Source: Tunturiibacter gelidiferens
Lineage (GTDB): Bacteria > Acidobacteriota > Terriglobia > Terriglobales > Acidobacteriaceae
NCBI RefSeq assembly: GCF_014201335.1
Contig: NZ_JACHEB010000001.1
Location: forward strand, 1-64,000
Direction of reading: 5' to 3'
Length of the DNA: 64,000 bases
Shown here: piece after piece, positions 1 through 64,000 of the stretch
Position numbering within the stretch: the first letter of the stretch is position 1
Layout of the letters: every line of letters begins with the position of its first letter
Translations under genes and position numbers: made by a program
The notes under the pieces: generated by a model
What the model saw: only the letters and a program-made list of their open reading frames with translations
Told to the model about the DNA's origin: nothing
The model's database searches: none

Positions 1-91
1 CCGCCGTCAGCGTCGTCTTGCCATGATCGATGTGCCCGATCGTCCCGATGTTTACGTGCGGCTTTGACCGGTCAAACTTTTCCTTGCCCAT
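1..91 (-). CDS. tuf: Elongation factor Tu, N-terminal fragment (cut by window edge)
   Basis: Only the first 30 codons are present; the gene runs off the left edge. They begin [20 protein letters not shown] and continue into the GTP-binding P-loop GHIDHGKT at residues 19-26, which is diagnostic for EF-Tu, the GTPase that delivers aminoacyl-tRNA to the ribosome. A GGAGAG ribosome binding site lies just upstream of the ATG. The gene is the last visible member of the str operon, 65 bases after the fusA stop codon, in the usual order rpsL-rpsG-fusA-tuf. Identification is secure despite the truncation; nothing can be said about the GTPase core beyond the P-loop. Confidence 0.97.
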
Positions 92-156
92 GACTCTCTC
101 CGTATTTCCTGCGTCTCGTTGACTTCTAAATTCGTGCGAAGACTAACGCCTCGCGA

Positions 157-2256
157 TTATTTTGCGTTTGCTTCTTTGCCCTGCACCTTGGCAATGATCT
201 CTTCCGAGACCGAGCGAGGCGCTTCTTCGTACTGCTTGAACTGCATCGAGTAGTTCGCACGGCCCTGCGTGGACGACCGCATATGAGTGGCATAACCAAA
301 CATCGTGCTCAGAGGAACGGTGGCCTTGATTGCCTGCGTACCACCGACCATCTCCATACCTTCGATACGGCCACGACGGCTGTTAAGATCGCCGATGATC
401 GTACCCATGTACTCTTCGGGAACGGTCACTTCAACCGACATCACCGGCTCCAGCAGAACAGGCTTTGCCTTGCGGGCGGCTTCCTTGAAGGCCATTGAAC
501 CGGCGATCTTGAATGCCATTTCGTTTGAATCGACATCGTGATAGCTACCGTCGTAAAGCGAAACCTTAACGTCCACCATCTCGTAGCCGGCCAGAATGCC
601 GCGCTGCATCGCGTCTTGAATTCCCTGATCGATCGGCTTGACGTACTCCTTCGGAATAGCGCCACCCTTCGTATCGTTGGTGAACTCATAACCCTTACCC
701 GGCTCGTTGGGCGAGATCCGGATCTTGCAATGGCCGTAGTTACCAGAACCACCGGTCTGACGAATGTACTTGCCTTCAGCGTCAGAGTTCGCGCGAATGG
801 TCTCGCGGTAGTTCACCTGGGGCTTACCAACATTGGCTTCGACCTTGTACTCACGCATCATGCGATCGACGATGATCTCAAGGTGTAGCTCGCCCATACC
901 GGCGATGATCGTCTGGCCAGAATCGATGTCCGTGCGAACACGGAAGGTTGGATCTTCCTGCGCCAGCTTGGCAAGCGCCATACCCATCTTTTCCTGGTCA
1001 GCCTTCGTCTTCGGCTCGACAGCGACCTCGATAACAGGCGCCGGGAAGTCGATCGACTCAAGCACTACAGGATACTTATCCGTGGTGATCGTGTCGCCGG
1101 TAACAAGATTCTTCAAACCAACCGCAGCGCAGATATCGCCCGCGAGGATCTCAGTGATCTCTTCACGCTTGTTGGCGTGCATCTTCAACAGACGGCCAAT
1201 ACGCTCCGTCTTGCCCGTCCGCGGATTCAACACCGAGTCGCCGGTCTTCAACTGACCCGAGTAGACGCGGATGAAGATCAGCTGACCAACGAACGGGTCG
1301 GTCATGATCTTGAAACCAAGCGCCGAGAACGGCTCGTTATCATCAGCCTTGCGGATAACCTCTTCTTCCATGTTGTCGGGGTTGTGACCGATCATGGGAG
1401 GAATATCGAGCGGGCTAGGCAGGTAGTCGACAACTGCATCGAGCAGCGTCTGCACGCCCTTGTTCTTGAACGAAGAACCGCAGAGGACCGGGAAGATGTT
1501 CATCGCGATGGTCGCCTTGCGGATACCAGCCTTAAGCTGTGCCTCGGTCGGCTCCATACCTTCGAGATAAAGATGCATGATCTCATCATCAGAATCGGAG
1601 ACAGCCTCGATCAGGGACGCACGCGCAGTCTTGGCCTTATCGAGCAGGTCGGCAGGAATCTCTTCTACCGAGTACTCTGCGCCCATGGTCTCGTCGTGCC
1701 AGTAGATCGCCTTCATTGTGACGAGATCGACAACGCCAAGGAACTTCGCCTCGGCGCCAATCTGAATGTTGATCGGTACCGCACGCGCGCCCAAACGATC
1801 AACGATCGTTGAAGTCGCGTAAACAGCGTCCGCGCCGGCCTTGTCCATCTTGTTGATGAAGCAGATCCGGGGAACCTTATACTTGTCAGCTTGACGCCAG
1901 ACAGTCTCAGACTGAGGCTGCACACCAGCAACCGCGTCAAAGCAGGCAACCGCACCATCAAGCACACGGAGCGACCGCTCCACCTCGGCCGTGAAGTCCA
2001 CGTGGCCAGGCGTGTCGATGATGTTGATGCGGATGTTCTTCCAGGTGCAGGTCGTCGCCGCGGAGGTAATCGTAATTCCGCGCTCCTGCTCCTGCTCCAT
2101 CCAATCCATGGTCGCAGTTCCCTCGTGCACTTCTCCGATACGATGCGTGATGCCCGTATAGAAGAGAATGCGCTCGGTCGTCGTCGTCTTGCCGGCGTCG
2201 ATGTGCGCCATGATACCGATGTTCCGGCAACGATTCAGAGGTGTAGTGCGTGCCAC
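157..2256 (-). CDS. fusA: Elongation factor G
   Basis: This is the ribosomal translocase GTPase, 699 residues, the normal length for bacterial EF-G. The P-loop AHIDAGKT is at residues 17-24, followed by the G3 motif DTPGHVDF and the G4 motif NKMDKAGA; the C-terminal part carries the conserved GDLNSRRG stretch of domain V. Translation starts at a GTG codon, with a purine-rich GAGAGA upstream. It sits between rpsG and tuf in the str operon, with only 82 bases to rpsG, so it is presumably co-transcribed from the rpsL side. It looks like a complete housekeeping EF-G, with no sign of being a second EF-G paralogue. Confidence 0.98.
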
Positions 2257-2338
2257 GATCTATCTCTCATCTGCGAGCATCTGCTCGCGGTAATAACTGC
2301 GTGAACCTAAAATCCTAAGGACGCTGCTGGAGAACTAA

Positions 2339-2809
2339 CTACCAGCGGTAGTGCGCGAAAGCCTTGTTGGCTTCGGCCATACGGTGGACGTCTTCCTTCT
2401 TCTTCATCGCGGCGCCACGGCCATTGGCTGCATCGAGCAACTCAGCGGTGAGCTTCTCAACCATGCCCTTCTCGCCACGCGCGCGGCCGTAGGTCACAAG
2501 CCAACGGATAGCGAGCGAAGTTCGGCGCTCCGGCAGAACTTCGATCGGTACCTGGTAGTTCGCACCACCAACACGGCGGCTCTTGACTTCGAGAAGCGGC
2601 TTGCAATTCTCGATCGCCTTCTTGAACAGCTTGAGGGCTTCGTCGCCACCCTTCTGCTCAAGGTTGGTCATGGCGGTGTAGAAGATGCCCTGCGCGGTCG
2701 ACTTCTTGCCGCCCCACATCATCGAGTTAACAAACTTCGTGACCAGCGTCGAGTTATAGACCGGATCTGCAGCAACTTCACGCTTTGCGATGTAACCTTT
2801 TCTCGGCAT
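2339..2809 (-). CDS. rpsG: 30S ribosomal protein S7
   Basis: A 156-residue primary 16S rRNA-binding protein that nucleates assembly of the small-subunit head. It starts [12 protein letters not shown] and contains the conserved stretches [29 protein letters not shown] and [17 protein letters not shown], and ends in FAHYRW. Length and sequence are typical. The ATG is preceded by AGAAGAG. It is the second gene of the str operon, 111 bases after rpsL and 82 bases before fusA. In other bacteria S7 can repress this operon by binding its mRNA; no such site was identified here. Confidence 0.98.
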
Positions 2810-2920
2810 TGCTTTCTCTTCTCGTCTTCCTTCAGGACCGTAGAACTCTCAAGCCCTGAACCTGATTGATGCGACCAGCCGATTTCACTCAGCCAGCCGG
2901 GTTGATCTCAAAACTACAAA

Positions 2921-3307
2921 CTATTTCGCAGCTGCTGCCTTCGGACGCTTCGCGCCGTACTTCGAGCGGCTCTGCTTGCGGTTGGCCACGCCGACCGAGT
3001 CGAGCGTGCCGCGAACCACGTGATACCGGACGCCCGGCAGGTCCTTCACACGGCCGCCGCGGATCAGCACAATCGAGTGCTCCTGCAGGTTGTGGCCGAT
3101 GCCCGGGATATAAGTCGTAACTTCAATCCCGTTGGTGAGGCGAACACGCGCAACCTTCCGGAGAGCCGAGTTCGGCTTCTTGGGGGTCTGAGTGTAAACG
3201 CGGGTGCAGACGCCACGACGCTGGGGCGAACCCTGGAGCGCGGGACTGGCGGTCTTATAACGAGTGGGCGTGCGGCCCTGCTTGACGAGCTGATGGAACG
3301 TAGGCAC
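2921..3307 (-). CDS. rpsL: 30S ribosomal protein S12
   Basis: A 128-residue decoding-centre protein with the conserved core [15 protein letters not shown] and [10 protein letters not shown]. Lys43 and Lys88 (E. coli numbering with Met) are both present, so no classical streptomycin-resistance substitution is visible at these positions. The start codon is GTG, preceded by a strong AAGGAG. It is the first gene of the str operon; a terminator-like hairpin lies about 100 bases upstream of it. Confidence 0.98.
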
Positions 3308-3410
3308 TAGAACTCCTTGTTAATGCGCGCGAAACATGACAACCAAACTTATGTGAGACGCACAGGTAGGATTCAAGCTTCGCCTTTTGCGGTACAAGCC
3401 CCGTACACGC

Positions 3411-3437
3411 AAAAAAGTGAGAACGCTGAAGCGTCTC
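3411..3437 (-). terminator. Terminator-like hairpin in the leader of the str operon
   Basis: On the minus strand this reads as a stem of GAGA-CGCT, loop TC, and AGCG-T-TCTC (one bulged T), followed by ACTTTTTTG. That is the form of a Rho-independent terminator. It lies about 100 bases upstream of rpsL and points into the operon, and the only gene beyond it is divergent. It therefore cannot end an obvious upstream gene, and an attenuator in the leader is the more likely role. No competing antiterminator fold was worked out. Confidence 0.45.
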
Positions 3438-3951
3438 TGACGAAGATCTTCCCTGCTGCGTCTGTAAACCGGTACAACAAACCAGACGTAAACAGTCGAC
3501 GGTGGCCGAGCGCCTTTCCTTAACTTTCAAAGGATGAGCCGACTCCGTTTCGCTGTCCCGGCCCGCATAGCCCATCCAGGGTGGAGGGTGTCGCAGGCAC
3601 GATTGCGATAGGCCGCAGACGAATGACATTCAGATCCGATGAATCAAACGAATCACTGACCGGGAATGTCCTGCGGTGAATCTCTTGTATCCAGTATAGC
3701 GCAATCATCCTCAACCCGTCTTGCGACAGGAAGCGAACCTAAGATCACGTGGGTTTTTCTCCACCCATCCGTGCGTCGAGCTTCCCCTACGACACGGTCC
3801 GGATACTCGCGGAACCTTTTTACAATATCAATATGGCGGCAAAACGTCAAATTTTTCGCCACTTTTCCCACCAAAAACGCCGATTGCACATCTCAGGATG
3901 CAGCCGTCGCCCTCATGACAAAAGAGCATGCCTCCATGCTAGGCTTTTCGA
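3438..3951. other. Intergenic region between divergent rpsL and S9 peptidase
   Basis: About 640 bases separate the two divergent genes (3308-3951); this is the part beyond the hairpin. Short open frames occur on both strands, but none has a ribosome binding site plus recognisable protein features. It must hold the promoters of the str operon and of the peptidase. A TATACT on the minus strand at 3693-3698 could be a -10 element, but no good -35 lies at the right distance, so I do not call a promoter. Confidence 0.4.
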
Positions 3952-6024
3952 ATGGCTTTGGCAGATTTCCGTACGTGTTCCCCCTCCTTTCATTTCATCG
4001 CCTTCACTGCGGTCCTTCTCCTTGGACCCATCTCCGCAGCGCAGGCTGAGTCCGATGCGGCCACCGCGCCGAAAGACCCGCGGATCGGATCACTCATCGA
4101 GACACTTGGCCAAACGAAGATCCCCAGCGAGGCAGCTATCTCGCCCGACGGCGCGACGGTAGCCTGGTCAGTTCGATCGCACGGAAGTACTCAAATTCAT
4201 CTCTCCGATGTAGCGAATCCGGATCCCGCCAAGGAAAAAATCGTAAGTACCGGATCGGGAGCAACCGACTGCAGCAGTTCGAATCCGAAGTGGTCGCCAG
4301 ACGGAGAATCGCTCACATTCGTCTCCGGCTGCACAGCCAAAACCGACGCGAAGGGACAGGATCAGGTCTTTCTCTGGTCGAAGAGCACCGGCGAATCAAA
4401 ACAGTTGACCCATCTCACAGGCAACATCGACTCTCTCGCGTGGTCCCATGACGGAAAGTCCATCGGATTCCTCTTTGTCGAAAACGCCACGCGCAGTGCG
4501 GGAGCTCTCGCCGCCATGAAGCCCTGGTCCGGAGTAATCGGCGAAGATGGAGTCGAGATTCAGCGAGTCGGAGTCGTCCAGGTCGCAACCGGCGACTTCG
4601 CACAGGTGACGCCGGCAAATCTGCACGTCTACGAATTCAACTGGTCCCCCGACTCGAAAAGCCTTGCCTTCGTAGCAGCAAATCCCCCAGGCGAAAACAA
4701 CTGGTGGGTCGCCCAACTCTACACCGAAGATCTAGCCACCGGCCAGCCCAAATCCATCCTCGACACCTCGAAGATCTCCGGCTCCCTCCACGGCCTCCAG
4801 ATCGCCGTGCCCCGCTGGTCGCCGAACGGCAAGCAAATCGCCTTTATCGGCGGCATCATGAGCGACCAGGGATCAACTGGCGGCGACCTCTACCTCATCC
4901 CCTCCACAGGAGGCGAACCGAAGGACGTAACGCCGGGACGTAACGCGTCGGTCGCCTACTTCGGCTGGGCCGGGCCGGAGATTATCGCCATAGCGGAACA
5001 CGTCGGCGGCAGCAGCCATCTCGTCGCTCTCGACCTCGCCACCGGCAAAGATATTCCCCAAACCAGCGTGACCTTCCCCGAGTCAATCGGCGCCGGCGAC
5101 CTGGTCATGAGCGTCTCTCTCTCCCACGAACACACCATCGCGCTGATTCGCAGTTCCTTCGAGCGTGCCCCCGAAGTATGGGCTGGCCCGCTTCACGACC
5201 TCAAGCAGATCACCCACCTCAACGACGACCTCAAACCCACATGGGGCAAGACCGAAAACATCGAGTGGACCAACGGAGGATTCAAAGTTCAAGGCTGGCT
5301 GCTTTACCCTGCGAACTATGACCCTGCGAAGAAATATCCTCTCCTTGTAAGCGTCCACGGTGGACCTTCAGCTGCCGTTACCCCCCGCTGGCCCGGTGTC
5401 GGCTACGGCGGCGTGCCGTTCTCAGCCCTCGGATACTTCGTCTTCATGCCGAACCCGCGCGGAAGCTACGGCCAGGGAGAAAAATTCACCCAAGCCAACG
5501 TCAAGGACTTCGGCTACGGCGACCTCCACGACATCCTCGCCGGCATGGACGTCCTCGAAAAGCGCTTCCCCATCGACAAAAATCGTGAAGGCCTCACCGG
5601 CTGGAGCTACGGTGGCTTCATGACCATGTTCGGCGTCACGCAAACCAATCGCTTCCGAGCTGCAGTCGCCGGAGCAGGTATCAGCGACTGGAAGAGCTAC
5701 TACGGAGAAAACTCCATCGACCAGTGGATGGTGCCGTTCTTCGGCAAAACCGTCTATGACGATGCGGACGTCTACGCCAAGAGCTCGGCGATCGAGTACA
5801 TCAAGAAAGTAAAGACCCCAACCTTGGTCGTCGTAGGGGATCGCGACGGCGAGTGCCCCGCTCCGCAGAGCTTCGAGTTCTGGCATGCGCTCCGTGCCGA
5901 AGGCGTGAAGACGCAGTTAGTGATATACCCGAACGAGGGACACGCGTTCCGCGATCCCGCCCACCGGCGAGACGTTCTCGAGCGCGCTCTGAACTGGTTC
6001 GAGACAGAGATGCCCGCAAACTAG
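3952..6024 (+). CDS. Secreted S9-family serine peptidase (acylaminoacyl/dipeptidyl peptidase type)
   Basis: A 690-residue protein with an N-terminal signal sequence (hydrophobic stretch about 10-31, ending near AQA). A WD40-like TolB/PD40 beta-propeller with repeated SPDG/SPDSK motifs spans about residues 55-410. The C-terminal alpha/beta-hydrolase carries the nucleophile Ser552 in GWSYGG, the probable catalytic Asp632 in GDRDGECP and His664 in NEGHAF. The fold matches prolyl-oligopeptidase family S9, enzymes that release small peptides or amino acids from oligopeptides; the exact subfamily is not certain. An in-frame stop just upstream fixes the start at or after 3952. It stands alone, divergent from the str operon. 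A periplasmic nutrient-peptide role is inferred. Confidence 0.92.
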   Translation: MALADFRTCSPSFHFIAFTAVLLLGPISAAQAESDAATAPKDPRIGSLIETLGQTKIPSEAAISPDGATVAWSVRSHGSTQIHLSDVANPDPAKEKIVSTGSGATDCSSSNPKWSPDGESLTFVSGCTAKTDAKGQDQVFLWSKSTGESKQLTHLTGNIDSLAWSHDGKSIGFLFVENATRSAGALAAMKPWSGVIGEDGVEIQRVGVVQVATGDFAQVTPANLHVYEFNWSPDSKSLAFVAANPPGENNWWVAQLYTEDLATGQPKSILDTSKISGSLHGLQIAVPRWSPNGKQIAFIGGIMSDQGSTGGDLYLIPSTGGEPKDVTPGRNASVAYFGWAGPEIIAIAEHVGGSSHLVALDLATGKDIPQTSVTFPESIGAGDLVMSVSLSHEHTIALIRSSFERAPEVWAGPLHDLKQITHLNDDLKPTWGKTENIEWTNGGFKVQGWLLYPANYDPAKKYPLLVSVHGGPSAAVTPRWPGVGYGGVPFSALGYFVFMPNPRGSYGQGEKFTQANVKDFGYGDLHDILAGMDVLEKRFPIDKNREGLTGWSYGGFMTMFGVTQTNRFRAAVAGAGISDWKSYYGENSIDQWMVPFFGKTVYDDADVYAKSSAIEYIKKVKTPTLVVVGDRDGECPAPQSFEFWHALRAEGVKTQLVIYPNEGHAFRDPAHRRDVLERALNWFETEMPAN

Positions 6025-6042
6025 ACGGGCCATCTCCAAGCC

Positions 6043-6081
6043 TCGCTCCCTTCAACGATTTTTTTTTGCGGAAGGGAGCGA
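6043..6081. other. 11-bp perfect inverted repeat with a T9 loop after the S9 peptidase
   Basis: The arms TCGCTCCCTTC (6043-6053) and GAAGGGAGCGA (6071-6081) are perfectly complementary around a 17-base loop that contains nine consecutive T. It lies about 20 bases after the peptidase stop. The T-run is inside the loop, not after the stem, so it is not a canonical Rho-independent terminator. A transcript-end or mRNA-stability role is possible but unproven. Confidence 0.35.
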
Positions 6082-6245
6082 CCTTCCCACGATGCGAAAT
6101 GATTGGTTGGATCGTCCAATCAGCGTTCACTATTAGGCCCGGACGATTTGCTTCCGGTCTGTGCAGCTTTTACACTATGGGTTCAGCTATCCAGCGGTTG
6201 CGGTGTGACCGTTCAGCTTGAGTTCTGGTTGGACGGGGAGGTTCA

Positions 6246-8699
6246 ATGCGTCGGTTTGTCACGGTAGTCTTTCTTCTGTTTTTCACGATTCCTTTTGGCG
6301 TCTCAATAGCAGGCTGTTCCAAAAAATCAGCCACCGTCTTCTGCAACGGCGGAGACACCGGCCCTGCCGTAGGTCAGGTGTCGAACATCACACTACAGCC
6401 GAAGATCTTCGGCGTCTCGCTGAACTTCGCGCAGATCGGTCAGGTCACCGCACCGACCGCAATCGACTGCAAACAGACTGCCGTAACGGTGTCCAGCTAT
6501 ACCTACTCCACCTTCCTCCCGAACGGCCAGCCGGACATGACAATCGCCGATGTGCAGCCCACCACCGGCCGTCTCTGCGCAGGAACCTGGAACAGGAACA
6601 CCGGCGGCGGCATTGCCGACTTCACTACCTGCAACCCCACCAATAAATCCGGCACCGTCTACGTCATTGCCAATGGTGGCGGAGTCAGCAGCAATCCCCT
6701 TCCTATCTTCGTTCACCCCGTCGTCACCAACGTCACTCTCGGTCCACTCTCAACAGACTGCGTCAACGATCCTGCTACCAACTGCAGCCCCGCAGCATTT
6801 GACACGCAGGCCTCCACCTGCGCACAAACCACCAATGGAAACGGCTGCTGCGCCGTACCGGTTCCGACAACCGCCACTGCAGCCGCTGAAACCGGTTGTG
6901 TCTCCCAATCCGTCACCAGCCAGCTCGCTGCCAGGGTGGTGGCCGGAAACGGCGCGAATATCAGTTGCCAAGTCGGCCATCTCTCCTACGCCCCGCAGAC
7001 CGCTACCGTTGTCACCATCGACGAGAACGGCGTCGCGACCGCGCAGCAACCAGGTTCGACTGTCATCACCGCAAATATCTCGAACGCAGGAAGCTCCGCA
7101 GGATTCTTTTCCACCTGCCCTCCCATTTCGATCCAACTCACCGCACCTGTTGGGACCACACCTTCCAACAGCGTCATCGTCAATCCCAACAACGTTCAGC
7201 CGATTAACATTGTAGCGATAGACAAAAATAATACGATCCTCACCGGCCTCACCCTCAACTTCGAATCCACCACTCCCACCACGATTCCCGCTGCTTCAGC
7301 CGCCTCGGTGACCCCCATCTTCCCCGGCGCAGCTGCCATCACTGCCGTCTGCCAGCCTCCCACCTGCAATCCTGCCCCATTCAATCAGATTGGCCTCTTC
7401 GGCAACGGAAAACCAATCACCTCGAATCCTGTTCTCGTGACAGCGCCAGGCACCAACAGCACCAATCTCTACATTGCAAGCACCAACTCGTTTTATCTGG
7501 TGCCGGTAGATTTCACGCAGCCTCAGCTCGGAAGCCCGATTCGCCTGCCCTATCAGCCCAACTCGATGGTCATCAGTGACGACGGGAGCACCGTCTACAT
7601 GGGGAGCTCCTTCGAGTTGATGACCTTCGCTACCGCGACCAACAGCTTAAGCGCTCAGGACACGACCGTACCCGGCTCTGTACTCGCAATCTCCCCCGAC
7701 GGTACAACCCTCGTCATCACCGATCCGATTCGCCAGTTCGTCTACCTCTACACCCCGAGCAACGGCACTATCCAGACCCAATACGGCGGCGTTGGCACCC
7801 ACGCCGTCTTCTCGCCCGACAGCACCACCGTCTACATCACCCTCGGCAACTACGACGCTTCGACCGGCGTCACCACCCCGAACAATCAGCTCCTCGTTCA
7901 CTCCACCTTCACCGGCTGGTACCAGACGCAAACAACGCTGCCCAACTCGACTACACCGGTAAATACGACCGACGTCGCCATCGGGGTTCCAAGCGTTGGG
8001 GCTTTCTTCGGCGGCAGCAACACCACGGCCCGCTCCTACTGCCCGGTGGCGACGATAGTAGGCTTGCCGGCCACCACCGATTCGACTACTACCAACATCT
8101 TCTACCCGGATGCCGCTGTGCTCGGCCCACAAACAGACCGAATTGCCACTACAAACGACGGTCAGCACGTCCTGGGCGCGACTGTCACACCAACTCCAAC
8201 CTTCACCGACCTCTCGACGGCGCCGGGGCTGCCGGACAACGAATGCAACGAAACCAACTCGACGACAGGCCTCACCAAGCCGCAAACGTTTTCAACCAGC
8301 ACCGCCTTCACTGGGCCACTCCCCGGTATCACCGCCACGGCGATCACCGGCATCTTGCCTACCTCTGACTCGAAGATCGCCTTCGTAACCTATCTAGGCA
8401 GCGGAGCCGTCGTGCCGACCTACAGCCCGCAGGCCACCGGCGCCGGAACTCTTGGCAGCATTCCGCTATCGACCGCGCTGGGTACACCCATCGCACCGGT
8501 CGCTGGCGTCGTCAGTGCCGACAACCAGACCTTCTTCGCGGGCACATCAGGTGACAACGCCGTCCACCTCATCACCAAACAGACCGACGGCACCTACAAG
8601 GACACCACGACTCCGATCGCGCCGAAGCTACCCGACGCGAACGGAAACATCGTCGCTCCGAACCTCCTGGTACAGAAGCCCCGGAAGGCTACTTCCTAG
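6246..8699 (+). CDS. Large secreted lipoprotein with Ig-like and beta-propeller regions
   Basis: An 817-residue protein beginning with a lipoprotein signal peptide; the lipobox SIAGC places the lipidated cysteine at residue 24. A GGGGAGG ribosome binding site precedes the ATG. Residues about 40-400 are Thr/Val/Pro-rich, Ig-like, with many cysteines (for example VSITP-type strands and CQPPTCNP). Residues about 405-800 look like a YVTN/NHL-type beta-propeller, with repeats such as VISDDGSTVYMG and AISPDGTTLVITD. No catalytic motif was seen. Such multidomain lipoproteins are frequent in Acidobacteria; surface display or adhesion is a guess only. It is followed immediately by the dispersed inverted repeat. 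Confidence 0.8.
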   Translation: MRRFVTVVFLLFFTIPFGVSIAGCSKKSATVFCNGGDTGPAVGQVSNITLQPKIFGVSLNFAQIGQVTAPTAIDCKQTAVTVSSYTYSTFLPNGQPDMTIADVQPTTGRLCAGTWNRNTGGGIADFTTCNPTNKSGTVYVIANGGGVSSNPLPIFVHPVVTNVTLGPLSTDCVNDPATNCSPAAFDTQASTCAQTTNGNGCCAVPVPTTATAAAETGCVSQSVTSQLAARVVAGNGANISCQVGHLSYAPQTATVVTIDENGVATAQQPGSTVITANISNAGSSAGFFSTCPPISIQLTAPVGTTPSNSVIVNPNNVQPINIVAIDKNNTILTGLTLNFESTTPTTIPAASAASVTPIFPGAAAITAVCQPPTCNPAPFNQIGLFGNGKPITSNPVLVTAPGTNSTNLYIASTNSFYLVPVDFTQPQLGSPIRLPYQPNSMVISDDGSTVYMGSSFELMTFATATNSLSAQDTTVPGSVLAISPDGTTLVITDPIRQFVYLYTPSNGTIQTQYGGVGTHAVFSPDSTTVYITLGNYDASTGVTTPNNQLLVHSTFTGWYQTQTTLPNSTTPVNTTDVAIGVPSVGAFFGGSNTTARSYCPVATIVGLPATTDSTTTNIFYPDAAVLGPQTDRIATTNDGQHVLGATVTPTPTFTDLSTAPGLPDNECNETNSTTGLTKPQTFSTSTAFTGPLPGITATAITGILPTSDSKIAFVTYLGSGAVVPTYSPQATGAGTLGSIPLSTALGTPIAPVAGVVSADNQTFFAGTSGDNAVHLITKQTDGTYKDTTTPIAPKLPDANGNIVAPNLLVQKPRKATS

Positions 8700-8704
8700 A
8701 ATAG

Positions 8705-8894
8705 GTCCTGCCGGACGGGTACCCTGCGCGAGCAGCGGTCACTTCGCGACTCGTGATTGCTTAGCAGGGTGCTCCCGTCGGTCGCCAGCAAAGATCCGCG
8801 CCGACCAACGGGAGGGCTAACGGTTCATCCAGCCAAGACCGGTACACAAGCCACGAAGTGACCGCCGCCCGCGCAGGGCGCCCGTCCGGCAGGA
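8705..8894. repeat. Two head-to-head copies of a dispersed structured repeat (long imperfect palindrome)
   Basis: The left arm (8705-8786) reads GTCCTGCCGGACGGG, then GGTCACTTCGCGAC, GTGATTGCTTAGC and GTGCTCCCGTCGGTCGC. The right arm (8803-8894) is its near reverse complement. Related single copies are at 13347-13402 and 59997-60080. In the right arm, read on the minus strand, the variable hairpin is GCGCCC-TGCGC-GGGCGGC; the left arm has a decayed version. It fills the gap between the convergent lipoprotein and nusB genes, so a bidirectional terminator or REP-like function is possible. Confidence 0.85.
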
Positions 8895-8901
8895 CACCGT
8901 C

Positions 8902-9324
8902 TCAGGCAAGCCGTGTCTTCAGCACATCCCGCGCAATCGCATCTAGAACGCCATTGAGGAAGTGAATTGACTCAGGCGCAGCAAACCGCCGTCCAATCTC
9001 CAGCGTCTCGTTGATGATGATCGCAGCAGGCGTATTGGGAAATCCCAGCATCTCAGCGACCGCAGCCCTCAACAGATTTCGGTCAACCACCGGCATCCGC
9101 TCCAAACGCCAGTTCTGCGCATGCGCCTCAATCAGCTTGTCGATCTCCTCATCGCGAGTCGTAGCGATACGATAAAGATCTTCCGCAAATCCCCGCGTCT
9201 CGGCGTCCACATCTTCCACCGAGGCCCAGAAGAGCTTTTGCACTTGCTCAGGCGCCTGCTTGCCCAAGTCCCCCTGAAATAACATCTGCATCGTAAGTTC
9301 ACGCGACTTCCGGCGGGTGCCCAT
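8902..9324 (-). CDS. nusB: Transcription antitermination protein NusB
   Basis: A 140-residue all-helical NusB protein (begins MGTRRKSRELTMQMLFQGDL). It carries the family patterns RRKSRELTMQ and LLRAAVAEML, and the C-terminal FLNGVLDAIARD. With NusE/S10 it binds boxA RNA in rRNA leaders to prevent premature termination. Its ATG overlaps the stop of the upstream ribH by one base (TAATG), so translation is probably coupled. The ribH-nusB pairing is common in bacteria. The gene ends right beside the structured repeat at 8705-8894. Confidence 0.95.
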   Translation of the reverse strand: MGTRRKSRELTMQMLFQGDLGKQAPEQVQKLFWASVEDVDAETRGFAEDLYRIATTRDEEIDKLIEAHAQNWRLERMPVVDRNLLRAAVAEMLGFPNTPAAIIINETLEIGRRFAAPESIHFLNGVLDAIARDVLKTRLA

Positions 9325-10205
9325 TATTTTTTCCCCCCGTCGTTCTCTGCCGCGAGCTTACGCTGAAGCGACACCATCTCAATCGCCGCACTGGCCGCCT
9401 CGAACCCTTTATTCCCTGCCTTGAGCCCAGCGCGATCCAATGCCTGCTCCAGAGTCTCGCAGGTCAGCACCCCAAACGCATGCGGAATCCCAGTCTCCTG
9501 TTGCGACTGGCCAATCCCTCGCGCCACTTCGTTGTAAATCGCCTCGTAATGCGCCGTCTCGCCGCGAAGCAGGCACCCCAGCGTAATGATGGCGTCAAAC
9601 TTCTTCGACTCCGCCAGTGTCCGAGCGGCGTTTGGCACCTCCCACGCACCCGGAACCCGAACAACCTCAATGTCCGCCCTAGCCGCACCACTGCGATGCA
9701 GCGCATCCAGCGAGCCCTGCAGCAGCCTATCGGTAATCACCGTATTCCACCGCGTCGTCACCACGGCAAAGCGCATATTCGCGGCGCTCAGGTCGCCCTC
9801 AATCGCCTCCGGCAAGCCATGAAGCGGATTCTCCGACTGCCAGAACCCAATCCTCAGCTCCGGACTAATCTGCACGGTGAAGAGCCTGCTGTTCCAGTGC
9901 GTCAGCTCCGTGCCCGACAGAATATCTGCGATCTCCTCGCTGCGATAGCTGGTGAGCAGCCACTTTTCTACAAGCGAACGAATGTGATCCAACTGCGTTG
10001 TCTCGACCAGGACAGGCGGCACCGCAGGCGCCCTTCCAGCGACGAACTCAAGGTTCCCAACAGGCGCCAGGAAGGCAGCTCCACGACCCTGCCCATCCTG
10101 CCAGCCCTTGCCTTGCTCGAAACCAAGAGCGGAAAATAGGCTGGCGACACGGTCAAACTCAGCCTCCGAGGCGATCGCGCTCACGAGCGTAATTCCCTTA
10201 ATCAT
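9324..10205 (-). CDS. ribH: 6,7-dimethyl-8-ribityllumazine synthase with an extra VOC-like N-terminal domain
   Basis: The C-terminal half (about residues 140-293) is a typical RibH, which condenses 5-amino-6-ribitylaminouracil with 3,4-dihydroxybutanone phosphate in riboflavin synthesis. It has the motifs MRFAVVTTRWN, PGAWEVP, GCLLRGETAHYE and NKGFEAA. Normal RibH is about 150-160 residues; this protein has about 130 extra N-terminal residues. Their strand/helix pattern (FSALGF, AFLAPVGNLEFVAG, LDHIRSLVEKW, RIGFWQSENP) resembles the VOC/glyoxalase fold; that assignment is by pattern only. The ATG (MIKGITLV) at 10205 was chosen; an upstream TTG at 10238 would add 11 residues. It overlaps nusB by one base and is divergent from the enoyl-CoA hydratase. 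Confidence 0.88.
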   Translation of the reverse strand: MIKGITLVSAIASEAEFDRVASLFSALGFEQGKGWQDGQGRGAAFLAPVGNLEFVAGRAPAVPPVLVETTQLDHIRSLVEKWLLTSYRSEEIADILSGTELTHWNSRLFTVQISPELRIGFWQSENPLHGLPEAIEGDLSAANMRFAVVTTRWNTVITDRLLQGSLDALHRSGAARADIEVVRVPGAWEVPNAARTLAESKKFDAIITLGCLLRGETAHYEAIYNEVARGIGQSQQETGIPHAFGVLTCETLEQALDRAGLKAGNKGFEAASAAIEMVSLQRKLAAENDGGKK

Positions 10206-10258
10206 AGATTCGATTGTATCGTCTGGAGTGCGAAGCAAGCTTGCCCGAGGAGTGGTCT

Positions 10259-11041
10259 GTGAACTACGAAACGCTGTTGTGCGAGGTAAAGGATCAGGTA
10301 GCGCGTGTCACTCTGAACCGTCCCCAGGTGCTCCACGCCCTCAACGCCCAGGTCTTCAACGAACTGGAAGCGATCTTCACCACGCTCGCGACCGACCCTG
10401 CCGTTCGGGTCATTCTCCTCACCGGCTCCGGCGAAAAAGCCTTCGCCGCGGGCGCAGACATCAACGAACTCGCCGGCACTGACCCCGTCGCGGGAGAGGC
10501 CAAAGCCCGCCGCGGCCAGGCGGTCTTTCGCCTCATCGAGACCTGCGGCAAGCCCGTCATCGCCTGCATCAACGGATTCGCCCTCGGTGGCGGCTGCGAG
10601 CTCGCCATGGCCTGCACCATGCGCCTCGCCAGCGAGACCGCGCGCCTCGGCCAGCCCGAAGTAAAGCTCGGCCTCATCCCCGGCTACGGTGGAAGCCAGC
10701 GCCTTCCCCGCCTCGTCGGTCAGCCAGCGGCGCTAAAACTCCTTCTCACCGGCGATATGATCGGTGCCGCCGAAGCACTGCGAATTGGCCTCGTAGACGA
10801 AGTCCTCCCCGCCGACAAGCTCATGGAGCGAGCCGAAGCCCTGGCCAAAACAATTGTCAGCATGGCACCACTCGCCATCTCCGCCTGCCTCGAAGCAGTA
10901 CGCGACGGAAGCGAAGCCAGCCTCGAAGAGGCCATCGACATGGAAGCAAAGATCTTCGGACGCCTCTGCGGAACCGCGGATAAGCAGGAGGGCACCAAAG
11001 CCTTTCTGGAAAAACGCGTTCCCGTGTGGACAGGACGATAA
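10259..11041 (+). CDS. Enoyl-CoA hydratase/isomerase family protein (crotonase)
   Basis: A 260-residue crotonase-fold enzyme. The oxyanion-hole segments are AFAAGADI (residues 61-68) and FALGGG, and the two hydratase glutamates are present as E114 (GGGCEL) and E134 (GQPEVKLGLIPGYGG). This fits hydration of 2-enoyl-CoA to 3-hydroxyacyl-CoA in fatty acid or butanoyl-CoA metabolism; the substrate cannot be fixed. A GTG at 10259 preceded by GAGGAG is chosen because the family starts near NYETLL; an in-frame ATG at 10214 is possible but lies in the divergent promoter region. It is followed closely by a small lipoprotein gene. Confidence 0.9.
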   Translation: MNYETLLCEVKDQVARVTLNRPQVLHALNAQVFNELEAIFTTLATDPAVRVILLTGSGEKAFAAGADINELAGTDPVAGEAKARRGQAVFRLIETCGKPVIACINGFALGGGCELAMACTMRLASETARLGQPEVKLGLIPGYGGSQRLPRLVGQPAALKLLLTGDMIGAAEALRIGLVDEVLPADKLMERAEALAKTIVSMAPLAISACLEAVRDGSEASLEEAIDMEAKIFGRLCGTADKQEGTKAFLEKRVPVWTGR

Positions 11042-11109
11042 ATCACCGATCTTTGCGAGGAATTACAGGCAATTTTGGCCTTTTGATCGATGCGGTGGCT
11101 TGGTATGCT

Positions 11110-11724
11110 GTGATCGTGCCCAGACAGTTTTTATCAAGCGCCTCTCTCTCCCGACCGTCGTTCCTCAGCCATTCACTGCTTCGCTGCTCCCTGCCTCTAT
11201 CCGCCCTCGCGCTCTCTCTCGCCCTCACCGGCTGTTCTCACCCCTCCATCCCCTCCATTCCCAACGTCTCTGAAGCCAACGCGCTCGCGGCCGAGCAGCA
11301 GCAGGAAACAGCCCTCGCCCGTCAGCAGATAGAGCTAATCCCCCCTCCCTCGAAGACCCGCTACATGGCCGTAAAGAGCCTCAACCTCTGGGAGAACCCA
11401 TACATCACCGTGCAAGGCGGAATGGCAACCCTGCACGTCGTCGTCGCTGACGCCAACACCAGCAACCTCGGCGTCGGCGGTATGCTCCGTCCCATCGGCG
11501 CACGCCGTCGCGATCTCAACGTACGCGTGTCCGACCTTCCCACCGCCCTCAATGCCATCCCCGAAGACTCCTGGCCGTACGGACGCGTCATAGCAGTAGA
11601 AGAAGCCCACGAAGTCCCCACGAGCGCCCGGCCACAGGTTCGGCGCAACATGGAGAGCGTCATCAAAACCCTCAGCGACCTCGGCGTAGTCGTCTACGAG
11701 TGGAGCGACAACGGACGCAGTTGA
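11110..11724 (+). CDS. Small lipoprotein of unknown function
   Basis: About 200 residues. An N-terminal hydrophobic segment ends in the lipobox LALTGC, so it is a probable lipoprotein. The rest has no domain that I recognise; it is mixed alpha/beta, with conserved-looking stretches RYMAVKSLNLWENPYITVQ and RRNMESVIKTLSDLGVVVYEW. The start is uncertain: GTG codons at 11110 and 11116 give a normal signal peptide, while the longest frame (from 11026) would overlap the enoyl-CoA hydratase by 16 bases. It lies downstream of that gene on the same strand and may be co-transcribed. No functional inference is made. Confidence 0.65.
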   Translation: MIVPRQFLSSASLSRPSFLSHSLLRCSLPLSALALSLALTGCSHPSIPSIPNVSEANALAAEQQQETALARQQIELIPPPSKTRYMAVKSLNLWENPYITVQGGMATLHVVVADANTSNLGVGGMLRPIGARRRDLNVRVSDLPTALNAIPEDSWPYGRVIAVEEAHEVPTSARPQVRRNMESVIKTLSDLGVVVYEWSDNGRS

Positions 11725-11827
11725 TCTCGCGAACTCGCCTACGCAAGCAGGTCTGATCTTCCATCCACGGTTGCGCTAAGATGCTCGTACCTTTGAGTGC
11801 GGCAAATCTTTAGAGCTGGGTGAACGA

Positions 11828-13339
11828 TTGCAACTGCATACGACGGCACTGGTAGTCTTCTGTTTTTTCTTTCTCCTCGTAACTCTTGCCGGATTCTGGG
11901 CCGCACGATGGCGAAGACCGAAGACAGGCATGGGCTCGCTCGAGGAGTGGGGCCTCGCCGGCCGCAGCTTCGGTACCTGGATCACATGGTTCCTCATCGG
12001 TGGCGACCTCTACACCGCCTACACCGTCATCGCGGTCCCCGCAGCTCTCTACGGCGCCGGCGCGATGGGATTCTTCGCAGTGCCTTACGCGGTCATCGCC
12101 TACCCGTACATGATGCTCGTCTTGCCGAGACTCTGGACAGTATGCCACCGCCACGGTTACATAACCTTTGCGGACTTTGTCAACGGCCGTTACGGCAACC
12201 GCTGGCTCACCATCGCCATCGCGCTAACCGGCGTTCTCGCCCTCATGCCTTACATTGCGCTCCAGCTAGTCGGCATCCGCGTCGTCATCGGAGCCATGGG
12301 CATCCACGGGGAGTGGCCCCTCGCAGCCGCCTTCGTCATCCTCGCCGCCTACACCTACTCAAGCGGCCTGCGCGCCCCGGCGGTCATCGCCATCGTCAAG
12401 GACGTAATGCTCTACATCATGGTCCTCGCCGCTCTCATCTACATCCCTCACAAACTCGGCGGCTACGCCCGGGTCTTCGAAATCGCCAATCAACTACTGG
12501 CCCACCACACCCCAACCGCCACGATTCATCTGAAAGAGGGACAGTTCCTCGGCTACTCCACCCTCGCCATCGGTTCTGCCATAGCCCTCATGCTCTACCC
12601 CCACACGGCCACCGCAGTCCTAAGCGCGCAGAGCGCAAACGTAGTACGCCACAACGCCGCCATGCTACCGGCCTACAGCTTTCTCCTCGGACTCATCGCC
12701 CTCCTCGGCTATCTCGCCCTCGCCGCAGGCGTCGTCACCAAGGACGCGAACATGGCCGTCCCATTGCTCTTCCTCAAAATGTTTCCCGAGTGGTTCGCCG
12801 GCTTCTGCCTCGCCGCGGTCGCCATCGGCGCGCTCGTACCCGCAGCCATCATGTCCATCGCTGCCTCAAACCTCTTCACGCGCAACCTCTACGGAGCGCT
12901 GCTCAAACGGAAGATGCTCCCCGAAGAAGAATCGCGCATGGCCAAGGTCGTCTCCCTGGTAGTCAAGTTCGGCGCACTTCTTTTCGTCCTCAAACTCCCC
13001 GCGCCCTACGCCATCGAGATGCAACTCCTCGGAGGAATCTGGATGGGCCAACTATTCCCCTCGGTCGTAGTTGGCGTCTTCACCCGATGGTTCAACCCGT
13101 GGGCGCTTCTCCTAGGCTGGGCCGCAGGCATGTCCAGCGGCACCGCAATGGCCGTCGCGCTCGGCCTCAAGAGCTCGGTATATCCCCTTCACCTCTTCGG
13201 AAGCACGTACCCCATGTACGCCGCCGTCCCCGCTCTGCTCCTGAACCTCGCCGTCTCCACGGTGCTGACGCTCCTATTCCGCGCAATGAAGATAACCTCC
13301 GGCAGAGACTCCACGGACGCCGCAGCCTACATAGGATAG
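11828..13339 (+). CDS. Sodium:solute symporter family transporter
   Basis: A 503-residue inner-membrane protein with about 13 hydrophobic segments. The SSS-family signature region EEWGLAGRSFGTWITWFLIG is near residues 39-58, followed by GGDLYTAYT. The overall sequence resembles monocarboxylate/panthothenate-type SSS permeases (MctP-like), but the solute is not determined. The start is a TTG at 11828 with GGGTGA upstream, chosen because it includes the first transmembrane helix; a later Met would lose it. It is the left member of a convergent pair with guaA, separated by one copy of the dispersed structured repeat. Confidence 0.88.
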   Translation: MQLHTTALVVFCFFFLLVTLAGFWAARWRRPKTGMGSLEEWGLAGRSFGTWITWFLIGGDLYTAYTVIAVPAALYGAGAMGFFAVPYAVIAYPYMMLVLPRLWTVCHRHGYITFADFVNGRYGNRWLTIAIALTGVLALMPYIALQLVGIRVVIGAMGIHGEWPLAAAFVILAAYTYSSGLRAPAVIAIVKDVMLYIMVLAALIYIPHKLGGYARVFEIANQLLAHHTPTATIHLKEGQFLGYSTLAIGSAIALMLYPHTATAVLSAQSANVVRHNAAMLPAYSFLLGLIALLGYLALAAGVVTKDANMAVPLLFLKMFPEWFAGFCLAAVAIGALVPAAIMSIAASNLFTRNLYGALLKRKMLPEEESRMAKVVSLVVKFGALLFVLKLPAPYAIEMQLLGGIWMGQLFPSVVVGVFTRWFNPWALLLGWAAGMSSGTAMAVALGLKSSVYPLHLFGSTYPMYAAVPALLLNLAVSTVLTLLFRAMKITSGRDSTDAAAYIG

Positions 13340-13346
13340 CCAAAAA

Positions 13347-13402
13347 GGTATACAAGTCACGAAGTGACCGCCCTCCGCGCAGGAGGCCCGTCCGGCAGGA
13401 CG
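13347..13402 (-). repeat. Single copy of the dispersed structured repeat between convergent genes
   Basis: On the minus strand it reads GTCCTGCCGGAC-GGG, then the hairpin GCCTCC-TGCGC-GGAGGGC, then GTCAC-TTC-GTGAC and TTGTATAC. It matches the copies at 8705-8894 and 59997-60080, except that the middle stem has changed on both sides and still pairs. It starts 7 bases after the symporter stop and ends 3 bases from the guaA stop, occupying essentially the whole gap. Confidence 0.85.
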
Positions 13403-13405
13403 CCT

Positions 13406-14965
13406 CTACTCCCACTCAATCGTCCCCGGCGGCTTCGATGTAATGTCATACACCACCCGATTGATCCCACGCACCTCACTCACAATCCTGCTCGAGATCG
13501 TGCGCAGCACCTCATACGGCAGCGGAGCCCAATCTGCCGTCATCCCATCCTCACTCTCCACCGCCCGCACCGCACACGTGTTCGCATACGTCCGCTGGTC
13601 CCCCATCACACCAACCGACTTCACCGGCAGCAGCACCGCGAAGCTCTGCCAAACCTTCCGATAAAGCCCAGCCTTCTTAATCTCATCCACCACAATCTGG
13701 TCGGCCTCTTGCAGAATCGCCACTCGCTCCGCCGTCACCTCACCCAGAATTCTCACAGCGAGTCCCGGCCCCGGAAAAGGCTGCCGCTCAATAATGTCGT
13801 CCGGCATCCCAAGGTCTCGTCCAATCCGCCGCACCTCATCTTTGAACAGATCCCGCAGCGGCTCAATCAACTTCAGCTTCATATCCGCCGGCAGCCCACC
13901 TACATTGTGGTGGCTCTTGATCGTATGGCTAGGCCCATGCACACTCGACGACTCGATCACATCCGGATAAAGCGTCCCCTGCACCAGCCACGCAATCTCC
14001 TCCCCCGAACTTTTTTCGGCCTCGAAGATTTTCTTCGCCTCATCATCAAACACAGCAATAAACTCGTTCCCAATTACCTTCCGCTTCTGCTCCGGATCCG
14101 TCACGCCCGCAAGCTTCGCCAAAAATCTTTCACTGGAATCCACAGCCACCACATTCAGCCCCAGCTGCTCGCGCATCGTCGTCTGCACCTTCTGAAACTC
14201 ATCCTTCCGCAGCACGCCGTTGTTCACAAAGATGCAAGTCAGCCGATCACCAATCGCCCGCGCCACCAGCACCGCAGCCACGCTCGAATCCACACCCCCA
14301 CTCAACCCGCAGATAGCATGCCCGGTCCCAACCTGCGCCCGCACCCGCTCCACTGTCGATTGAATAAAGTGCTCCGGCGTCCAATCCTGCTCCGCCCCGC
14401 AGATATCCAGGCAAAAATTCTTCAGCAGCTCCATCCCCTGCCGCGTATGCGCAACCTCGGGATGAAACTGCACCGCCCAAATCCCTCTCGCCTCATCCGC
14501 AATCCCCGCCACCGCATTCGAAGTCTTCGCCGTCAAATGAAATCCCACGGGCAGTTCCTCGGCCTCGTCTCCATGCGACATCCACACATCGAGCGATCCC
14601 GGAAGGCCACGAAACAGCGGCGTCTCCGCCACCACCGTCACCTCCGCGTGCCCATACTCACGCGCAGCTGCACCCACCACCTTTCCACCAAGATGATGCA
14701 CGATGAACTGCAGCCCATAGCAGATTCCCAGCACCGGGACGCCCATCGCCAGAACACCCACGTCCGCATCCGGAGCATCCGCGTCATACACAGAGCATGG
14801 CCCGCCCGAAAGAATCACACCCTTCGGGTTCAGCTTTTTCACCTGTTCTAGAGGAGCTGTGCAAGGCAGCACAACCGAGAAAACATTAAACTCACGAATA
14901 CGCCGCGCGATGAGCTGCGTATACTGCGACCCAAAATCCAGAATGACAATCGTTGAGGTATCCAC
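13406..14965 (-). CDS. guaA: GMP synthase (glutamine-hydrolysing)
   Basis: A 519-residue enzyme converting XMP, ATP and glutamine to GMP, the last step of guanylate synthesis. The N-terminal class I amidotransferase has the start motif ILDFGSQYTQLIARR, the nucleophile Cys82 in GICYG and the His/Glu pair in VQFHPEV. The ATP-pyrophosphatase domain has the PP-loop GLSGGVDSSVAA, and the C-terminal dimerisation domain ends KPPGTIEWE, as is usual for GuaA. Full length with no defects. It is transcribed alone on the minus strand. Confidence 0.98.
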   Translation of the reverse strand: MDTSTIVILDFGSQYTQLIARRIREFNVFSVVLPCTAPLEQVKKLNPKGVILSGGPCSVYDADAPDADVGVLAMGVPVLGICYGLQFIVHHLGGKVVGAAAREYGHAEVTVVAETPLFRGLPGSLDVWMSHGDEAEELPVGFHLTAKTSNAVAGIADEARGIWAVQFHPEVAHTRQGMELLKNFCLDICGAEQDWTPEHFIQSTVERVRAQVGTGHAICGLSGGVDSSVAAVLVARAIGDRLTCIFVNNGVLRKDEFQKVQTTMREQLGLNVVAVDSSERFLAKLAGVTDPEQKRKVIGNEFIAVFDDEAKKIFEAEKSSGEEIAWLVQGTLYPDVIESSSVHGPSHTIKSHHNVGGLPADMKLKLIEPLRDLFKDEVRRIGRDLGMPDDIIERQPFPGPGLAVRILGEVTAERVAILQEADQIVVDEIKKAGLYRKVWQSFAVLLPVKSVGVMGDQRTYANTCAVRAVESEDGMTADWAPLPYEVLRTISSRIVSEVRGINRVVYDITSKPPGTIEWE

Positions 14966-15000
14966 TTACCTAGTGTAAACGCGGCAACGAAAGTCTTTCC

Positions 15001-15195
15001 CTAGTACAAGTTCTGCCTGCGTCGATACGAGGAATTCCTTTCGCGCGCGCTCTCCATACCGCTCACCACCGCAATTCCCAACATGATCACGGCGATTCCG
15101 ACAATATAAGACTCAGGAATATGGCTCAGATATGCAAGGTAGGAGACCGCAGCGATCAGAAACAGATATGCAACGGCATACAAGGCAGAGGACAT
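15001..15195 (-). CDS. Mini membrane protein, paralogue of the next gene
   Basis: A 64-residue protein beginning MSSALYAVAYLFLIAAVSYL, with two hydrophobic helices separated by SHIPESYIVG and a charged tail rich in Arg. The ATG at 15195 follows GGAGAAG; an upstream TTG would add four residues. It aligns along its whole hydrophobic part with the product of 15296-15466 (AVxYLxLIAxVxYLAxLxHIP, then YIVxIAVIMLGxxxVxG). The two are therefore tandem paralogues, about 100 bases apart. Function unknown; the size and pattern suggest a small inner-membrane protein. Confidence 0.72.
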   Translation of the reverse strand: MSSALYAVAYLFLIAAVSYLAYLSHIPESYIVGIAVIMLGIAVVSGMESARERNSSYRRRQNLY

Positions 15196-15295
15196 GATCT
15201 TCTCCAAAAAGGGGAATCAAGGGCCCGTGCTTGAGTAAGATGCCGTATTTTCTGCCTGGATGGCAAAAACTTTAGTACCCGCCCGACCGCGGCTA

Positions 15296-15466
15296 TTAAC
15301 TAGGATCTTTATGCCGTGTCGTCTGCACTCCGGTAACAATCCCAACTCCAAGCATGATCACAGCAATCGCAACAATGTAGTGCTGCGGGATATGCATCAG
15401 ATGCGCAAGATAAGCCACACCCGCAATCAGGATTAAATATCCAACCGCATAGATGCCAAATGACAT
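15296..15466 (-). CDS. Mini membrane protein, paralogue of the previous gene
   Basis: A 56-residue protein starting MSFGIYAVGYLILIAGVAYL, with two transmembrane helices joined by MHIPQHYIVA and a short polar C-terminus. The ATG at 15466 is preceded by AGGAGAA at good spacing, which makes this start much better than the longer frame reaching further upstream. It is a clear paralogue of the 15001-15195 product. It precedes that gene on the minus strand, so the two may form one transcript. No known family was recognised. Confidence 0.72.
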   Translation of the reverse strand: MSFGIYAVGYLILIAGVAYLAHLMHIPQHYIVAIAVIMLGVGIVTGVQTTRHKDPS

Positions 15467-15519
15467 AGTCGTTCTCCTGGCAAAAAATAGCCTATGCAGA
15501 TGTGATGCAAAATATCCTA

Positions 15520-16470
15520 CTATCCCCGAGAAAAATATTCTGCGCCCTCGTACGCTCGCCAAAGCTGCAGATAAGCCACCTGCCGAGCAACGTGAAAGAA
15601 GTCAGATCCAAGAAAATAAAGGACCGTCACCCCGACCCACCACCAGAACAGAAACTCAGGCGTCGTCACACTCTCAAACGGCAGCGGAGTTGCCGAAAAC
15701 ACCATCGCCAACACAATCAACGCGATCTTCACGATTCCCATCACCAGATTGATCTCCACTAGCTTCGACTTCAGCGGCCCCAACCGAAACGCCGCTGCCA
15801 AACTTTCCCTTACACCCAACCCCTTCCACATCGCCATCAACGGCGCCACCGACAACCCCCAGCTCACCACCGCCCACAGCGTAAACAACCCTAACGTCGC
15901 CACAATCACCAACGAAAAATATCCCACAAGATTCGGCTCGCCACCCGCCGCAATGGGTCCAGTCACCGTCCACTCCGCCACCCGCTCCATACACCAGAAC
16001 CAAACTGCGAAGCTCCCCAGCAGCGCCAACACCCTCACCGCCTGCAAGACAATCAGTGTCCCAACACGCGAATGCAGCCGTTCATCGGCGCGCCGCAACA
16101 CCACCGTTCGACCCACCGCCGACACCACCACCCAGGCCACCACCAGCAACGGCGCCAGCCACAACACCACACTCAACACCTGCGGCACCAGTAGCGCCAA
16201 CGCCTTCGCCAACGTCTGCGCCGATCCCAACGGATCCACTACCGTCATGCCCTTCAACGCCGCATAGTCCAACGGCGTAGCCTGCAAGATCTTCAGCCCT
16301 TCATGCCGCAGCAACAACATAGCCGGCACCCCATAAAGCCACCGCCAAAGCACCTCGAGCGCCGTCAGCGAAGGCCGCCGCCAGCACTCCGAAAGCGTAT
16401 GCACAAACGACTGCGTCCCCCGAACCGTCCCAGCCGCAACCACCACCCCATCCTGCGGAATCTGCTCCAC
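15520..16470 (-). CDS. Polytopic membrane protein of unknown function
   Basis: A 316-residue integral membrane protein with about six hydrophobic segments, including WRWLYGVPAMLLL, LSVVLWLAPLLVVAWVVV, LALLGSFAVWFWC and IVKIALIVLAMVF. No catalytic motif or transporter signature was seen. Its GTG start shares one base with the leuS stop (TAGTG), so it is probably translated by coupling from the leuS transcript. The tie to leuS may be only physical. I did not recognise the family. Confidence 0.75.
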   Translation of the reverse strand: MEQIPQDGVVVAAGTVRGTQSFVHTLSECWRRPSLTALEVLWRWLYGVPAMLLLRHEGLKILQATPLDYAALKGMTVVDPLGSAQTLAKALALLVPQVLSVVLWLAPLLVVAWVVVSAVGRTVVLRRADERLHSRVGTLIVLQAVRVLALLGSFAVWFWCMERVAEWTVTGPIAAGGEPNLVGYFSLVIVATLGLFTLWAVVSWGLSVAPLMAMWKGLGVRESLAAAFRLGPLKSKLVEINLVMGIVKIALIVLAMVFSATPLPFESVTTPEFLFWWWVGVTVLYFLGSDFFHVARQVAYLQLWRAYEGAEYFSRG

Positions 16471-19034
16471 TACTTCACCACAAGATTCACAAGCTTACCC
16501 GGCACCACGATCACCTTCACCACGGTCTTCCCTTCAATCCGAGCCTTTACCTTCTCATCGGCAAGAGCCGCAGCCTTCACCGCAGCCTCATCGCTGCCCG
16601 CAGGAACCTTCACCACAGTCACCAGCTTCCCATTCACCTGCACCGGAATCTCAACCTCCTCATCCCGCGCAAGCTCCTCATTCACCGCCGGCCACTGCGT
16701 GCGGAACACCACTCCCTCGCCGCCAAGCTCCTCCCACATCTCCGCCGCAAAGAACGGCGCAAACGGAGCCAGCAACAAAATCAAACTACGAAACACCTCA
16801 GCCACGGCACCAGGAGAGATCTCCCCCGCGTCCATCGCCGCTTCATTCGCAGTAATCTCGTTCACCAGAATCATGATCGAAGAGATCGAAGTATTGAAAT
16901 GCCAGCGCCCATCGAAGTCATGCGTAACCTTCGCAATTGTCTGATGCAACCGCCGCAACAACGCCTGATCCTTCGGCGCAGTCATACTTCCTTTCGCACG
17001 AGCAACACCCGAAAACTTCGTCGTCAGCCGATACACTTTACTCAAAAACCGAGAGATCCCCGCAACACCCTCTTCCTGCCACTCCAGATCACGATCCGGC
17101 GGAGCCGCAAACAGCGCATACATCCGAGTCGCATCCGCGCCATACCGCAAAATCATGTCGTCAGGCGAAACCACATTACCCTTCGACTTCGACATCTTCG
17201 CGCCGTCTTTGATCACCATCCCCTGCGTAAACAAACGAGCAGCAGGCTCATCGTTCTTAACCAAACCAAGATCCCGCATCACCTTCGTCCAGAACCGCGA
17301 GTAGATCAGATGCAGAATCGCATGCTCGACTCCGCCGATGTACTGATCAATCGGAAACCAATAGTTCGCCTTATCCGAATCAAACGGCGCAGCCGAATTC
17401 TTCGCATCCGCATAGCGGTAGAAATACCAGCTCGAATCGACGAACGTATCCATCGTATCCGTCTCCCTGCGCGCCACACCGCCACACTTCGGACACTTCG
17501 CATTTACAAACTCCGGAATCCGCCCCAAAGGTGATCCATTCGTCTGCGTAATATCCACCTGCTCCGGCAACAAGATCGGCAACTCGCTCTCGGCCACCGG
17601 CAGCGGCTCCTCCGGCGAGCACTTATCGCAATACACCATCGGAATCGGCGTACCCCAGTATCTCTGCCGGCTCACTCCCCAGTCCTTCAAACGATACGTA
17701 ACCGTAGGAGTGCCAAATCCGTTCACCTTCGCAAACGCAGCCATCTTCTCCTGCGCCTCAAGGCAGTTCTCCCCGGTCCACTCGCCTGAATCGATCAACA
17801 CCGCCTCATCCTCACCGGTATAAGGCAACGCCAGATCAGTTGTATCGACATTAGGAGCAATCACCCGCCGCAGCGGCAGCCCATACTTCTGCGCAAACTC
17901 AAAGTCCCTCTCATCATGAGCCGGCACGCTCATAATCGCACCAGTTCCATAGTCCGCCAGAATGTAATTCGCCACCCAGATCGGTACCCGCTCGCCATTG
18001 AACGGATTCACCGCGAACCGCCCGGTAAACACTCCGTGCTTCTCTATTGCACCCAGCGCGTCAGACTCGCGAGCTACCTTCTGCTGCTCCAGCAACTCTT
18101 CAATCTGAACTCGCAGCGCGTCATCCTCCAGCGCAAACGCCTTCGATACCGCGTGCTCCGGCGCAAGCTGCACCGACGTCGCCCCAAAGATCGTATCCAC
18201 ACGCGTCGTAAACACCGTGATCTTCGCATCGCCATCCGCGACAGCAAAATCTACATGCGCCCCCTCGCTCCGCCCGATCCAGTTCCGTTGCATCGTCCGG
18301 ACCTTCTCCGGCCAACCCTCCAGCTTTTCGAGCCCATCCAGCAGTTCATCCGCATACTTCGTGATCCGCAAGAACCACTGCGTCAGATCGCGCAGCTCAA
18401 CAACCGTATCCTCATGCCGCCAGCAGCGTCCGCCAATCACCTGCTCATTCGCCAGCACCGTGCAACACTCCGGACACCAGTTCACCTTGCTCTTCTTCCG
18501 ATACGCGAGCCCCTTCTCGAACATCTTCAAAAAGAACCACTGGTTCCACCTGTAGTAATCCGGCAAACAAGTCGTCACCTCGGTGGACCAGTCGTAGCCA
18601 TACCCCATCCGCTGCATCTGCTTCCGCATCGCAGCAATGTTCGAAAGCGTCCACTCCCGCGGCGGCACTCCATTCTTCAGCGCAGCATTCTCCGCCGGCA
18701 ATCCAAACGCATCCCAACCCATCGGGTGCAGCACGTTATACCCGCGCATCCACATATGCCGCGCCAGGGCATCGCCAATCGCATAGTTCCGCACGTGTCC
18801 GATATGCAGCGCGCCGCTCGGATACGGGAGCATCTCCAGGCAGTAGTACTTCGGCTTCCCCGAATCATGTGCGTCCGCCGCATAGAGCGTCTTATCCGCG
18901 TCCCACACGGCCTGCCACTTCGGCTCGATCTCAGCCGGGCTATAGCGCTGCGGCTGGTTCGGCTCCGCAGCAGTAGAACTCTCAACAATGTTCGCGGTTT
19001 CACCGCCGATTTCGCTCGTTCGTGTCTCTGGCAT
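16470..19034 (-). CDS. leuS: Leucyl-tRNA synthetase
   Basis: An 854-residue class I aminoacyl-tRNA synthetase that charges tRNA-Leu. It has the HIGH motif in PYPSGALHIGH (HIGH at residues 77-80), an editing domain with TTRVDTIFGATS, the zinc-type CPKCGG region and KMSKSKGN. The ATG at 19034 (MPETRTSEIGG) is chosen: the frame stays open for another 80 codons, but these are Arg/Cys-rich and overlap the divergent transcript. The start faces the acyltransferase gene across 160 bases. A membrane-protein gene follows with a one-base overlap. Confidence 0.98.
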   Translation of the reverse strand: MPETRTSEIGGETANIVESSTAAEPNQPQRYSPAEIEPKWQAVWDADKTLYAADAHDSGKPKYYCLEMLPYPSGALHIGHVRNYAIGDALARHMWMRGYNVLHPMGWDAFGLPAENAALKNGVPPREWTLSNIAAMRKQMQRMGYGYDWSTEVTTCLPDYYRWNQWFFLKMFEKGLAYRKKSKVNWCPECCTVLANEQVIGGRCWRHEDTVVELRDLTQWFLRITKYADELLDGLEKLEGWPEKVRTMQRNWIGRSEGAHVDFAVADGDAKITVFTTRVDTIFGATSVQLAPEHAVSKAFALEDDALRVQIEELLEQQKVARESDALGAIEKHGVFTGRFAVNPFNGERVPIWVANYILADYGTGAIMSVPAHDERDFEFAQKYGLPLRRVIAPNVDTTDLALPYTGEDEAVLIDSGEWTGENCLEAQEKMAAFAKVNGFGTPTVTYRLKDWGVSRQRYWGTPIPMVYCDKCSPEEPLPVAESELPILLPEQVDITQTNGSPLGRIPEFVNAKCPKCGGVARRETDTMDTFVDSSWYFYRYADAKNSAAPFDSDKANYWFPIDQYIGGVEHAILHLIYSRFWTKVMRDLGLVKNDEPAARLFTQGMVIKDGAKMSKSKGNVVSPDDMILRYGADATRMYALFAAPPDRDLEWQEEGVAGISRFLSKVYRLTTKFSGVARAKGSMTAPKDQALLRRLHQTIAKVTHDFDGRWHFNTSISSIMILVNEITANEAAMDAGEISPGAVAEVFRSLILLLAPFAPFFAAEMWEELGGEGVVFRTQWPAVNEELARDEEVEIPVQVNGKLVTVVKVPAGSDEAAVKAAALADEKVKARIEGKTVVKVIVVPGKLVNLVVK

Positions 19035-19195
19035 ACTACTTTTATTGTAACCGTCCCGCCCAAACCAACGTCTCGCACACCATTGGCCCACCCTTCTACT
19101 CACCAGCCCGCTGCCTACCAGGCAACAAGGCGCGCAACCCTTCCCGACAGCGATTTGTCTTGGTATCTTTTCCGCATATACCCGATAATCCAGAC

Positions 19196-20398
19196 ATGCC
19201 TCCGGCCCATCCCGCGCAGCCCGTCTCTTCTGGCGACCCAGAGAATCCCGGCGGTTTTCAGCACATTCCGGCACTCGACGGCATTCGAGGACTCGCCATC
19301 CTCATGGTCCTCTTCTTCCACCTCTTCGCGTCCAACACAGAGACGGGCTCGAAGCTCTTTGATCTTCTTAATCAGTTCCGCGCGTCCTGCTATCTCGGCG
19401 TCAATCTCTTCTTCGTTCTTTCCGGTTTCCTCATCACTGGCATCCTGCTCGACACGCGCACTCGCCCCCACTTCTTCAAAACCTTCTACGCCCGTCGCGC
19501 CCTTCGCATCTTCCCGCTCTATTACGGCGTTCTCATTGTGCTGTTTCTTCTCACCCGCCCTCTTCACTTACTCTGGTCCGGTTGGCCGATCTACTATCTC
19601 ACCTACACCGCCAACCTAGCCCTATGGAACGTTGGCCCTCTCAATCTCCAACCCTTCAACATCAACCACTTCTGGTCACTACACGTCGAGGAGCAGTTTT
19701 ACCTCCTCTGGCCCTTCCTGGTCTTTCGCATCAAACGCCTTCAGACTCTCATCAACGTCTCCCTGGTCACATGCGGAGTAATCCTCATAGTCCGCATCGT
19801 CCTTGTCGCCATGCGGCCGCATCTGCACAACATCTACCTGCCGTACTCGCCCACCTTCTCCTGCGCAGACAATCTCCTCTTCGGCTGCTGCCTCTGCGCT
19901 CTTCTCCGCACCTCCGCCCGTCAGCGTGTCCTCGCGCTCGCTCCCCGCGTCCTTGCAATCTGCACGGCAATCCTCGTCGTTGCCAGCCTCCACTATCACG
20001 GCCTTATCTGGGAGACCACCTTCTTCGTACCGACCTTCGGCTTCACCCTCGCCGCAATCCTCTTCGCGTCACTCATCGCCATGGCTCTGCGTCCCGGCTC
20101 AAACACCCAGCGTCTCTTCGCCACCCCCACCCTCGGCTTCTTCGGCAAATACAGCTACGGCATCTACGTCTTTCATTACTCCATCGAAACCATGCTCAAC
20201 GGTCCAACCCGTCTCTTTGTCACCAACCATCTTCACTCCAAAGCCCTCGGAGTTCTTGCGGGGGCCTGCGTAGTTATGGCCGCGACCATCCCGGTAGCGT
20301 TCGTTAGCTATCACCTCTACGAATCCCGCTTCCTGAACCTCAAGCGCTACTTCAGCTACAGCAAAAAAGAAACATCCACCCCCCTCCAGGCGACCTAG
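19196..20398 (+). CDS. Acyltransferase 3 family membrane protein (OafA/YrhL-like)
   Basis: A 400-residue polytopic inner-membrane O-acyltransferase. Typical family features are ALDGIRGLAILMVLFFHL near the N-terminus, LGVNLFFVLSGFLITGILL, RRALRIFPLYY and HFWSLHVEEQFYLLWP. These enzymes transfer acetyl or other acyl groups to sugars of surface polysaccharides; the acceptor is unknown. The ATG at 19196 (MPPAHPAQ) is chosen since the longer frame has an Arg/Cys-rich non-protein-like start that overlaps the leuS 5' end. It is divergent from leuS and followed on the same strand by an AldO-like oxidase. Confidence 0.92.
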   Translation: MPPAHPAQPVSSGDPENPGGFQHIPALDGIRGLAILMVLFFHLFASNTETGSKLFDLLNQFRASCYLGVNLFFVLSGFLITGILLDTRTRPHFFKTFYARRALRIFPLYYGVLIVLFLLTRPLHLLWSGWPIYYLTYTANLALWNVGPLNLQPFNINHFWSLHVEEQFYLLWPFLVFRIKRLQTLINVSLVTCGVILIVRIVLVAMRPHLHNIYLPYSPTFSCADNLLFGCCLCALLRTSARQRVLALAPRVLAICTAILVVASLHYHGLIWETTFFVPTFGFTLAAILFASLIAMALRPGSNTQRLFATPTLGFFGKYSYGIYVFHYSIETMLNGPTRLFVTNHLHSKALGVLAGACVVMAATIPVAFVSYHLYESRFLNLKRYFSYSKKETSTPLQAT

Positions 20399-20530
20399 TC
20401 AATCGCGATTCCCCGGCGAGCCCTTGCATCGCAGCTGCCAAATCCCTATAAAGGCTTGACCAGCAACCTGAGTGTCGGCACGCTCCACTCCGAAACCAGG
20501 TCCAGGCTTCCATCGAATCGAGTGTGCGAC

Positions 20531-21898
20531 ATGAACAAGAGACAGTTCCTCAAAGGCTCCGGCTCAATCCTGACCGCCACCATGCTCTCCCGCTTCGTCT
20601 CAGCCTCCGAGCAAGATGCCGCCGCCCACCAAACCGCACCACGAACCAACTGGGCCGGCAATCTCACCTTCCACACCGACACCCTCTATCAGCCCAAAAC
20701 CGTCGAGGAAGTCCAACATATCGTCAAAAGTTGCGACAAACTCCGTGCCCTCGGCCGCGGTCACTCCTTCAACGCCATCGCGGACAGCACCCACGCGCAA
20801 ATCTCCCTCAAACAACTCGACTCCATCGACATCGACGCCAAGGCCCGCACCGCTACCGTCGGCGCAGGTGTCACCTACGGCAAGCTGGCCCCCATCATCG
20901 ACGCAAAGGGCTTCGCCGTCCCCAACCTCGCCTCACTCCCACACGTCTCCGTCATCGGAGCCTGCGCCACCGCCACCCACGGCTCCGGCAGCAACAACGG
21001 CAACCTCGCCACCATCGTCTCTGGCCTCGAGATCGTCACTGCCGATGGCACCCTCCACACTCTCTCCCGCGCCAAAGACGGAGACCAGTTCCTCGGCCAG
21101 GTCGTCAACCTCGGCGGCCTCGGCGTAGTCACCAAAACCACCCTCGACCTCCAACCCACGTTTCAAGTCGCGCAGGTCGTCTACGAAAACCTGTCCTTCT
21201 CGCAACTCGAAAAACATCTCGATGAGATTTATCTCAGCGGCTACAGCGTCAGCCTCTTCACCACCTGGCAAAATCACCGCGCCAATCAGGTGTGGGTCAA
21301 ACGCCGCCTCGATCCAGGCGCCACCTCAGTCAAGTTCGCTCCAGAATTCTTCGGCGCACCCCAAGCCACGCAGAAACTCCACCCCGTCCCAGGCCACGCC
21401 GCCGAGAGCTGCACCGAGCAACTCGGCGTCCCCGGCCCCTGGTACGAACGCCTTCCCCACTTCAAGCTCAACTTCATCCCCAGCAGCGGCGCCGAAATCC
21501 AGACCGAATACTTCGTCCCCCGCGAGCACGCCTACGAGGCCATCCTCGCCATCGAACAACTCCGCGACCGCATCACCCCGCACCTCTTCATCACCGAGCT
21601 CCGCGCCATCGCAGCCGATAACCTCTGGCTCAGCATGGCTTACCAACGCCCGTCACTCGCCATCCACTTCACTTGGAAGCCCGAGTGGGACGCCGTCCAG
21701 CAGATCCTCCCCCTCATCGAAGAAAAACTCGCTCCCTTCAACCCCCGCCCCCACTGGGCCAAAGTCTTCACCCTCCCACCCGCAAAAATTCAACAGCAAT
21801 ATCCCAAAATGCCCGAGTACCAAGCCCTACTCAATCACTACGACCCAAAAGGAAAGTTTCGCAATCAGTTCATAGATACCTACATCTTCAGCGCCTGA
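20531..21898 (+). CDS. FAD-linked alditol oxidase-like enzyme (AldO/xylitol oxidase type), Tat-like signal
   Basis: A 455-residue member of the PCMH/VAO flavoprotein family. The FAD attachment motif GRGHSFN places the expected covalent histidine at residue 78. The FAD-binding core has VGAGVTYGKL and ATATHGSGSNNGNL, and the C-terminus HWAKVFTLPP and GKFRNQFIDTYIF matches AldO-type oxidases, which oxidise polyols such as xylitol or sorbitol with O2. D-arabinono-lactone-oxidase-like enzymes are the alternative. The N-terminus KRQFLKGSGSILTA is a twin-arginine-like signal with Lys in place of the first Arg, suggesting export. ATG at 20531. Confidence 0.86.
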   Translation: MNKRQFLKGSGSILTATMLSRFVSASEQDAAAHQTAPRTNWAGNLTFHTDTLYQPKTVEEVQHIVKSCDKLRALGRGHSFNAIADSTHAQISLKQLDSIDIDAKARTATVGAGVTYGKLAPIIDAKGFAVPNLASLPHVSVIGACATATHGSGSNNGNLATIVSGLEIVTADGTLHTLSRAKDGDQFLGQVVNLGGLGVVTKTTLDLQPTFQVAQVVYENLSFSQLEKHLDEIYLSGYSVSLFTTWQNHRANQVWVKRRLDPGATSVKFAPEFFGAPQATQKLHPVPGHAAESCTEQLGVPGPWYERLPHFKLNFIPSSGAEIQTEYFVPREHAYEAILAIEQLRDRITPHLFITELRAIAADNLWLSMAYQRPSLAIHFTWKPEWDAVQQILPLIEEKLAPFNPRPHWAKVFTLPPAKIQQQYPKMPEYQALLNHYDPKGKFRNQFIDTYIFSA

Positions 21899-21981
21899 CC
21901 CATTTCAAAGTCTCGAGGAACCAACAAACGGGCCTCAGAAGCTTAGCGTCTATAATTCGTCCTGATTCTCAGGAGTCAACC

Positions 21982-22782
21982 ATGCGAGCAGTTCTCCTGT
22001 CTTCCGCGCGCCGTCCACTCTTCCTCACCCTTGGGCTTCTCGCTCTTAGCGCTCCACTCAGATCGCAGACCGCGCCGCCACCCACCGTCAAAACTTACGA
22101 TGGCGGAACAAGGCAGACTCTCGAGAGCATCTTCATTCCACCCATGGCGCACGCCCCGTTCAGCCTCACCCTCGAAACCGAGTGGTCGCGGCCCATGGGA
22201 GGTGGCGGCACCTACACCCTCGTCAACAAACGGCGAATCATGCGCGACAGCACAGGGCGCATCTATCAGGAACGTTGGCTGCTCGTCCCAAAGAATGGAA
22301 AAATGGAGTCTGTCATGGACTTCATCCAAATCTCAAACCCAGCCGACCACACTCTCTACAACTGCCAGATCGACATAAAGCGCTGCTTCCTGATCCCCTA
22401 CAGCGGATCGGTAACCAGCACCTATCAGCCTGCAGTCCATCCCTCAGGCGCACTCGCAGACAACGCAGGCTACCAACAGCACGAAGATCTCGGCCACAAC
22501 AACCTCTCCGGCATCGACGCCATCGGCTATCGCGAAGTCACCACTCTCAATCCGGGCGTCTACGGAAACGATCAGCCGATGATCACCACCAGAGAGTTCT
22601 GGTACTCGCCCCAGCTCGGCATCAACGTTCTCTCCAAGCTCGACTCCCCTCAATCCGGCAAACAAATCTTCACCGCGCGAGAAATCTCAACCACCGAGCC
22701 CGAAGCTCACTTCTTCGCTTTACCCGAAGGCTTCACCGTTCAGGATCAACGCCAACCCGCCCCTGACCCACCGCAACACTAA
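21982..22782 (+). CDS. Exported protein of unknown function
   Basis: A 266-residue protein with a signal peptide (hydrophobic LFLTLGLLALSAPL, then AQT-like cleavage region). The mature part is rich in Thr/Tyr, with segments LETEWSRPMGGGGTYTLV and REVTTLNPGVYGNDQP. I recognise no domain; repeated beta-strand patterns suggest a beta-rich fold. CAGGAGTC precedes the ATG at 21982; the frame is open further upstream, but that part overlaps the AldO gene. Its stop codon lies inside the first copy of the 116-bp nfo 3'-end repeat, showing it once abutted the nfo end directly. Confidence 0.75.
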   Translation: MRAVLLSSARRPLFLTLGLLALSAPLRSQTAPPPTVKTYDGGTRQTLESIFIPPMAHAPFSLTLETEWSRPMGGGGTYTLVNKRRIMRDSTGRIYQERWLLVPKNGKMESVMDFIQISNPADHTLYNCQIDIKRCFLIPYSGSVTSTYQPAVHPSGALADNAGYQQHEDLGHNNLSGIDAIGYREVTTLNPGVYGNDQPMITTREFWYSPQLGINVLSKLDSPQSGKQIFTAREISTTEPEAHFFALPEGFTVQDQRQPAPDPPQH

Positions 22783-22892
22783 CCCGCAGCCAACGTCCGC
22801 AACACCCCAACATTCCTCGCCTCATCCCCCGGAGCATCTACCGGCGTCTCCGCAATAAACGCCGCATGCGCAAACCGCTTATCACGCAGCAG
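22779..22892 (-). pseudogene. Truncated copy of the 3' end of nfo
   Basis: The 116 bases 22777-22892 match 23775-23890, the true 3' end of nfo, at 112 of 116 positions by direct comparison, including the stop codon. Upstream of 22892 the similarity ends abruptly, so only about 37 nfo codons remain. No start signal belongs to it. It directly follows the exported protein gene. Together with the intact copy it brackets an inserted or duplicated segment of about 0.9 kb holding the cupin gene. Confidence 0.9.
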
Positions 22893-23027
22893 ATGCCTCG
22901 ACACCAATATCTTCAGCTCGTAAAGGTTCCGGGGACACTACAAGGTCGTTACGAAACTCGTCTCAGCAATCATTCACGGTTCGGTCGACCATCCGCGTCA
23001 TGGCCTGAGACCTCTGCTACGAACACC

Positions 23028-23717
23028 TCACTTCACAGAGGCGCAGAGTTTTTTTGACTTCCAGCTGTCTACCAGTGTGGTTGGTGGCTTCGATGCATCG
23101 TGGAGGACGAGCATCAGGCCACGCCGAGCCTCTGTTCCGATTGCGGTCAGTTCCATCGGCACCCCTTCAGGAACAACGATGTCGACTCCGCTCTTTCCTA
23201 TCCGCGTACCCTCCGGAGTCTCCAGACATGTCTCTCCACTATCGGTATAAAAGGCCTCAATTCCTGAATGGAGGTGCGTCTTGCTAACCATCCCCGGCTG
23301 TAAGGTCGCCTCCATAAACTGCGCCGAGTAGGACCGCCCAGCCTCAAGAACCAGAGGTCCTATCTGTGTCACGCGTCTGGCTGAGGAGTTGAGCTCGGGC
23401 TTGTCACCGACCGTGAGGAGCCACACCTTTCCCAACGAAGCGGCGACGGTTCCGTCCGATCCTTTCGCCTGCTGTGCGAGTTCTCTTGTCGGGAATACAT
23501 CAATCGTCCAAAAGACGGATCGACTGGAAGTCGCTACAGGCTGACTGCCAAGAATCCAGCATCCGGTTTCCCCGGTCTTTTGGCTCAATGGTTTACAGCT
23601 CACGAGGCCTTGCGGTTGCTGTGCATACATTGCACTGCCAAGACACATGAGCAGCGAAAGACTAGCAGAAGTACTACGAATGGAGGAAAGAACGAACGTT
23701 CTATTGATAGTAGGCAT
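23028..23717 (-). CDS. Exported cupin-domain protein in the segment between the nfo repeats
   Basis: A 229-residue protein with a signal peptide (residues 1-31, ending AMYA). The C-terminal half is a single beta-barrel cupin with metal-ligand-like HLHSGIEAFY, then GTRIGKSGVDIVVPEGVPM and LVLHDASKPP. Metal binding is inferred from HxH...E; no catalytic function can be assigned. GAGGAG precedes its ATG. It is the only gene between the two nfo 3'-end repeats and its codon usage looks less C/G-wobble biased than its neighbours, both consistent with acquisition as a unit. Confidence 0.78.
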   Translation of the reverse strand: MPTINRTFVLSSIRSTSASLSLLMCLGSAMYAQQPQGLVSCKPLSQKTGETGCWILGSQPVATSSRSVFWTIDVFPTRELAQQAKGSDGTVAASLGKVWLLTVGDKPELNSSARRVTQIGPLVLEAGRSYSAQFMEATLQPGMVSKTHLHSGIEAFYTDSGETCLETPEGTRIGKSGVDIVVPEGVPMELTAIGTEARRGLMLVLHDASKPPTTLVDSWKSKKLCASVK

Positions 23718-23774
23718 CGCTAGCTCCTCGAATTCAGCATATAAGGGATGGTCAAACGAGTTTCATAACACCCT

Positions 23775-23890
23775 CACTAACCCGCAGCCAGCGTCCGCAA
23801 CACCCCAACATTCCTCGCCTCGTCCCCCGGAGCATCTACCGGCGTCTCCGCAATAAACGCCGCATGCGCAAACCGCTCATCATGCAGCAG
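23775..23890. repeat. Second arm of the 116-bp direct repeat (inside intact nfo)
   Basis: It is a direct repeat of 22777-22892 with 4 mismatches in 116 bases, offset by 998 bases. It covers the last 38 codons of nfo including its stop. The two copies bracket the cupin gene segment. No integrase or transposase gene lies between them. Confidence 0.9.
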
Positions 23891-24661
23891 CCGCCGAAAC
23901 ACCTCCGCGCCAATCGTCCCCTCACCAATGTGCTCATGCCGATCCAGCTTCGAACCCATCGCCGCCTTCGCATCATTGCAGTGCCACACCTTCACATCGT
24001 CGAACCCAACCGTATCCCGCACCAGCAACATCGTCTCCGTATACCCATCCGGCGACACCATGTCATATCCCGACACATGTACATGGCAAGTATCCAGACA
24101 CACCCCCACCGGCGCACAAGCCTTCAGTCGCTCCACCAGCTCCGCCACCTGCTCCAGCTTTCCCCCCAGCGAAAACTCCGCCCCCGCCGTATTCTCAATC
24201 AAAATCCTGAAGTCCTTCCCCTGCCACGCCACGCCATCAATCGCCTTCTCAATTGACTCCGCCGCCAGCTGCAAACCCTCCTCCCGCGTCAACCCCTTCC
24301 AACTTCCCGGATGCAGCACCAGATACTCCGCCCCCAACGCCAGCGCCCGCTCCACCTCCCCGCGAAACGCCGCCACGCCATTCACGCGAACACTCTCCGT
24401 CTGACTGCAAAGATTAATCAGATAGCTCGCATGAATCGCTACCGGGCCCACATCATGCTTCGCCCGTAGCTCCCGCATCTTCTTCGCGTCTTCCGGCTTC
24501 ACCGCCGCAGCTCGCCACTGTCGCGGACTCGAAGAAAAAATCTGAAACGTATTCGCCCCCGCCGCCACGGCCCGCTCCACCGCGGTCCACGTTCCCCCCG
24601 CCGTCCCCACATGCACGCCAATCCGCTTCTTCCCCGTCTTTGCGATCACTGAACTCTTCAT
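23777..24661 (-). CDS. nfo: Deoxyribonuclease IV (AP endonuclease, endonuclease IV)
   Basis: A 294-residue enzyme of the AP endonuclease 2 family, which cuts at abasic sites in base-excision repair with three Zn ions. The TIM-barrel metal ligands are visible in VAIHASYLINL, YLVLHPGS, LDTCHVHVSGYD and VWHCNDAKA, and GEGTIGAEVF is present. The ATG (MKSSVIAKTGKK) is well placed. Its last 38 codons are duplicated at 22777-22892. This copy is complete. Confidence 0.96.
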   Translation of the reverse strand: MKSSVIAKTGKKRIGVHVGTAGGTWTAVERAVAAGANTFQIFSSSPRQWRAAAVKPEDAKKMRELRAKHDVGPVAIHASYLINLCSQTESVRVNGVAAFRGEVERALALGAEYLVLHPGSWKGLTREEGLQLAAESIEKAIDGVAWQGKDFRILIENTAGAEFSLGGKLEQVAELVERLKACAPVGVCLDTCHVHVSGYDMVSPDGYTETMLLVRDTVGFDDVKVWHCNDAKAAMGSKLDRHEHIGEGTIGAEVFRRLLHDERFAHAAFIAETPVDAPGDEARNVGVLRTLAAG

Positions 24662-24759
24662 CCCTCAAGGCTACCCCACCCGCAGCTTAAAGCGCGCCTC
24701 CATCACGCCCAAATGCTATGCTGACCCCGGCCATCATTCCGTGCAAAGAGGACGCCCCA

Positions 24760-25200
24760 ATGCCCGCTCCGCAAAGTCTTAAAAACCACACTCGCTACCA
24801 TCCGCCCTTTCACTTCGTCATCATTCCTCTGCTCCTGCTCAATCTCATCTTCTCCATCTACATCACCGTCCATAACTGGCCTGGCTACCAGCACACTCAT
24901 CTCTGGAACATCGTCATGGCTATCGTCTTCCTCCTGATGGCCGGCAACGCCCGCGAGTCAGCTATGAAAGCCCAGGACCGCGTCATCCGCCTCGAAGAGC
25001 GCCTCCGTCTCCACGCGCTGCTCCCCGAAGCCGACCGCGCGCACATCAACGAGCTCACCACCCGACAGCTCATCGCCCTTCGCTTCGCCTCCGACGACGA
25101 ACTCCCCGCACTTGCCCACCAGGCCCTCACCAAAAATATGGAGCCAAAGGCAATCAAGCAGGCCATCGTCAACTGGCGCGGCGACCACCACCGCATCTAG
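24760..25200 (+). CDS. DUF6526-type small membrane protein
   Basis: A 146-residue protein starting MPAPQSLKNHTRYHPPFHFV. It has two adjacent transmembrane helices (about residues 20-40 and 50-68) and a cytoplasmic helical region with RVIRLEERLRLHALL and LTTRQLIALRFASDDELP. I recognise the pattern as DUF6526; function unknown. The ATG at 24760 follows AGAGGA; the frame is open 14 codons further, but without support. It is followed by a bidirectional terminator shared with the convergent gene at 25265. Confidence 0.82.
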   Translation: MPAPQSLKNHTRYHPPFHFVIIPLLLLNLIFSIYITVHNWPGYQHTHLWNIVMAIVFLLMAGNARESAMKAQDRVIRLEERLRLHALLPEADRAHINELTTRQLIALRFASDDELPALAHQALTKNMEPKAIKQAIVNWRGDHHRI

Positions 25201-25215
25201 CCTTCGCCCAAAGAA

Positions 25216-25242
25216 AGAGGCGGCCACAATCTGGCCGCCTCT
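25216..25242. terminator. Bidirectional intrinsic terminator between convergent genes
   Basis: The stem AGAGGCGGCCA and TGGCCGCCTCT (11 bp) flanks a 5-base loop. On the minus strand the stem is followed by a T-rich TTTCTTT, so it terminates the minus-strand gene at 25265 best. It also faces the end of the plus-strand gene that stops at 25200. Confidence 0.8.
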
Positions 25243-25264
25243 CACAATCACCTATCTTCGAAGC

Positions 25265-25894
25265 TCAGTATCCTACCGCAAACGAAGCCCGTTCATGCGC
25301 CGGCTTCTCAATCTCGTCAACCAAAGCAATCGCATAATCCGCAAAAGAGATCTTGCTCTCCCCCTTCGCATCCGAAATCAGCTCTTTCGTCCCCAGCCGA
25401 AACTTTCCCGTCCGCTCTCCCGGCGCGAAATACGCCCCTGGGCTTAGATACGTCCAGTTGATATCAGACTTCCGCAACACCGCCAGCGCGTTCTCATGCG
25501 CAGTCGCAATCGGCAGATACTCCGCCGGAAGATGTCCCGACTTGATCAGCGTCACTCCGGGCGCAACCTCCAGCAACCCTGCACCGCCAACCACCAGCAG
25601 CCGTTTCGCACCCGCCTTCTTCACTGCGGCAATCTCTCGCTCCGTCACACCAACAATCGCCTCTGTCGTATCCATAGGAGGAGCGTATGCGCTCACCACA
25701 GCGTCAGCACCCGTAACAATCGCAGCGATCGAGGTCACATCCGAAAGATCATCCGCCTTCGCGGTCACTCCCTGTTCTGCCTTGATCGAATCCACCTTAC
25801 GCGCCACCGCAGTCACTTTATGCCCTCGCCGAAGCAGCTCCTTCACAATCTCCTTACCCGAATTTCCTGTCGCTCCATACACCACAACGTTCAT
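25265..25894 (-). CDS. NAD(P)-binding oxidoreductase, atypical SDR family
   Basis: A 209-residue Rossmann protein. The nucleotide-binding motif GATGNSGKE is at residues 7-15, followed by RRGHKVTAVAR and VVSAYAPP; the family resembles NmrA/NAD(P)H-binding YwnB-like proteins. It lacks the YxxxK of classical SDRs, so a catalytic role is unproven. The second ATG (MNVVVYGATG) is chosen because AGGAG is then 6 bases away; the first ATG would be too close. It is followed downstream by the terminator at 25216-25242, and azoR lies just upstream on the same strand (87 bases), suggesting an operon. Confidence 0.85.
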   Translation of the reverse strand: MNVVVYGATGNSGKEIVKELLRRGHKVTAVARKVDSIKAEQGVTAKADDLSDVTSIAAIVTGADAVVSAYAPPMDTTEAIVGVTEREIAAVKKAGAKRLLVVGGAGLLEVAPGVTLIKSGHLPAEYLPIATAHENALAVLRKSDINWTYLSPGAYFAPGERTGKFRLGTKELISDAKGESKISFADYAIALVDEIEKPAHERASFAVGY

Positions 25895-25981
25895 CGCCAT
25901 CTCCTGAGACGCTAAATCAAATTCACTCCAAAACTGAGATGCGGCCCGACACCTGGCTGGACCGCATACCCGAAAATATCT

Positions 25982-26611
25982 TCAAGCCGCCACAAATTGT
26001 GAACGAATCGTCTCGAAATGCGGCTGCAGGAACGTCGCACGATCCGTCTTGCCCTGCATCAATACAGCCGCTCCACCAGCCGACACGAAGGTCGTATCCG
26101 TCACACCCAGAAAACCAAACACGTTACGCAGATAAGGCTCCACGTGATTGAACGAGGCCATCACGGTCCCGGCATCATACACACCACCTGAGGCAATCAG
26201 GAACGTAGCTTTCTTCCCAATCAGCAAGCCCTTAGGCCCTCCCTCTCCATAAGAAAACGTCTCGCCGACCCGCGCAATCTGATCAATCCAGAGCTTGAGA
26301 ACCGCAGGCACACTGAAGTTGTGCATCGGCACACCAAAAACATACTCATCGGCAGCTCTCAACTCAGCAAGCAGAGTGTCCGAGAGCGCAAGCGCCTCTT
26401 TCTGCTCCGCACTACGCGCATCCTTCGGCGTATACGCCGCGCCAACCCACGCAGCATCGATCGTCTTCAAATTGCTGCCGGCAAGGTCACGTGTGATCAC
26501 CTTCCCGGTTGGGTTCGCCTTCTTCCAGTTCTCAACATATTCACTGGTCAAACCGCGCGAAACTGAGGTCTCAAGAAATGGGCTCGAATTCACAACTAGT
26601 AATGTGGGCAT
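25982..26611 (-). CDS. azoR: FMN-dependent NADH-azoreductase (AzoR family)
   Basis: A 209-residue flavodoxin-fold quinone/azo reductase. The FMN-binding parts are NSSPFLETSVSR at the N-terminus, MHNFSVPAVLKLWIDQ and GETFSYGEGGPKG. These enzymes reduce azo dyes and quinones with NADH and help detoxify electrophiles; the natural substrate is unknown. AGGAG precedes the ATG at 8 bases. It is divergent from the TetR regulator at 26730, with paired operator-like palindromes in between, so it is probably the regulated gene, together with the NAD(P)-binding gene behind it. Confidence 0.93.
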   Translation of the reverse strand: MPTLLVVNSSPFLETSVSRGLTSEYVENWKKANPTGKVITRDLAGSNLKTIDAAWVGAAYTPKDARSAEQKEALALSDTLLAELRAADEYVFGVPMHNFSVPAVLKLWIDQIARVGETFSYGEGGPKGLLIGKKATFLIASGGVYDAGTVMASFNHVEPYLRNVFGFLGVTDTTFVSAGGAAVLMQGKTDRATFLQPHFETIRSQFVAA

Positions 26612-26640
26612 GGCAAAATCTCCTATACAACATCTGACGT

Positions 26641-26687
26641 CTAAACAACTGTTGTCGATTCATAAAAACACGACAGATGTCGTTTAG
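26641..26687. promoter_or_regulatory. Paired TetR-type operator palindromes between azoR and tetR
   Basis: Two sites, 26641-26657 (ctaaacaactgttgtcg) and 26671-26687 (cgacagatgtcgtttag), are inverted copies of each other at 13 of 17 positions. Each holds its own palindrome: ACAAC-T-GTTGT in the first and CGACA-GA-TGTCG in the second. They sit between divergent azoR and the TetR gene, the classical place for an autoregulated TetR operator. Confidence 0.7.
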
Positions 26688-26729
26688 GCAAATAATGTCG
26701 CCAAGATTTAGTAAACTGTTATCAGTCCA

Positions 26730-27461
26730 ATGTCTGCGTCCACCGCAAAACCCGCCCAAGGGATTACCGATGAGGACATCGCTGAAGCCGCTAGCCGGGC
26801 CAGCCACCTGGCCTCAGCGTCTGCAACGCCGGCCGAAATCCCCGAATTGATGCCGGAGAGATCAGTCGACCCCCGCATCCTGCGAACCCGAAAGCTCCTG
26901 CAGCAGGCCCTAGTCAAGCTCATGGAAAAGAAGGAGTTTGACGCTATCTCCGTTCAGGACATAGCCGAACAAGCGACCATCAACCGCGCTACCTTCTACG
27001 ACCACTACACGGATAAGTTCGCGCTGCTCGAGTGCACCGTCGGCTCCCGCTTCATGGAGCTGTTGGCCGAACGAGGAGTCACCTTCAATGGCTCCTGCAG
27101 CTCAGCCCTCAAGGCCTTCATCCTCGGCGTCTGCGACTTCATCGCCTCCGCGCAACTCCCCAGTTGCGAGCGGCCAGGGCAGCTGGAACCCCACATGGAG
27201 TCGGCTATCATCGCGGTCGTCCGCCGCATGCTCCTCGATGGCCTCGAAAAACACCCCTCCAACCAGCCCCTCTCCCCCCAGATGATCGCGACCACCGCAA
27301 GCTGGGCAATCTACGGCGCCGCCAGAGAGTGGGCCCAAACCCCCAACCGCCCCCCATCCATCGACATCGTCGAGACGATCCTCACCCTCGTCTCCCCGCT
27401 CCTCGCCCTCGCCGAAACCACACCGCACGCCCCATCTCAGCCTGCCCCATCTGACCGTTAA
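26730..27461 (+). CDS. TetR-family transcriptional regulator
   Basis: A 243-residue repressor-type protein. After a long Ala/Glu-rich lead (about 50 residues), the helix-turn-helix spans about residues 57-104, with DIAEQATINRATFYDHYTDK as the recognition region. The ligand-binding part (about 105-230) is helical. It is divergent from azoR and the palindromes at 26641-26687, so control of azoR and of itself is inferred. The ligand is probably a quinone or azo-like compound, but that is a guess. The ATG at 26730 has only a weak ribosome binding site. Confidence 0.88.
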   Translation: MSASTAKPAQGITDEDIAEAASRASHLASASATPAEIPELMPERSVDPRILRTRKLLQQALVKLMEKKEFDAISVQDIAEQATINRATFYDHYTDKFALLECTVGSRFMELLAERGVTFNGSCSSALKAFILGVCDFIASAQLPSCERPGQLEPHMESAIIAVVRRMLLDGLEKHPSNQPLSPQMIATTASWAIYGAAREWAQTPNRPPSIDIVETILTLVSPLLALAETTPHAPSQPAPSDR

Positions 27462-27565
27462 GGGAGGAGGCCGCCAGAAAGTGGGCCCTGTTCAATTAGT
27501 AACAAGAATAGTTACCAATACAGAAAGTCACATCCCCCCGCAATAACCGCTCGTCCAGTAAGCTT

Positions 27566-29200
27566 CTACTTCGAACTGGATCCACCACCGTGACCGCTGC
27601 TCCCCGAGGATCCGCCGCTCGCCGACGACGTAGCACCCAGGCTATGAGAAGACGCCGAAGACGCCGATGACGCCGAAGATCCCCCATACGATCCCGCTCG
27701 CGATGCCGGAGCATACGATGTATTCCCACTCTGAATCGGCGCTCCCGCCCGCAATGTAACCGGCCCGGTGTTCCCACTGTGACTCGACCCCATGAACCCC
27801 GCAGAAGGCGCGGCAGCATAGACTGGCATATTTGCCGATCCGTGTTGCTCCACATGGGACGAAATCTTGTTCAAGCTTCCCAGCGACCCCCTCGGCACGC
27901 CCAACCCCGCCGAGTTCTTCTGGAACACAAAGTTTCCCGGCTTATCTTCCTTGGAGAAGACCATTGGTGTATTGTTCGCAAGCACCAGCGAACCCGTGCC
28001 CACCGTCGGCGCCTGCGGTGAAGCAGCACGCAAGGGGGCGTGCACCCCAGTTCCAACCCGCCCCGCTGCCCCGCCACCGACGATCCCAACATTGTTCAAT
28101 CCATTAAACGCGCCGCCCGGCTGCCAGCCCCACCCATACCCCGGGAAAAACGACCACGTGCCCGAGTGATACGGCAGCCAGCCCCACGGATACGGCGACA
28201 CCCACGAGTAACCCGCGCCCGGATACTGCGCCCACACCCCATTGCAGTACGGATTCCATCCTGCGCCCACCAGATACGGCTGCCAGAAAGATCCAAACGC
28301 TCCGCCATTGATAAAGTTCCCGTAGTAGTTCAGGTCGCTCAAGCCATACGTGGCACCTCCGGCGACCATCGCATTCGCCTGCGAGTAGCGCGCATGATAG
28401 TCGTTCGCCTCCTTATCCCACGCATCGTACGGCTCTTCCTCAATCTTCTTCGTAACAGCCACCTGCTCTCCACCCAGCGTCAGCGACTCCTTCTTCGTCA
28501 ACAGCGTCGTCTCCGAGCCGTGCTTCACCTCCACATTTCCGTTGAAGACCGACACCACCGTCTTCCCAGCCTCCACCGTCATTCTCATATGCGTCGACGG
28601 CGAAACCGTCATCGTCTCATCCCCCGCCCGAACCACGAACTCATTCCCCTTCGTGCTCTGCAGGTTCACATAAACCATTCCCCGCACTACCTCTATCGTC
28701 GAGGCTTTGGCTCCCGAGCTGCGCAACGCCAGCAGCGGAAACTCCACCAGCGAGTTCGGCGCCACGCGCAGGGTACTGTTATCCTCAAACTCCACCTCAG
28801 CGTACCCATCGGCGGTCCGAAGCCTCTCGCCTTGGATGATCGGCATATTCGGCATCGTCTGTTCAAAGCCATTCCCCGTCTTCCGATCGAGCGAAAGCGT
28901 TCCCTTCACATCGCTCAGCCGCACAATCCTTACGTGCGAATCGCCCGGCCGCGCCCCATTGTCCACAGGCACGCTGGCTGCTGACACATCAGCCGTCTGC
29001 GTACCAGCTGCCGGGACATGAGCCGCGGGCACATCAGCCGCCGTCGCATCAGCCGTCGTCACGTGCGCAGTCAATGCAGAATCCCGATCTAAAGGATTAC
29101 TTTGCTCCCCGGCCGCTCCACTCTGTGCTCCCGCGGCCACAACTCCCGCCACCGAAAACGCCAACGCCAGAAACACTCCGTATCCGAACCCGATCTTCAT
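27566..29200 (-). CDS. Secreted FecR-domain protein with Pro/Tyr/Trp-rich and Ser/Gly-rich tail
   Basis: 544 residues. A signal peptide (residues 1-25) is followed by an Ala/Val/Thr-rich imperfect repeat (about 45-78). A FecR-type domain spans about 120-260 (TADGYAEVEFEDNSTLRVAPNS, RGMVYVNL, VFNGNVEVKHG). After that comes a Trp/Tyr/Pro/Gly-rich block (about 290-400, YSWVSPYPWGWLPYHSGTWS) and a Ser/Gly/Ala tail (about 500-544). FecR proteins usually act with ECF sigma factors, but none is nearby, so a regulatory role is not supported. ATG at 29200 follows GGAGG. A surface or cell-envelope role is a reasonable guess. Confidence 0.82.
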   Translation of the reverse strand: MKIGFGYGVFLALAFSVAGVVAAGAQSGAAGEQSNPLDRDSALTAHVTTADATAADVPAAHVPAAGTQTADVSAASVPVDNGARPGDSHVRIVRLSDVKGTLSLDRKTGNGFEQTMPNMPIIQGERLRTADGYAEVEFEDNSTLRVAPNSLVEFPLLALRSSGAKASTIEVVRGMVYVNLQSTKGNEFVVRAGDETMTVSPSTHMRMTVEAGKTVVSVFNGNVEVKHGSETTLLTKKESLTLGGEQVAVTKKIEEEPYDAWDKEANDYHARYSQANAMVAGGATYGLSDLNYYGNFINGGAFGSFWQPYLVGAGWNPYCNGVWAQYPGAGYSWVSPYPWGWLPYHSGTWSFFPGYGWGWQPGGAFNGLNNVGIVGGGAAGRVGTGVHAPLRAASPQAPTVGTGSLVLANNTPMVFSKEDKPGNFVFQKNSAGLGVPRGSLGSLNKISSHVEQHGSANMPVYAAAPSAGFMGSSHSGNTGPVTLRAGAPIQSGNTSYAPASRAGSYGGSSASSASSASSHSLGATSSASGGSSGSSGHGGGSSSK

Positions 29201-29434
29201 CACCGGCCTCCCAAGAACCAGAGCAGTTGCAACCTTCAGGTGCGGGAAGTATACGTCCGCGACGATTGCTGTGGCTTCACCAAAACACAAATAGTTCTGG
29301 TCTTTTTTCGTGTCGATACCCGAAAAGAGAATCGGCAGAACAACACGCTTCCCCGCCTCGACAGACCCGTCGCGTGGCTAAATCATCAAAGAAAGGCGGT
29401 TGCGGCCGAATCTAGGCTGAAGCCGAAAGTTGTC

Positions 29435-29860
29435 CTACCGGACAGTGACCGTGGTCGCTACGTCCACGTTTCCCCGAATCGCATTCGAATAAGGGCAAAC
29501 TAGATGCGCACGGTGTACGAAATCCTCTCCCGTCGCCTGGTCAACTCCGGCCAGGGTCACAGCGAGGGACGCCGACAGAACAAAGTTCCCCTCTCCGTTG
29601 CGGCTGATGCCAATCTCTGCCACGACCTCGACCTGATCGTCGGTGAAATGATGCCTGGCCTCTCGACTCACTCGCAACAAAGCGTTCTCAAAGCAAGCTG
29701 CGTATCCTGCTGCAAACAACTGTTCAGGATTCGTGGCACCTCCGCTCCCACCCAGAGCCTTTGGCAGCGCCAGGCTGAGGTTCAGAAGCCCATCGTCACT
29801 CCGGATCGATCCATGACGGCCTCCTTTTGCAGTAACTTTCGTGGAATACAGTGGCCCCAT
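29435..29860 (-). CDS. ohr: Organic hydroperoxide resistance protein (Ohr/OsmC family)
   Basis: A 141-residue thiol peroxidase that reduces organic hydroperoxides. The two redox cysteines are present: Cys56 in AAGYAACFENA and Cys122 in HLVCPYSNA. It begins MGPLYSTKVTAKGGRHG; AAGGAGG precedes the ATG. A truncated relative of its 5' end, including the ribosome binding site region, lies at 33888-33986. No OhrR-type regulator gene is adjacent. Confidence 0.95.
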   Translation of the reverse strand: MGPLYSTKVTAKGGRHGSIRSDDGLLNLSLALPKALGGSGGATNPEQLFAAGYAACFENALLRVSREARHHFTDDQVEVVAEIGISRNGEGNFVLSASLAVTLAGVDQATGEDFVHRAHLVCPYSNAIRGNVDVATTVTVR

Positions 29861-29992
29861 ATATTTTTCCTCCTTTGAATATCCGTGCCGTACCAGCGTA
29901 CGTCAGGGAGCCTCAAAGGTTCGAGTCAGTCGATCCGCTGACTGGCACCGTGCTCCATCTTGCAAACAAAGCAACTCCACGGCCGACTAGCC

Positions 29993-30022
29993 AAAAAGAA
30001 GAGCCGTCCCGAAGGACGGCTC
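29993..30022 (-). terminator. Intrinsic terminator of the PEP-CTERM gene
   Basis: On the minus strand the stem GAGCCGTCC and GGACGGCTC with loop TTCG is followed by TTCTTTTT. It lies just downstream of the stop of the gene at 30049-30582 and points in its direction. It is a strong canonical terminator. Confidence 0.88.
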
Positions 30023-30048
30023 AAAACAAGATGCATTGTTCTCGTTTT

Positions 30049-30582
30049 TTACGAACGAAGGGAGCGACGACGTGCGACGCCTGCTGCACTAAGCAGACCC
30101 GTCCCGAACAGAACGAGGGTTGAAGGCTCCGGGGTAGCAGCTACGGGAGTCAATGAGAAAGTACCTACGCCGAAGCCGCTGCCGCTGACGATCTCGCTGT
30201 AGTTGTTGCCGGGAGTGATGTCGGTGGAGCCGGGTGCGTACGCGCTCCAGACGTTGACCTCTGTGCCATTGGCGGTCTCAAAGCCGAGGCCGTCGGTATC
30301 AAGGAAGGTGCTGTTGGGGAACAGGAGATTGTCGCTGAATTCGAACTTGACCAAGCCGGTGATGGCGCTGTCGTCAAAGGTTCCGGTGATGGAATTGATC
30401 ACCCACTCATCGCCAGTGGACTGAGTTGCTGTGAGAGTTCCACTGCCGGTTCCAGGGAAACCACCGAGCGATGCCGCAGGACCGGTGAGGCTCCAGTCGA
30501 AGGTATCTGCATGGGCAGCGAGAGTAGTGAGAGTGAGGGCGGCAGGAAGGGCTAGCAAACAGGCAAAACGTCCAAGCTTCAT
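30049..30582 (-). CDS. PEP-CTERM sorting-domain protein
   Basis: A 177-residue exported protein. The signal peptide covers residues 1-25 (AHA cleavage). The beta-rich middle (FDWSLTGPAASLGG) has no enzyme motif. The C-terminus is the PEP-CTERM sorting signal: TPEPSTLVLFGTGLL, then a basic RRRS tail. Such proteins are thought to be processed by exosortase and anchored to or released from the outer surface; no exosortase gene is in this window. GGAG precedes the ATG. It ends at a strong terminator and stands alone. Confidence 0.88.
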   Translation of the reverse strand: MKLGRFACLLALPAALTLTTLAAHADTFDWSLTGPAASLGGFPGTGSGTLTATQSTGDEWVINSITGTFDDSAITGLVKFEFSDNLLFPNSTFLDTDGLGFETANGTEVNVWSAYAPGSTDITPGNNYSEIVSGSGFGVGTFSLTPVAATPEPSTLVLFGTGLLSAAGVARRRSLRS

Positions 30583-30854
30583 CGGAACTCCGGTACTGCA
30601 GGGATGGGTAAGACGACCTGCAGTACCGCAGTTGAGTCACCGAAATGAAAGTGTTGCGATTGTCCGGTTTTCGCGGTTCGCTTTCCCTTTTCCACAGAGC
30701 ATGTTGCAGGACTCTGCCTAACGAGTCGGCAAGGATGTCCCATGTTTATTTCAAGCCGGTAAATTCATGATGCTGCAACACTTAGTGAACTTCTCCTGAG
30801 CCGAGACGAAGAACAGGTTCGCGCTGCTCTTGGCACATGCAATATGCGATGCGC

Positions 30855-31793
30855 TTAATCGTGAGTGGCGTCGTGGTCGAGCAGGAATTGATTGACCACC
30901 GACGCATACTTATCGGGTTCTTCGTAGTACGGCAGATGCCCGCTTTTTTCGAACCAGACGAGTTGCGCTCCGGGGATGCTGTGGGCCACTGTCCAGGAGA
31001 TGTCGGGTGTCACGTTCAGATCGAACCGGCCCTGGATCACAAGCGTTGGGAAGTGGTAGTGCGCCATCTGCGAACTAAGGTCGACGTTGGCAAACGCTTT
31101 CGAGACAGCTTCGCCAGTGGCCGGGGCAAAGCCAAGGTCAGGAGCATTCGCGAGGTATCGGTCGCAAAGCTCTTGGGAGTAGAAGATCATGCGGAAGTGG
31201 GCCCGCAGATCGAGATCAGCGGCCTCCGCGTCGGAGTTCGCGTGGCCATGTAGTTTGTCGATCTGTTCTTTTGTTTTGGCGATGACGTCGGGGAAAACCT
31301 CTTCCAGCCGCGGATGGAGCTTGGAAAAGCCTGGTGCAGCGGAGTCCGACAGGATCAGTGTGTGGACGTGCTCCGGATGTGCGGCCGCGTAAGCGGAGGC
31401 GAGCAGGCCTCCATAGGAATCGCCAATGAAGTCTACCTTCTCCACATGCAGCGAGGCGCGAACGGCCTCCAAGTCGTTAACCTGGGCCTCCATTGTCTGT
31501 GTGGCGCCCGGGCGCAGGTGCTGGGAGCCACCCGTGCCGCGCTGATCGTAGAAGATCACCTGCCTGTGCTCCGCAATGCGCCGCGTCCAGACATCATTCT
31601 GGATCATGTACACATGCGAGAGACCGGGGCCGCCGTTGACCGCGATGATCGGCGTGGTGGTGGACGGCTTGCCGTAAGTGAAGGTGGCAAGATCCACATC
31701 CGGTGTATGAACCAGACCGGTGTGGGGCTGCGGAACTTGGGCGTAGGCCGCCGCCGTTACGAGAAGGAGAACACCGCGAAGGAGTGAATGCAT
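30855..31793 (-). CDS. Exported alpha/beta hydrolase, proline iminopeptidase-like (S33)
   Basis: About 312 residues. A signal peptide at the start (MHSLLRGVLLLVTAAAYAQ) is followed by an alpha/beta hydrolase. The oxyanion segment is GGPGLSH, then DQRGTGGS, the nucleophile Ser in GDSYGGLL, Asp in QGRFDLNV and His in EKSGHLPYYEEP: a complete Ser-Asp-His triad. The HGGPG-like motif and DQRG fit peptidase family S33 (proline iminopeptidase). The ATG at 31793 lacks a strong ribosome binding site; upstream codons are open to 31901. Confidence 0.85.
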   Translation of the reverse strand: MHSLLRGVLLLVTAAAYAQVPQPHTGLVHTPDVDLATFTYGKPSTTTPIIAVNGGPGLSHVYMIQNDVWTRRIAEHRQVIFYDQRGTGGSQHLRPGATQTMEAQVNDLEAVRASLHVEKVDFIGDSYGGLLASAYAAAHPEHVHTLILSDSAAPGFSKLHPRLEEVFPDVIAKTKEQIDKLHGHANSDAEAADLDLRAHFRMIFYSQELCDRYLANAPDLGFAPATGEAVSKAFANVDLSSQMAHYHFPTLVIQGRFDLNVTPDISWTVAHSIPGAQLVWFEKSGHLPYYEEPDKYASVVNQFLLDHDATHD

Positions 31794-32107
31794 GGCATGT
31801 TGAGTATAGAGTCCTGGCCTTCCCAAACTTGTAGAACCGCTGTGGGTGGCCGTGGCAGATGCGATTGTTACTATAGCGTTCCGATCCAGCTTAAAGGTCA
31901 CTCCGGTGGCGAGACAGTGATTGTTTTAGAAGTGATCAGTGGGATCAGGCTTTCTTGCATCATAGGAGTTCGTACGCTAAAAGACATCGCCAGCAGAGGA
32001 ACAGGTCGAAGACCCCAATAGCGAAGAATTGCCATCAATCCTGTCGGATTCGTTCGTTTCGAAAACGATAAAGTTGTCTATCCCGTCCCCATATCGGAGG
32101 AACAAAC
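31794..32107. other. Intergenic region between divergent hydrolase and small lipoprotein gene
   Basis: 314 bases between two divergent transcripts. No gene with a credible ribosome binding site, no hairpin and no repeat was found. Near its right end GGAGGA serves the GTG start at 32108. The promoters of both genes must lie here, but I could not point to convincing -35/-10 pairs. Confidence 0.45.
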
Positions 32108-32311
32108 GTGCGAAATCATAAAGAAAAATTCTCAACCTTCCGCCTGTTCCAGAAACTCCCGACCATATTAGCCGGATGTTTCGCGACCTTAGGATTATCT
32201 GGATGCCTGGTGGCCGGATACTCAAGCGGCGGGGGCTGGTTCGTTTGGCCGGGGAGTCTAGGGTTAATCGTGATCGTTCTACTGATAGTCTTTTTGCTAA
32301 GGCGTCGGTAG
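32108..32311 (+). CDS. Small lipoprotein-like membrane protein
   Basis: A 67-residue protein starting at a GTG preceded by a strong GGAGG. It has a hydrophobic N-terminus with the lipobox-like LGLSGC near residue 33, then GYSSGGGWFVWPG and a C-terminal transmembrane helix LGLIVIVLLIVFLLRRR. The pattern is a small envelope protein with a lipid anchor or two membrane segments. It is the first gene of a tight three-gene set with the beta-barrel and the membrane protein. No known family was recognised. Confidence 0.65.
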   Translation: MRNHKEKFSTFRLFQKLPTILAGCFATLGLSGCLVAGYSSGGGWFVWPGSLGLIVIVLLIVFLLRRR

Positions 32312-32378
32312 TGATTTGGAGCTCACTTCAATCGATCAAAGATCAAATCAGAAATTCCAACATTCGACATTGCCGCCC

Positions 32379-33179
32379 ATGAATCGAATCAGCCGGCTCT
32401 TCGGCGTGCTCTCGCTGTTGACGATCAGCATGTCGGCGCAAGATCTAAATATAAATCCCACAAGACCAACGATCGCCAACAGTGCAGCCATCCAGAGCAA
32501 AGGTGTCGCGCAGGCGGAGGTAGGCTACGATGCCTATCCCCAAAACCCGCCAGGCAATCAGCAGACGTTCGATACGTTGTTCACTTATTCTCTGCTGCCT
32601 AGACTCAGATTGGATTTCGACTGGTCTGCGTTCAATCATCAACAGCAAGACGGAAGCATCACCAATGGAGTCGGAACGATCGAGATCGGCGGGAAGGTCG
32701 AGGCGAAGAAGGAACAGTACCATAGGGCAGCGCCGGGGATCGCATTTCAATATGAGGCCGAGTTTCCCACTGCCTCGGCAACCCCGCTTCAAGGCTACGG
32801 TCAACAAGCGATTCTGCTCCTCAATCATCACTATGGAAAGAACGGGGATGTGGATGTCATCGTAAACGGCTCGATAGTACAGTCTGATTGCCAAACGACT
32901 ACAGGGTGTCGGTACGGCGGACAACAGTCATTCGCTCTCAGTTATCACCTTCAGAAGGACACGCGTCTCTATGCCGAGGTTTTTGGTCAAAACACTTCAC
33001 AGTCCAACACCCCACCAGGCACCTATGTTTTTAGTGGCTTCTATCACCAGTTTGGCGAGGCCTTCGGCATTAATGGGGGACTGCGCTTCGGCGTCAGTGA
33101 TCACTCGTCTACGATCGGTACGACAGTCGGGCTGGTCTTCGGCAAGCGCCTTCAAAAGGACGCGTCAGCCAGGCAATAG
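32379..33179 (+). CDS. Outer-membrane beta-barrel-like protein
   Basis: A 266-residue protein (MNRISRLFGVLSLLTISMSA signal peptide) with alternating aromatic/hydrophobic beta-strands typical of outer-membrane transporter-like proteins: LRLDFDWSAFNHQQQDGS, GIAFQYEAEFPTAS, GFYHQFGEAFGINGGLRFG and STIGTTVGLVFG, the last near the C-terminus. No channel or enzyme family can be named. The downstream gene begins directly at its stop (TAGATG), so they are very likely co-transcribed with the small lipoprotein gene. The longest frame begins upstream at 32316, but the signal peptide supports 32379. Confidence 0.75.
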   Translation: MNRISRLFGVLSLLTISMSAQDLNINPTRPTIANSAAIQSKGVAQAEVGYDAYPQNPPGNQQTFDTLFTYSLLPRLRLDFDWSAFNHQQQDGSITNGVGTIEIGGKVEAKKEQYHRAAPGIAFQYEAEFPTASATPLQGYGQQAILLLNHHYGKNGDVDVIVNGSIVQSDCQTTTGCRYGGQQSFALSYHLQKDTRLYAEVFGQNTSQSNTPPGTYVFSGFYHQFGEAFGINGGLRFGVSDHSSTIGTTVGLVFGKRLQKDASARQ

Positions 33180-33863
33180 ATGGCCGTTGATGCTTCACGA
33201 CAGGTGCTCATAATGGCAGGACCAACAAATCGACACGAACCTCGCTGGCCCGCGCTCTCGGCTTTGTTTGCCGTGGGAGGCTTACGGTTAGCTATCCCCA
33301 GCTTTCTCTCTTTTGGCCCCGACTGGCTTCTTCTCATTGTGGTTAGCTTTTTGATGATTCCGACCGTCCTCGCAAGACGCGGCGGAAATCTAAAGCTCAA
33401 TCAACTATTCGGTTATGCCTTGAATGTGGTGGTTACTGCTGACATGGCCTGGTCATTGGGCTTATTAATCGCGGCCTTGCCGACCCACAAGCTTCCTCCT
33501 CAAGTCCTCTTACGTTCGGCGGCGGCGTTATGGGTCACCAACATTCTTGTCTTTGCGTCCTGGTATTGGCGCTTGGACGCCGGTGGGCCAAACCAGAGGG
33601 ATTTACGCGAGAGTCATACCGATGGGGCCTTCTTGTTTCCGCAGATGACTCTTAGTTCTGAGACACGAACGGAGATGGGCGAGCAGTACTGGCGACCAGG
33701 ATTTGTGGACTACCTATTCATCGCCTTCAACACGAGTACTGCATTTTCGCCTACAGACTGCCCAGTATTGTCTCGATGGGCGAAAGTGCTGATGATGATC
33801 CAATCTCTTATCTCTTTCACCACTGTCGCTCTGCTGGCGGCTAGAGCGGTGAACATACTTTAG
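33180..33863 (+). CDS. Polytopic membrane protein, DUF1345-like
   Basis: A 227-residue protein with about five transmembrane segments (LFAVGGLRLAIPSFL, DWLLLIVVSFLMI, LWVTNILVFASWYW and others). Near the C-terminus is DYLFIAFNTSTAFSPTD followed by ISFTTVALLAARAVNIL. That end resembles the pattern of DUF1345 membrane proteins and the pore-like region of small ion channels; the match is by eye only. It starts immediately at the stop of the beta-barrel gene. Its end is followed by the broken ohr copy. Confidence 0.7.
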   Translation: MAVDASRQVLIMAGPTNRHEPRWPALSALFAVGGLRLAIPSFLSFGPDWLLLIVVSFLMIPTVLARRGGNLKLNQLFGYALNVVVTADMAWSLGLLIAALPTHKLPPQVLLRSAAALWVTNILVFASWYWRLDAGGPNQRDLRESHTDGAFLFPQMTLSSETRTEMGEQYWRPGFVDYLFIAFNTSTAFSPTDCPVLSRWAKVLMMIQSLISFTTVALLAARAVNIL

Positions 33864-33887
33864 TCGACGGCTAATCACCGCTGGCCT

Positions 33888-33986
33888 CGGCAGCGCTAAC
33901 CTCAGGTCGAGAAATCCATCGTCACTCCGAATCGATCCATGACGGCCGCCGTTTGCTGTGACTTTTGTGGAATACAGTGGCGCCAT
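33888..33986 (-). pseudogene. Truncated 5' copy of ohr
   Basis: The minus strand starts MAPLYSTKVTANGGRHG and continues through SDDGFLDL, nearly identical to the N-terminus of the intact Ohr at 29435-29860 (33 or so residues), then diverges and loses both redox cysteines. The DNA similarity includes the ribosome-binding region upstream of the ATG, out to about 34028. The frame continues as nonsense. It is a dead gene fragment. Confidence 0.85.
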
Positions 33987-34118
33987 ACGTTCTGCCTCCT
34001 TTGAATCTTCGGCCGTACCACCATACTTCCCAAATCTCGAAGCCACATCCTATGCAAAGCAGATACGATATTTGCATACGGCCCGTCACTGTTCGTCCCT
34101 ATTTCTAAGGAGAATCCC

Positions 34119-36155
34119 ATGCTAGCGAGAGCCAGCCTGTTGAGCCTGTGTGTGTTGTTCACCGCATCCGATGCCACCGCACAGGAGATGCCGAAGAGCC
34201 AACCGCCCATCTGGGCTAGCAAGCCCGATATCTCCGCCTTCGAAGCGACCGAAAACGCGCACCTCGCGTCCGCGCAAGCCGCCATCGACAAGCTCCTCGC
34301 CGTCAAAGGTCCCCGAACAGTCGAGAACACGCTGGCTCCCTACGACAATGCTGTATCCCATATCGACTCCGCTTCCAATCTCTCTGGCATCATGCAGCAG
34401 GTCCACCCGGAGACAGCCTTTCGCGACTCCGCTACCGCGATGACCACCAAAGTCTCGAGCGCCCAGACCGCGTTATCCCTGAACCGCGATGTCTACCACG
34501 CTCTCTCCTCCATCGATCTCGCCAACGCCGACGCGGCTACAAAGTACTACGTCCAGCGGCAGCTCCTCGAGTTCCGCCTTGCCGGTGTCGACAAAGACGA
34601 TGTCACTCGCGCTCAGCTCAGGAAACTTCAGGACGAACTGACTGACGCGCAGTCCCACTTCGGTCGCAACATCGCCGACGGCCAGATCGTTGTCGACTTC
34701 GACAGCGCCGCCGCCCTCGATGGCCTGCCCGCAGATTACATCACTAGCCACAAGTCCGGGCCGGACGGAAAGATCCACATCACCACGAGTTACCCCGACA
34801 TCTTCCCAATTCTTGACTACGCCACAAACCGCGAAACAGTCCGCAAGATGTGGGTGGCCTACTCCAGTCGTGCCTACCCCAAGAACCGTGACGTGCTGCT
34901 TGCCATGATGAAAACCCGTTATCAAATAGCGACCATCAACGGTTACAAATCATGGCCCGACTACGACACCGCCGACCGCATGATCGCCACAGGCCCAAAC
35001 ATCGCCGCCTTCATCGACCAAGTCGACGCCGCCCTCCGCCCCACCGCACAGCGCGAGTACGCCCTCCTCCTCGCGGAAAAGAAAAAGACCGAACCCAACG
35101 CCACCGAACTCTACTCCTTCGAGTCCTTCCATCTCCGTGAACTCGTTCGTCGCTCGCAGTACAACTTCGACTCCCAAAGCGTCCGTCCCTATCTCCCCTA
35201 TGCCGAGGTCAATCAAGGCGTCTTCAACACCGCCGCCGCACTCTTCCACGTCTCCTTCAAACAGGAGGCCGACGCCCCAGCCTGGGCCCCCGGCGTCGAA
35301 ACTTGGGACGTCATCGATAACGGTAAAGCTATCGGACGCATGTATCTCGACATGCATCCCCGCAAGGGCAAGTACAGCCACAACGAGATGGCCCCAATCC
35401 TCGACGGTATCCGCGGTAAACAACTCCCCGAGGCCGCCCTGGTCTGCAACTTCCCCGCTCCCACGCCCGACGACCCCGGCCTTATGGACATCAACGACGC
35501 CACCACCTTCTTCCACGAGTTTGGCCACATGATGCACCACATCCTCGGCGGCAACCAGCAATGGGCCGGCGTCAGCGGCATCTCCATGGAGCGCGACTTC
35601 ATCGAAGCCCCTTCCCAGATGCTCGAAGAGTGGATGCACAGCCCTCAGGTCCTCGCCACCTTCGCCAAACACTACAAGACCGGGGAACCCATCCCCGCCG
35701 AACTCGTCAAACGCATGAACCGCGCCAACGCCTTCGGCCGCGCCAGCGCCGCTCAGCTACAGCTGATGTATTCTGCAATCTCCTACGACATGTACAAGGG
35801 CAATCCCGACACCATTGATCCGGACCATGTCATCCTTCCCGATAACGACCGCTACACCCTCTACAAGATCATCCCCACAGACGCACACTTCTATTGCTCC
35901 TTCGACCACCTATCCGGCTACTCCTCCGCCTACTACACCTACGTCTGGGACAAGGTCATCGCCGAGGATTTCTTCCAACAGTTCGATCAGAACAACCTGC
36001 TGGCAGGTCCTACTCCGATGCGCTATCGCAGCGTAGTGCTTGAGCCCGGCGGCTCCATGTCCGCCAACGACCTGGTCAAAAACTTTCTGGGTCGCCCGCA
36101 GAATATGGACGCCTTCAAAAAGTGGGCCTCGCAGGAGTTCAACGAGACACCGTAA
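34119..36155 (+). CDS. Exported M3-family zinc metallopeptidase (oligopeptidase)
   Basis: A 678-residue protein with a signal peptide (residues 1-22, ATAQ). The HExxH zinc motif is HEFGH at residues 466-470 in TTFFHEFGHMMHHILGG, with the downstream glutamate region SMERDFIEAPSQMLEEW. This is family M3 (thimet oligopeptidase/Dcp/PepF type), which cleaves short peptides; the signal peptide places it in the periplasm. AAGGAG precedes the ATG. The gene stands alone and ends before a terminator at 36286. Confidence 0.94.
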   Translation: MLARASLLSLCVLFTASDATAQEMPKSQPPIWASKPDISAFEATENAHLASAQAAIDKLLAVKGPRTVENTLAPYDNAVSHIDSASNLSGIMQQVHPETAFRDSATAMTTKVSSAQTALSLNRDVYHALSSIDLANADAATKYYVQRQLLEFRLAGVDKDDVTRAQLRKLQDELTDAQSHFGRNIADGQIVVDFDSAAALDGLPADYITSHKSGPDGKIHITTSYPDIFPILDYATNRETVRKMWVAYSSRAYPKNRDVLLAMMKTRYQIATINGYKSWPDYDTADRMIATGPNIAAFIDQVDAALRPTAQREYALLLAEKKKTEPNATELYSFESFHLRELVRRSQYNFDSQSVRPYLPYAEVNQGVFNTAAALFHVSFKQEADAPAWAPGVETWDVIDNGKAIGRMYLDMHPRKGKYSHNEMAPILDGIRGKQLPEAALVCNFPAPTPDDPGLMDINDATTFFHEFGHMMHHILGGNQQWAGVSGISMERDFIEAPSQMLEEWMHSPQVLATFAKHYKTGEPIPAELVKRMNRANAFGRASAAQLQLMYSAISYDMYKGNPDTIDPDHVILPDNDRYTLYKIIPTDAHFYCSFDHLSGYSSAYYTYVWDKVIAEDFFQQFDQNNLLAGPTPMRYRSVVLEPGGSMSANDLVKNFLGRPQNMDAFKKWASQEFNETP

Positions 36156-36285
36156 CCACCAAACATCCTTGAGCACTCCGATAGAAAATCCTGTCAAGCC
36201 CCAAACCAGCAAATCCCCGCGCCAGACAAGGGGATTCGCGTGGCGCATTACCCCCACCTAATCCGATATACTTAGAACAGCAAGA

Positions 36286-36318
36286 AAACTGCAAGGGGAA
36301 CAGTCTCCTTGCAGTTTT
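36286..36318 (+). terminator. Intrinsic terminator downstream of the M3 peptidase
   Basis: The stem AAACTGCAAGG and CCTTGCAGTTT with a short loop is followed by TTTTTC. It lies about 130 bases after the peptidase stop and has the orientation to end its transcript. The stem is 11 bp with a perfect central part. Confidence 0.8.
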
Positions 36319-36360
36319 TCATTTAAGCCTCAACGGGTAGCAAGGAGCATCAAAAGCCAA

Positions 36361-36497
36361 ATCTAAGCTATTTATTTTCAATATTTTACAAGCAACCCAT
36401 TTGTAATGAATATTTTACAGACACACCCCCACCGCAAACCGATCAAAACAAATAACATAGCTGCAAATACCCCTAAGGGGGAGGGGGAGGGGTCCAG
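36361..36497 (-). repeat. Dispersed non-coding repeat, family 2 (copy on minus strand)
   Basis: Read on the minus strand it has the order CCCCTCCCCCTCCCCCTT-AGGGGTATTT, GGTTTGCGGTGG, GTGTGT, GTAAAATATT, a 20-base spacer, then GTAAAATATT again and AAATAGCTTAG. The same order and spacing occur at 57087-57230. No open frame fits either copy. Between 36156 and 36666 this element and the terminator are the only features; short open frames there have no support. Confidence 0.7.
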
Positions 36498-36666
36498 AAT
36501 TGGAAACATAACAGTCATCGCCAAAAACGAAGAACAACAATGCGCCACAAAAGAACCACAAGCCACCACAGAAACACCACAAGATGCACCCACCGCACCG
36601 CATCGTTCACTCGCAATTTGACCAAAGGCCCCTGCATTTCCGGCCAATGCGTTTTACCATAGAGGC

Positions 36667-37839
36667 ATGACCGAAGTGGCAGATCAAGAACAGCAATCGA
36701 CCGGACACGCGTCCAAATACACCCGCAATAGCCCCTTCCGCTCCACCGTGACCTACAACCGCCTCCTCACCGGCGAAGGCTCGGAGAAGGAGACCCGCCA
36801 CGTAGAGCTCTCCATCGAAGAGGGCATGACCTACACCCCCGGCGACGCCGTCGGAATCATCCCCGAAAACCGCGCCATCGCCGTAGCAGAGGTCCTCGAA
36901 GCCCTCCATTTCACCGGCCGCGAGCGGGTCTTCGACCACTACAAGGTCGAAATCAGCCTCGAAGAGGCCCTCCGCACCCGTCTCGGCATCGGCAAGCTCG
37001 CCCGCGGCTCCGTAGGCCAGTACGCTAAGCTCGCCCCCACCATCGAAGGCCTCAAAAACCTCGTCGGCCCCGAAAACAAGGCTCGGGCCGAGGAGTACTG
37101 CTGGGGACGCGAGTTCGTAGACCTCGCCACCGACTTCCCCAAGGTCATCACCGACCCACAGCAGCTCTTCAACGTCCTCCAGCGCCTCACCCCGCGCATG
37201 TACTCCATCGCCTCCAGCCAGGCCATGCACAAGGACACCGTCCAGACCACGGTCCGCGTCATCCGCTACGAGTCCCATGGCCGCGACCGCCAGGGCGTAG
37301 CCAGCGGCCACCTCGGCGACCGCGCCGGCGAAGGCACCACCATGCCCATCTTCCTCCACTCCAACAACAGCTTCCGCCTCCCTGAAGACACCACCAAACC
37401 GGTCATCATGATTGGCCCCGGCACCGGCATCGCCCCCTTCCGCGCCTTCCTCGAGGAGCGCCAGGCCACCGGCCAAAAAGGCGACAACTGGCTCTTCTTC
37501 GGCGAACAACGCGAAGCCATGGACTTCCTCTACAAAGACCAGTTCCAGACCATGCACAAGGACGGCATCCTCACCAACCTGGACACCGCCTTCTCCCGCG
37601 ACCAGTCCCGCAAAGTCTACGTTCAGGACCGCATGCAGGAACGCAGCAAAGAGCTCTACGAGTGGCTCGAGCGCGGAGCCTACTTCTACGTCTGCGGCGA
37701 CGCCACCCGCATGGCCAAGGACGTAGAGACCGCCCTCCTCGACGTCATCGCCCGCGGTTCGAACGGAACCCTCGACCATGCAGCCGAGTATCTGGCAGCC
37801 ATGAAGAAACAAAAGCGCTACCAACGCGACGTCTACTAG
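36667..37839 (+). CDS. CysJ-like NADPH flavoprotein reductase lacking the flavodoxin domain
   Basis: A 390-residue protein with the FAD- and NADP-binding modules of the cytochrome P450 reductase/sulfite reductase alpha family: connecting FAD domain, then FAD motif RMYSIASS, NADP motifs GPGTGIAPFRAFLEE and YFYVCGDATRMAKDVE, ending KRYQRDVY. The flavodoxin (FMN) domain of true CysJ (about 600 residues) is absent, so it resembles the short reductases annotated as sulfite reductase subunit alpha. No partner sulfite reductase haemoprotein lies next to it. ATG with GAGGC upstream. A long open frame on the other strand here is a shadow. Confidence 0.88.
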   Translation: MTEVADQEQQSTGHASKYTRNSPFRSTVTYNRLLTGEGSEKETRHVELSIEEGMTYTPGDAVGIIPENRAIAVAEVLEALHFTGRERVFDHYKVEISLEEALRTRLGIGKLARGSVGQYAKLAPTIEGLKNLVGPENKARAEEYCWGREFVDLATDFPKVITDPQQLFNVLQRLTPRMYSIASSQAMHKDTVQTTVRVIRYESHGRDRQGVASGHLGDRAGEGTTMPIFLHSNNSFRLPEDTTKPVIMIGPGTGIAPFRAFLEERQATGQKGDNWLFFGEQREAMDFLYKDQFQTMHKDGILTNLDTAFSRDQSRKVYVQDRMQERSKELYEWLERGAYFYVCGDATRMAKDVETALLDVIARGSNGTLDHAAEYLAAMKKQKRYQRDVY

Positions 37840-37922
37840 AACCCAGGGCGGCGCAGCGATCGTTCATCCGCACGCAGGGGCCGCCCGAAATTGAGTTCCG
37901 GCTCATCGAAAGAGAGTAGCTT

Positions 37923-38495
37923 GTGGCCCGCCCGAAAAGTACCGACAAACGAAGAGCGATCCTGTCCGCCGCAACGCGGATATTTGCGGAGCGCGGATTG
38001 AGCGCCCCTACCTCCGCGATCTCGATCCTCGCCGGCGTAGCTGAAGGAACGCTCTTCACCTACTTTGCAAACAAGGTCGAGCTTCTCAATGTTCTCTATC
38101 GAGAGATCAAACTGGAACTCGCCGATGCGATGATGACCGGCTTCCCCCGAAACAAAAGCATCCGCATCAAACTCCACCACATTTGGAACTGCTACACAAC
38201 CTGGGGAGTCGCCCACCCTGAGCAACGCAAAGTACTCTCACAACTTCAACTATCTGACAGCCTCACCCCGGAGTCCAAAGAGGCGGGGTCGGCCCCATTC
38301 GTCGGAATCGAAGCGATGGGTCATGACGCAGTCAAACAACGCGTCCTTCAAGACATCCCCCAAGAGTTCCTCTCTGCAACGATGGAAGCGTCAGCACAAA
38401 CAACCATGGCATTCATGGCTGCCCACCCGGCCTCCGCAGAGAAATTTCAAACCCTCGGATTCGAGATGTTCTGGAGAGCCATCTCAAAAAAATAA
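37923..38495 (+). CDS. TetR-family transcriptional regulator
   Basis: A 190-residue regulator starting at GTG (AAAGAGAG upstream), with the helix-turn-helix at about residues 10-55: RRAILSAATRIFAERGLSAP and VAEGTLFTYFANKVELLN. The C-terminal half is the helical ligand domain. It faces convergently the chelatase operon. No operator was found, and the target is unknown; neighbouring genes on the same strand are the CysJ-like reductase. Confidence 0.88.
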   Translation: MARPKSTDKRRAILSAATRIFAERGLSAPTSAISILAGVAEGTLFTYFANKVELLNVLYREIKLELADAMMTGFPRNKSIRIKLHHIWNCYTTWGVAHPEQRKVLSQLQLSDSLTPESKEAGSAPFVGIEAMGHDAVKQRVLQDIPQEFLSATMEASAQTTMAFMAAHPASAEKFQTLGFEMFWRAISKK

Positions 38496-38507
38496 GCTGT
38501 CCGTGAC

Positions 38508-40220
38508 CTATCGGCGTACACCATTTTTTAGCAGAATGGCAAAGTCATACCCCGCCTCAAGCTCCGTCAGGCTAATGCACTCCGCTCCCATCGCGTCAGC
38601 AAGTTCCCTGGCCTTACCGAATGCATTCTCGCTTGACTCGGAGTCAACGATGAGAGCGGGACATTGAATCTTGGTAGCCGCCTGCAACGCATCATGCCAG
38701 GCATCCGTGCCGCCAAAGGGGACATTCGCACGACCATCGGTGATCAGCACCAGAAGTGTCTCTGTGGTCACGAATCCGCTCGCTAGTTCAAGAGCATGCG
38801 CCAGCGGAGTACGTCCCCCCGTCGGCAGATACTCCAGAGCAGCCGTCACCGCCGACACATCGCTCGTAGGCTCAACCAGAACCTCTGCGGATTCGCCACG
38901 AAATACAACAACTGCAACCTCGTCGCGACGTCGTAGCGACCGCTCAATAAGACCGGCCACTGCCCCCTTAACCGCTCTCATCCGTTCCCGCGCGGCATGC
39001 GATCCGCTTGAATCAACAACGAATAGAAATCGCGATCCGACGAGGGGCTCCCGCACTTTCTCATATAGATCTTGAAGACGCGGCGTCACTTGCCCCGTAC
39101 GAACAACGGTTTCCAATATGGAGGAACGCGCATCAAGCTCCGCGGGCTGTTCGCTTCTCCTGCTTCTGACAACGGGCCCCGGGGCCTTTCCTCTGCGCGC
39201 CTCTGTAGATCCGCTTTTGCCATCATCCGCAGTCCAACGCAACTCGGGTGTTCTGACCGGCAAGGAAGTAAATCGTTGCTCAGTCATTTGATCGGCCTCT
39301 TCACTCTCCCCAATCGGCAGCGGTGTTTGGGGCAATGGCGAAGGCGAAGTCTTCGGAAGGTGTGGTCTCTGAGATGAGCGTGTTATCCGGTGGGCGAGGG
39401 CGAGCGGCAAAACAGTATCAATATGTTCTTCTGTGACCTCCTCGCCTCCCAGCATTGCTGCCTGTGCACAGCTGGCACGCGCAATCGCCAGATCTGCACG
39501 AAGAGATATAACTCCGCACTCGCAAACAATCGCACTGATGCGGTCCAACATAGCGGTAGAGCATCGCACTGCCGGAAGCGTCGCTCTCGCAGCTACTATC
39601 CGTTGTTGAAGACTTATCTGCTGTTCCATCCACCGAGCCGCGAAAAGTGAAGGATCGGTGTCATAAATCATTCGACGTTCAACGATCTCTCGTCTTTCGG
39701 TAACCAGTCCAGCGGCAGCAATATCGGCAACGAGAGCAAACCGATCGAGCAACTGTGGCCGCAGCGATCCTTCTTCAGGGTTCATACTTCCCATCAAAAC
39801 GAACCGCGCTTCCTGTACCGCGCTGAAACCTTCTCGTTCGACCGTAGTGACGCCGGTCGCTGTCGCATCCAACAGCGTATCGGCAAGATGGTCAGGCAAG
39901 AGATTGACCTCATCGACGTAAAGAACCCCACCATTTGCTTCTGCTACCAGGCCCGGCCGAAGCGCTGGCTTACCTTTCAATGTACTAGCCAAATCCATGC
40001 CGCCCAGAAGACGATCTTCTGTAATGCCTATCGGAAGATTAACGAAGCGGCCAGGCTTCGGGAGCAACTCGGCGAGCGCTCGCGCAGCCGTCGTCTTCCC
40101 CGCTCCCTTGTCTCCACGTAATAACACGCCGAGTCGCCAATCCACAGCAGCGAGCAGCAACGCTATTTTCATCTGTTCCTGGCCGACGATCGCAGTAAAG
40201 GGATAAGCCGGTCGGATCAT
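38508..40220 (-). CDS. Fused ChlI/ChlD-type chelatase AAA+ and VWA subunit
   Basis: A 570-residue fusion. The AAA+ ATPase part (about 1-285) has Walker A GDKGAGKT (36-43) and Walker B LYVDEVN (D103, E104). An unstructured linker (about 285-390) leads to a von Willebrand A domain (about 395-570) with an intact MIDAS DSSGS (D403, S405, S407). Such fused BchI/BchD proteins act as the ATPase partner of a CobN-type chelatase. It begins four bases before the cobN stop (ATGA overlap), so is coupled to it. The usual separate cobS/cobT genes are absent here. Confidence 0.88.
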   Translation of the reverse strand: MIRPAYPFTAIVGQEQMKIALLLAAVDWRLGVLLRGDKGAGKTTAARALAELLPKPGRFVNLPIGITEDRLLGGMDLASTLKGKPALRPGLVAEANGGVLYVDEVNLLPDHLADTLLDATATGVTTVEREGFSAVQEARFVLMGSMNPEEGSLRPQLLDRFALVADIAAAGLVTERREIVERRMIYDTDPSLFAARWMEQQISLQQRIVAARATLPAVRCSTAMLDRISAIVCECGVISLRADLAIARASCAQAAMLGGEEVTEEHIDTVLPLALAHRITRSSQRPHLPKTSPSPLPQTPLPIGESEEADQMTEQRFTSLPVRTPELRWTADDGKSGSTEARRGKAPGPVVRSRRSEQPAELDARSSILETVVRTGQVTPRLQDLYEKVREPLVGSRFLFVVDSSGSHAARERMRAVKGAVAGLIERSLRRRDEVAVVVFRGESAEVLVEPTSDVSAVTAALEYLPTGGRTPLAHALELASGFVTTETLLVLITDGRANVPFGGTDAWHDALQAATKIQCPALIVDSESSENAFGKARELADAMGAECISLTELEAGYDFAILLKNGVRR

Positions 40221-43200
40221 ACCGCGCTCCTCCTCGTCTCACCGCGTAGTTCCAGCAGGGCTTCACTATCGAATAAAACTTCACGTAACGCCTCGAGCGT
40301 CTCCGACTTCGGTTCTTCCCATAATCCTCGCTCATTTGCTTCGAGCAAACGTTCGGCAATCGCATTCAACGCCCAAGGATTTGATTGCTTCAGGAAATCC
40401 TGAGTATCGACTTCGAGCGCATACACTTGGGCAAGCCCTTCGTAGACAAAATCTGGCGCTACATGTGCCGTCGCGTCAAAGCCGAAGATGTAATCCACAG
40501 TCGCGGTTAGCTCCAGTCCACCTTTGTAACCATGGCGTTTGATACTCTCGATCCATTTCGGGTTGACTACCCGTGAGCGATAGACACGCAAGGCCTCTTC
40601 GCGCAGGTCCCGCACGCGAACAGCATCCGGCCGGGAGTTATCGCCAAAATAAGCCTTCGGTTGTATCCCAGTGAGAGCCCGGATGGTCGCCACCATACCG
40701 CCGTGAAACTGAAAATAATCATCAGAATCAAATATGTCGTGTTCGCGGTTATCCTGGTTATGCAGAGCGACCTGTACACTCTTCAATCGTTCCGCAAAAA
40801 CATGCCGCGCATCGACACCGTTCGCTGCGTTGCCGTACGCGTAGCCGCCCCATTCGAGAAACACCTGAGCGATATCTTGGTCACTCTTCCAGTGCCGTGT
40901 CTCCATAAGCGCCTGAATACCCGCACCGTACGTACCGGGTTTTGCCCCAAAGATTCTGTACCGCGCGGATGCCTCAGCTTCTTCAATTCCCTGCGCCCGA
41001 TTTTTTTCAAGGTCCCGCAGGTAATGTTTTTTGGGGAAATTCATCTCCAAAGGCTCATCCTGCTGAATGACGAGCGAGACCGCGTCGTCGATCATATCAA
41101 TCAGATGAGGAAACGCATCTCGAAAAAATCCGCTGATGCGGAGCGTGATATCAATGCGCGGCCGCCCGAGCTTTTCTAGTGGAATCAAGGTCATTCCCTC
41201 AGGACGCCTCGACTGTTTATTCCAGATCGGCTGCACACCAAGTAGCGCCAGAACCTCGCTCACGTCGTCGCCATGAGTACGCATCTGCGAGGTGCCCCAC
41301 GCGCTGAGCCCAACTGTCTCAGGGTATTGATTTTCCTCGACGCGATATCGCTCTATTGCCTCGCGAGCAAGCTGCTGACCAACCCGCCACGAAGCTTCCG
41401 AAGGAAGCGCCCGCGGATCGACCGCGTAGAAGTTTCTTCCTGTGGGAAGTATGTGCGCCATCCCGCGTGTCGGTGCACCCGCCGGACCGGCTGGAACGTA
41501 GCGGCCTTCAAGAGCGTCGAGAACGTGCTCAACCTCTTCATTCGCCCGTTCCAGGTTTGGAACAACCTGCTGACAGGCGAACGTAAGAGCCGCTGTAATC
41601 TCTTCCGAAGCTGAGCCCACTATCGCACGTTGCAACTCCTCGGACGAATCGACGCAAAAGCCAGTTTCTTCGAGTCTTGTATAAAGACTCAACGCCATTC
41701 GATCCAGCACTTCGAGTACATCGGCATGCGTGTAGCAAATAATCTCAGAGAGAATGACCGCAACATCAAGTTTTTTCCCGGGCGCGTCGAGAAGTTCCTG
41801 ATAGTCAAATTGGAGACTGAGAGCGAGCGCATCCAAAAGACTAGGTGAGCCCACGTTCGCCAACCGAGTCATTGAGCGAAGCATCTCGGGAAGAGGAGGC
41901 ATATTACCGAGTACGTGCAGACCATCACGGATCTGCGCCATGCCAAGCTCGCACAGATACCCATCAATGTCTTCGATCAGATGCGCGACCTCACTCCCGC
42001 TCATCTCTGCGAGGGTTACGGGTACCCCTTCTGGCGTGAGTTCGTCGTCCCAATCGTGTTTATGATCGCCATGGTCACGTGACAATATGTTTTTCAGATC
42101 GAGATCAGTTTTCAGATTTGCATCCTGAATCAGTTCCCAAATCTGCTGTTGAATGAAAGGGAGCTTTGATGGGTCCAACTTCTCTACCGCGTAGTACTCG
42201 TTCACTAATTGGTTCAACGCCGCGAGCGGGCCGTACGTCTCTGCACTAGTCATTGGTGGTGTTAAATGGTCCACAATCACTGCATGACCTCTGCGCTTCG
42301 ACTGACTACCTTCGCCAGGATCGTTGATGATAAACGGATAGACAAGCGGCATGTCTTGGATTAGCAAATCCGGGAAGCAGTCTCCCGACAAACCAACGGA
42401 TTTTCCCGGTAACCATTCGAGCGTTCCGTGCTTTCCAACGTGCACGATGGCATCGGCGCCCCATCCGCCATCTTCCACTGAAGTCGCTAGCCACTGATAG
42501 AACGCCGTGTAGTGATGCGTCGGGGGCAGATCAGGAGTGTGATAGATGGCGTCAGGGTTAAGCCCGTAGCCACGCGGCGGTTGAATTGCTATCAGCGCGT
42601 TCCCCAGATGCATTGCCGCAAATAAGTAGTCGTCAGTATCACTCCATGGTTCAAAGTCCATCGCAGCAATCTTCGTCGCGACGTCGCCCATCAGCTTCTT
42701 ATCGATCTTCGGCGAAGACGATCGCAGGGTATGTCCACGATCAGCAGGCTGCCCCCACAAATCGATCATCCGTTTCTTTGGGACATCAGGATAACGTTCG
42801 AAACGTTGCCGATAGACTGCGCGCGAATATCGCTGCGCGCTTCCCTCATTGAGGGGATGCGCGTCGTCATATGTCCCGCGCGAAAGTAGATCGTGAATCA
42901 GATCATCGGCCGACTTAGGCAGGTTTCCGATCGTGTAGCGGCGTCCCTTCATCGCTTGTAGCAGGTTCAGCAAGCTCGCCGGCGAATCCAGACCGACAGC
43001 ATTTCCTACCTGGGCAGCCTTGGTCGATGAATTTGTAAGAACAAACGCAACATGCTTATATGGATTGGCCAGGGTCTGGAGTCTCGCAAGCCGAGCGGCA
43101 ATTCCGGCAACCCGGTCTACGCGCTCAGGGTGAGGAACATAGAGATCCCCGGATTGAGCATTGCCCCGCTCCTTAAATGAAATCGGAACCGAGATGATCC

Positions 43201-44569
43201 GGCCATCAAACTCCGGAAGCGCTACGTTGATCGCAGTGTCCAGCGCATTTAAGCCACGCCTAGATACCTCCCAGTTTCCCCTTGTCATCCCACTCGGGAT
43301 CGCCTGGATCACTGGAATTCCTAATCTCTCTAGGATTGACACGTTCTCGCCTGCAAGTGTCACATCGCCGGCATTGATTTCTCCCAGCGCAAATGACAAC
43401 GTGGTTACGATGACATTGGCGCGTCCTTCAACCAGTCGGAGGGCGGCTGGGAAATCCTTATCCAGAGCCTTCATGCTAGATGTAAATATGCAGAGCGCGT
43501 TCAAGCCTTGCGACTCCACAGCCTCAGCCAGAGCATCAACGAAGGCAATATTACCGCTGAGAAGATGAGCGCGATAAAAGAGAATGGCTGCGGTCGGCTT
43601 CGTACGATCAGCACGCTGCAGCCAGTCCTCGTATTCCGCATGCTCCAAATCCTGCATGTAGATTCCGTGTTCGGCCGGGGTCGTAGGTTTCTCGTAACCA
43701 TGCCCGGTTAGCAGCAGACGGTCCGACAAATATTTTAGGCATTCCGTAAGATTCGATGTTCCACCACGCTCCAGATAAGTTGTCACGGACGCGACAACAT
43801 CGGGATCGACAGTGCTGGCACGAAGAAATTCGGGATTCATCTCGCCGACACCGCTCACCACGACGAGGAATCGATTCTGCGTAGCGCACATGGCGCTGAG
43901 AAGCTGGAACCCTGCAACCGAGCTCAATGGCCCGTGCAAACGCAACACAATAACGCGAGCACGCGCCAAAGATCCCGCCAACAGCGCAACCATCTGTTCC
44001 TCACTGCGCAGACTATTCAATGAATAAGGAAAGACATTGATGTCTCCAGGAAGTCCAGGGCGCGCGTTTTGAAGCGTCACCAAGTCGGTGTCTGCATGCG
44101 TTAAAAGGGCAATACCCTGTACTTCTTCCTGTACTACACTCTCGGAAGCAATCGAGGCCGAAGCCGCAGGCCGGGCGTCCCAGTCGTAAAAGTTGAAGAC
44201 GTATTCCAGTAGTTCCTCTGGTGGCTGCAAAAAGCGATCGGCTTCCAACATCGCATCGATGTATTCAAATATCTGTTTCACTTGCCATCGAGTATTTACG
44301 GAATGAAACCACACCGACCTTCCATCAAACACCAAGCTCGCCACATTTGATAAAACACACGGCCCGAGACATCCCGCCTTTGTAAGATGGACTGTATTTC
44401 GCATCTTCCGACGAGTCCATTCTTCTTTGTATGTTTCCACGGGCACCTGTGCATAGCCCCGCTCGATCCTCCCGCAACAGCATCCGGAAAAACAATACGA
44501 GAGATGCGCACGTCGCTGAACGATGTTCACCGGTCGACCGTCTGCCCGTACTACACGTTGACGATGCAT
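40217..44569 (-). CDS. cobN: Cobaltochelatase CobN with N-terminal thioredoxin-like [2Fe-2S] ferredoxin domain
   Basis: A 1450-residue protein. The N-terminal 110 residues have the cysteine layout of a thioredoxin-like [2Fe-2S] ferredoxin: Cys26 followed by Cys30-32, then CLGPC (Cys67, Cys71). The rest (about 150-1450) is CobN/BchH type, with HKHDWDDELTPEG, KHGTLEWLPGKSVGLSGD and PETVGLSAWGTSQMRTHGDD. CobN inserts cobalt into hydrogenobyrinic acid diamide in aerobic B12 synthesis. The B12 riboswitch upstream argues for cobalt, not magnesium (BchH). An in-frame TTG at 44578 adds three residues; ATG at 44569 is used. Wobble bases look less biased than in neighbours. Confidence 0.9.
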   Translation of the reverse strand: MHRQRVVRADGRPVNIVQRRAHLSYCFSGCCCGRIERGYAQVPVETYKEEWTRRKMRNTVHLTKAGCLGPCVLSNVASLVFDGRSVWFHSVNTRWQVKQIFEYIDAMLEADRFLQPPEELLEYVFNFYDWDARPAASASIASESVVQEEVQGIALLTHADTDLVTLQNARPGLPGDINVFPYSLNSLRSEEQMVALLAGSLARARVIVLRLHGPLSSVAGFQLLSAMCATQNRFLVVVSGVGEMNPEFLRASTVDPDVVASVTTYLERGGTSNLTECLKYLSDRLLLTGHGYEKPTTPAEHGIYMQDLEHAEYEDWLQRADRTKPTAAILFYRAHLLSGNIAFVDALAEAVESQGLNALCIFTSSMKALDKDFPAALRLVEGRANVIVTTLSFALGEINAGDVTLAGENVSILERLGIPVIQAIPSGMTRGNWEVSRRGLNALDTAINVALPEFDGRIISVPISFKERGNAQSGDLYVPHPERVDRVAGIAARLARLQTLANPYKHVAFVLTNSSTKAAQVGNAVGLDSPASLLNLLQAMKGRRYTIGNLPKSADDLIHDLLSRGTYDDAHPLNEGSAQRYSRAVYRQRFERYPDVPKKRMIDLWGQPADRGHTLRSSSPKIDKKLMGDVATKIAAMDFEPWSDTDDYLFAAMHLGNALIAIQPPRGYGLNPDAIYHTPDLPPTHHYTAFYQWLATSVEDGGWGADAIVHVGKHGTLEWLPGKSVGLSGDCFPDLLIQDMPLVYPFIINDPGEGSQSKRRGHAVIVDHLTPPMTSAETYGPLAALNQLVNEYYAVEKLDPSKLPFIQQQIWELIQDANLKTDLDLKNILSRDHGDHKHDWDDELTPEGVPVTLAEMSGSEVAHLIEDIDGYLCELGMAQIRDGLHVLGNMPPLPEMLRSMTRLANVGSPSLLDALALSLQFDYQELLDAPGKKLDVAVILSEIICYTHADVLEVLDRMALSLYTRLEETGFCVDSSEELQRAIVGSASEEITAALTFACQQVVPNLERANEEVEHVLDALEGRYVPAGPAGAPTRGMAHILPTGRNFYAVDPRALPSEASWRVGQQLAREAIERYRVEENQYPETVGLSAWGTSQMRTHGDDVSEVLALLGVQPIWNKQSRRPEGMTLIPLEKLGRPRIDITLRISGFFRDAFPHLIDMIDDAVSLVIQQDEPLEMNFPKKHYLRDLEKNRAQGIEEAEASARYRIFGAKPGTYGAGIQALMETRHWKSDQDIAQVFLEWGGYAYGNAANGVDARHVFAERLKSVQVALHNQDNREHDIFDSDDYFQFHGGMVATIRALTGIQPKAYFGDNSRPDAVRVRDLREEALRVYRSRVVNPKWIESIKRHGYKGGLELTATVDYIFGFDATAHVAPDFVYEGLAQVYALEVDTQDFLKQSNPWALNAIAERLLEANERGLWEEPKSETLEALREVLFDSEALLELRGETRRSAV

Positions 44570-44697
44570 CTCACTCAAAGCTCACACCTCTTCCTGACGC
44601 TAAGGCAACAGGCTCGGTGGAAAGAGCTCCAAATGAGGAAACCGTATAGGAATAGCGATCATGCATCTTCTTGTTCTCCGCAGAAGTCTGCCGGTTA

Positions 44698-44872
44698 CTC
44701 TCGGGTAGGTCTCCTGGCTTGGAGGTAGCAGGGTAAACCTGCACGCCGCTTTACCTTCCCCAGCCAGCGGCCGAGTGGTACCTCAAAGCAGCTATCCTCA
44801 CTTACAGTGGCGGAACCGCGCCGGTTCTTCACCGGACTTCCCTGTTATGCCCTGATGGGCACCCGAGACAGA
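44698..44872 (-). promoter_or_regulatory. Cobalamin (B12) riboswitch upstream of cobN
   Basis: On the minus strand the order is GGGTGCCC, GAAGTCCGGTGAAG, the B12 box GCCACTG (in GTTCCGCCACTGTAAG), CTCGGCCGCTGGCTGG and the 3' AGCCAGGAGACCTACC. These are the conserved elements of the cobalamin riboswitch. It starts about 300 bases upstream of cobN and ends about 130 bases before it, so adenosylcobalamin is expected to repress the cobN-chelatase operon. The remainder of the 44570-44950 gap shows nothing else. Confidence 0.93.
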
Positions 44873-44950
44873 TTTCGTTATACCACAATGAAATCGTTGC
44901 GATGTCACGCTCACGTCGGCTCGAAAATCGGCTGGCAAGCAAATCGCCCA

Positions 44951-45616
44951 CTAGGCTGACGCGTTGACGGTCATCACACGCAGATCTGGCGAAACAAGTA
45001 ATCTCGCCTCGGTCCGGGCTTGCACCTCAGCGGCGTCCAGCCCATCGGCTACCTCAGTCAACACCAGCCCTTCAGCGCTTACGCGAATCCAACAAAGCTC
45101 GGTCACAATGTCATGGACCACGCGCTGTCCGGTCAGTGGCAGCGTACACTCTTTCAAAATCCTCGACGTTCCATCCTTGGTCTGATGCTCCATCGCAACA
45201 ATCACGCGACGCGCCCCCGCCACCAGGTCCATCGCGCCTCCCATGCCCTTCACCATCTTTCCCGGAATCGTCCAGTTTGCGAGATTGCCATTCTCGTCGA
45301 CTTGCATCGCTCCGAGGATGCTCATATCCATGTGTCCGCCCCGAATCATCGCAAACGACTCCTCGCTCGCGAAAAACGAACATCCCGGCAGCTCCGTCAC
45401 CGGCTGCTTCCCTGCGTTAATAAGGTCGGGGTCAGCGCAGTCATCGGTCGGAGGCCCGCCAACACCGAGCATTCCATTTTCCGACTGGAACATAACGTCG
45501 ATCCCCGCAGGTACGTATTCAGCAATCATGGTCGGCAGCCCGATGCCAAGATTCACATAAAAGCCATCTCGAAACTCTCGCGCAATCCGCCGCGCAATCC
45601 TCTCTTTCCCTGTCAC
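44951..45616 (-). CDS. scoB: 3-oxoacid CoA-transferase subunit B
   Basis: A 221-residue subunit of succinyl-CoA:3-ketoacid CoA-transferase type, which moves CoA to acetoacetate. The catalytic glutamate motif [12 protein letters not shown] is present, with [13 protein letters not shown] near the start and [18 protein letters not shown]. Start is GTG, overlapping the scoA stop by four bases (GTGA), so the pair is translationally coupled. Full length for the subunit. Confidence 0.95.
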
Positions 45617-46317
45617 GCGGCACCTCCGGACTGGATGAACTTCGACTCAATCGGTTTACGATAAGCTGCGCCGACCACGACCCGGTTCACATAGATTCCC
45701 GGGGTCACGACGTGGTCGGGATTAAGCTCTCCGGGCTCAACCAGTTCCTCGATTTCGGCAACTGTTAGCTTCGCGGCAGTCGCCATCGCCGGATTAAAGT
45801 TTCTCGCAGTCTTCCGATACACCAGATTCCCTAATCGGTCGCCCTTCCACGCTTTGATTAACGCCACGTCGGCGTTCAGTGAGTGCTCTAGCACGTAAGT
45901 CCGATCTCCAATTTTGCGCGTTTCTTTCCCTTCGGCCACCACTGTTCCCAATCCGGTCGGCACATAAAACGCGGGGATTCCGGCACCACCTGCACGAATT
46001 CGTTCAGCCAGCGTTCCCTGTGGAATCAGCGTGAGATCAAGCTCTTTCCTCAATACCAAAGCCTCCAGCCGTCGGTTTTCGCCCACGTAGCTTCCCACGT
46101 GTGAAGCAATCATCCCCGCCTCCAGCATCAGTCCCATACCGAAGCCGTCGACGCCCATATTGTTGCTGATCGTGTGTAGCCCGGTTACGCGGCGTTCCAC
46201 CAGAGCGGCAATCAGATTCTCCGGAATCCCGCAAAGCCCGAAACCTCCAAGCATCACCGTCGAACCGGAAGCGATATCCGCGACTGCTTCGTATGCAGTT
46301 TGGACAACTTTATTCAT
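45613..46317 (-). CDS. scoA: 3-oxoacid CoA-transferase subunit A
   Basis: A 234-residue partner subunit. The glycine-rich MLGGFGLCGIPENLI loop and PAFYVPTGLGTVVAEGKE are typical of the A chain; it ends near RVVVGAAYRKPIE. With ScoB it forms the ketoacid CoA-transferase used for acetoacetate and related short acids. It is first in the operon; scoB follows with overlap. The galM gene upstream on the same strand is 52 bases away, so an operon could extend to it, though functions differ. Confidence 0.95.
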   Translation of the reverse strand: MNKVVQTAYEAVADIASGSTVMLGGFGLCGIPENLIAALVERRVTGLHTISNNMGVDGFGMGLMLEAGMIASHVGSYVGENRRLEALVLRKELDLTLIPQGTLAERIRAGGAGIPAFYVPTGLGTVVAEGKETRKIGDRTYVLEHSLNADVALIKAWKGDRLGNLVYRKTARNFNPAMATAAKLTVAEIEELVEPGELNPDHVVTPGIYVNRVVVGAAYRKPIESKFIQSGGAA

Positions 46318-46369
46318 CGAAAAAATCCCTAGGGCGGCTGAGGAAAGAGGCCGCGTCGTTTATGACCGC

Positions 46370-47473
46370 CTACTTCGCGTGAGTCGAGAAGGTGAAGGTA
46401 GTGGTGCTGTGCCGCACTTCGCCCGGCTTCAACTCGGTCGATGGAAAAGCAGGGTGATTCGGTGAATCCGGAAAATGCTGAGTCTCCAGACATAAGCCCG
46501 TGTTTTTCGAGTGGCTTTCTTGCGCTTTCCCATATTGCGTTCCATTAAGGGAGTTGCCCGTATAAAACTGTACCCCCGGCTCCGTCGTCGTCACAGTCAA
46601 AACGCGCCCGCTCACTGGATCGTAAACCCGACCTGCGGTCTTTACCTCTCCGTTCTTGCCGCGGAGAACCCAATTGTGGTCATATCCGCCGCCGATCCTT
46701 AACTGTTCATTGTCATCGTGAATCCGGGTTCCAATCACGGTCGGCTTACGAAAATCAAATGGTGTACCCTCCACTGAAGCCAGCGCTCCCGTGGGAATCT
46801 GCCCCGAATCTACTGGCGTGTACTGATCAGCTGGAATCATCACTACTTCATCAAGAATCGTGTTCTTCGCATCACCCGACAAGTTGAAGTAAGAGTGATT
46901 GGTCAGATTGATGACCGTACCTTTGTCTGTAGAGGAACTGTAGTCGATGCGCAGTGCACCGTGGTGAACCGTGTATCGAACATGCACGGTGAGCGTCCCT
47001 GGGTAGCCCTGATCGCCGTCCTTACTTACTAACGTCATCTCGACTCCATCTGCGATGGCCCGCGCTTGCCAAACCATGCGGTCGAAGCCCACCGTGCCCC
47101 CGTGCAGCGAGTTGGCGCCATTGTTCGTTGGAATCTGATATTGATGACCGTCAAGAGAAAACTTTCCGAACGCAATGCGATTCCCGTACCGTCCGACGAT
47201 CGCGCCAAAGTACGTTGACTTATCTGCAACGTAGCCATCCAAAGCGCTATATCCCAACACTACATCGGCAATCTTTCCGTCGCGATCCGGCGTCTTGATC
47301 GAAACGACTCGCGCCCCGAAGGTCGTAATGCTCGCCTCCATTCCTTCGCTCTTTAATGTGTAGAGTTCGACTGCCGTACCGTCCGGTGCGATCCCGAACG
47401 CAGTTTTAGTTACCGAGCCATGTGCCGCCATCGCAGTTGTCATGCTAAGCAGCATAATCCTCAGCCATCTCAT
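46370..47473 (-). CDS. galM: Exported aldose 1-epimerase (galactose mutarotase family)
   Basis: About 367 residues. A signal peptide (MRWLRIMLLSMTTAMAAHGS) is followed by the galactose-mutarotase beta-sandwich: GRYGNRIAFGKFSLDG, the catalytic His region INLTNHSYFNLSG and the catalytic Glu region TEPGVQFYTGNSLNG. The enzyme interconverts alpha and beta anomers of aldoses. The signal sequence places it outside the cytoplasm, a common arrangement in polysaccharide degraders. GGGGAG is 6-7 bases from the second ATG (MRWL), so that start is preferred over the one six bases upstream. Confidence 0.9.
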   Translation of the reverse strand: MRWLRIMLLSMTTAMAAHGSVTKTAFGIAPDGTAVELYTLKSEGMEASITTFGARVVSIKTPDRDGKIADVVLGYSALDGYVADKSTYFGAIVGRYGNRIAFGKFSLDGHQYQIPTNNGANSLHGGTVGFDRMVWQARAIADGVEMTLVSKDGDQGYPGTLTVHVRYTVHHGALRIDYSSSTDKGTVINLTNHSYFNLSGDAKNTILDEVVMIPADQYTPVDSGQIPTGALASVEGTPFDFRKPTVIGTRIHDDNEQLRIGGGYDHNWVLRGKNGEVKTAGRVYDPVSGRVLTVTTTEPGVQFYTGNSLNGTQYGKAQESHSKNTGLCLETQHFPDSPNHPAFPSTELKPGEVRHSTTTFTFSTHAK

Positions 47474-47635
47474 CGTCATTCTCCCCGTACATTTTTCCGC
47501 TTGCGGGCGGTATTCGGTCTGTTCTGAAGCTGAATTTTCCTCGCTTCGGCAGCCCTCGCCACTATACGTGAACCACTGTTCGTACGAAACAGAGATAACA
47601 TTTGAGCGTCAAGAGTAATCGTGAGAAGGATGGCC

Positions 47636-48148
47636 ATGACCACGCAAAATCGGCGACTTGAGTCAACTCGCGCTTCACGCACAGAGTTAGGTTTCAGTAT
47701 TCGCCAGGCGCAAATCTCACATCAGGACGAGATCGCAAAAATGTGTGCGGTGCTGTGGCCAGAAACATCCATCGAAGAACACCGTCAAGAGATAAGTCGC
47801 CTGCTCACCTCCGGGATGTACGGCATTCTGCCGGCAACAATTCTCACTTCCTATTACGAGGACGGAACACTCAACGGTTTTCTTCAGGTAGGACTGCGTT
47901 CACACGCCGACGGCTGCGATTCCTCGCAACCCGTTGGCTTCATCGAAGGTTGGTTTGTCTACGAGCACTTCAGAGGTCAGGGTATCGGCAAGGGCTTGAT
48001 GCGTGCGGCGGAGAATTGGGCCCGTGATCACGGGTGTAAAGAGATGGCATCCGATACCTGGATCGACCACGAAAGTTCAAAGAAAGCCCATGAAGCCCTC
48101 GGCTTCGAAATAGTTGATCGATGCATCAATTTCCGCAAAGAGCTCTGA
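47636..48148 (+). CDS. GNAT acetyltransferase, aminoglycoside 6'-N-acetyltransferase-like
   Basis: A 170-residue GNAT-fold enzyme. The acetyl-CoA motif is EGWFVYEHFRGQGIGKGLM and the C-terminal half GCKEMASDTWIDHESSKKAHEALGF is that of AAC(6')-Ib/Ii-like enzymes. It may acetylate aminoglycosides, but chromosomal relatives can have other amines as substrates, so resistance is only possible. GAAGGA is 6 bases before the ATG at 47636, which is preferred to the GTG at 47621. It is divergent from galM and convergent with the HAD phosphatase. Confidence 0.82.
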   Translation: MTTQNRRLESTRASRTELGFSIRQAQISHQDEIAKMCAVLWPETSIEEHRQEISRLLTSGMYGILPATILTSYYEDGTLNGFLQVGLRSHADGCDSSQPVGFIEGWFVYEHFRGQGIGKGLMRAAENWARDHGCKEMASDTWIDHESSKKAHEALGFEIVDRCINFRKEL

Positions 48149-48167
48149 GCGTTCGCTCATCGGTTGC

Positions 48168-48794
48168 TTAGCGATGTACTGGAGACATCTCCCGCTCCCA
48201 CGGCTGCAATACCTTCACCGAAGCCATCCCAGCGGCCGTCGCCGCTTGAATTCCCATCTCCGTGTCTTCAAAAACCAGGCAGTCCTCTGGATTCACTCCC
48301 AGCTGGTTCGCTGCAATCAAAAAGGGCTCTGGATCGGGTTTGCTCCGTTCGTAATCCCCCGCACACACCAACGTTTCGAATTTGTCCAGAAGCCCCAGCA
48401 CCTCCAGCGAAGAGGTTACAGAGTCCCTTGTACTACCTGATACCACTGCAAATGGAATTTGCCCGTGACTAAATTCGATATGTTCGAGCACTTCCGGCAC
48501 CGCTTTCAACTCAGGAAGAATCTCGAAGTACAGTGCCTCCTTCCGCCTTGCCACTTCTTCCCCGGGCATCGACAAACCATCTCGCGTATTTAGCGTGGAG
48601 ATAATTTCGGATACCGGCATTCCACCCCACGCATAGAACGTCTCTTCTCCAAACTCACAGTTCCATTCCGCCAGAATGCTTTTCCATGCGATGTAATGCA
48701 GTGGCATCGAGTCAACAATCGTTCCATCGCAATCGAACAGATAGGCCTTGAAAGGCCCCTCTGGCAACTTCAACTTCCGAGGCGCAGCTACCAT
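48168..48794 (-). CDS. HAD-superfamily phosphatase (beta-phosphoglucomutase-like subfamily)
   Basis: A 208-residue Rossmannoid HAD with the nucleophile Asp in FDCDGTIVDS, motif II VVSGSTRD, motif III Lys in ERSKPDPEP and motif IV FEDTEMGIQAA. The cap segment resembles the YqaB/beta-PGM branch, which acts on small phosphosugars such as fructose-1-P or glucose-1-P. The exact substrate is not determined. AAGGAG is 7 bases before the ATG at 48794. Its stop faces the acetyltransferase gene. Confidence 0.87.
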   Translation of the reverse strand: MVAAPRKLKLPEGPFKAYLFDCDGTIVDSMPLHYIAWKSILAEWNCEFGEETFYAWGGMPVSEIISTLNTRDGLSMPGEEVARRKEALYFEILPELKAVPEVLEHIEFSHGQIPFAVVSGSTRDSVTSSLEVLGLLDKFETLVCAGDYERSKPDPEPFLIAANQLGVNPEDCLVFEDTEMGIQAATAAGMASVKVLQPWEREMSPVHR

Positions 48795-48922
48795 CAAATC
48801 TCTCCTTGCATCTCGTCGGCGCCAAGAGGCCAGACGCCGTCGCTCGCGAATAAAATCCAGGGCCGATAGGCGACCAAAACACTGATCGCACTACCGCCGC
48901 TGAACATTATCAATCAATCGAA

Positions 48923-49339
48923 TTATTTCAGTTCGCAACCGGCAAAGAAGTATCCAATCTCAAACGCAGCTGTATCCTCCGCGTCTGAACCATGGATAGC
49001 GTTCTCCCCAATCGACGATGCGAACTTCTTGCGGATCGTCCCCTCATCCGCCTGAGCTGGGTTGGTCGCACCCATCAACTTGCGTAGATCGGCAATCGCG
49101 TTATCCTTCTCGAGCACCATCGGAAAAATGGGGCCGCTCGACATGAATTCGGTCAGTTCGCCGAAGAACGGACGCGCAGCGTGAACGTAATAGAATCCTT
49201 CAGCCTGCGCCTTAGAAATGGAAAGCCGTTTGATCGAAACAATCTTAAACCCTGCCTTTTCAATCTCGGCCAGGATTGCCGCCGCGTGGCCCTTACGAAC
49301 TGCGTCCGGCTTGATGATGCTGAATGTGCGTTGTGACAA
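48923..49339 (-). CDS. ndk: Nucleoside diphosphate kinase
   Basis: A 138-residue kinase transferring the gamma phosphate among (d)NTPs. The phosphorylated histidine lies in [14 protein letters not shown], with [12 protein letters not shown] at the start and [13 protein letters not shown]. The family length of about 140 fits a TTG start at 49339 (protein starts with [11 protein letters not shown]), supported by AGGAG 8 bases away; the longer open frame has no support upstream. A normal housekeeping gene. Confidence 0.94.
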
Positions 49340-49442
49340 CGTATTTCTCCTAGGTGAGTCTCTATTACTTAGTGTAGAACAAGGCCAGCGAACCGCGCCT
49401 GTGTTCAAGCTTGGCTGAAACTTCTCACTGGAGCATGGATGA

Positions 49443-49610
49443 ATGCGGATGTTCCAAAAGACAGCGTGGATATGGTTTCTGGGCTTCGCCGCGTGGCTTG
49501 CCGATGCCCTCCTCAGCTTGCGTTTACATAACATCCTCCACGCCCGCCTCGCCCTGATGGTCGCTATTGTTTTCTTTACGGCCGGCCTCTTCTATCGCCG
49601 TCAAACCTAA
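49443..49610 (+). CDS. 55-residue membrane protein
   Basis: An open frame starting [20 protein letters not shown] and ending GLFYRRQT, with two predicted transmembrane helices (about 8-24 and 33-50). CTGGAG lies about 9 bases upstream of the ATG. The size and the hydrophobic/charged pattern suggest a real mini membrane protein, but it could be chance. It precedes the exported Nif3-like gene by 145 bases. Confidence 0.5.
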
Positions 49611-49754
49611 TCGGTCCGGCATGGAGTCGTCTTCCTCGTGGATCAAAACTCTCGGCAGAACTTGTCGTGCCGAAATTTTCGCTGCCACAAGATTCGACGA
49701 CGTAAGCCATTGCTCGGCGATAGAATTGTCGAACGATCTCAGTTACTCCCCACG

Positions 49755-50645
49755 ATGATGCCGATGCGAATCCTTCTAACGTTGTTGATGGTTCTTTCTA
49801 TATCATCGCGCGCGCAAACACTTCGCGCAGGTGAGGCGATCAGTCTCATCCAGCACCATTACGCCGCAATGCCCCCGCCCAACACAGTGGATACCGTTAA
49901 GGCGGGCGATCCGAATACACTCGTCACCGGCGTTGCTACAACCTTCCTCGACACGATGGAGGTTTTACGGGAGGCGGTCCGCCGTGGGGATAATTTGATC
50001 ATCACGCATGAGCCCACTTTCTATAACCACCTCGATGACACGAAGTTCTTTACCGATGATCCGGTTTACAAAGAGAAGTTGGCGTTCATTGAACAACACC
50101 ATCTGGTGGTGTTTCGGCTCCATGATGAGATTCACGCTGATACAACCGACCACATCTTACAGGGAATGTACGAGGAACTCGGCTGGGATAAGTATCCGCA
50201 TCCGCCTGGGCCCCGCGGGCAATATTTTTTAACGATTCCTCAGGTAACACTGGCGGAGCTATCTAGATCGCTGCAGTCTAAACTTCACATTCAAACACTA
50301 CGAGTCGAAGGGGATCCTAATCTTTCTATATCCCATGTGGCATTCCTTCCCGGGTCTTCCGGATTAGAGAAGCAGGTTTCCGCCCTGCGTCAGCCAGCGG
50401 TCGAGGTGTTGATCGCCGGGGAGGCAAGCGAATGGGAGACGGTCGAGTACGTTCGGGATGCAGTAGCGCAGGGTAGGCCTAAAGCGCTGATTCTGCTGGG
50501 GCACCAAGTGTCAGAGGAGCCTGGAATGGAGCGGTGCGCCAAAGATTTGCGCGAGTTGTTTCCTAGGATACGAGTCGACCATATCGTGGCGGGACAGCCG
50601 CTATGGAATCCAGAGCATGGCCCCGCCGTAAAGTCTCCGCAATGA
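49755..50645 (+). CDS. Exported Nif3-like dinuclear metal-centre protein
   Basis: About 296 residues. It begins MMPMRILLTLLMVLSISSRAQ, a signal peptide, then a Nif3/YbgI-type domain: LITHEPTFYNH (metal-ligand region), FRLHDEIHADTTDHI and LLGHQVSEEPGMERC. Nif3 proteins are cytoplasmic in most bacteria, so a signal peptide is unusual. No reaction is established for the family beyond GTP cyclohydrolase-like structure. The ATG used is the first of three close ones (49755, 49758, 49764). Its TGA abuts the stop of the convergent lhr gene (TGATCA) with no spacer. Confidence 0.82.
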   Translation: MMPMRILLTLLMVLSISSRAQTLRAGEAISLIQHHYAAMPPPNTVDTVKAGDPNTLVTGVATTFLDTMEVLREAVRRGDNLIITHEPTFYNHLDDTKFFTDDPVYKEKLAFIEQHHLVVFRLHDEIHADTTDHILQGMYEELGWDKYPHPPGPRGQYFLTIPQVTLAELSRSLQSKLHIQTLRVEGDPNLSISHVAFLPGSSGLEKQVSALRQPAVEVLIAGEASEWETVEYVRDAVAQGRPKALILLGHQVSEEPGMERCAKDLRELFPRIRVDHIVAGQPLWNPEHGPAVKSPQ

Positions 50646-53600
50646 TCATGGTTGAGCCAGTACTCGTCCAGCTAACGTGAAGGGGAGATGAGATAGACTT
50701 GACGGCGAATTGGCCAGGCCGTCGCTGGAAAGGGCGTCGATTTCCCGATCGCCCTTCTCTGTGTGCAGATGGCCGTTGCAATAGAGAACCTGTCTGCCCG
50801 GAACGGCGGGGACACGATCGCCTGGCACGACGACACCAACTAGGTTCATAGGGTCGGCCGCGGCAACGGCAATAATTGCGCTGCACTCGCGTGTGCGTGC
50901 AGCCCGGAGGGATTCGACAGCCTCGGAAAGGGCATATTGCTCGCCGCCGAAGCCAGAGACGAATCGACCGCCTCTGACCTCGCCACGGGCCTCGAGGCGT
51001 CGAAGCATATGGAGCAGATCGCGCCATTTGGGAGCGTTGGATTCAGCGAGAAGAAGGTCGCGGAAGAGAACGCCATAACGGCTGAGCAGTTGGCGGGCGA
51101 AGGACTCAAGCGCGGTTTCGGTATCGCGGGCCATCTCGATTGCCGTCGGCGCGGTCTGGATTCCCTCGCGAAGCAATGACCATCTACCAACCGAGCTACG
51201 CGCGGTACGTTTGCCGGGGGCTTCGGTTGTCATGGATTTGCGACGGGGATCCATGCAAGCACGAAGTTGGTCGAAGCCGTCAGCAGATACGACGCCTGCC
51301 GTAGCGAGCTCCCATAAAGCTTGCTGGGTTTGTTGCCGAGTGAGTTTAGCAATGCGCTGAATGTCGTTGGCAAAGCAGGCACCGCGTTGCTGGAGGAGTG
51401 TACGGAGCTGTAGAGCTGCAGGACTCAGCGCAACGGCTAGCTTGTCTTCTTCAACACCCTGATGAGCGAGTGTGTAAGGCAGCCAGTCCGCAGTCTCGCG
51501 GATGTAGAAGGTGATGGGCGCAGCATTGGTGGGTATAACTCGTCGAGGAGAGGAGCCGTCGCCTTTAGACCAAGCTGGATGAGGAGAAATCCGACCCCAG
51601 CCCACGGCTCCTGAGAGACACATCGAATCTAGCCAGCGGGGGTCGTAGTTGGCTACGCGGGAGGGAAGAAGAGTACGCTCCCACTCGATGGCAGGAGCTT
51701 CAAATCCCTCAAGTTGCCGGAGAGCTTCAAGGACGCCTTCTTCACCGGTGAGTTGAGTTTGGGGGGCGAGATGTTGCCAAGTGAGCAGCCAGCGCATATA
51801 GACCGTCGGAGTGACTGGCTCGATCTGCTTGCGAAGAGCGGCAACGGTTCGTCGGTGAATGCGTTGAAGAATGCGGCGTTCGCACCATTCGATATCGTGG
51901 TCTGCAACTCCTGCGGTCGAATCTGCCGAGGCGAAATACTCAAACGTTCCGCGAATGAGAAGACCCTGCGTCTCCATCGAGAGGAAAGCTTGGAAAATAC
52001 CGGCAGGTTCGAGGTTTATAGTGCGTGCGAGAGAGTTAGAATTCGTGGGTCCCGTAATCTGCAACCATCCCTGTACTACCTTTCGTAGTGACTCCTCTTT
52101 TGTAACTGATTTTGGCTCATCATCGGCTACTGTTCGCCACAAGACGGCCACCCAAGGGAGTCGCTCGGTAGCTACCCAGACTTGGCTTCCGGCGCAGTCG
52201 ATCGTCTGCGCGCGACCTGTGCGAGCGAGGCGATCGTAAAACAGATGCCAGTCGCGGACTTCGGCGGAATCGAGTACGTGCAAGGGTAGGACGATCAGAG
52301 AGTGGAGAAGGTCGTGGAGCTCATGTTCGTCGCGGAGGTCGGGCCATATCTCCTTGCGGATGGCGGCTATAGCGACAGGATCTACTTTGCCGGGTTGGTC
52401 CGGTTGGTTTCGGCCAAGTGAGGTGGCCCGAGCTCGGCGTTCTTCGAGACCGGCTTCGTCTAGATAAGCGTAGGGATTAGCGTTGAGAAGTTCATGGGCA
52501 AACTGCGAGGGTGTCGGAGTATCAACCGCCAGGCAATGGATGGAGCCTTCTTTTATCCCGCGAAGAAGATCAATGAGCCCTTCGAGATCCATCGCTTCCT
52601 GGAGGACGTCCTGCATGACCTCATTGACGAGTGGGTGATTGGGAATTTGGATGTCGCCGACAATCGTCTCGAAGCAAGCAGCAGCCTGAGGAAAAACAGA
52701 GGCCATGAGATCTTCAGAGCGGGTGCGCTGAATCTGTGGGGCTATGCGTTTGCCTTTTGAAAAGCGGAGGAGTTGCAGACTACGACCCGCAGCCCAACGC
52801 CAACGGTTTTTGAAAATCGGGGAGGCTATAGACGCTTGTTCCAACAGCTCTTTGGCGGTGTGTTCGGTGAGGAACTGGAAGACGTCGGCAAGGGGGAAGC
52901 TGTGCTGCTCGGCGAGGGAGATGTTGATGCCGTTGTCGGTGGCAGCGGCCTGCAGCTCGAAGTTGAAGCCGCGGCAGAAGCGCTTGCGTAAGGCGAGACC
53001 CCAGGCTTTGTTGACACGACCGCCAAAAGGAGCATGAAGAATGAGCTGCATGCCGCCACCATCATCGAAGAAGCGCTCGGCGATGATGGTGGTTTTGGAG
53101 GGGACGGCACCAAGGGCGGCTCGACCGGTGACGATGTACGCGATGAGCTGTTGGGCTCCGCTGGCGCAGATGCCGCACTCCTGCATGAGCCAGGCAGTGG
53201 CAGCGGCGACTTCGGGTTGTGCGGGGGAGATATAACCGGGGGTAACGTTGCGAGTGAGCGCGGAAATCTGTTCGCGGAGCTCACCGACACCGTCAGAAAG
53301 AATAGCAGTGCGCTGGGGGGCTTCGCCTTCCCAGAAGGGCAAGCTGGGAGGGGCGCCATGGGCGTCTTCGACGAGGACGCGGCCGGTGGCTTCGACGCGC
53401 TGAATCCTCCAGCTGGAAGTGCCGAGGAGGATGACGTCGCCTGGACTGGAATCGACGGCGAAGTGCTCGTCGAGAGTCGCGATCTGTACGCCTTCGGGCT
53501 GGAGGATGACACTGTAAAGAGCCGTGTCGGGAATCGCGCCTCCGTTGGAGATTGCGATCATGCGGGCTCCACGGCGGGGATGGAGATGGTGCTGGACGCC

Positions 53601-55079
53601 ATCACGAAGGAGATACGCCCCGTAGCGGCCGCGACTTGATTCGATGCCTTCGGTAAGAAGGGTAAGGAGATCATCGAAGGCTTCTCGGGTGAGATTGCGG
53701 TAGGGGTAGGCACGGCGGAAGACGTTGTAGAGTGCGTCTTCTTCCCAGGACTCGGCGCCACAGGCTGCTACGATCTGCTGCATGAGAACGTCGGCGGGCT
53801 GAGAAGGAATTTGTAATTTATCCAGTTCTCCAGCGCGCATCTTTCTGACGAGGGCGGCTTGTTCGAGTAGATCATCGCGGGTGGTGGCGAAGAAGCGACC
53901 CTTTGGGATAGCTCCGCGGCAATGACCGGCACGGCCGACTCGCTGCATGGCCACGGCTACTGCCCGTGTAGTGCTGATCTGGCAGACCAGGTCGATGTCG
54001 CCAATATCGATACCGAGTTCAAGGGACGCGGTGGCGATGAGAATTTGAATTTCGCCGTTCTTGAGGCGCTGCTCCGCATCGAGGCGCAGTGTCCGGGAGA
54101 GAGAGCCGTGATGTGCGGCTACGTGCTCGGGACCAAGGCGCGCGGCGAGCTCGAAGGCGATCTTTTCGACGAGGCGACGAGTATTGACGAAGACCAGGGT
54201 TGAGCGGTGATTCTGAGCGTGGGCGGCAAGCTTGTCGAAGATCTCGGTCCACATATTGCTGTTGGTGACAGAGTTGAGTTCATCGCTTGGGACCTCGATG
54301 GCAATGTCAAGCTCGCGACGCTGGCCGACTTGGACGATAGTCGCGGGCTTACGGTCTTTGTGGATGCCAGTCAAGAAGTTGGCAACGAGTTCAATGGGGT
54401 TTTGCGTGGCGGAGAGGCCGATTCTCTGCGGTGGAGTAGAGAGGCCGGTGAGGAATTGACCCGGACTAAGGCGGTTTTCTCCAGTGACCAGAGCATCTAG
54501 GCGCTCGAGTGTGAGGGCGAGGTGGGCACCCCGTTTGTCGTCGGCCACAGCGTGGATCTCGTCGACAATGACGGTGCGGACGTGGCGTAGATTCTCCCTG
54601 CTCTTGCCGGCGGTGAGGAGGATATAAAGAGATTCGGGAGTAGTGACGAGGATGTGAGGTGGGTTGCGGAGCATGGCGGCACGCTCTTTGGGCAGGGTGT
54701 CGCCCGTGCGGACTCCTGTGTGGATCTCGGGGCAGAGATAACCACGCTCCATTGCAAGTTTTTGGATCTCGGCTAATGGTGCGTCGAGATTTTTCTGAAT
54801 GTCGTTGGAAAGGGCTTTGAGGGGACTAACGTAAACAACTTGAGTGCAGGGCACGAGTTGACCTGAGAGAGATTGTCGCAGGAGCTGGTCAATGCAGACC
54901 AAAAACGCTGCCAGGGTTTTTCCTGAGCCCGTGGGTGCTGAGATAAGAGTAGCCTGGCCCGCGAGGATACTCGGCCATCCGAAGGTCTGGGGTTCGGTGG
55001 AGCTGCCAAATTTGGAGAGAAACCACTCGGCAGTGACGGGATGCGCCCAAGCGAGTGATTGAGGGACTTCCCATGACAT
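50646..55079 (-). CDS. lhr: Lhr-family ATP-dependent DNA helicase
   Basis: A 1477-residue SF2 helicase of the Lhr type (E. coli Lhr is about 1538). Motif I APTGSGKT is at residues 48-55, motif II DEIH in VIVDEIHAVADD and motif VI QRVGRAGH. The long C-terminal part (about 850-1477) is Lhr-specific, including an Lhr-C-like region with winged-helix-like segments. It is thought to act in DNA repair. It ends at 50646, next to the Nif3 stop. The start at 55079 has a weak ribosome binding site. The coding strand is C-rich at wobble, the opposite of leuS and guaA. Confidence 0.93.
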   Translation of the reverse strand: MSWEVPQSLAWAHPVTAEWFLSKFGSSTEPQTFGWPSILAGQATLISAPTGSGKTLAAFLVCIDQLLRQSLSGQLVPCTQVVYVSPLKALSNDIQKNLDAPLAEIQKLAMERGYLCPEIHTGVRTGDTLPKERAAMLRNPPHILVTTPESLYILLTAGKSRENLRHVRTVIVDEIHAVADDKRGAHLALTLERLDALVTGENRLSPGQFLTGLSTPPQRIGLSATQNPIELVANFLTGIHKDRKPATIVQVGQRRELDIAIEVPSDELNSVTNSNMWTEIFDKLAAHAQNHRSTLVFVNTRRLVEKIAFELAARLGPEHVAAHHGSLSRTLRLDAEQRLKNGEIQILIATASLELGIDIGDIDLVCQISTTRAVAVAMQRVGRAGHCRGAIPKGRFFATTRDDLLEQAALVRKMRAGELDKLQIPSQPADVLMQQIVAACGAESWEEDALYNVFRRAYPYRNLTREAFDDLLTLLTEGIESSRGRYGAYLLRDGVQHHLHPRRGARMIAISNGGAIPDTALYSVILQPEGVQIATLDEHFAVDSSPGDVILLGTSSWRIQRVEATGRVLVEDAHGAPPSLPFWEGEAPQRTAILSDGVGELREQISALTRNVTPGYISPAQPEVAAATAWLMQECGICASGAQQLIAYIVTGRAALGAVPSKTTIIAERFFDDGGGMQLILHAPFGGRVNKAWGLALRKRFCRGFNFELQAAATDNGINISLAEQHSFPLADVFQFLTEHTAKELLEQASIASPIFKNRWRWAAGRSLQLLRFSKGKRIAPQIQRTRSEDLMASVFPQAAACFETIVGDIQIPNHPLVNEVMQDVLQEAMDLEGLIDLLRGIKEGSIHCLAVDTPTPSQFAHELLNANPYAYLDEAGLEERRARATSLGRNQPDQPGKVDPVAIAAIRKEIWPDLRDEHELHDLLHSLIVLPLHVLDSAEVRDWHLFYDRLARTGRAQTIDCAGSQVWVATERLPWVAVLWRTVADDEPKSVTKEESLRKVVQGWLQITGPTNSNSLARTINLEPAGIFQAFLSMETQGLLIRGTFEYFASADSTAGVADHDIEWCERRILQRIHRRTVAALRKQIEPVTPTVYMRWLLTWQHLAPQTQLTGEEGVLEALRQLEGFEAPAIEWERTLLPSRVANYDPRWLDSMCLSGAVGWGRISPHPAWSKGDGSSPRRVIPTNAAPITFYIRETADWLPYTLAHQGVEEDKLAVALSPAALQLRTLLQQRGACFANDIQRIAKLTRQQTQQALWELATAGVVSADGFDQLRACMDPRRKSMTTEAPGKRTARSSVGRWSLLREGIQTAPTAIEMARDTETALESFARQLLSRYGVLFRDLLLAESNAPKWRDLLHMLRRLEARGEVRGGRFVSGFGGEQYALSEAVESLRAARTRECSAIIAVAAADPMNLVGVVVPGDRVPAVPGRQVLYCNGHLHTEKGDREIDALSSDGLANSPSSLSHLPFTLAGRVLAQP

Positions 55080-55130
55080 TCGCTGATTGTATCTCGGTTT
55101 TGTTCGTTCTTTCTTCGCTGCAATTGTTAT

Positions 55131-55712
55131 CTACAGGTTGCCGGTTCTAACATCAGAGGCGACCGCAGCAGTATTCGATTCGTCGAGGTATTGCTCAATT
55201 ACTTTTTCGAGCGTCCCCTGGGCGGAGAGGATGAAGTCGATTGCGTCGCGGGCACCCCCAAACCCGCCGGGGTTCGGCGTGACGAAATGGGCTGCGGATT
55301 TGACCTGCCGCCGGGCATTGGCAGTGGCGATGGCCAGCCCGCATTGGCGCAGGACTGGAAGGTCAACGATGTCATCGCCGACATAAGCTAGTTGGTCGAT
55401 GGTGTAGCCGGTCTTGTCGAGAATCTCTCTAATGGCGATCATCTTGTGAGATTGGCCCTGGTAGATGAACTCCAGCTTAAGATCATTGGCGCGAATTGCG
55501 ACGGTTTGGGATTGGCGTTTTGTGATGATGCCGATGCGAAGGCCGCCGAGACGCCCCAGGGAGATTCCGAGTCCGTCGTGTGCGGAGAAGCCTTTTGCCT
55601 CGACGCCGTGACCTTGAGAGTTTGGAATGACAAAGATCTGACCGTCGGTAAGGACTCCATCTACGTCGAAGATGAGAACCTTTATATTTTTTGCGCGGGC
55701 TTCAGCAGTCAT
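55131..55712 (-). CDS. kdsC: KDO 8-phosphate phosphatase, KdsC-type HAD
   Basis: A 193-residue C0-type HAD phosphatase with motif I DVDGVLTDG and motif IV YVGDDIVDLPVL, typical of KdsC, which makes KDO for lipopolysaccharide. The fold lacks a cap, as in this family. LPS-bearing cells are therefore expected. The ATG at 55712 (MTAEARAKNIK) is preferred over the open upstream region. It lies upstream of lhr on the same strand, with a gap of 51 bases. Confidence 0.9.
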   Translation of the reverse strand: MTAEARAKNIKVLIFDVDGVLTDGQIFVIPNSQGHGVEAKGFSAHDGLGISLGRLGGLRIGIITKRQSQTVAIRANDLKLEFIYQGQSHKMIAIREILDKTGYTIDQLAYVGDDIVDLPVLRQCGLAIATANARRQVKSAAHFVTPNPGGFGGARDAIDFILSAQGTLEKVIEQYLDESNTAAVASDVRTGNL

Positions 55713-55797
55713 GGGACGATGATAGCCCGACGGCCACCAGCAAGATCCCGGATGACCCTGGAGATGACATTCCATGAGGTCCAAAGGTGCGCTCGGA

Positions 55798-56484
55798 TCA
55801 TGGCTGTCTCATGCTGTAAGGAAACTCGAATACTAGACCAGCGATGGGCAGCACGACATTCACAAGTCTCGCGTGCTTGTCGCTCTCAAAGTAAACGCGC
55901 CCGCGGGTTACTTCGTTGGGAGGTAGTGAGGTGGCTTGAAGAGGATGATCGCTTGCGGCCTTGTCCGCAGCTTGCTGTAAGGCCATCTTCTTTGCGTCTG
56001 AGTCGGCATCTGCAACATCGGGAGTCTGCGCTGGATCAGTGGTGGAGGATATGGAAGATTGTTGGGAGAGGAACGAGGACGCGATGGGGGGAGTGGGGGA
56101 GGTCTGCGGCTGTGGGGCCGGCGTTGGTGTTGCTGGAAGATCCTTCAGGTCGCTTGGTGGGACGTAGAGGAGAATCTTCGGCTTGGGGGTAAGGACCTCT
56201 ACGCGGAAGTCCTCGGGTGTGAGGCTTTGGGGCAGGATGGTGTTGTTGGCGATGCTGACGTCGGCGCGGGTGTAGGCGCCTTCGTGAGATATGGCGACCA
56301 TGACGGTGAAACGAGGAGTGTTGATGACTCTGTAGTTGCGGCCGTAGAGGGTTTTGCCGAAGCAGTTGGCGTTCGGCTGGCAGGTAATTACGTTGTCGGG
56401 GAGGATGGTTTTTGGAACGCTGGCGGCAAAAGTGAGGGTTGGGATCAGGATGAATAGGAGGGGGGCTTGCTTGAGGGGAGTCAT
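55798..56484 (-). CDS. Exported protein of unknown function
   Basis: A 228-residue protein with a signal peptide (MTPLKQAPLLFILIPTLTFA), then a region with NCFGKTLYGRNYRVINTP, a Pro/Thr/Ser-rich linker (about 135-170) and a C-terminal beta-like segment. No motif was identified. A perfect AGGAGG precedes the ATG at 56484. It may be co-transcribed with kdsC (86 bases away). Function unknown; a cell-envelope role fits the signal peptide. Confidence 0.72.
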   Translation of the reverse strand: MTPLKQAPLLFILIPTLTFAASVPKTILPDNVITCQPNANCFGKTLYGRNYRVINTPRFTVMVAISHEGAYTRADVSIANNTILPQSLTPEDFRVEVLTPKPKILLYVPPSDLKDLPATPTPAPQPQTSPTPPIASSFLSQQSSISSTTDPAQTPDVADADSDAKKMALQQAADKAASDHPLQATSLPPNEVTRGRVYFESDKHARLVNVVLPIAGLVFEFPYSMRQP

Positions 56485-56711
56485 GAGTAACCTCCTGCTG
56501 GGTGGCAGTGGAGGTAACTTAGCAGTTACCAAGTAGGTACTGAATGACTCGATAGTTGTATTGAGGTGGGTTGGTGCGGGACCGGTGTGGCGCTCAAAGT
56601 GCGAAGGGTCACAAGTCGACGCCGAGGCGTCTATTTGTAACCCTTCTTCACTGTTTTGTTGGCGCGAGACTGCATTATCCGGTGGTGCAGCTTATCGCGG
56701 GAGAGGTCGGA

Positions 56712-56915
56712 TTAGGCGGGCTGGATGTTCGCAGCCTGCTTGCCCTTGGGGCCAGTAGTGATGTCAAACGTTACGCGTTGACCTTCCTGGAGAGACTTGA
56801 AGCCACTGGAGTTGATTGCAGAGTAATGCGCGAAGAGATCCTCTCCACCGTCTTCCGGGGTGATGAAGCCAAAACCTTTTGCGTCGTTGAACCACTTAAC
56901 TGTTCCGTTTGCCAT
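56712..56915 (-). CDS. csp: Cold-shock domain protein (CspA family)
   Basis: A 67-residue RNA chaperone with OB-fold motifs KGFGFIT (RNP1) and DLFAHYS (RNP2), starting [15 protein letters not shown]. It binds single-stranded RNA/DNA and melts structure. A shorter start at 56915 is used instead of an upstream in-frame extension, because it matches the family length; AGGA is nearby. A long untranslated leader, common for csp mRNAs, could extend into 56916-57080, but I could not prove it. Confidence 0.93.
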
Positions 56916-57086
56916 GATGCGTCCTACTTTCATAAGGCGATATTTCGCCATTAGCTATAAGGGTAGCAGGATGTGAGCGAATTTCAATCAATAACGTTAC
57001 ATGTTTCTTCCAAATCCGGCAGAAGCTTCTTCTAAAGAGTGATTTCGGCCCGAATGGCCATTTTTTGAACTTTCGGTGTCAGGCTA

Positions 57087-57230
57087 TACCCCTCCCCTCC
57101 CCTTGGGGGGTATTTTGCAAGCAAGACCAATAAATACAATGGTTTAGCGGGGATAGGTGTCGCTAAAATATTGGATATAAAGTACTTACGTGCAAAATAC
57201 TTATTTTGTTTGGGTTACGGATGTCCTGAA
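57087..57230 (+). repeat. Dispersed non-coding repeat, family 2 (copy on plus strand)
   Basis: It has CCCCTCCCCTCCCCTT-GGGGGGTATTTTGCAA, GGTTTAGCGGGG, GGTGTCGC, TAAAATATT, AAAGTACTTACG, then GCAAAATA and TTTGGGTTACGG. The landmark order and the about 48-base gap between GGGGTATTT and TAAAATATT match 36361-36497 on the other strand. It lies in the long gap between cspA and the sugar porter and does not encode a protein. Confidence 0.7.
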
Positions 57231-57532
57231 CTTGGTTAGTGCCTCAGTTATGAAGACTTGAGGCCGGAAACGACGCTCGCATGGATGTGGTTGCTTGTGG
57301 TCCTTTCGTTGTGGGTTTGTGGTCCGTTGTGGAAGATTAATGGCAAAAGGCTGCCGCAGCTTTCGCCGCAGGCAGCCCTTGGTTTTGATCTCTACTTTAA
57401 TTGTAACGAAGTGGGTATAACTCATACGCCAAATCTGGTGAAGATTTTTTCGATTATTTTTCGGCAGTGAAAGTTTGGCCCGTGGGTCTTAGTCGTTTTT
57501 GGGTTTTAGCGGCTAGGATAGGCATTGCCCTT
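57231..57532. other. Non-coding gap upstream of the sugar porter
   Basis: About 300 bases after the repeat, without a credible gene. It contains a GTGG-rich stretch (57290-57335) and an inverted repeat GGCTGCC / GGCAGCC around 57349-57377. A 70-codon open frame here has no support. The promoter of the sugar porter must be in this region, but was not identified. The gap 56952-57086 likewise shows nothing but the csp upstream region. Confidence 0.4.
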
Positions 57533-58891
57533 ATGACGACCACAAAATCGAGCTCCGTTTTTCTTCTGGCTAAGAGTGCTATCACCGGAGCGCTCGGCGG
57601 CTTGCTGTTTGGCTTCGACACGGCTGTCATTGCGGGAATTACACATGCTCTGACGGACAAGTACCAGTTGTCCCCGGCGAACCTTGGATTTACGGTTTCG
57701 ATTGCGCTTTGGGGAACGGTGATTGGGGCGATGGTCAGTGGATCGCTGGGCCAGAAGCTGGGCAGCCGTAAGGCGTTGCGGTGGATGGCGGTGTTGTACG
57801 TTGTCTCGGCGCTTGGGTGTGCGCTGGCCGGAAGCTGGGGTATGTTTTTGTTCTTCCGGTTCCTTGGCGGGCTGGGAATTGGCGGTTCGTCGGTGCTGGG
57901 GCCGGTTTATATTGCGGAGCTTTCCCCGGCGAAGTGGCGTGGGCGGATGGTGGGTCTGTTTCAGATCAACGTGGTTGTGGGGATTTTGCTGGCGTATATG
58001 TCGAATGCGATTGTGGCGCATTTTGTGCAGGGTGGAATTCAGTGGAGGGTGCAGATTGGAGTGGCGTTTGTTCCGGCGCTGCTGTTCCTGATCATGTTGC
58101 TGAGTGTGCCGCAGAGTTCGAGATGGTTGATTACGCAGAACCGGATTGCAGAGGCTACCCTGACGCTACAGCGGATGGGATCGCCTGACTCTGAGGCTGA
58201 GGTGCAGGAGATTATCGAGTCGATTCGGCAGGAGAGGTTGGAGTCGGCGACGAAGCTGTTCTCTGCGCAGAACCGGCTGCCGATCTTTCTGGCAATTTCG
58301 ATTGGGATGTTCAATCAGCTGACGGGGATCAACGCGATTCTTTACTACCTGAACGATATCTTTGCGAGTGCCGGGTTCAACCAGGTGTCGAGCGATCTGC
58401 AGGCGGTGGCGATTGGCGCGATGAACCTGGTGGCGACGCTGGCGGGGGTTTCGCTGATCGATAAGGTTGGGCGCAAGAAGCTGCTGCTGGTGGGGGCGGT
58501 GGGCTGTGGGGTGTGCCTGCTGGCTGCAGCGATGATCTTCCAGACTCAGTCTCATCAGCAGTACCTGCTGGCGGTGCTGATTGCTTACATCGTTTTCTTT
58601 GCGTTTTCGCAGGGGGCGGTGATTTGGGTTTATATCAGCGAGGTTTTTCCGACGAGCGTTCGGTCGAAGGGGCAGAGCCTTGGCTCGTCGGCGCATTGGA
58701 TCACGAATGCTTTGATTGCAAGTATCTTCCCGGTGCTCGCCCGGTACTCAAAGTCAATTCCCTTCTTTTTCTTTGCGGTGATGATGGTGGTGCAGTTTTT
58801 GGTGGTGCTGTTGGTTTATCCGGAGACGAAGGGATTTACGCTGGAGTCGATGCAGAAGCATCTACATGAGAAGGTGAAGCCGGTTCATTGA
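57533..58891 (+). CDS. Sugar porter family MFS transporter
   Basis: A 452-residue transporter with 12 transmembrane helices. Sugar-porter motifs are FRFLGGLGIGGSSVLGPVY, GRKKLLLVG, PETKGFTLE at the end and FNQLTGINAILYY (QLTGIN is the sugar-binding motif of helix 7). It is probably a proton symporter or facilitator for a hexose or pentose; no substrate can be given. The ATG at 57533 is preferred to a GTG at 57467. A sugar-phosphate isomerase/epimerase gene follows, suggesting a sugar-use cluster. Confidence 0.92.
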   Translation: MTTTKSSSVFLLAKSAITGALGGLLFGFDTAVIAGITHALTDKYQLSPANLGFTVSIALWGTVIGAMVSGSLGQKLGSRKALRWMAVLYVVSALGCALAGSWGMFLFFRFLGGLGIGGSSVLGPVYIAELSPAKWRGRMVGLFQINVVVGILLAYMSNAIVAHFVQGGIQWRVQIGVAFVPALLFLIMLLSVPQSSRWLITQNRIAEATLTLQRMGSPDSEAEVQEIIESIRQERLESATKLFSAQNRLPIFLAISIGMFNQLTGINAILYYLNDIFASAGFNQVSSDLQAVAIGAMNLVATLAGVSLIDKVGRKKLLLVGAVGCGVCLLAAAMIFQTQSHQQYLLAVLIAYIVFFAFSQGAVIWVYISEVFPTSVRSKGQSLGSSAHWITNALIASIFPVLARYSKSIPFFFFAVMMVVQFLVVLLVYPETKGFTLESMQKHLHEKVKPVH

Positions 58892-59024
58892 TTTTTTATA
58901 ACGAAATGCAAACGCAGATCCCCTTCGGGGGTGACAACTAGAAAAGCAAATACAACGGCAACGGCAAATACAGGGATCCTTCACTATATTCAGGATGACG
59001 ATTTTAATTTCGAGGGGATGATCG

Positions 59025-59990
59025 ATGCGGTTAGGGTTGTTTACGCCGATATTCAATGGGTTGACACTGGATGCGTTGCTGGTGGAGTTGAAGAAGTATC
59101 CGCAGATTGAAACGCTGGAGATTGGGACGGGAGGGTGGCCCGGGAACAGTCATCTTGATCTGGATGCGCTGCTCGCGAGTAAAGAGGCGGCGCGGACGTA
59201 TAGGGCGAAGCTGGAGGATGCGGGGCTTTCGATCAGCGCGCTGTCGTGCCATGGGAATCCGGTGCATCCGAAGAAGGAGATCGCTGAACGCGATGATGAG
59301 GTGCTGCGGAAGACGGTGAAGCTGGCGGAGCAGATAAATGTTCCTGTGGTGGTTACATTTTCTGGCTGCCCGGGTGGATCGGCACAGGATGTGACGCCGA
59401 ACTGGATCACAGCGGCTTGGCCTCCGGAGTTTTCGGATGCGTTGGCGTGGCAGTGGGAGGAGCGGCTGATTCCCTACTGGAAGGGTGCGGCTAAAGTTGC
59501 GGCGGATACAGGGGTGAAGATTGCGCTCGAGGCTCATCCGGGATTCTGCGTGTATAACCCGGAGACGGTGCTGCGTCTGCGTGGGGCTGTGGGCGATTCG
59601 GTTGGGATCAATCTAGACCCTAGTCATCTTTGGTGGCAGGGGATCGATATTCCGACGGCGATTGCTGCGCTGGGTGAGGCTATCTTTCACTTTCATGCGA
59701 AGGATGTGGCGATCCATGGGGCGATGCGGGATATCAATGGAGTGTTGGATACGAAGAGTTATCGTGAGATGGCGAAGAGGTCGTGGTTGTTTCGGTCGGT
59801 TGGGTGGGGGCATGACGAGCTGGAGTGGAAGAGGATTGCTTCTGCGCTGCGGCTGGCTGGGTATGACTTCGTGATGAGCATTGAGCATGAGGATGCTCTG
59901 GCTTCTACGCATGAGGGCCTGTCTTCGGCGATTGGGATGCTGTCGCGCGTGTTGCTGAAGGAGGCTCCGGTTGAGGCTTGGTGGGCGTAA
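59025..59990 (+). CDS. Sugar phosphate isomerase/epimerase, TIM-barrel family
   Basis: A 321-residue AP-endonuclease-2-like TIM barrel: LGLFTPIFNGLTLDALL, CHGNPVHP, FSGCPGGSAQDV, EAHPGFCVYNPE, NLDPSHLWWQG, HFHAKDVAIH and SIEHEDA. The metal-ligand E, D, H and E positions are present, as in the xylose isomerase-like and IolE/IolI groups. The reaction cannot be fixed by eye; sugar or inositol metabolism is likely. It starts at ATG 59025 with GAGGGG upstream. It is followed by the dispersed repeat and the convergent MFS gene. Confidence 0.88.
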   Translation: MRLGLFTPIFNGLTLDALLVELKKYPQIETLEIGTGGWPGNSHLDLDALLASKEAARTYRAKLEDAGLSISALSCHGNPVHPKKEIAERDDEVLRKTVKLAEQINVPVVVTFSGCPGGSAQDVTPNWITAAWPPEFSDALAWQWEERLIPYWKGAAKVAADTGVKIALEAHPGFCVYNPETVLRLRGAVGDSVGINLDPSHLWWQGIDIPTAIAALGEAIFHFHAKDVAIHGAMRDINGVLDTKSYREMAKRSWLFRSVGWGHDELEWKRIASALRLAGYDFVMSIEHEDALASTHEGLSSAIGMLSRVLLKEAPVEAWWA

Positions 59991-59996
59991 GGGACT

Positions 59997-60080
59997 GTCC
60001 TGCCGGACGGGCCCACTGCGCGTGGGGCGGTCACTTCGTGACTTGTGATTGCTTCGCTTGGGTGCTCCCGTTGGTCGCTC
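59997..60080 (+). repeat. Single copy of the dispersed structured repeat between convergent genes
   Basis: Reads GTCCTGCCGGAC-GGG, hairpin GCCCAC-TGCGC-GTGGGGC, hairpin GTCAC-TTC-GTGAC, then TTGTGATTGCTTCGCTTGGGTGCTCCCGTTGGTCGC split across about 35 bases. It matches the copies at 8705-8894 and 13347-13402; here the variable stem is CCCAC/GTGGG. It starts 7 bases after the isomerase stop and ends 6 bases before the MFS stop. Confidence 0.85.
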
Positions 60081-60085
60081 TTGAT

Positions 60086-61339
60086 CTAGAGGGGTGATTC
60101 TATTGGGATGGCTCCGGCGCTTTCCGTGGCTGTGACTGATGTGCTTTCTTTGTCAGTGAAGGTGAGCAAGAAAAGAACGAGGACTGCAGCTGACGCAGAG
60201 GCTGCGACGATCCAGATGGATTGCCACTGGTGGATCGGTGTCCCGGTTGCTGATGTTGTGGTGTAACGCTCTACGACCGCTCCTGAGAGCCATGAGCCTA
60301 CGAACATGCCCGCTCCGTAGGTGATGAAGGTGATGAGGCCCTGTGCGGCTGCACGCAAGGCGGCAGAGGCTTTGCGGTCTATGTAGATCTGGCCGGTGAC
60401 AAAGAAGAAGTCGTAGCAGATGCCGTGGAGAAGAATGCCGAGCCAGAACATCCAGACTTTGCTGTCGGCGTTGCCGTAGGCGAAGAGGAAGTAGCGCAAG
60501 ACCCATGCCGACATGCCCGCGACGAGCATGTACTTGACGCCCAGGCGACGAAAGAACCAGGGGATGAGAAGCATGCAGAAGAGCTCGGACATCTGGCCAC
60601 CGGTCATCTTGCCTGCGGCGTTGTGGACGCCTGCTTCGTTGAGGAAGAGGTTGGTGAAGGCGTAGTAAAACTGCAGCGGAATGCAGATGAGGAAGGAGGC
60701 GATGGCGAAGATGGCCATGGAGCGCTCGCGTAGGAGAGCGATGGCTTCGCGGGGGAAGATGCTGGAGAGGGAGAAGCGACCTTCGCGGGCGAGAGGTGGC
60801 GTGTCGGGGAGGGTGAGGCAGTAGAGCGCCATGAGGATGGAGAGCGCGGCGGCGAGTTGTAAGGGGCGGGCGGTGGCTTCGAGTCGGAGGGTGCCGACGA
60901 GGAGGCCGGCGGCGATCCACCCGGCTGTGCCGAGGACGCGGATGGGGCCAAACTCTAGCTTGGGGTCGGACATCTGGCGGAAGGCGAGGGAGTTGGTGAG
61001 GGCTAGGGTGGGCATGAAGCAGAGGCAGTAGAGGAGGAGGAGTGGATAGATTTTGTTGAAGGCGATTTGTTGCGAGGCGAGAAAGAGGAGGATGCCGCCG
61101 AGGAGATGGAGTGCGGCAAGGACGCGTTGGGTGGCGAAGAGCTTGTCGGCGATGAGGCCGACGAAGAAGGGAGCGATCATGGCGCCGACGGCGGTGGTGC
61201 CTGCCGCGAGGCCGATCTGCTGGCCCGTGAAGTGGAGCGAGGAGGCTAGCCAGGTGCCGACGGTGACGTACCAGGCTCCCCAGATGAAGTACTCGAGGAA
61301 CATCATTGCGCCGAGGCGGGTCCTGATCTGCATGTTCAC
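60086..61339 (-). CDS. MFS transporter, nucleoside:H+ symporter (NupG) type
   Basis: A 417-residue 12-helix transporter beginning MNMQIRTRLGAMMFLEYFIW, with GAWYVTVGTWL and GLIADKLFATQRVLAALHL typical of the NupG nucleoside permease group; later HGICYDFFFVTGQIYID. Nucleosides or related sugars are the likely cargo, but other substrates are possible in this branch. It reads toward the isomerase cluster and is separated from it by a dispersed repeat. The PQQ dehydrogenase gene is just upstream on the same strand (42 bases), suggesting co-transcription. Confidence 0.85.
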   Translation of the reverse strand: MNMQIRTRLGAMMFLEYFIWGAWYVTVGTWLASSLHFTGQQIGLAAGTTAVGAMIAPFFVGLIADKLFATQRVLAALHLLGGILLFLASQQIAFNKIYPLLLLYCLCFMPTLALTNSLAFRQMSDPKLEFGPIRVLGTAGWIAAGLLVGTLRLEATARPLQLAAALSILMALYCLTLPDTPPLAREGRFSLSSIFPREAIALLRERSMAIFAIASFLICIPLQFYYAFTNLFLNEAGVHNAAGKMTGGQMSELFCMLLIPWFFRRLGVKYMLVAGMSAWVLRYFLFAYGNADSKVWMFWLGILLHGICYDFFFVTGQIYIDRKASAALRAAAQGLITFITYGAGMFVGSWLSGAVVERYTTTSATGTPIHQWQSIWIVAASASAAVLVLFLLTFTDKESTSVTATESAGAIPIESPL

Positions 61340-61381
61340 GTGGGGTGGTTCCCTTCTTTGGTGCCTATTTCGCTGCTTGGG

Positions 61382-63859
61382 TTAGGGTAACGCGAAGGCT
61401 ATGTAGGCTGCTCCCTGCGGACCTTTGGGGTTGCGGGCGTTGCTGGTGGCGATGACGACGTACTGGCGGCCGTCGACCATGTAAGTGGCGGGGGTGGCGT
61501 TGCCGGCGTAGGGTAGGTCGCCTTGCCAGAGGAGGGTGCCGGTGCGGCTGTCGAAGGCGCGGATGGTGTGGTCGAAGTTGGTGGCAGCGATGAAGACTAT
61601 GCCGCCGGCGGTGGCGATGGGGCCACCGTAGTTTTCGGTGCCGGTGTCTTTGAGGCCTTTGGCAGCTAGCTCGGGATAGTTGCCGAGAGGGATCTTCCAG
61701 AGATATTTTCCGGTGTTGAGGTCGATGGCGTTGAGGGTTCCCCAGGGCGGCTGGACGGCGGGATAGCCGTCGGGGTCTAGGAACTTGCGGTAGCCGGTGA
61801 AGCGGTATTTGGCTGGGCCTGCTGGTGGGGTCAGGGTGGATTCGACTTCTTTCTTGGAGGAGTTGTTGGAGGTGACGGCGGCTTCGACGATGGGGGAGGC
61901 GCTGTCGCCGAGGAAGCGAAGGAGGGATGCGGTGTCGGCGTCGGTGAGTTTGTGGAAGGACGGCATGCGGCCTTTGCCGTTGTGGATGTTGGCTAGGATC
62001 TGCTGGTCGGTGAGGCGGAGGCGGACGCCTAGGAGGCCGGGGTAGTTGGAGGGGGCGCCGAGGAGGTCGTCGCCGTGGCAGATGGCGCAGTTTTTGTCGT
62101 AGATCTTTGCGCCGGCGATCTCGCTGCGGTTGACGGATTTTGGGGTGGGGGTTGTTGGTCCGCCGGTGTCGCCGGTTTTGAGGTATTCGAGGACGGCGGT
62201 GAGGCGGGCGGCTTCTACGTTGGGGAAGGAGGGCATGCGGCCCTTGCCGCTGTGGATGATTTCGGTGATCTGTGCGTCGGAGAGGTGCTTTTGTTCGTCG
62301 ATGAGGGACGGGAAGGCGGGGGGATTTCCTTTGCGGTCGCCTCCGTGGCACATGGAGCATTGGCTTTGGTAGACATTGGCGCCGAGGCTGCCGCCTTGCT
62401 TGTTTTCTGTGAGGCCGCCGGTCCAGACAATGTCGTTGGCGTTGATGTAGATGACGCCGGTTTTGATGTCGACGGCTGAGCCGCCCCACTCGGCGCCGCC
62501 GTCGAAGCCGGGGAACACTACGGTTTGCTTGTCGACGGTGAAGGGGACGAAGAGGCCGTTGCTGATGAAGGTTTTGAATTGCTCGGCTGCCCACGCGTGT
62601 GCTTCAGGGGTGCGGGTGGTGAGCATGTCGGCGGTGAGGAGTTGGCGCGCGTAGGGTCCGGGGGTGGATGGTACTGGTTGCGTGGGAGAGGTTTTTTCAC
62701 CGGGTGCGGTGGATGCGGGGAATGGCTTTTCTTCGATGGGGAAGAGAGGTTGGCCGGTGGTGCGGTCGAAGAGGAAGAGGTAGCCCTGTTTGGTGGTCTG
62801 GGCTATGGCGTCTACAGTTTTTCCGTGCGAGCGGACGGTGACGAGAGATGGAGGCGACGGGAAGTCGCGGTCCCAGATGTCGTGATGAACACCCTGGAAG
62901 TGCCAGAGGCGTTGGCCGGTATTGGCGTCGAGCGCCAGGAGGGTGTTGGCGTAGAGGTCGTCGCCGATTCGGTCTGCGCCGTAGAAGTCATTGACTGCAG
63001 AGCCGGTAGGGGCGTAGACGATGCCGCGTTTTTCATCGAGCGCCATGCCGGTCCAGTTGTTGGCGGCACCCGTTACCTTCCATGCGTCTTTCGGCCAGGT
63101 CTCGTAACCAGGTTCTCCGGGAAGAGGAATGGTGTGGAAGATCCAGCGAAGCTTGCCGGTGTGGACGTCGTAGGCGCGTATGTCACCGTGCAGCGCAGGC
63201 TCAGTTTCGGGCGCGCGGAACCCGACGATGATCATGTCCTTGTAGATGAGGCCGGGGGTGGTGAGAGCGGCGAACGATTGAGTGACGTCTTTTTCGTTGA
63301 GATCTTTTCGGAGGTCGATCTTGCCGCCGTCACCGAAGGAAGAGATGAGTTTTCCAGTCGCAGGGTCGAGCGCGTAGAGATTAGTGAGAAGGCCGGCGAA
63401 GAGAATGCTTTGCTTGCCATCGGTCCAGTAGCTCAGGCCTCGTGTGGGCTGGAGTCCCGGGGTACCGGTGCTGAAGGTCCAGAGATTTTTTCCGGTAGCT
63501 GCGTCGAGCGCGATGACTTTTTGTGTGGGGGTGAAGCCGAAGAGGACTCGACCGATGATGAGCGGATTGGTCTGGAGGCCGCCCGGCTCTTTGGTATCGA
63601 AGGTCCACGCAACTTTGAGTTTGTGGACGTTGGTGCGATCGATCTGATGGAGCGCGGAGTATCGATCGTCTGCGCTTTGACCACCGTAGACTGGCCAGTC
63701 GGTCTGAGTCGCAGCGTGTCTCGCCTGTGCGTTTGCTGCGGGGAGAATCTGTCCCGGGTTGACGAGGCTCAAAGCCAAGATGGCTGAAACAAGGAAGGGG
63801 ACGAGGGTAGCGGTGCTTGCTCCGCGTGCTTCCATTCGAAAAGCTGTCAAAAAAAACAT
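61382..63859 (-). CDS. PQQ-dependent dehydrogenase with two cytochrome c domains inside the propeller
   Basis: About 825 residues, exported. A signal or anchor region precedes TDWPVYGGQSADDRYSALHQ and propeller blades such as ALDAATGKNLWTF and AYDVHTGKLRWIF (about 50-480). Two haem-c sites follow, CSMCH (Cys501, Cys504, His505) and CAICH (Cys591, Cys594, His595), each with an axial-Met region GKGRMPSF. Propeller blades resume (about 700-825), with AIDLNTGKYLWKI and AFDSRTGTLLWQG. This is a quinoprotein dehydrogenase that oxidises sugars or alcohols with PQQ and passes electrons to the haems. The substrate is unknown. Start is uncertain between 63859 and 63835. Confidence 0.9.
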   Translation of the reverse strand: MFFLTAFRMEARGASTATLVPFLVSAILALSLVNPGQILPAANAQARHAATQTDWPVYGGQSADDRYSALHQIDRTNVHKLKVAWTFDTKEPGGLQTNPLIIGRVLFGFTPTQKVIALDAATGKNLWTFSTGTPGLQPTRGLSYWTDGKQSILFAGLLTNLYALDPATGKLISSFGDGGKIDLRKDLNEKDVTQSFAALTTPGLIYKDMIIVGFRAPETEPALHGDIRAYDVHTGKLRWIFHTIPLPGEPGYETWPKDAWKVTGAANNWTGMALDEKRGIVYAPTGSAVNDFYGADRIGDDLYANTLLALDANTGQRLWHFQGVHHDIWDRDFPSPPSLVTVRSHGKTVDAIAQTTKQGYLFLFDRTTGQPLFPIEEKPFPASTAPGEKTSPTQPVPSTPGPYARQLLTADMLTTRTPEAHAWAAEQFKTFISNGLFVPFTVDKQTVVFPGFDGGAEWGGSAVDIKTGVIYINANDIVWTGGLTENKQGGSLGANVYQSQCSMCHGGDRKGNPPAFPSLIDEQKHLSDAQITEIIHSGKGRMPSFPNVEAARLTAVLEYLKTGDTGGPTTPTPKSVNRSEIAGAKIYDKNCAICHGDDLLGAPSNYPGLLGVRLRLTDQQILANIHNGKGRMPSFHKLTDADTASLLRFLGDSASPIVEAAVTSNNSSKKEVESTLTPPAGPAKYRFTGYRKFLDPDGYPAVQPPWGTLNAIDLNTGKYLWKIPLGNYPELAAKGLKDTGTENYGGPIATAGGIVFIAATNFDHTIRAFDSRTGTLLWQGDLPYAGNATPATYMVDGRQYVVIATSNARNPKGPQGAAYIAFALP

Positions 63860-64000
63860 AGATGATGGAGGGTGAGAGTAAGGAAGACAGCGGCAAAAAC
63901 AGATACGGGGGTCTCTCCACTCCGCCGTGCGATGAGGCCGCCCGGCTGCGGTCGAGATGACAATCCTTCTTAAATTTTTGGACATATGTTTCGTGATTTT

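Follow-up and report, generated by a model that had tools for sequence, protein, structure and literature searches.

In the first 64,000 nt of contig NZ_JACHEB010000001.1 of Tunturiibacter gelidiferens (the window), related hairpin-rich sequences lie in three gaps between converging genes, among them 59997-60080. What kind of element is this, and does its structure serve a transcript, the DNA or the spread of the element itself? A preliminary description regarded it as a dispersed repeat with selected structure and considered a bidirectional terminator or a REP-like element. The copies in the window, their parts and their neighbours are listed in Table 1.

Table 1. Coordinates of the repeat copies in the window, of adjoining genes and of other features mentioned in the text (G numbers designate genomes of relatives)
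Feature	Position	Strand	Remarks
Copy with half centre	59997-60080	+	single arm (59997-60050), then first half of centre
Hairpin 1 of this copy	59997-60008	+	GTCC-TGCC-GGAC
Hairpin 2 of this copy	60012-60026	+	CCCAC-TGCGC-GTGGG; covarying stem
Hairpin 3 of this copy	60030-60042	+	GTCAC-TTC-GTGAC; type A
Central hairpin, first half only	60065-60077	+	CTCCCGTTGGTCG; no second half
Left neighbour, TIM-barrel gene	59025-59990	+	
Right neighbour, nucleoside/H+ symporter gene	60086-61339	-	
Full inverted unit, head-out	8705-8895		arm, central hairpin, reversed arm
Left arm of full unit	8705-8758	+	hairpin 2 TACCC/GAGCA, unpaired
Central hairpin of full unit	8772-8814		CTCCCGTCGGTCG ... CGACCAACGGGAG
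Right arm of full unit	8842-8895	-	hairpin 2 CGCCC/GGGCG
Left neighbour of full unit, gene	6246-8699	+	
Right neighbour of full unit, nusB	8902-9324	-	
Lone arm without centre	13348-13401	-	hairpin 2 CCTCC/GGAGG
Left neighbour of lone arm, gene	11930-13339	+	
Right neighbour of lone arm, GMP synthase gene guaA	13406-14965	-	
Gap without copy	15470-15593		orthologous gap: copy in G024, G065, G084, G031 and G013; none seen in G071
Gap without copy	24643-24760		orthologous gap: copy in G024, G065, G084 and G031; none in G071
Cobalamin riboswitch (Rfam RF00174)	44687-44881	-	96.8 bits

The four arms reported in the preliminary description are present, and their head, GTCCTGCCGGACGGG, is identical in all of them. 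Their arrangement had been missed: two arms form one inverted head-out unit, and the copy after the TIM-barrel gene is an arm followed by half a centre. In this copy, hairpin 1 is followed by a GGG spacer and hairpin 2 by GCG, and a linker leads to the half centre. The perfect hairpin 3 that had been regarded as common to all copies is found here and is imperfect in both arms of the full unit. Similarly, the three different paired middle stems exist, but the left arm of the full unit carries an unpaired one. The block GCGGTCACTTCGTGACTTGT has four matches in the window with up to three mismatches and none in 100 shuffled sequences. The head alone, at the same tolerance, is at chance level in the window, with six matches compared to 3.5 on average after shuffling and at least six in 14 of 100 shuffled sequences; genome-wide and with up to two mismatches, it matches 96 times versus 17 times for the reversed control. 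In Rfam, no window copy matches a curated family at the gathering score, and region 59950-60150 yields no match even at E≤1. Folded as single-stranded DNA, the full unit reaches a z-score of -8.5 compared to shuffles, as any palindrome would.

A covariance model (R1) was built from 29 copies of this genome picked by the exact head. It detects at least 131 arms at E≤0.1, which make up 105 sites in the 6.18 Mb genome of this soil bacterium; as 150 of 4400 first-look candidates were scored, weak copies may be missed. An arm of about 54 nt consists of three tandem hairpins with near-constant loops, and the full form of about 190 bp comprises two head-out arms flanking a central hairpin. All 26 close arm pairs are head-out and spaced 21-96 bp, and the other 79 sites are single arms. 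Among these 79, the first half of the centre is present in 65, the second half in 11 and a remnant of a second arm in 7 (three mismatches allowed in each case). The excess of first halves means that half elements mostly end at the centre. Paired arms (n = 52) show a median of 6 differences from the consensus versus 3 in single arms (n = 79; p = 0.006), which may in part be due to a consensus built on the majority class of arms (type A, see below). Site density varies across the contigs (chi-square p = 0.011 for the 12 largest): contigs C6, C7, C8 and C10 carry few sites (2, 1, 2 and 1 versus 6.7, 6.1, 5.1 and 4.6 expected), C2 (18 versus 10.1) and C16 (6 versus 2.1) many.

In some arms, hairpin 2 is interrupted behind its TGCGC loop by an additional module, a hairpin of about 45 nt (loci L024, L063, L095, L109, L116, L127, L169, L266, L305, L344 and L442). 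This module has a near-constant AAGACCTG loop and stems that vary on both sides, e.g. CCCCGCAAAC/GTTTGCGGGG in L063 and CCCCACGAAC/GTTCGTGGGG in L024.

Do the two sides of the stems change together, as had been claimed? In 27 distinct arms of this genome, 93.4% of the cells pair compared to 85.4% after shuffling, and 30 cells are changed on both sides versus 8.8, a value reached by none of 500 shuffles. Of five measures applied to these arms, two do not exceed shuffles, namely double-change pairs (reached by 80 of 500) and pair types (475 of 500). A second alignment, fitted to the model and including orthologous copies, comprises 65 distinct arms taken from relatives and from orthologous gaps; here, 82 cells are changed on both sides versus 21.9 in shuffles. 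Double changes are found there at 9 of 14 pairs, and the signal disappears when the partners are slid against each other. In this form, above shuffled and slid controls and not in every measure, the two-sided change holds. Pairing is also kept outside the window: the inner four pairs of hairpin 2 are intact in 278 of 332 distinct contexts (all five pairs in 183, the inner four in 95), where the contexts are matches to a loose middle-hairpin pattern and include some chance hits and some orthologues. Hairpin 2 occurs with 11 or more fully paired stem types. In this genome, 100 of 118 parsed arms keep all four inner pairs; 13 more could not be parsed. Hairpin 1 is invariant in the 29 aligned copies, which were selected by their exact head, and reads GGCC/GGCC or GCGC/GCGC in some relatives.

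The unpaired parts behave differently from the stems. Loops and spacers are near-constant, except for the TTC loop, which differs in a second class of arms (type B). The extra G following the stem of hairpin 2, rightly described as conserved, is a G in 346 of 352 arms. By contrast, position 30, the last 3' stem base opposite C16, is free, with G in 231 of 352. These observations bear on a neutral explanation: template switching within the hairpins could make one side of a stem the template for its partner, and a family without any function would then look covarying. Template switching is a known process for quasi-palindromes, the element is a nested quasi-palindrome, and one-sided intermediates are rare. 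However, the free position 30 means that the outermost base of stem 2 is left uncorrected, and the near-constant loops and spacers indicate constraint somewhere. Moreover, the two arms of a pair in this genome share their stem type in only 3 of 21 parsed cases with 3.35 expected, i.e. correction between arms is not seen. Altogether, mutation of this kind is rather unlikely to account for the paired changes. Homogenisation from arm to arm had been considered on pooled data, where 26 of 58 pairs have the same stem 2 versus 11.6 in shuffles, but genomes and orthologues were mixed in this set, and the effect is gone within the single genome. For hairpin 3, the two arms of a pair seemed to match less often than expected (2 of 58 versus 8.2), but this result was discarded, too: it suffered from the same pooling, and one base beyond the hairpin had been counted.

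At which level does the structure act? In the 352 ungapped arms, 82 of which differ from the consensus by 8 or 9 bases as type B does, G-T and A-C mismatches are equally frequent (40:40). This fits a DNA structure or the use of both strands, and selection on the RNA of one strand, for which it gives no sign, was rejected. RNA folds of the three stretches with window arms show little or no gain over shuffles (z = -1.3, -0.1 and -0.7). Together, the equal mismatches and the weak RNA folds make structure at the DNA level or use of both strands more likely than a role as RNA.

The statement that the repeat always lies between convergent genes is true for the three sites in the window and fails genome-wide. 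According to a home-made gene caller, whose individual gene ends may be wrong, 39 of the 105 sites are in convergent, 55 in co-directional and 11 in divergent gaps; none lies within a called gene. The 306 gaps without a copy comprise 41 convergent, 199 co-directional and 66 divergent ones. Hence, the context is not random: the odds ratio is 3.8 for convergent (p = 6e-7) and 0.43 for divergent gaps (p = 0.013). In 109 loci of relatives, fetched because they bear copies and including orthologues, 160 sites are distributed over 47 convergent, 66 co-directional and 18 divergent gaps, 7 are inside an ORF and 22 at an edge, while gaps without a copy number 81, 370 and 98, respectively. Here, the odds ratio for convergent gaps is 3.2 (p = 2e-7), and the divergent class shows no significant effect (p = 0.30). 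The preference for convergent gaps is real, but it is not a rule. In this genome, the median distance to the nearer stop codon is 8 bp in convergent gaps; in co-directional gaps, medians of 25 bp and 91 bp separate a copy from the stop codon upstream and the start codon downstream of it, respectively. In relatives, an arm overlaps a called ORF of more than 900 bp in L093, L165, L174 and L188, in three of them at the ORF end.

The repeat is restricted to one genus among the genomes searched. R1 matches 25 of 37 members of the genus (this genome included), which belongs to the Edaphobacter/Granulicella group. No match was obtained in the other 12 members and in 24 genomes outside the genus, some of the genomes being incomplete. 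With a broader model, R2, 250 genomes of the class were searched; the 19 with a match all belong to the same genus. Copies per genome range from none to more than 90. Carriers among the matches listed are Edaphobacter lichenicola, Granulicella sp., Terriglobus, other Acidobacteriaceae and records of metagenome-assembled genomes. In L066 (genome G022) and L070 (G001), both from low-copy genomes, a full element is common to a region of 79% identity and adjoins a gene that by eye is perhaps phage-related. Searches of plasmids (with 59997-60080) and of phages (with 8705-8895) gave no match, and viral contigs contain no exact match to one pattern. In titles and abstracts of the literature, no description of this repeat was found; the 12-base head occurs in one plant paper. 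For Granulicella aggregans, REP counts exist, given without sequences in the relevant part of the source (PMC12306157).

Comparison of individual gaps reveals presence and absence. The gap after position 59990 contains the element in all eight relatives with at least 87% identity in the left gene, either full or half and with different stems, and in none of five more distant loci. The guaA gap is filled in the same eight relatives and in one of 21 further loci (L352); it lacks the element in G078, G017 and G067 (87% identity in guaA). Two window gaps without a copy have orthologues that carry one (Table 1), and G013 holds a different sequence at the gap orthologous to the second of them. Conversely, for two sites of this genome, C5:314122 (compared to G013 and G085) and C5:233220 (compared to G085), the orthologous gap contains other sequence instead of the element. 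At the two window gaps without a copy, neither a clean target duplication nor a sharp junction was found, the junctions being too worn. G013 and G085 have 13 arms each in 400 kb that match by spacing and score. This correspondence and the two window gaps filled in eight relatives mean that recent movement is not seen.

A second repeat, AGATTCC...GGAATGACAACAAAAG or a variant of it and in one case with long runs resembling CAACGA, occupies the same or neighbouring gaps in relatives. It was observed in G013 and G085 at the gap corresponding to C5:314122, in L310 after the element and in G013 at the gap corresponding to 24643-24760. In the window, four probes for it (up to one mismatch) remained unmatched, and a fifth probe of 9 bases matched many places.

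Is the element a terminator or another RNA signal kept by the host? Hairpin 3 exists in two types, of which type A is the majority and the only one in the window. In type B (GGCGTTCGCACGCC and close variants), 45 of 57 arms continue with TTTT no more than 8 nt on; in type A, such a run was found in 6 of 296. This makes intrinsic termination plausible for type B arms only, judged from their base sequence. The window copies have no T-run directly after hairpin 3 (that of the lone arm has TTTTT nine bases on), and a scan of the three regions for terminator-like sites yielded one weak site (shuffled mean 0.4), none and none. In addition, facing the incoming transcript is not favoured, as 18 of the 45 single arms between co-directional genes do so. 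For the window copies, a bidirectional terminator thus finds no support, whereas the REP-like element with conserved structure is borne out by the 131 arms and their covariation. More broadly, the hairpin cluster might end or protect transcripts at gene 3' ends, with type B arms as true intrinsic terminators and with selection on the RNA fold. Such a host element would agree with the preference for convergent gaps and for the 3' ends of genes, with the T-runs of type B and with the retention of two gaps in the same eight relatives. It is, however, at odds with the near-lack of T-runs in type A, the missing orientation of single arms, G-T mismatches no more frequent than A-C, the weak RNA folds of the window arms and the 12 genus members without a match. 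An RNA element maintained by the host is therefore unlikely to be the explanation for the family.

What could have spread the repeat? A gene for a Y1_Tnp (RAYT-type) transposase has no match in this genome, in a search in which 5 of 14 controls were positive, and is present in 49 of 60 genomes of the genus. High-copy genomes exist without Y1_Tnp (G000, G013, G027 and G028) and with it (G004 with one gene, G024 with two, G031 with three). No link between the number of Y1_Tnp genes and copy number was found (means 1.5 and 2.6, p = 0.38, for 13 genomes with at least 17 copies and 24 with fewer). The repeat is absent from the 30 Y1_Tnp loci examined out of 129 genus matches, and R2 gave weak matches at such loci at best (lowest E 0.27). 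On the grounds of this absence and of the missing gene in this genome, a RAYT link was rejected. Clustering of 357 neighbouring genes gave 2-5 members for each of the 15 largest clusters, and inspection by eye revealed no transposase there. In this genome, the elements may be immobile today. A MITE of an insertion sequence with DDE transposase, whose terminal inverted repeats would be the head-out arms of the 190-bp form, is very unlikely given that most sites are single-armed, that recurring neighbour families lack a transposase by eye, that the two sites with worn junctions show no target duplication, and that each arm has three internal hairpins, which is unusual for a MITE end.

In the broad sense, the family resembles REPs and BIMEs: short palindromes in many intergenic copies, biased towards gene 3' ends and convergent gaps. 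REP families are known to form head-out dimers with foldable spacers, to share this location bias and to contain subfamilies with complementary stems (PMC3733652). REPs and BIMEs of the GTAG superfamily are intergenic palindromes with tens to hundreds of copies and with subfamilies that differ by complementary stem changes (Di Nocera et al. 2013, PMC3733652). They are situated near stop codons where genes converge or follow each other in one direction, and their head-out dimers are spaced 20-100 bp. All of this is observed here. Unlike them, the present repeat builds each arm from three hairpins, is found in a genome with no match to Y1_Tnp and does not end in GTAG: in the 15 nt adjoining the head on its outer side, 9 of 131 arms have GTAG/CTAC, which equals the background of 6.9%. 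CGTC-tagged REPs (PMC3733652) are similar in their mostly head-out dimers, their missing link to a transposase gene and their loops of 4-5 nt. They differ in that CGTC is internal here (CCCGTCC, read backwards) and not terminal, that stems here have 4-5 bp and theirs 8-9 bp, and that the consensus, on inspection, has neither their AT start nor their CCA tail. In the same 15 nt, CGTC/GACG is present in 16 of 131 arms.

REPINs (Bertels and Rainey 2011, PMC3116915) are inverted doublets that fold as a hairpin and for which compensatory changes are reported. The present family has close inverted pairs as well, without exception among the 26, although 79 of 105 sites are single-armed. In contrast to REPINs, it lacks Y1_Tnp in this genome, and its doublets are not better conserved than singlets. 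In a REPIN family, single arms would be expected to show more decay; here, it is the paired arms that have decayed further, a difference in which the bias of the consensus may again play a part. TIRtrons/TIRYTs are found in the same phylum, the Acidobacteria, and have long inverted repeats, some partly self-complementary and some in repeated families (PMC3733652). At the level of loci, they are set apart by the absence of our repeat from the 30 Y1_Tnp loci of the genus that were examined.

From these data, the repeat is probably a new variety of REP/BIME-like non-autonomous palindromic family that was spread by a trans-acting enzyme acting on single strands. When a strand becomes single, e.g. 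on the lagging-strand template, the hairpins would form. A nuclease or transposase supplied in trans could then read the conserved loops and spacers, and the same enzyme might have carried copies to further intergenic sites. Where they hit genes or promoters, insertions would have been lost, so that the surviving copies gather near the 3' ends of genes and in gaps between converging genes. Through deletion at the centre, full palindromes may subsequently collapse to half elements. A more far-reaching combination can be envisaged: the single-strand DNA enzyme would read the loops TGCC, TGCGC and TTC and largely ignore the stems, RAYT would have no part in it, and type B arms, as mobile intrinsic terminators, would set transcript ends between genes. 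Taken as a whole, this combination is decidedly unlikely.

For annotation, the repeat accounts for about 100 intergenic sites in the genome, which are not gene-specific RNAs. REPs are usually explained by RAYTs; here, a large covarying REP-like family exists, and in several genomes with it no RAYT was found. The same gap, empty, half-filled or full in sister species, provides a natural panel on which both the mobiliser and the fate of palindromes are testable.
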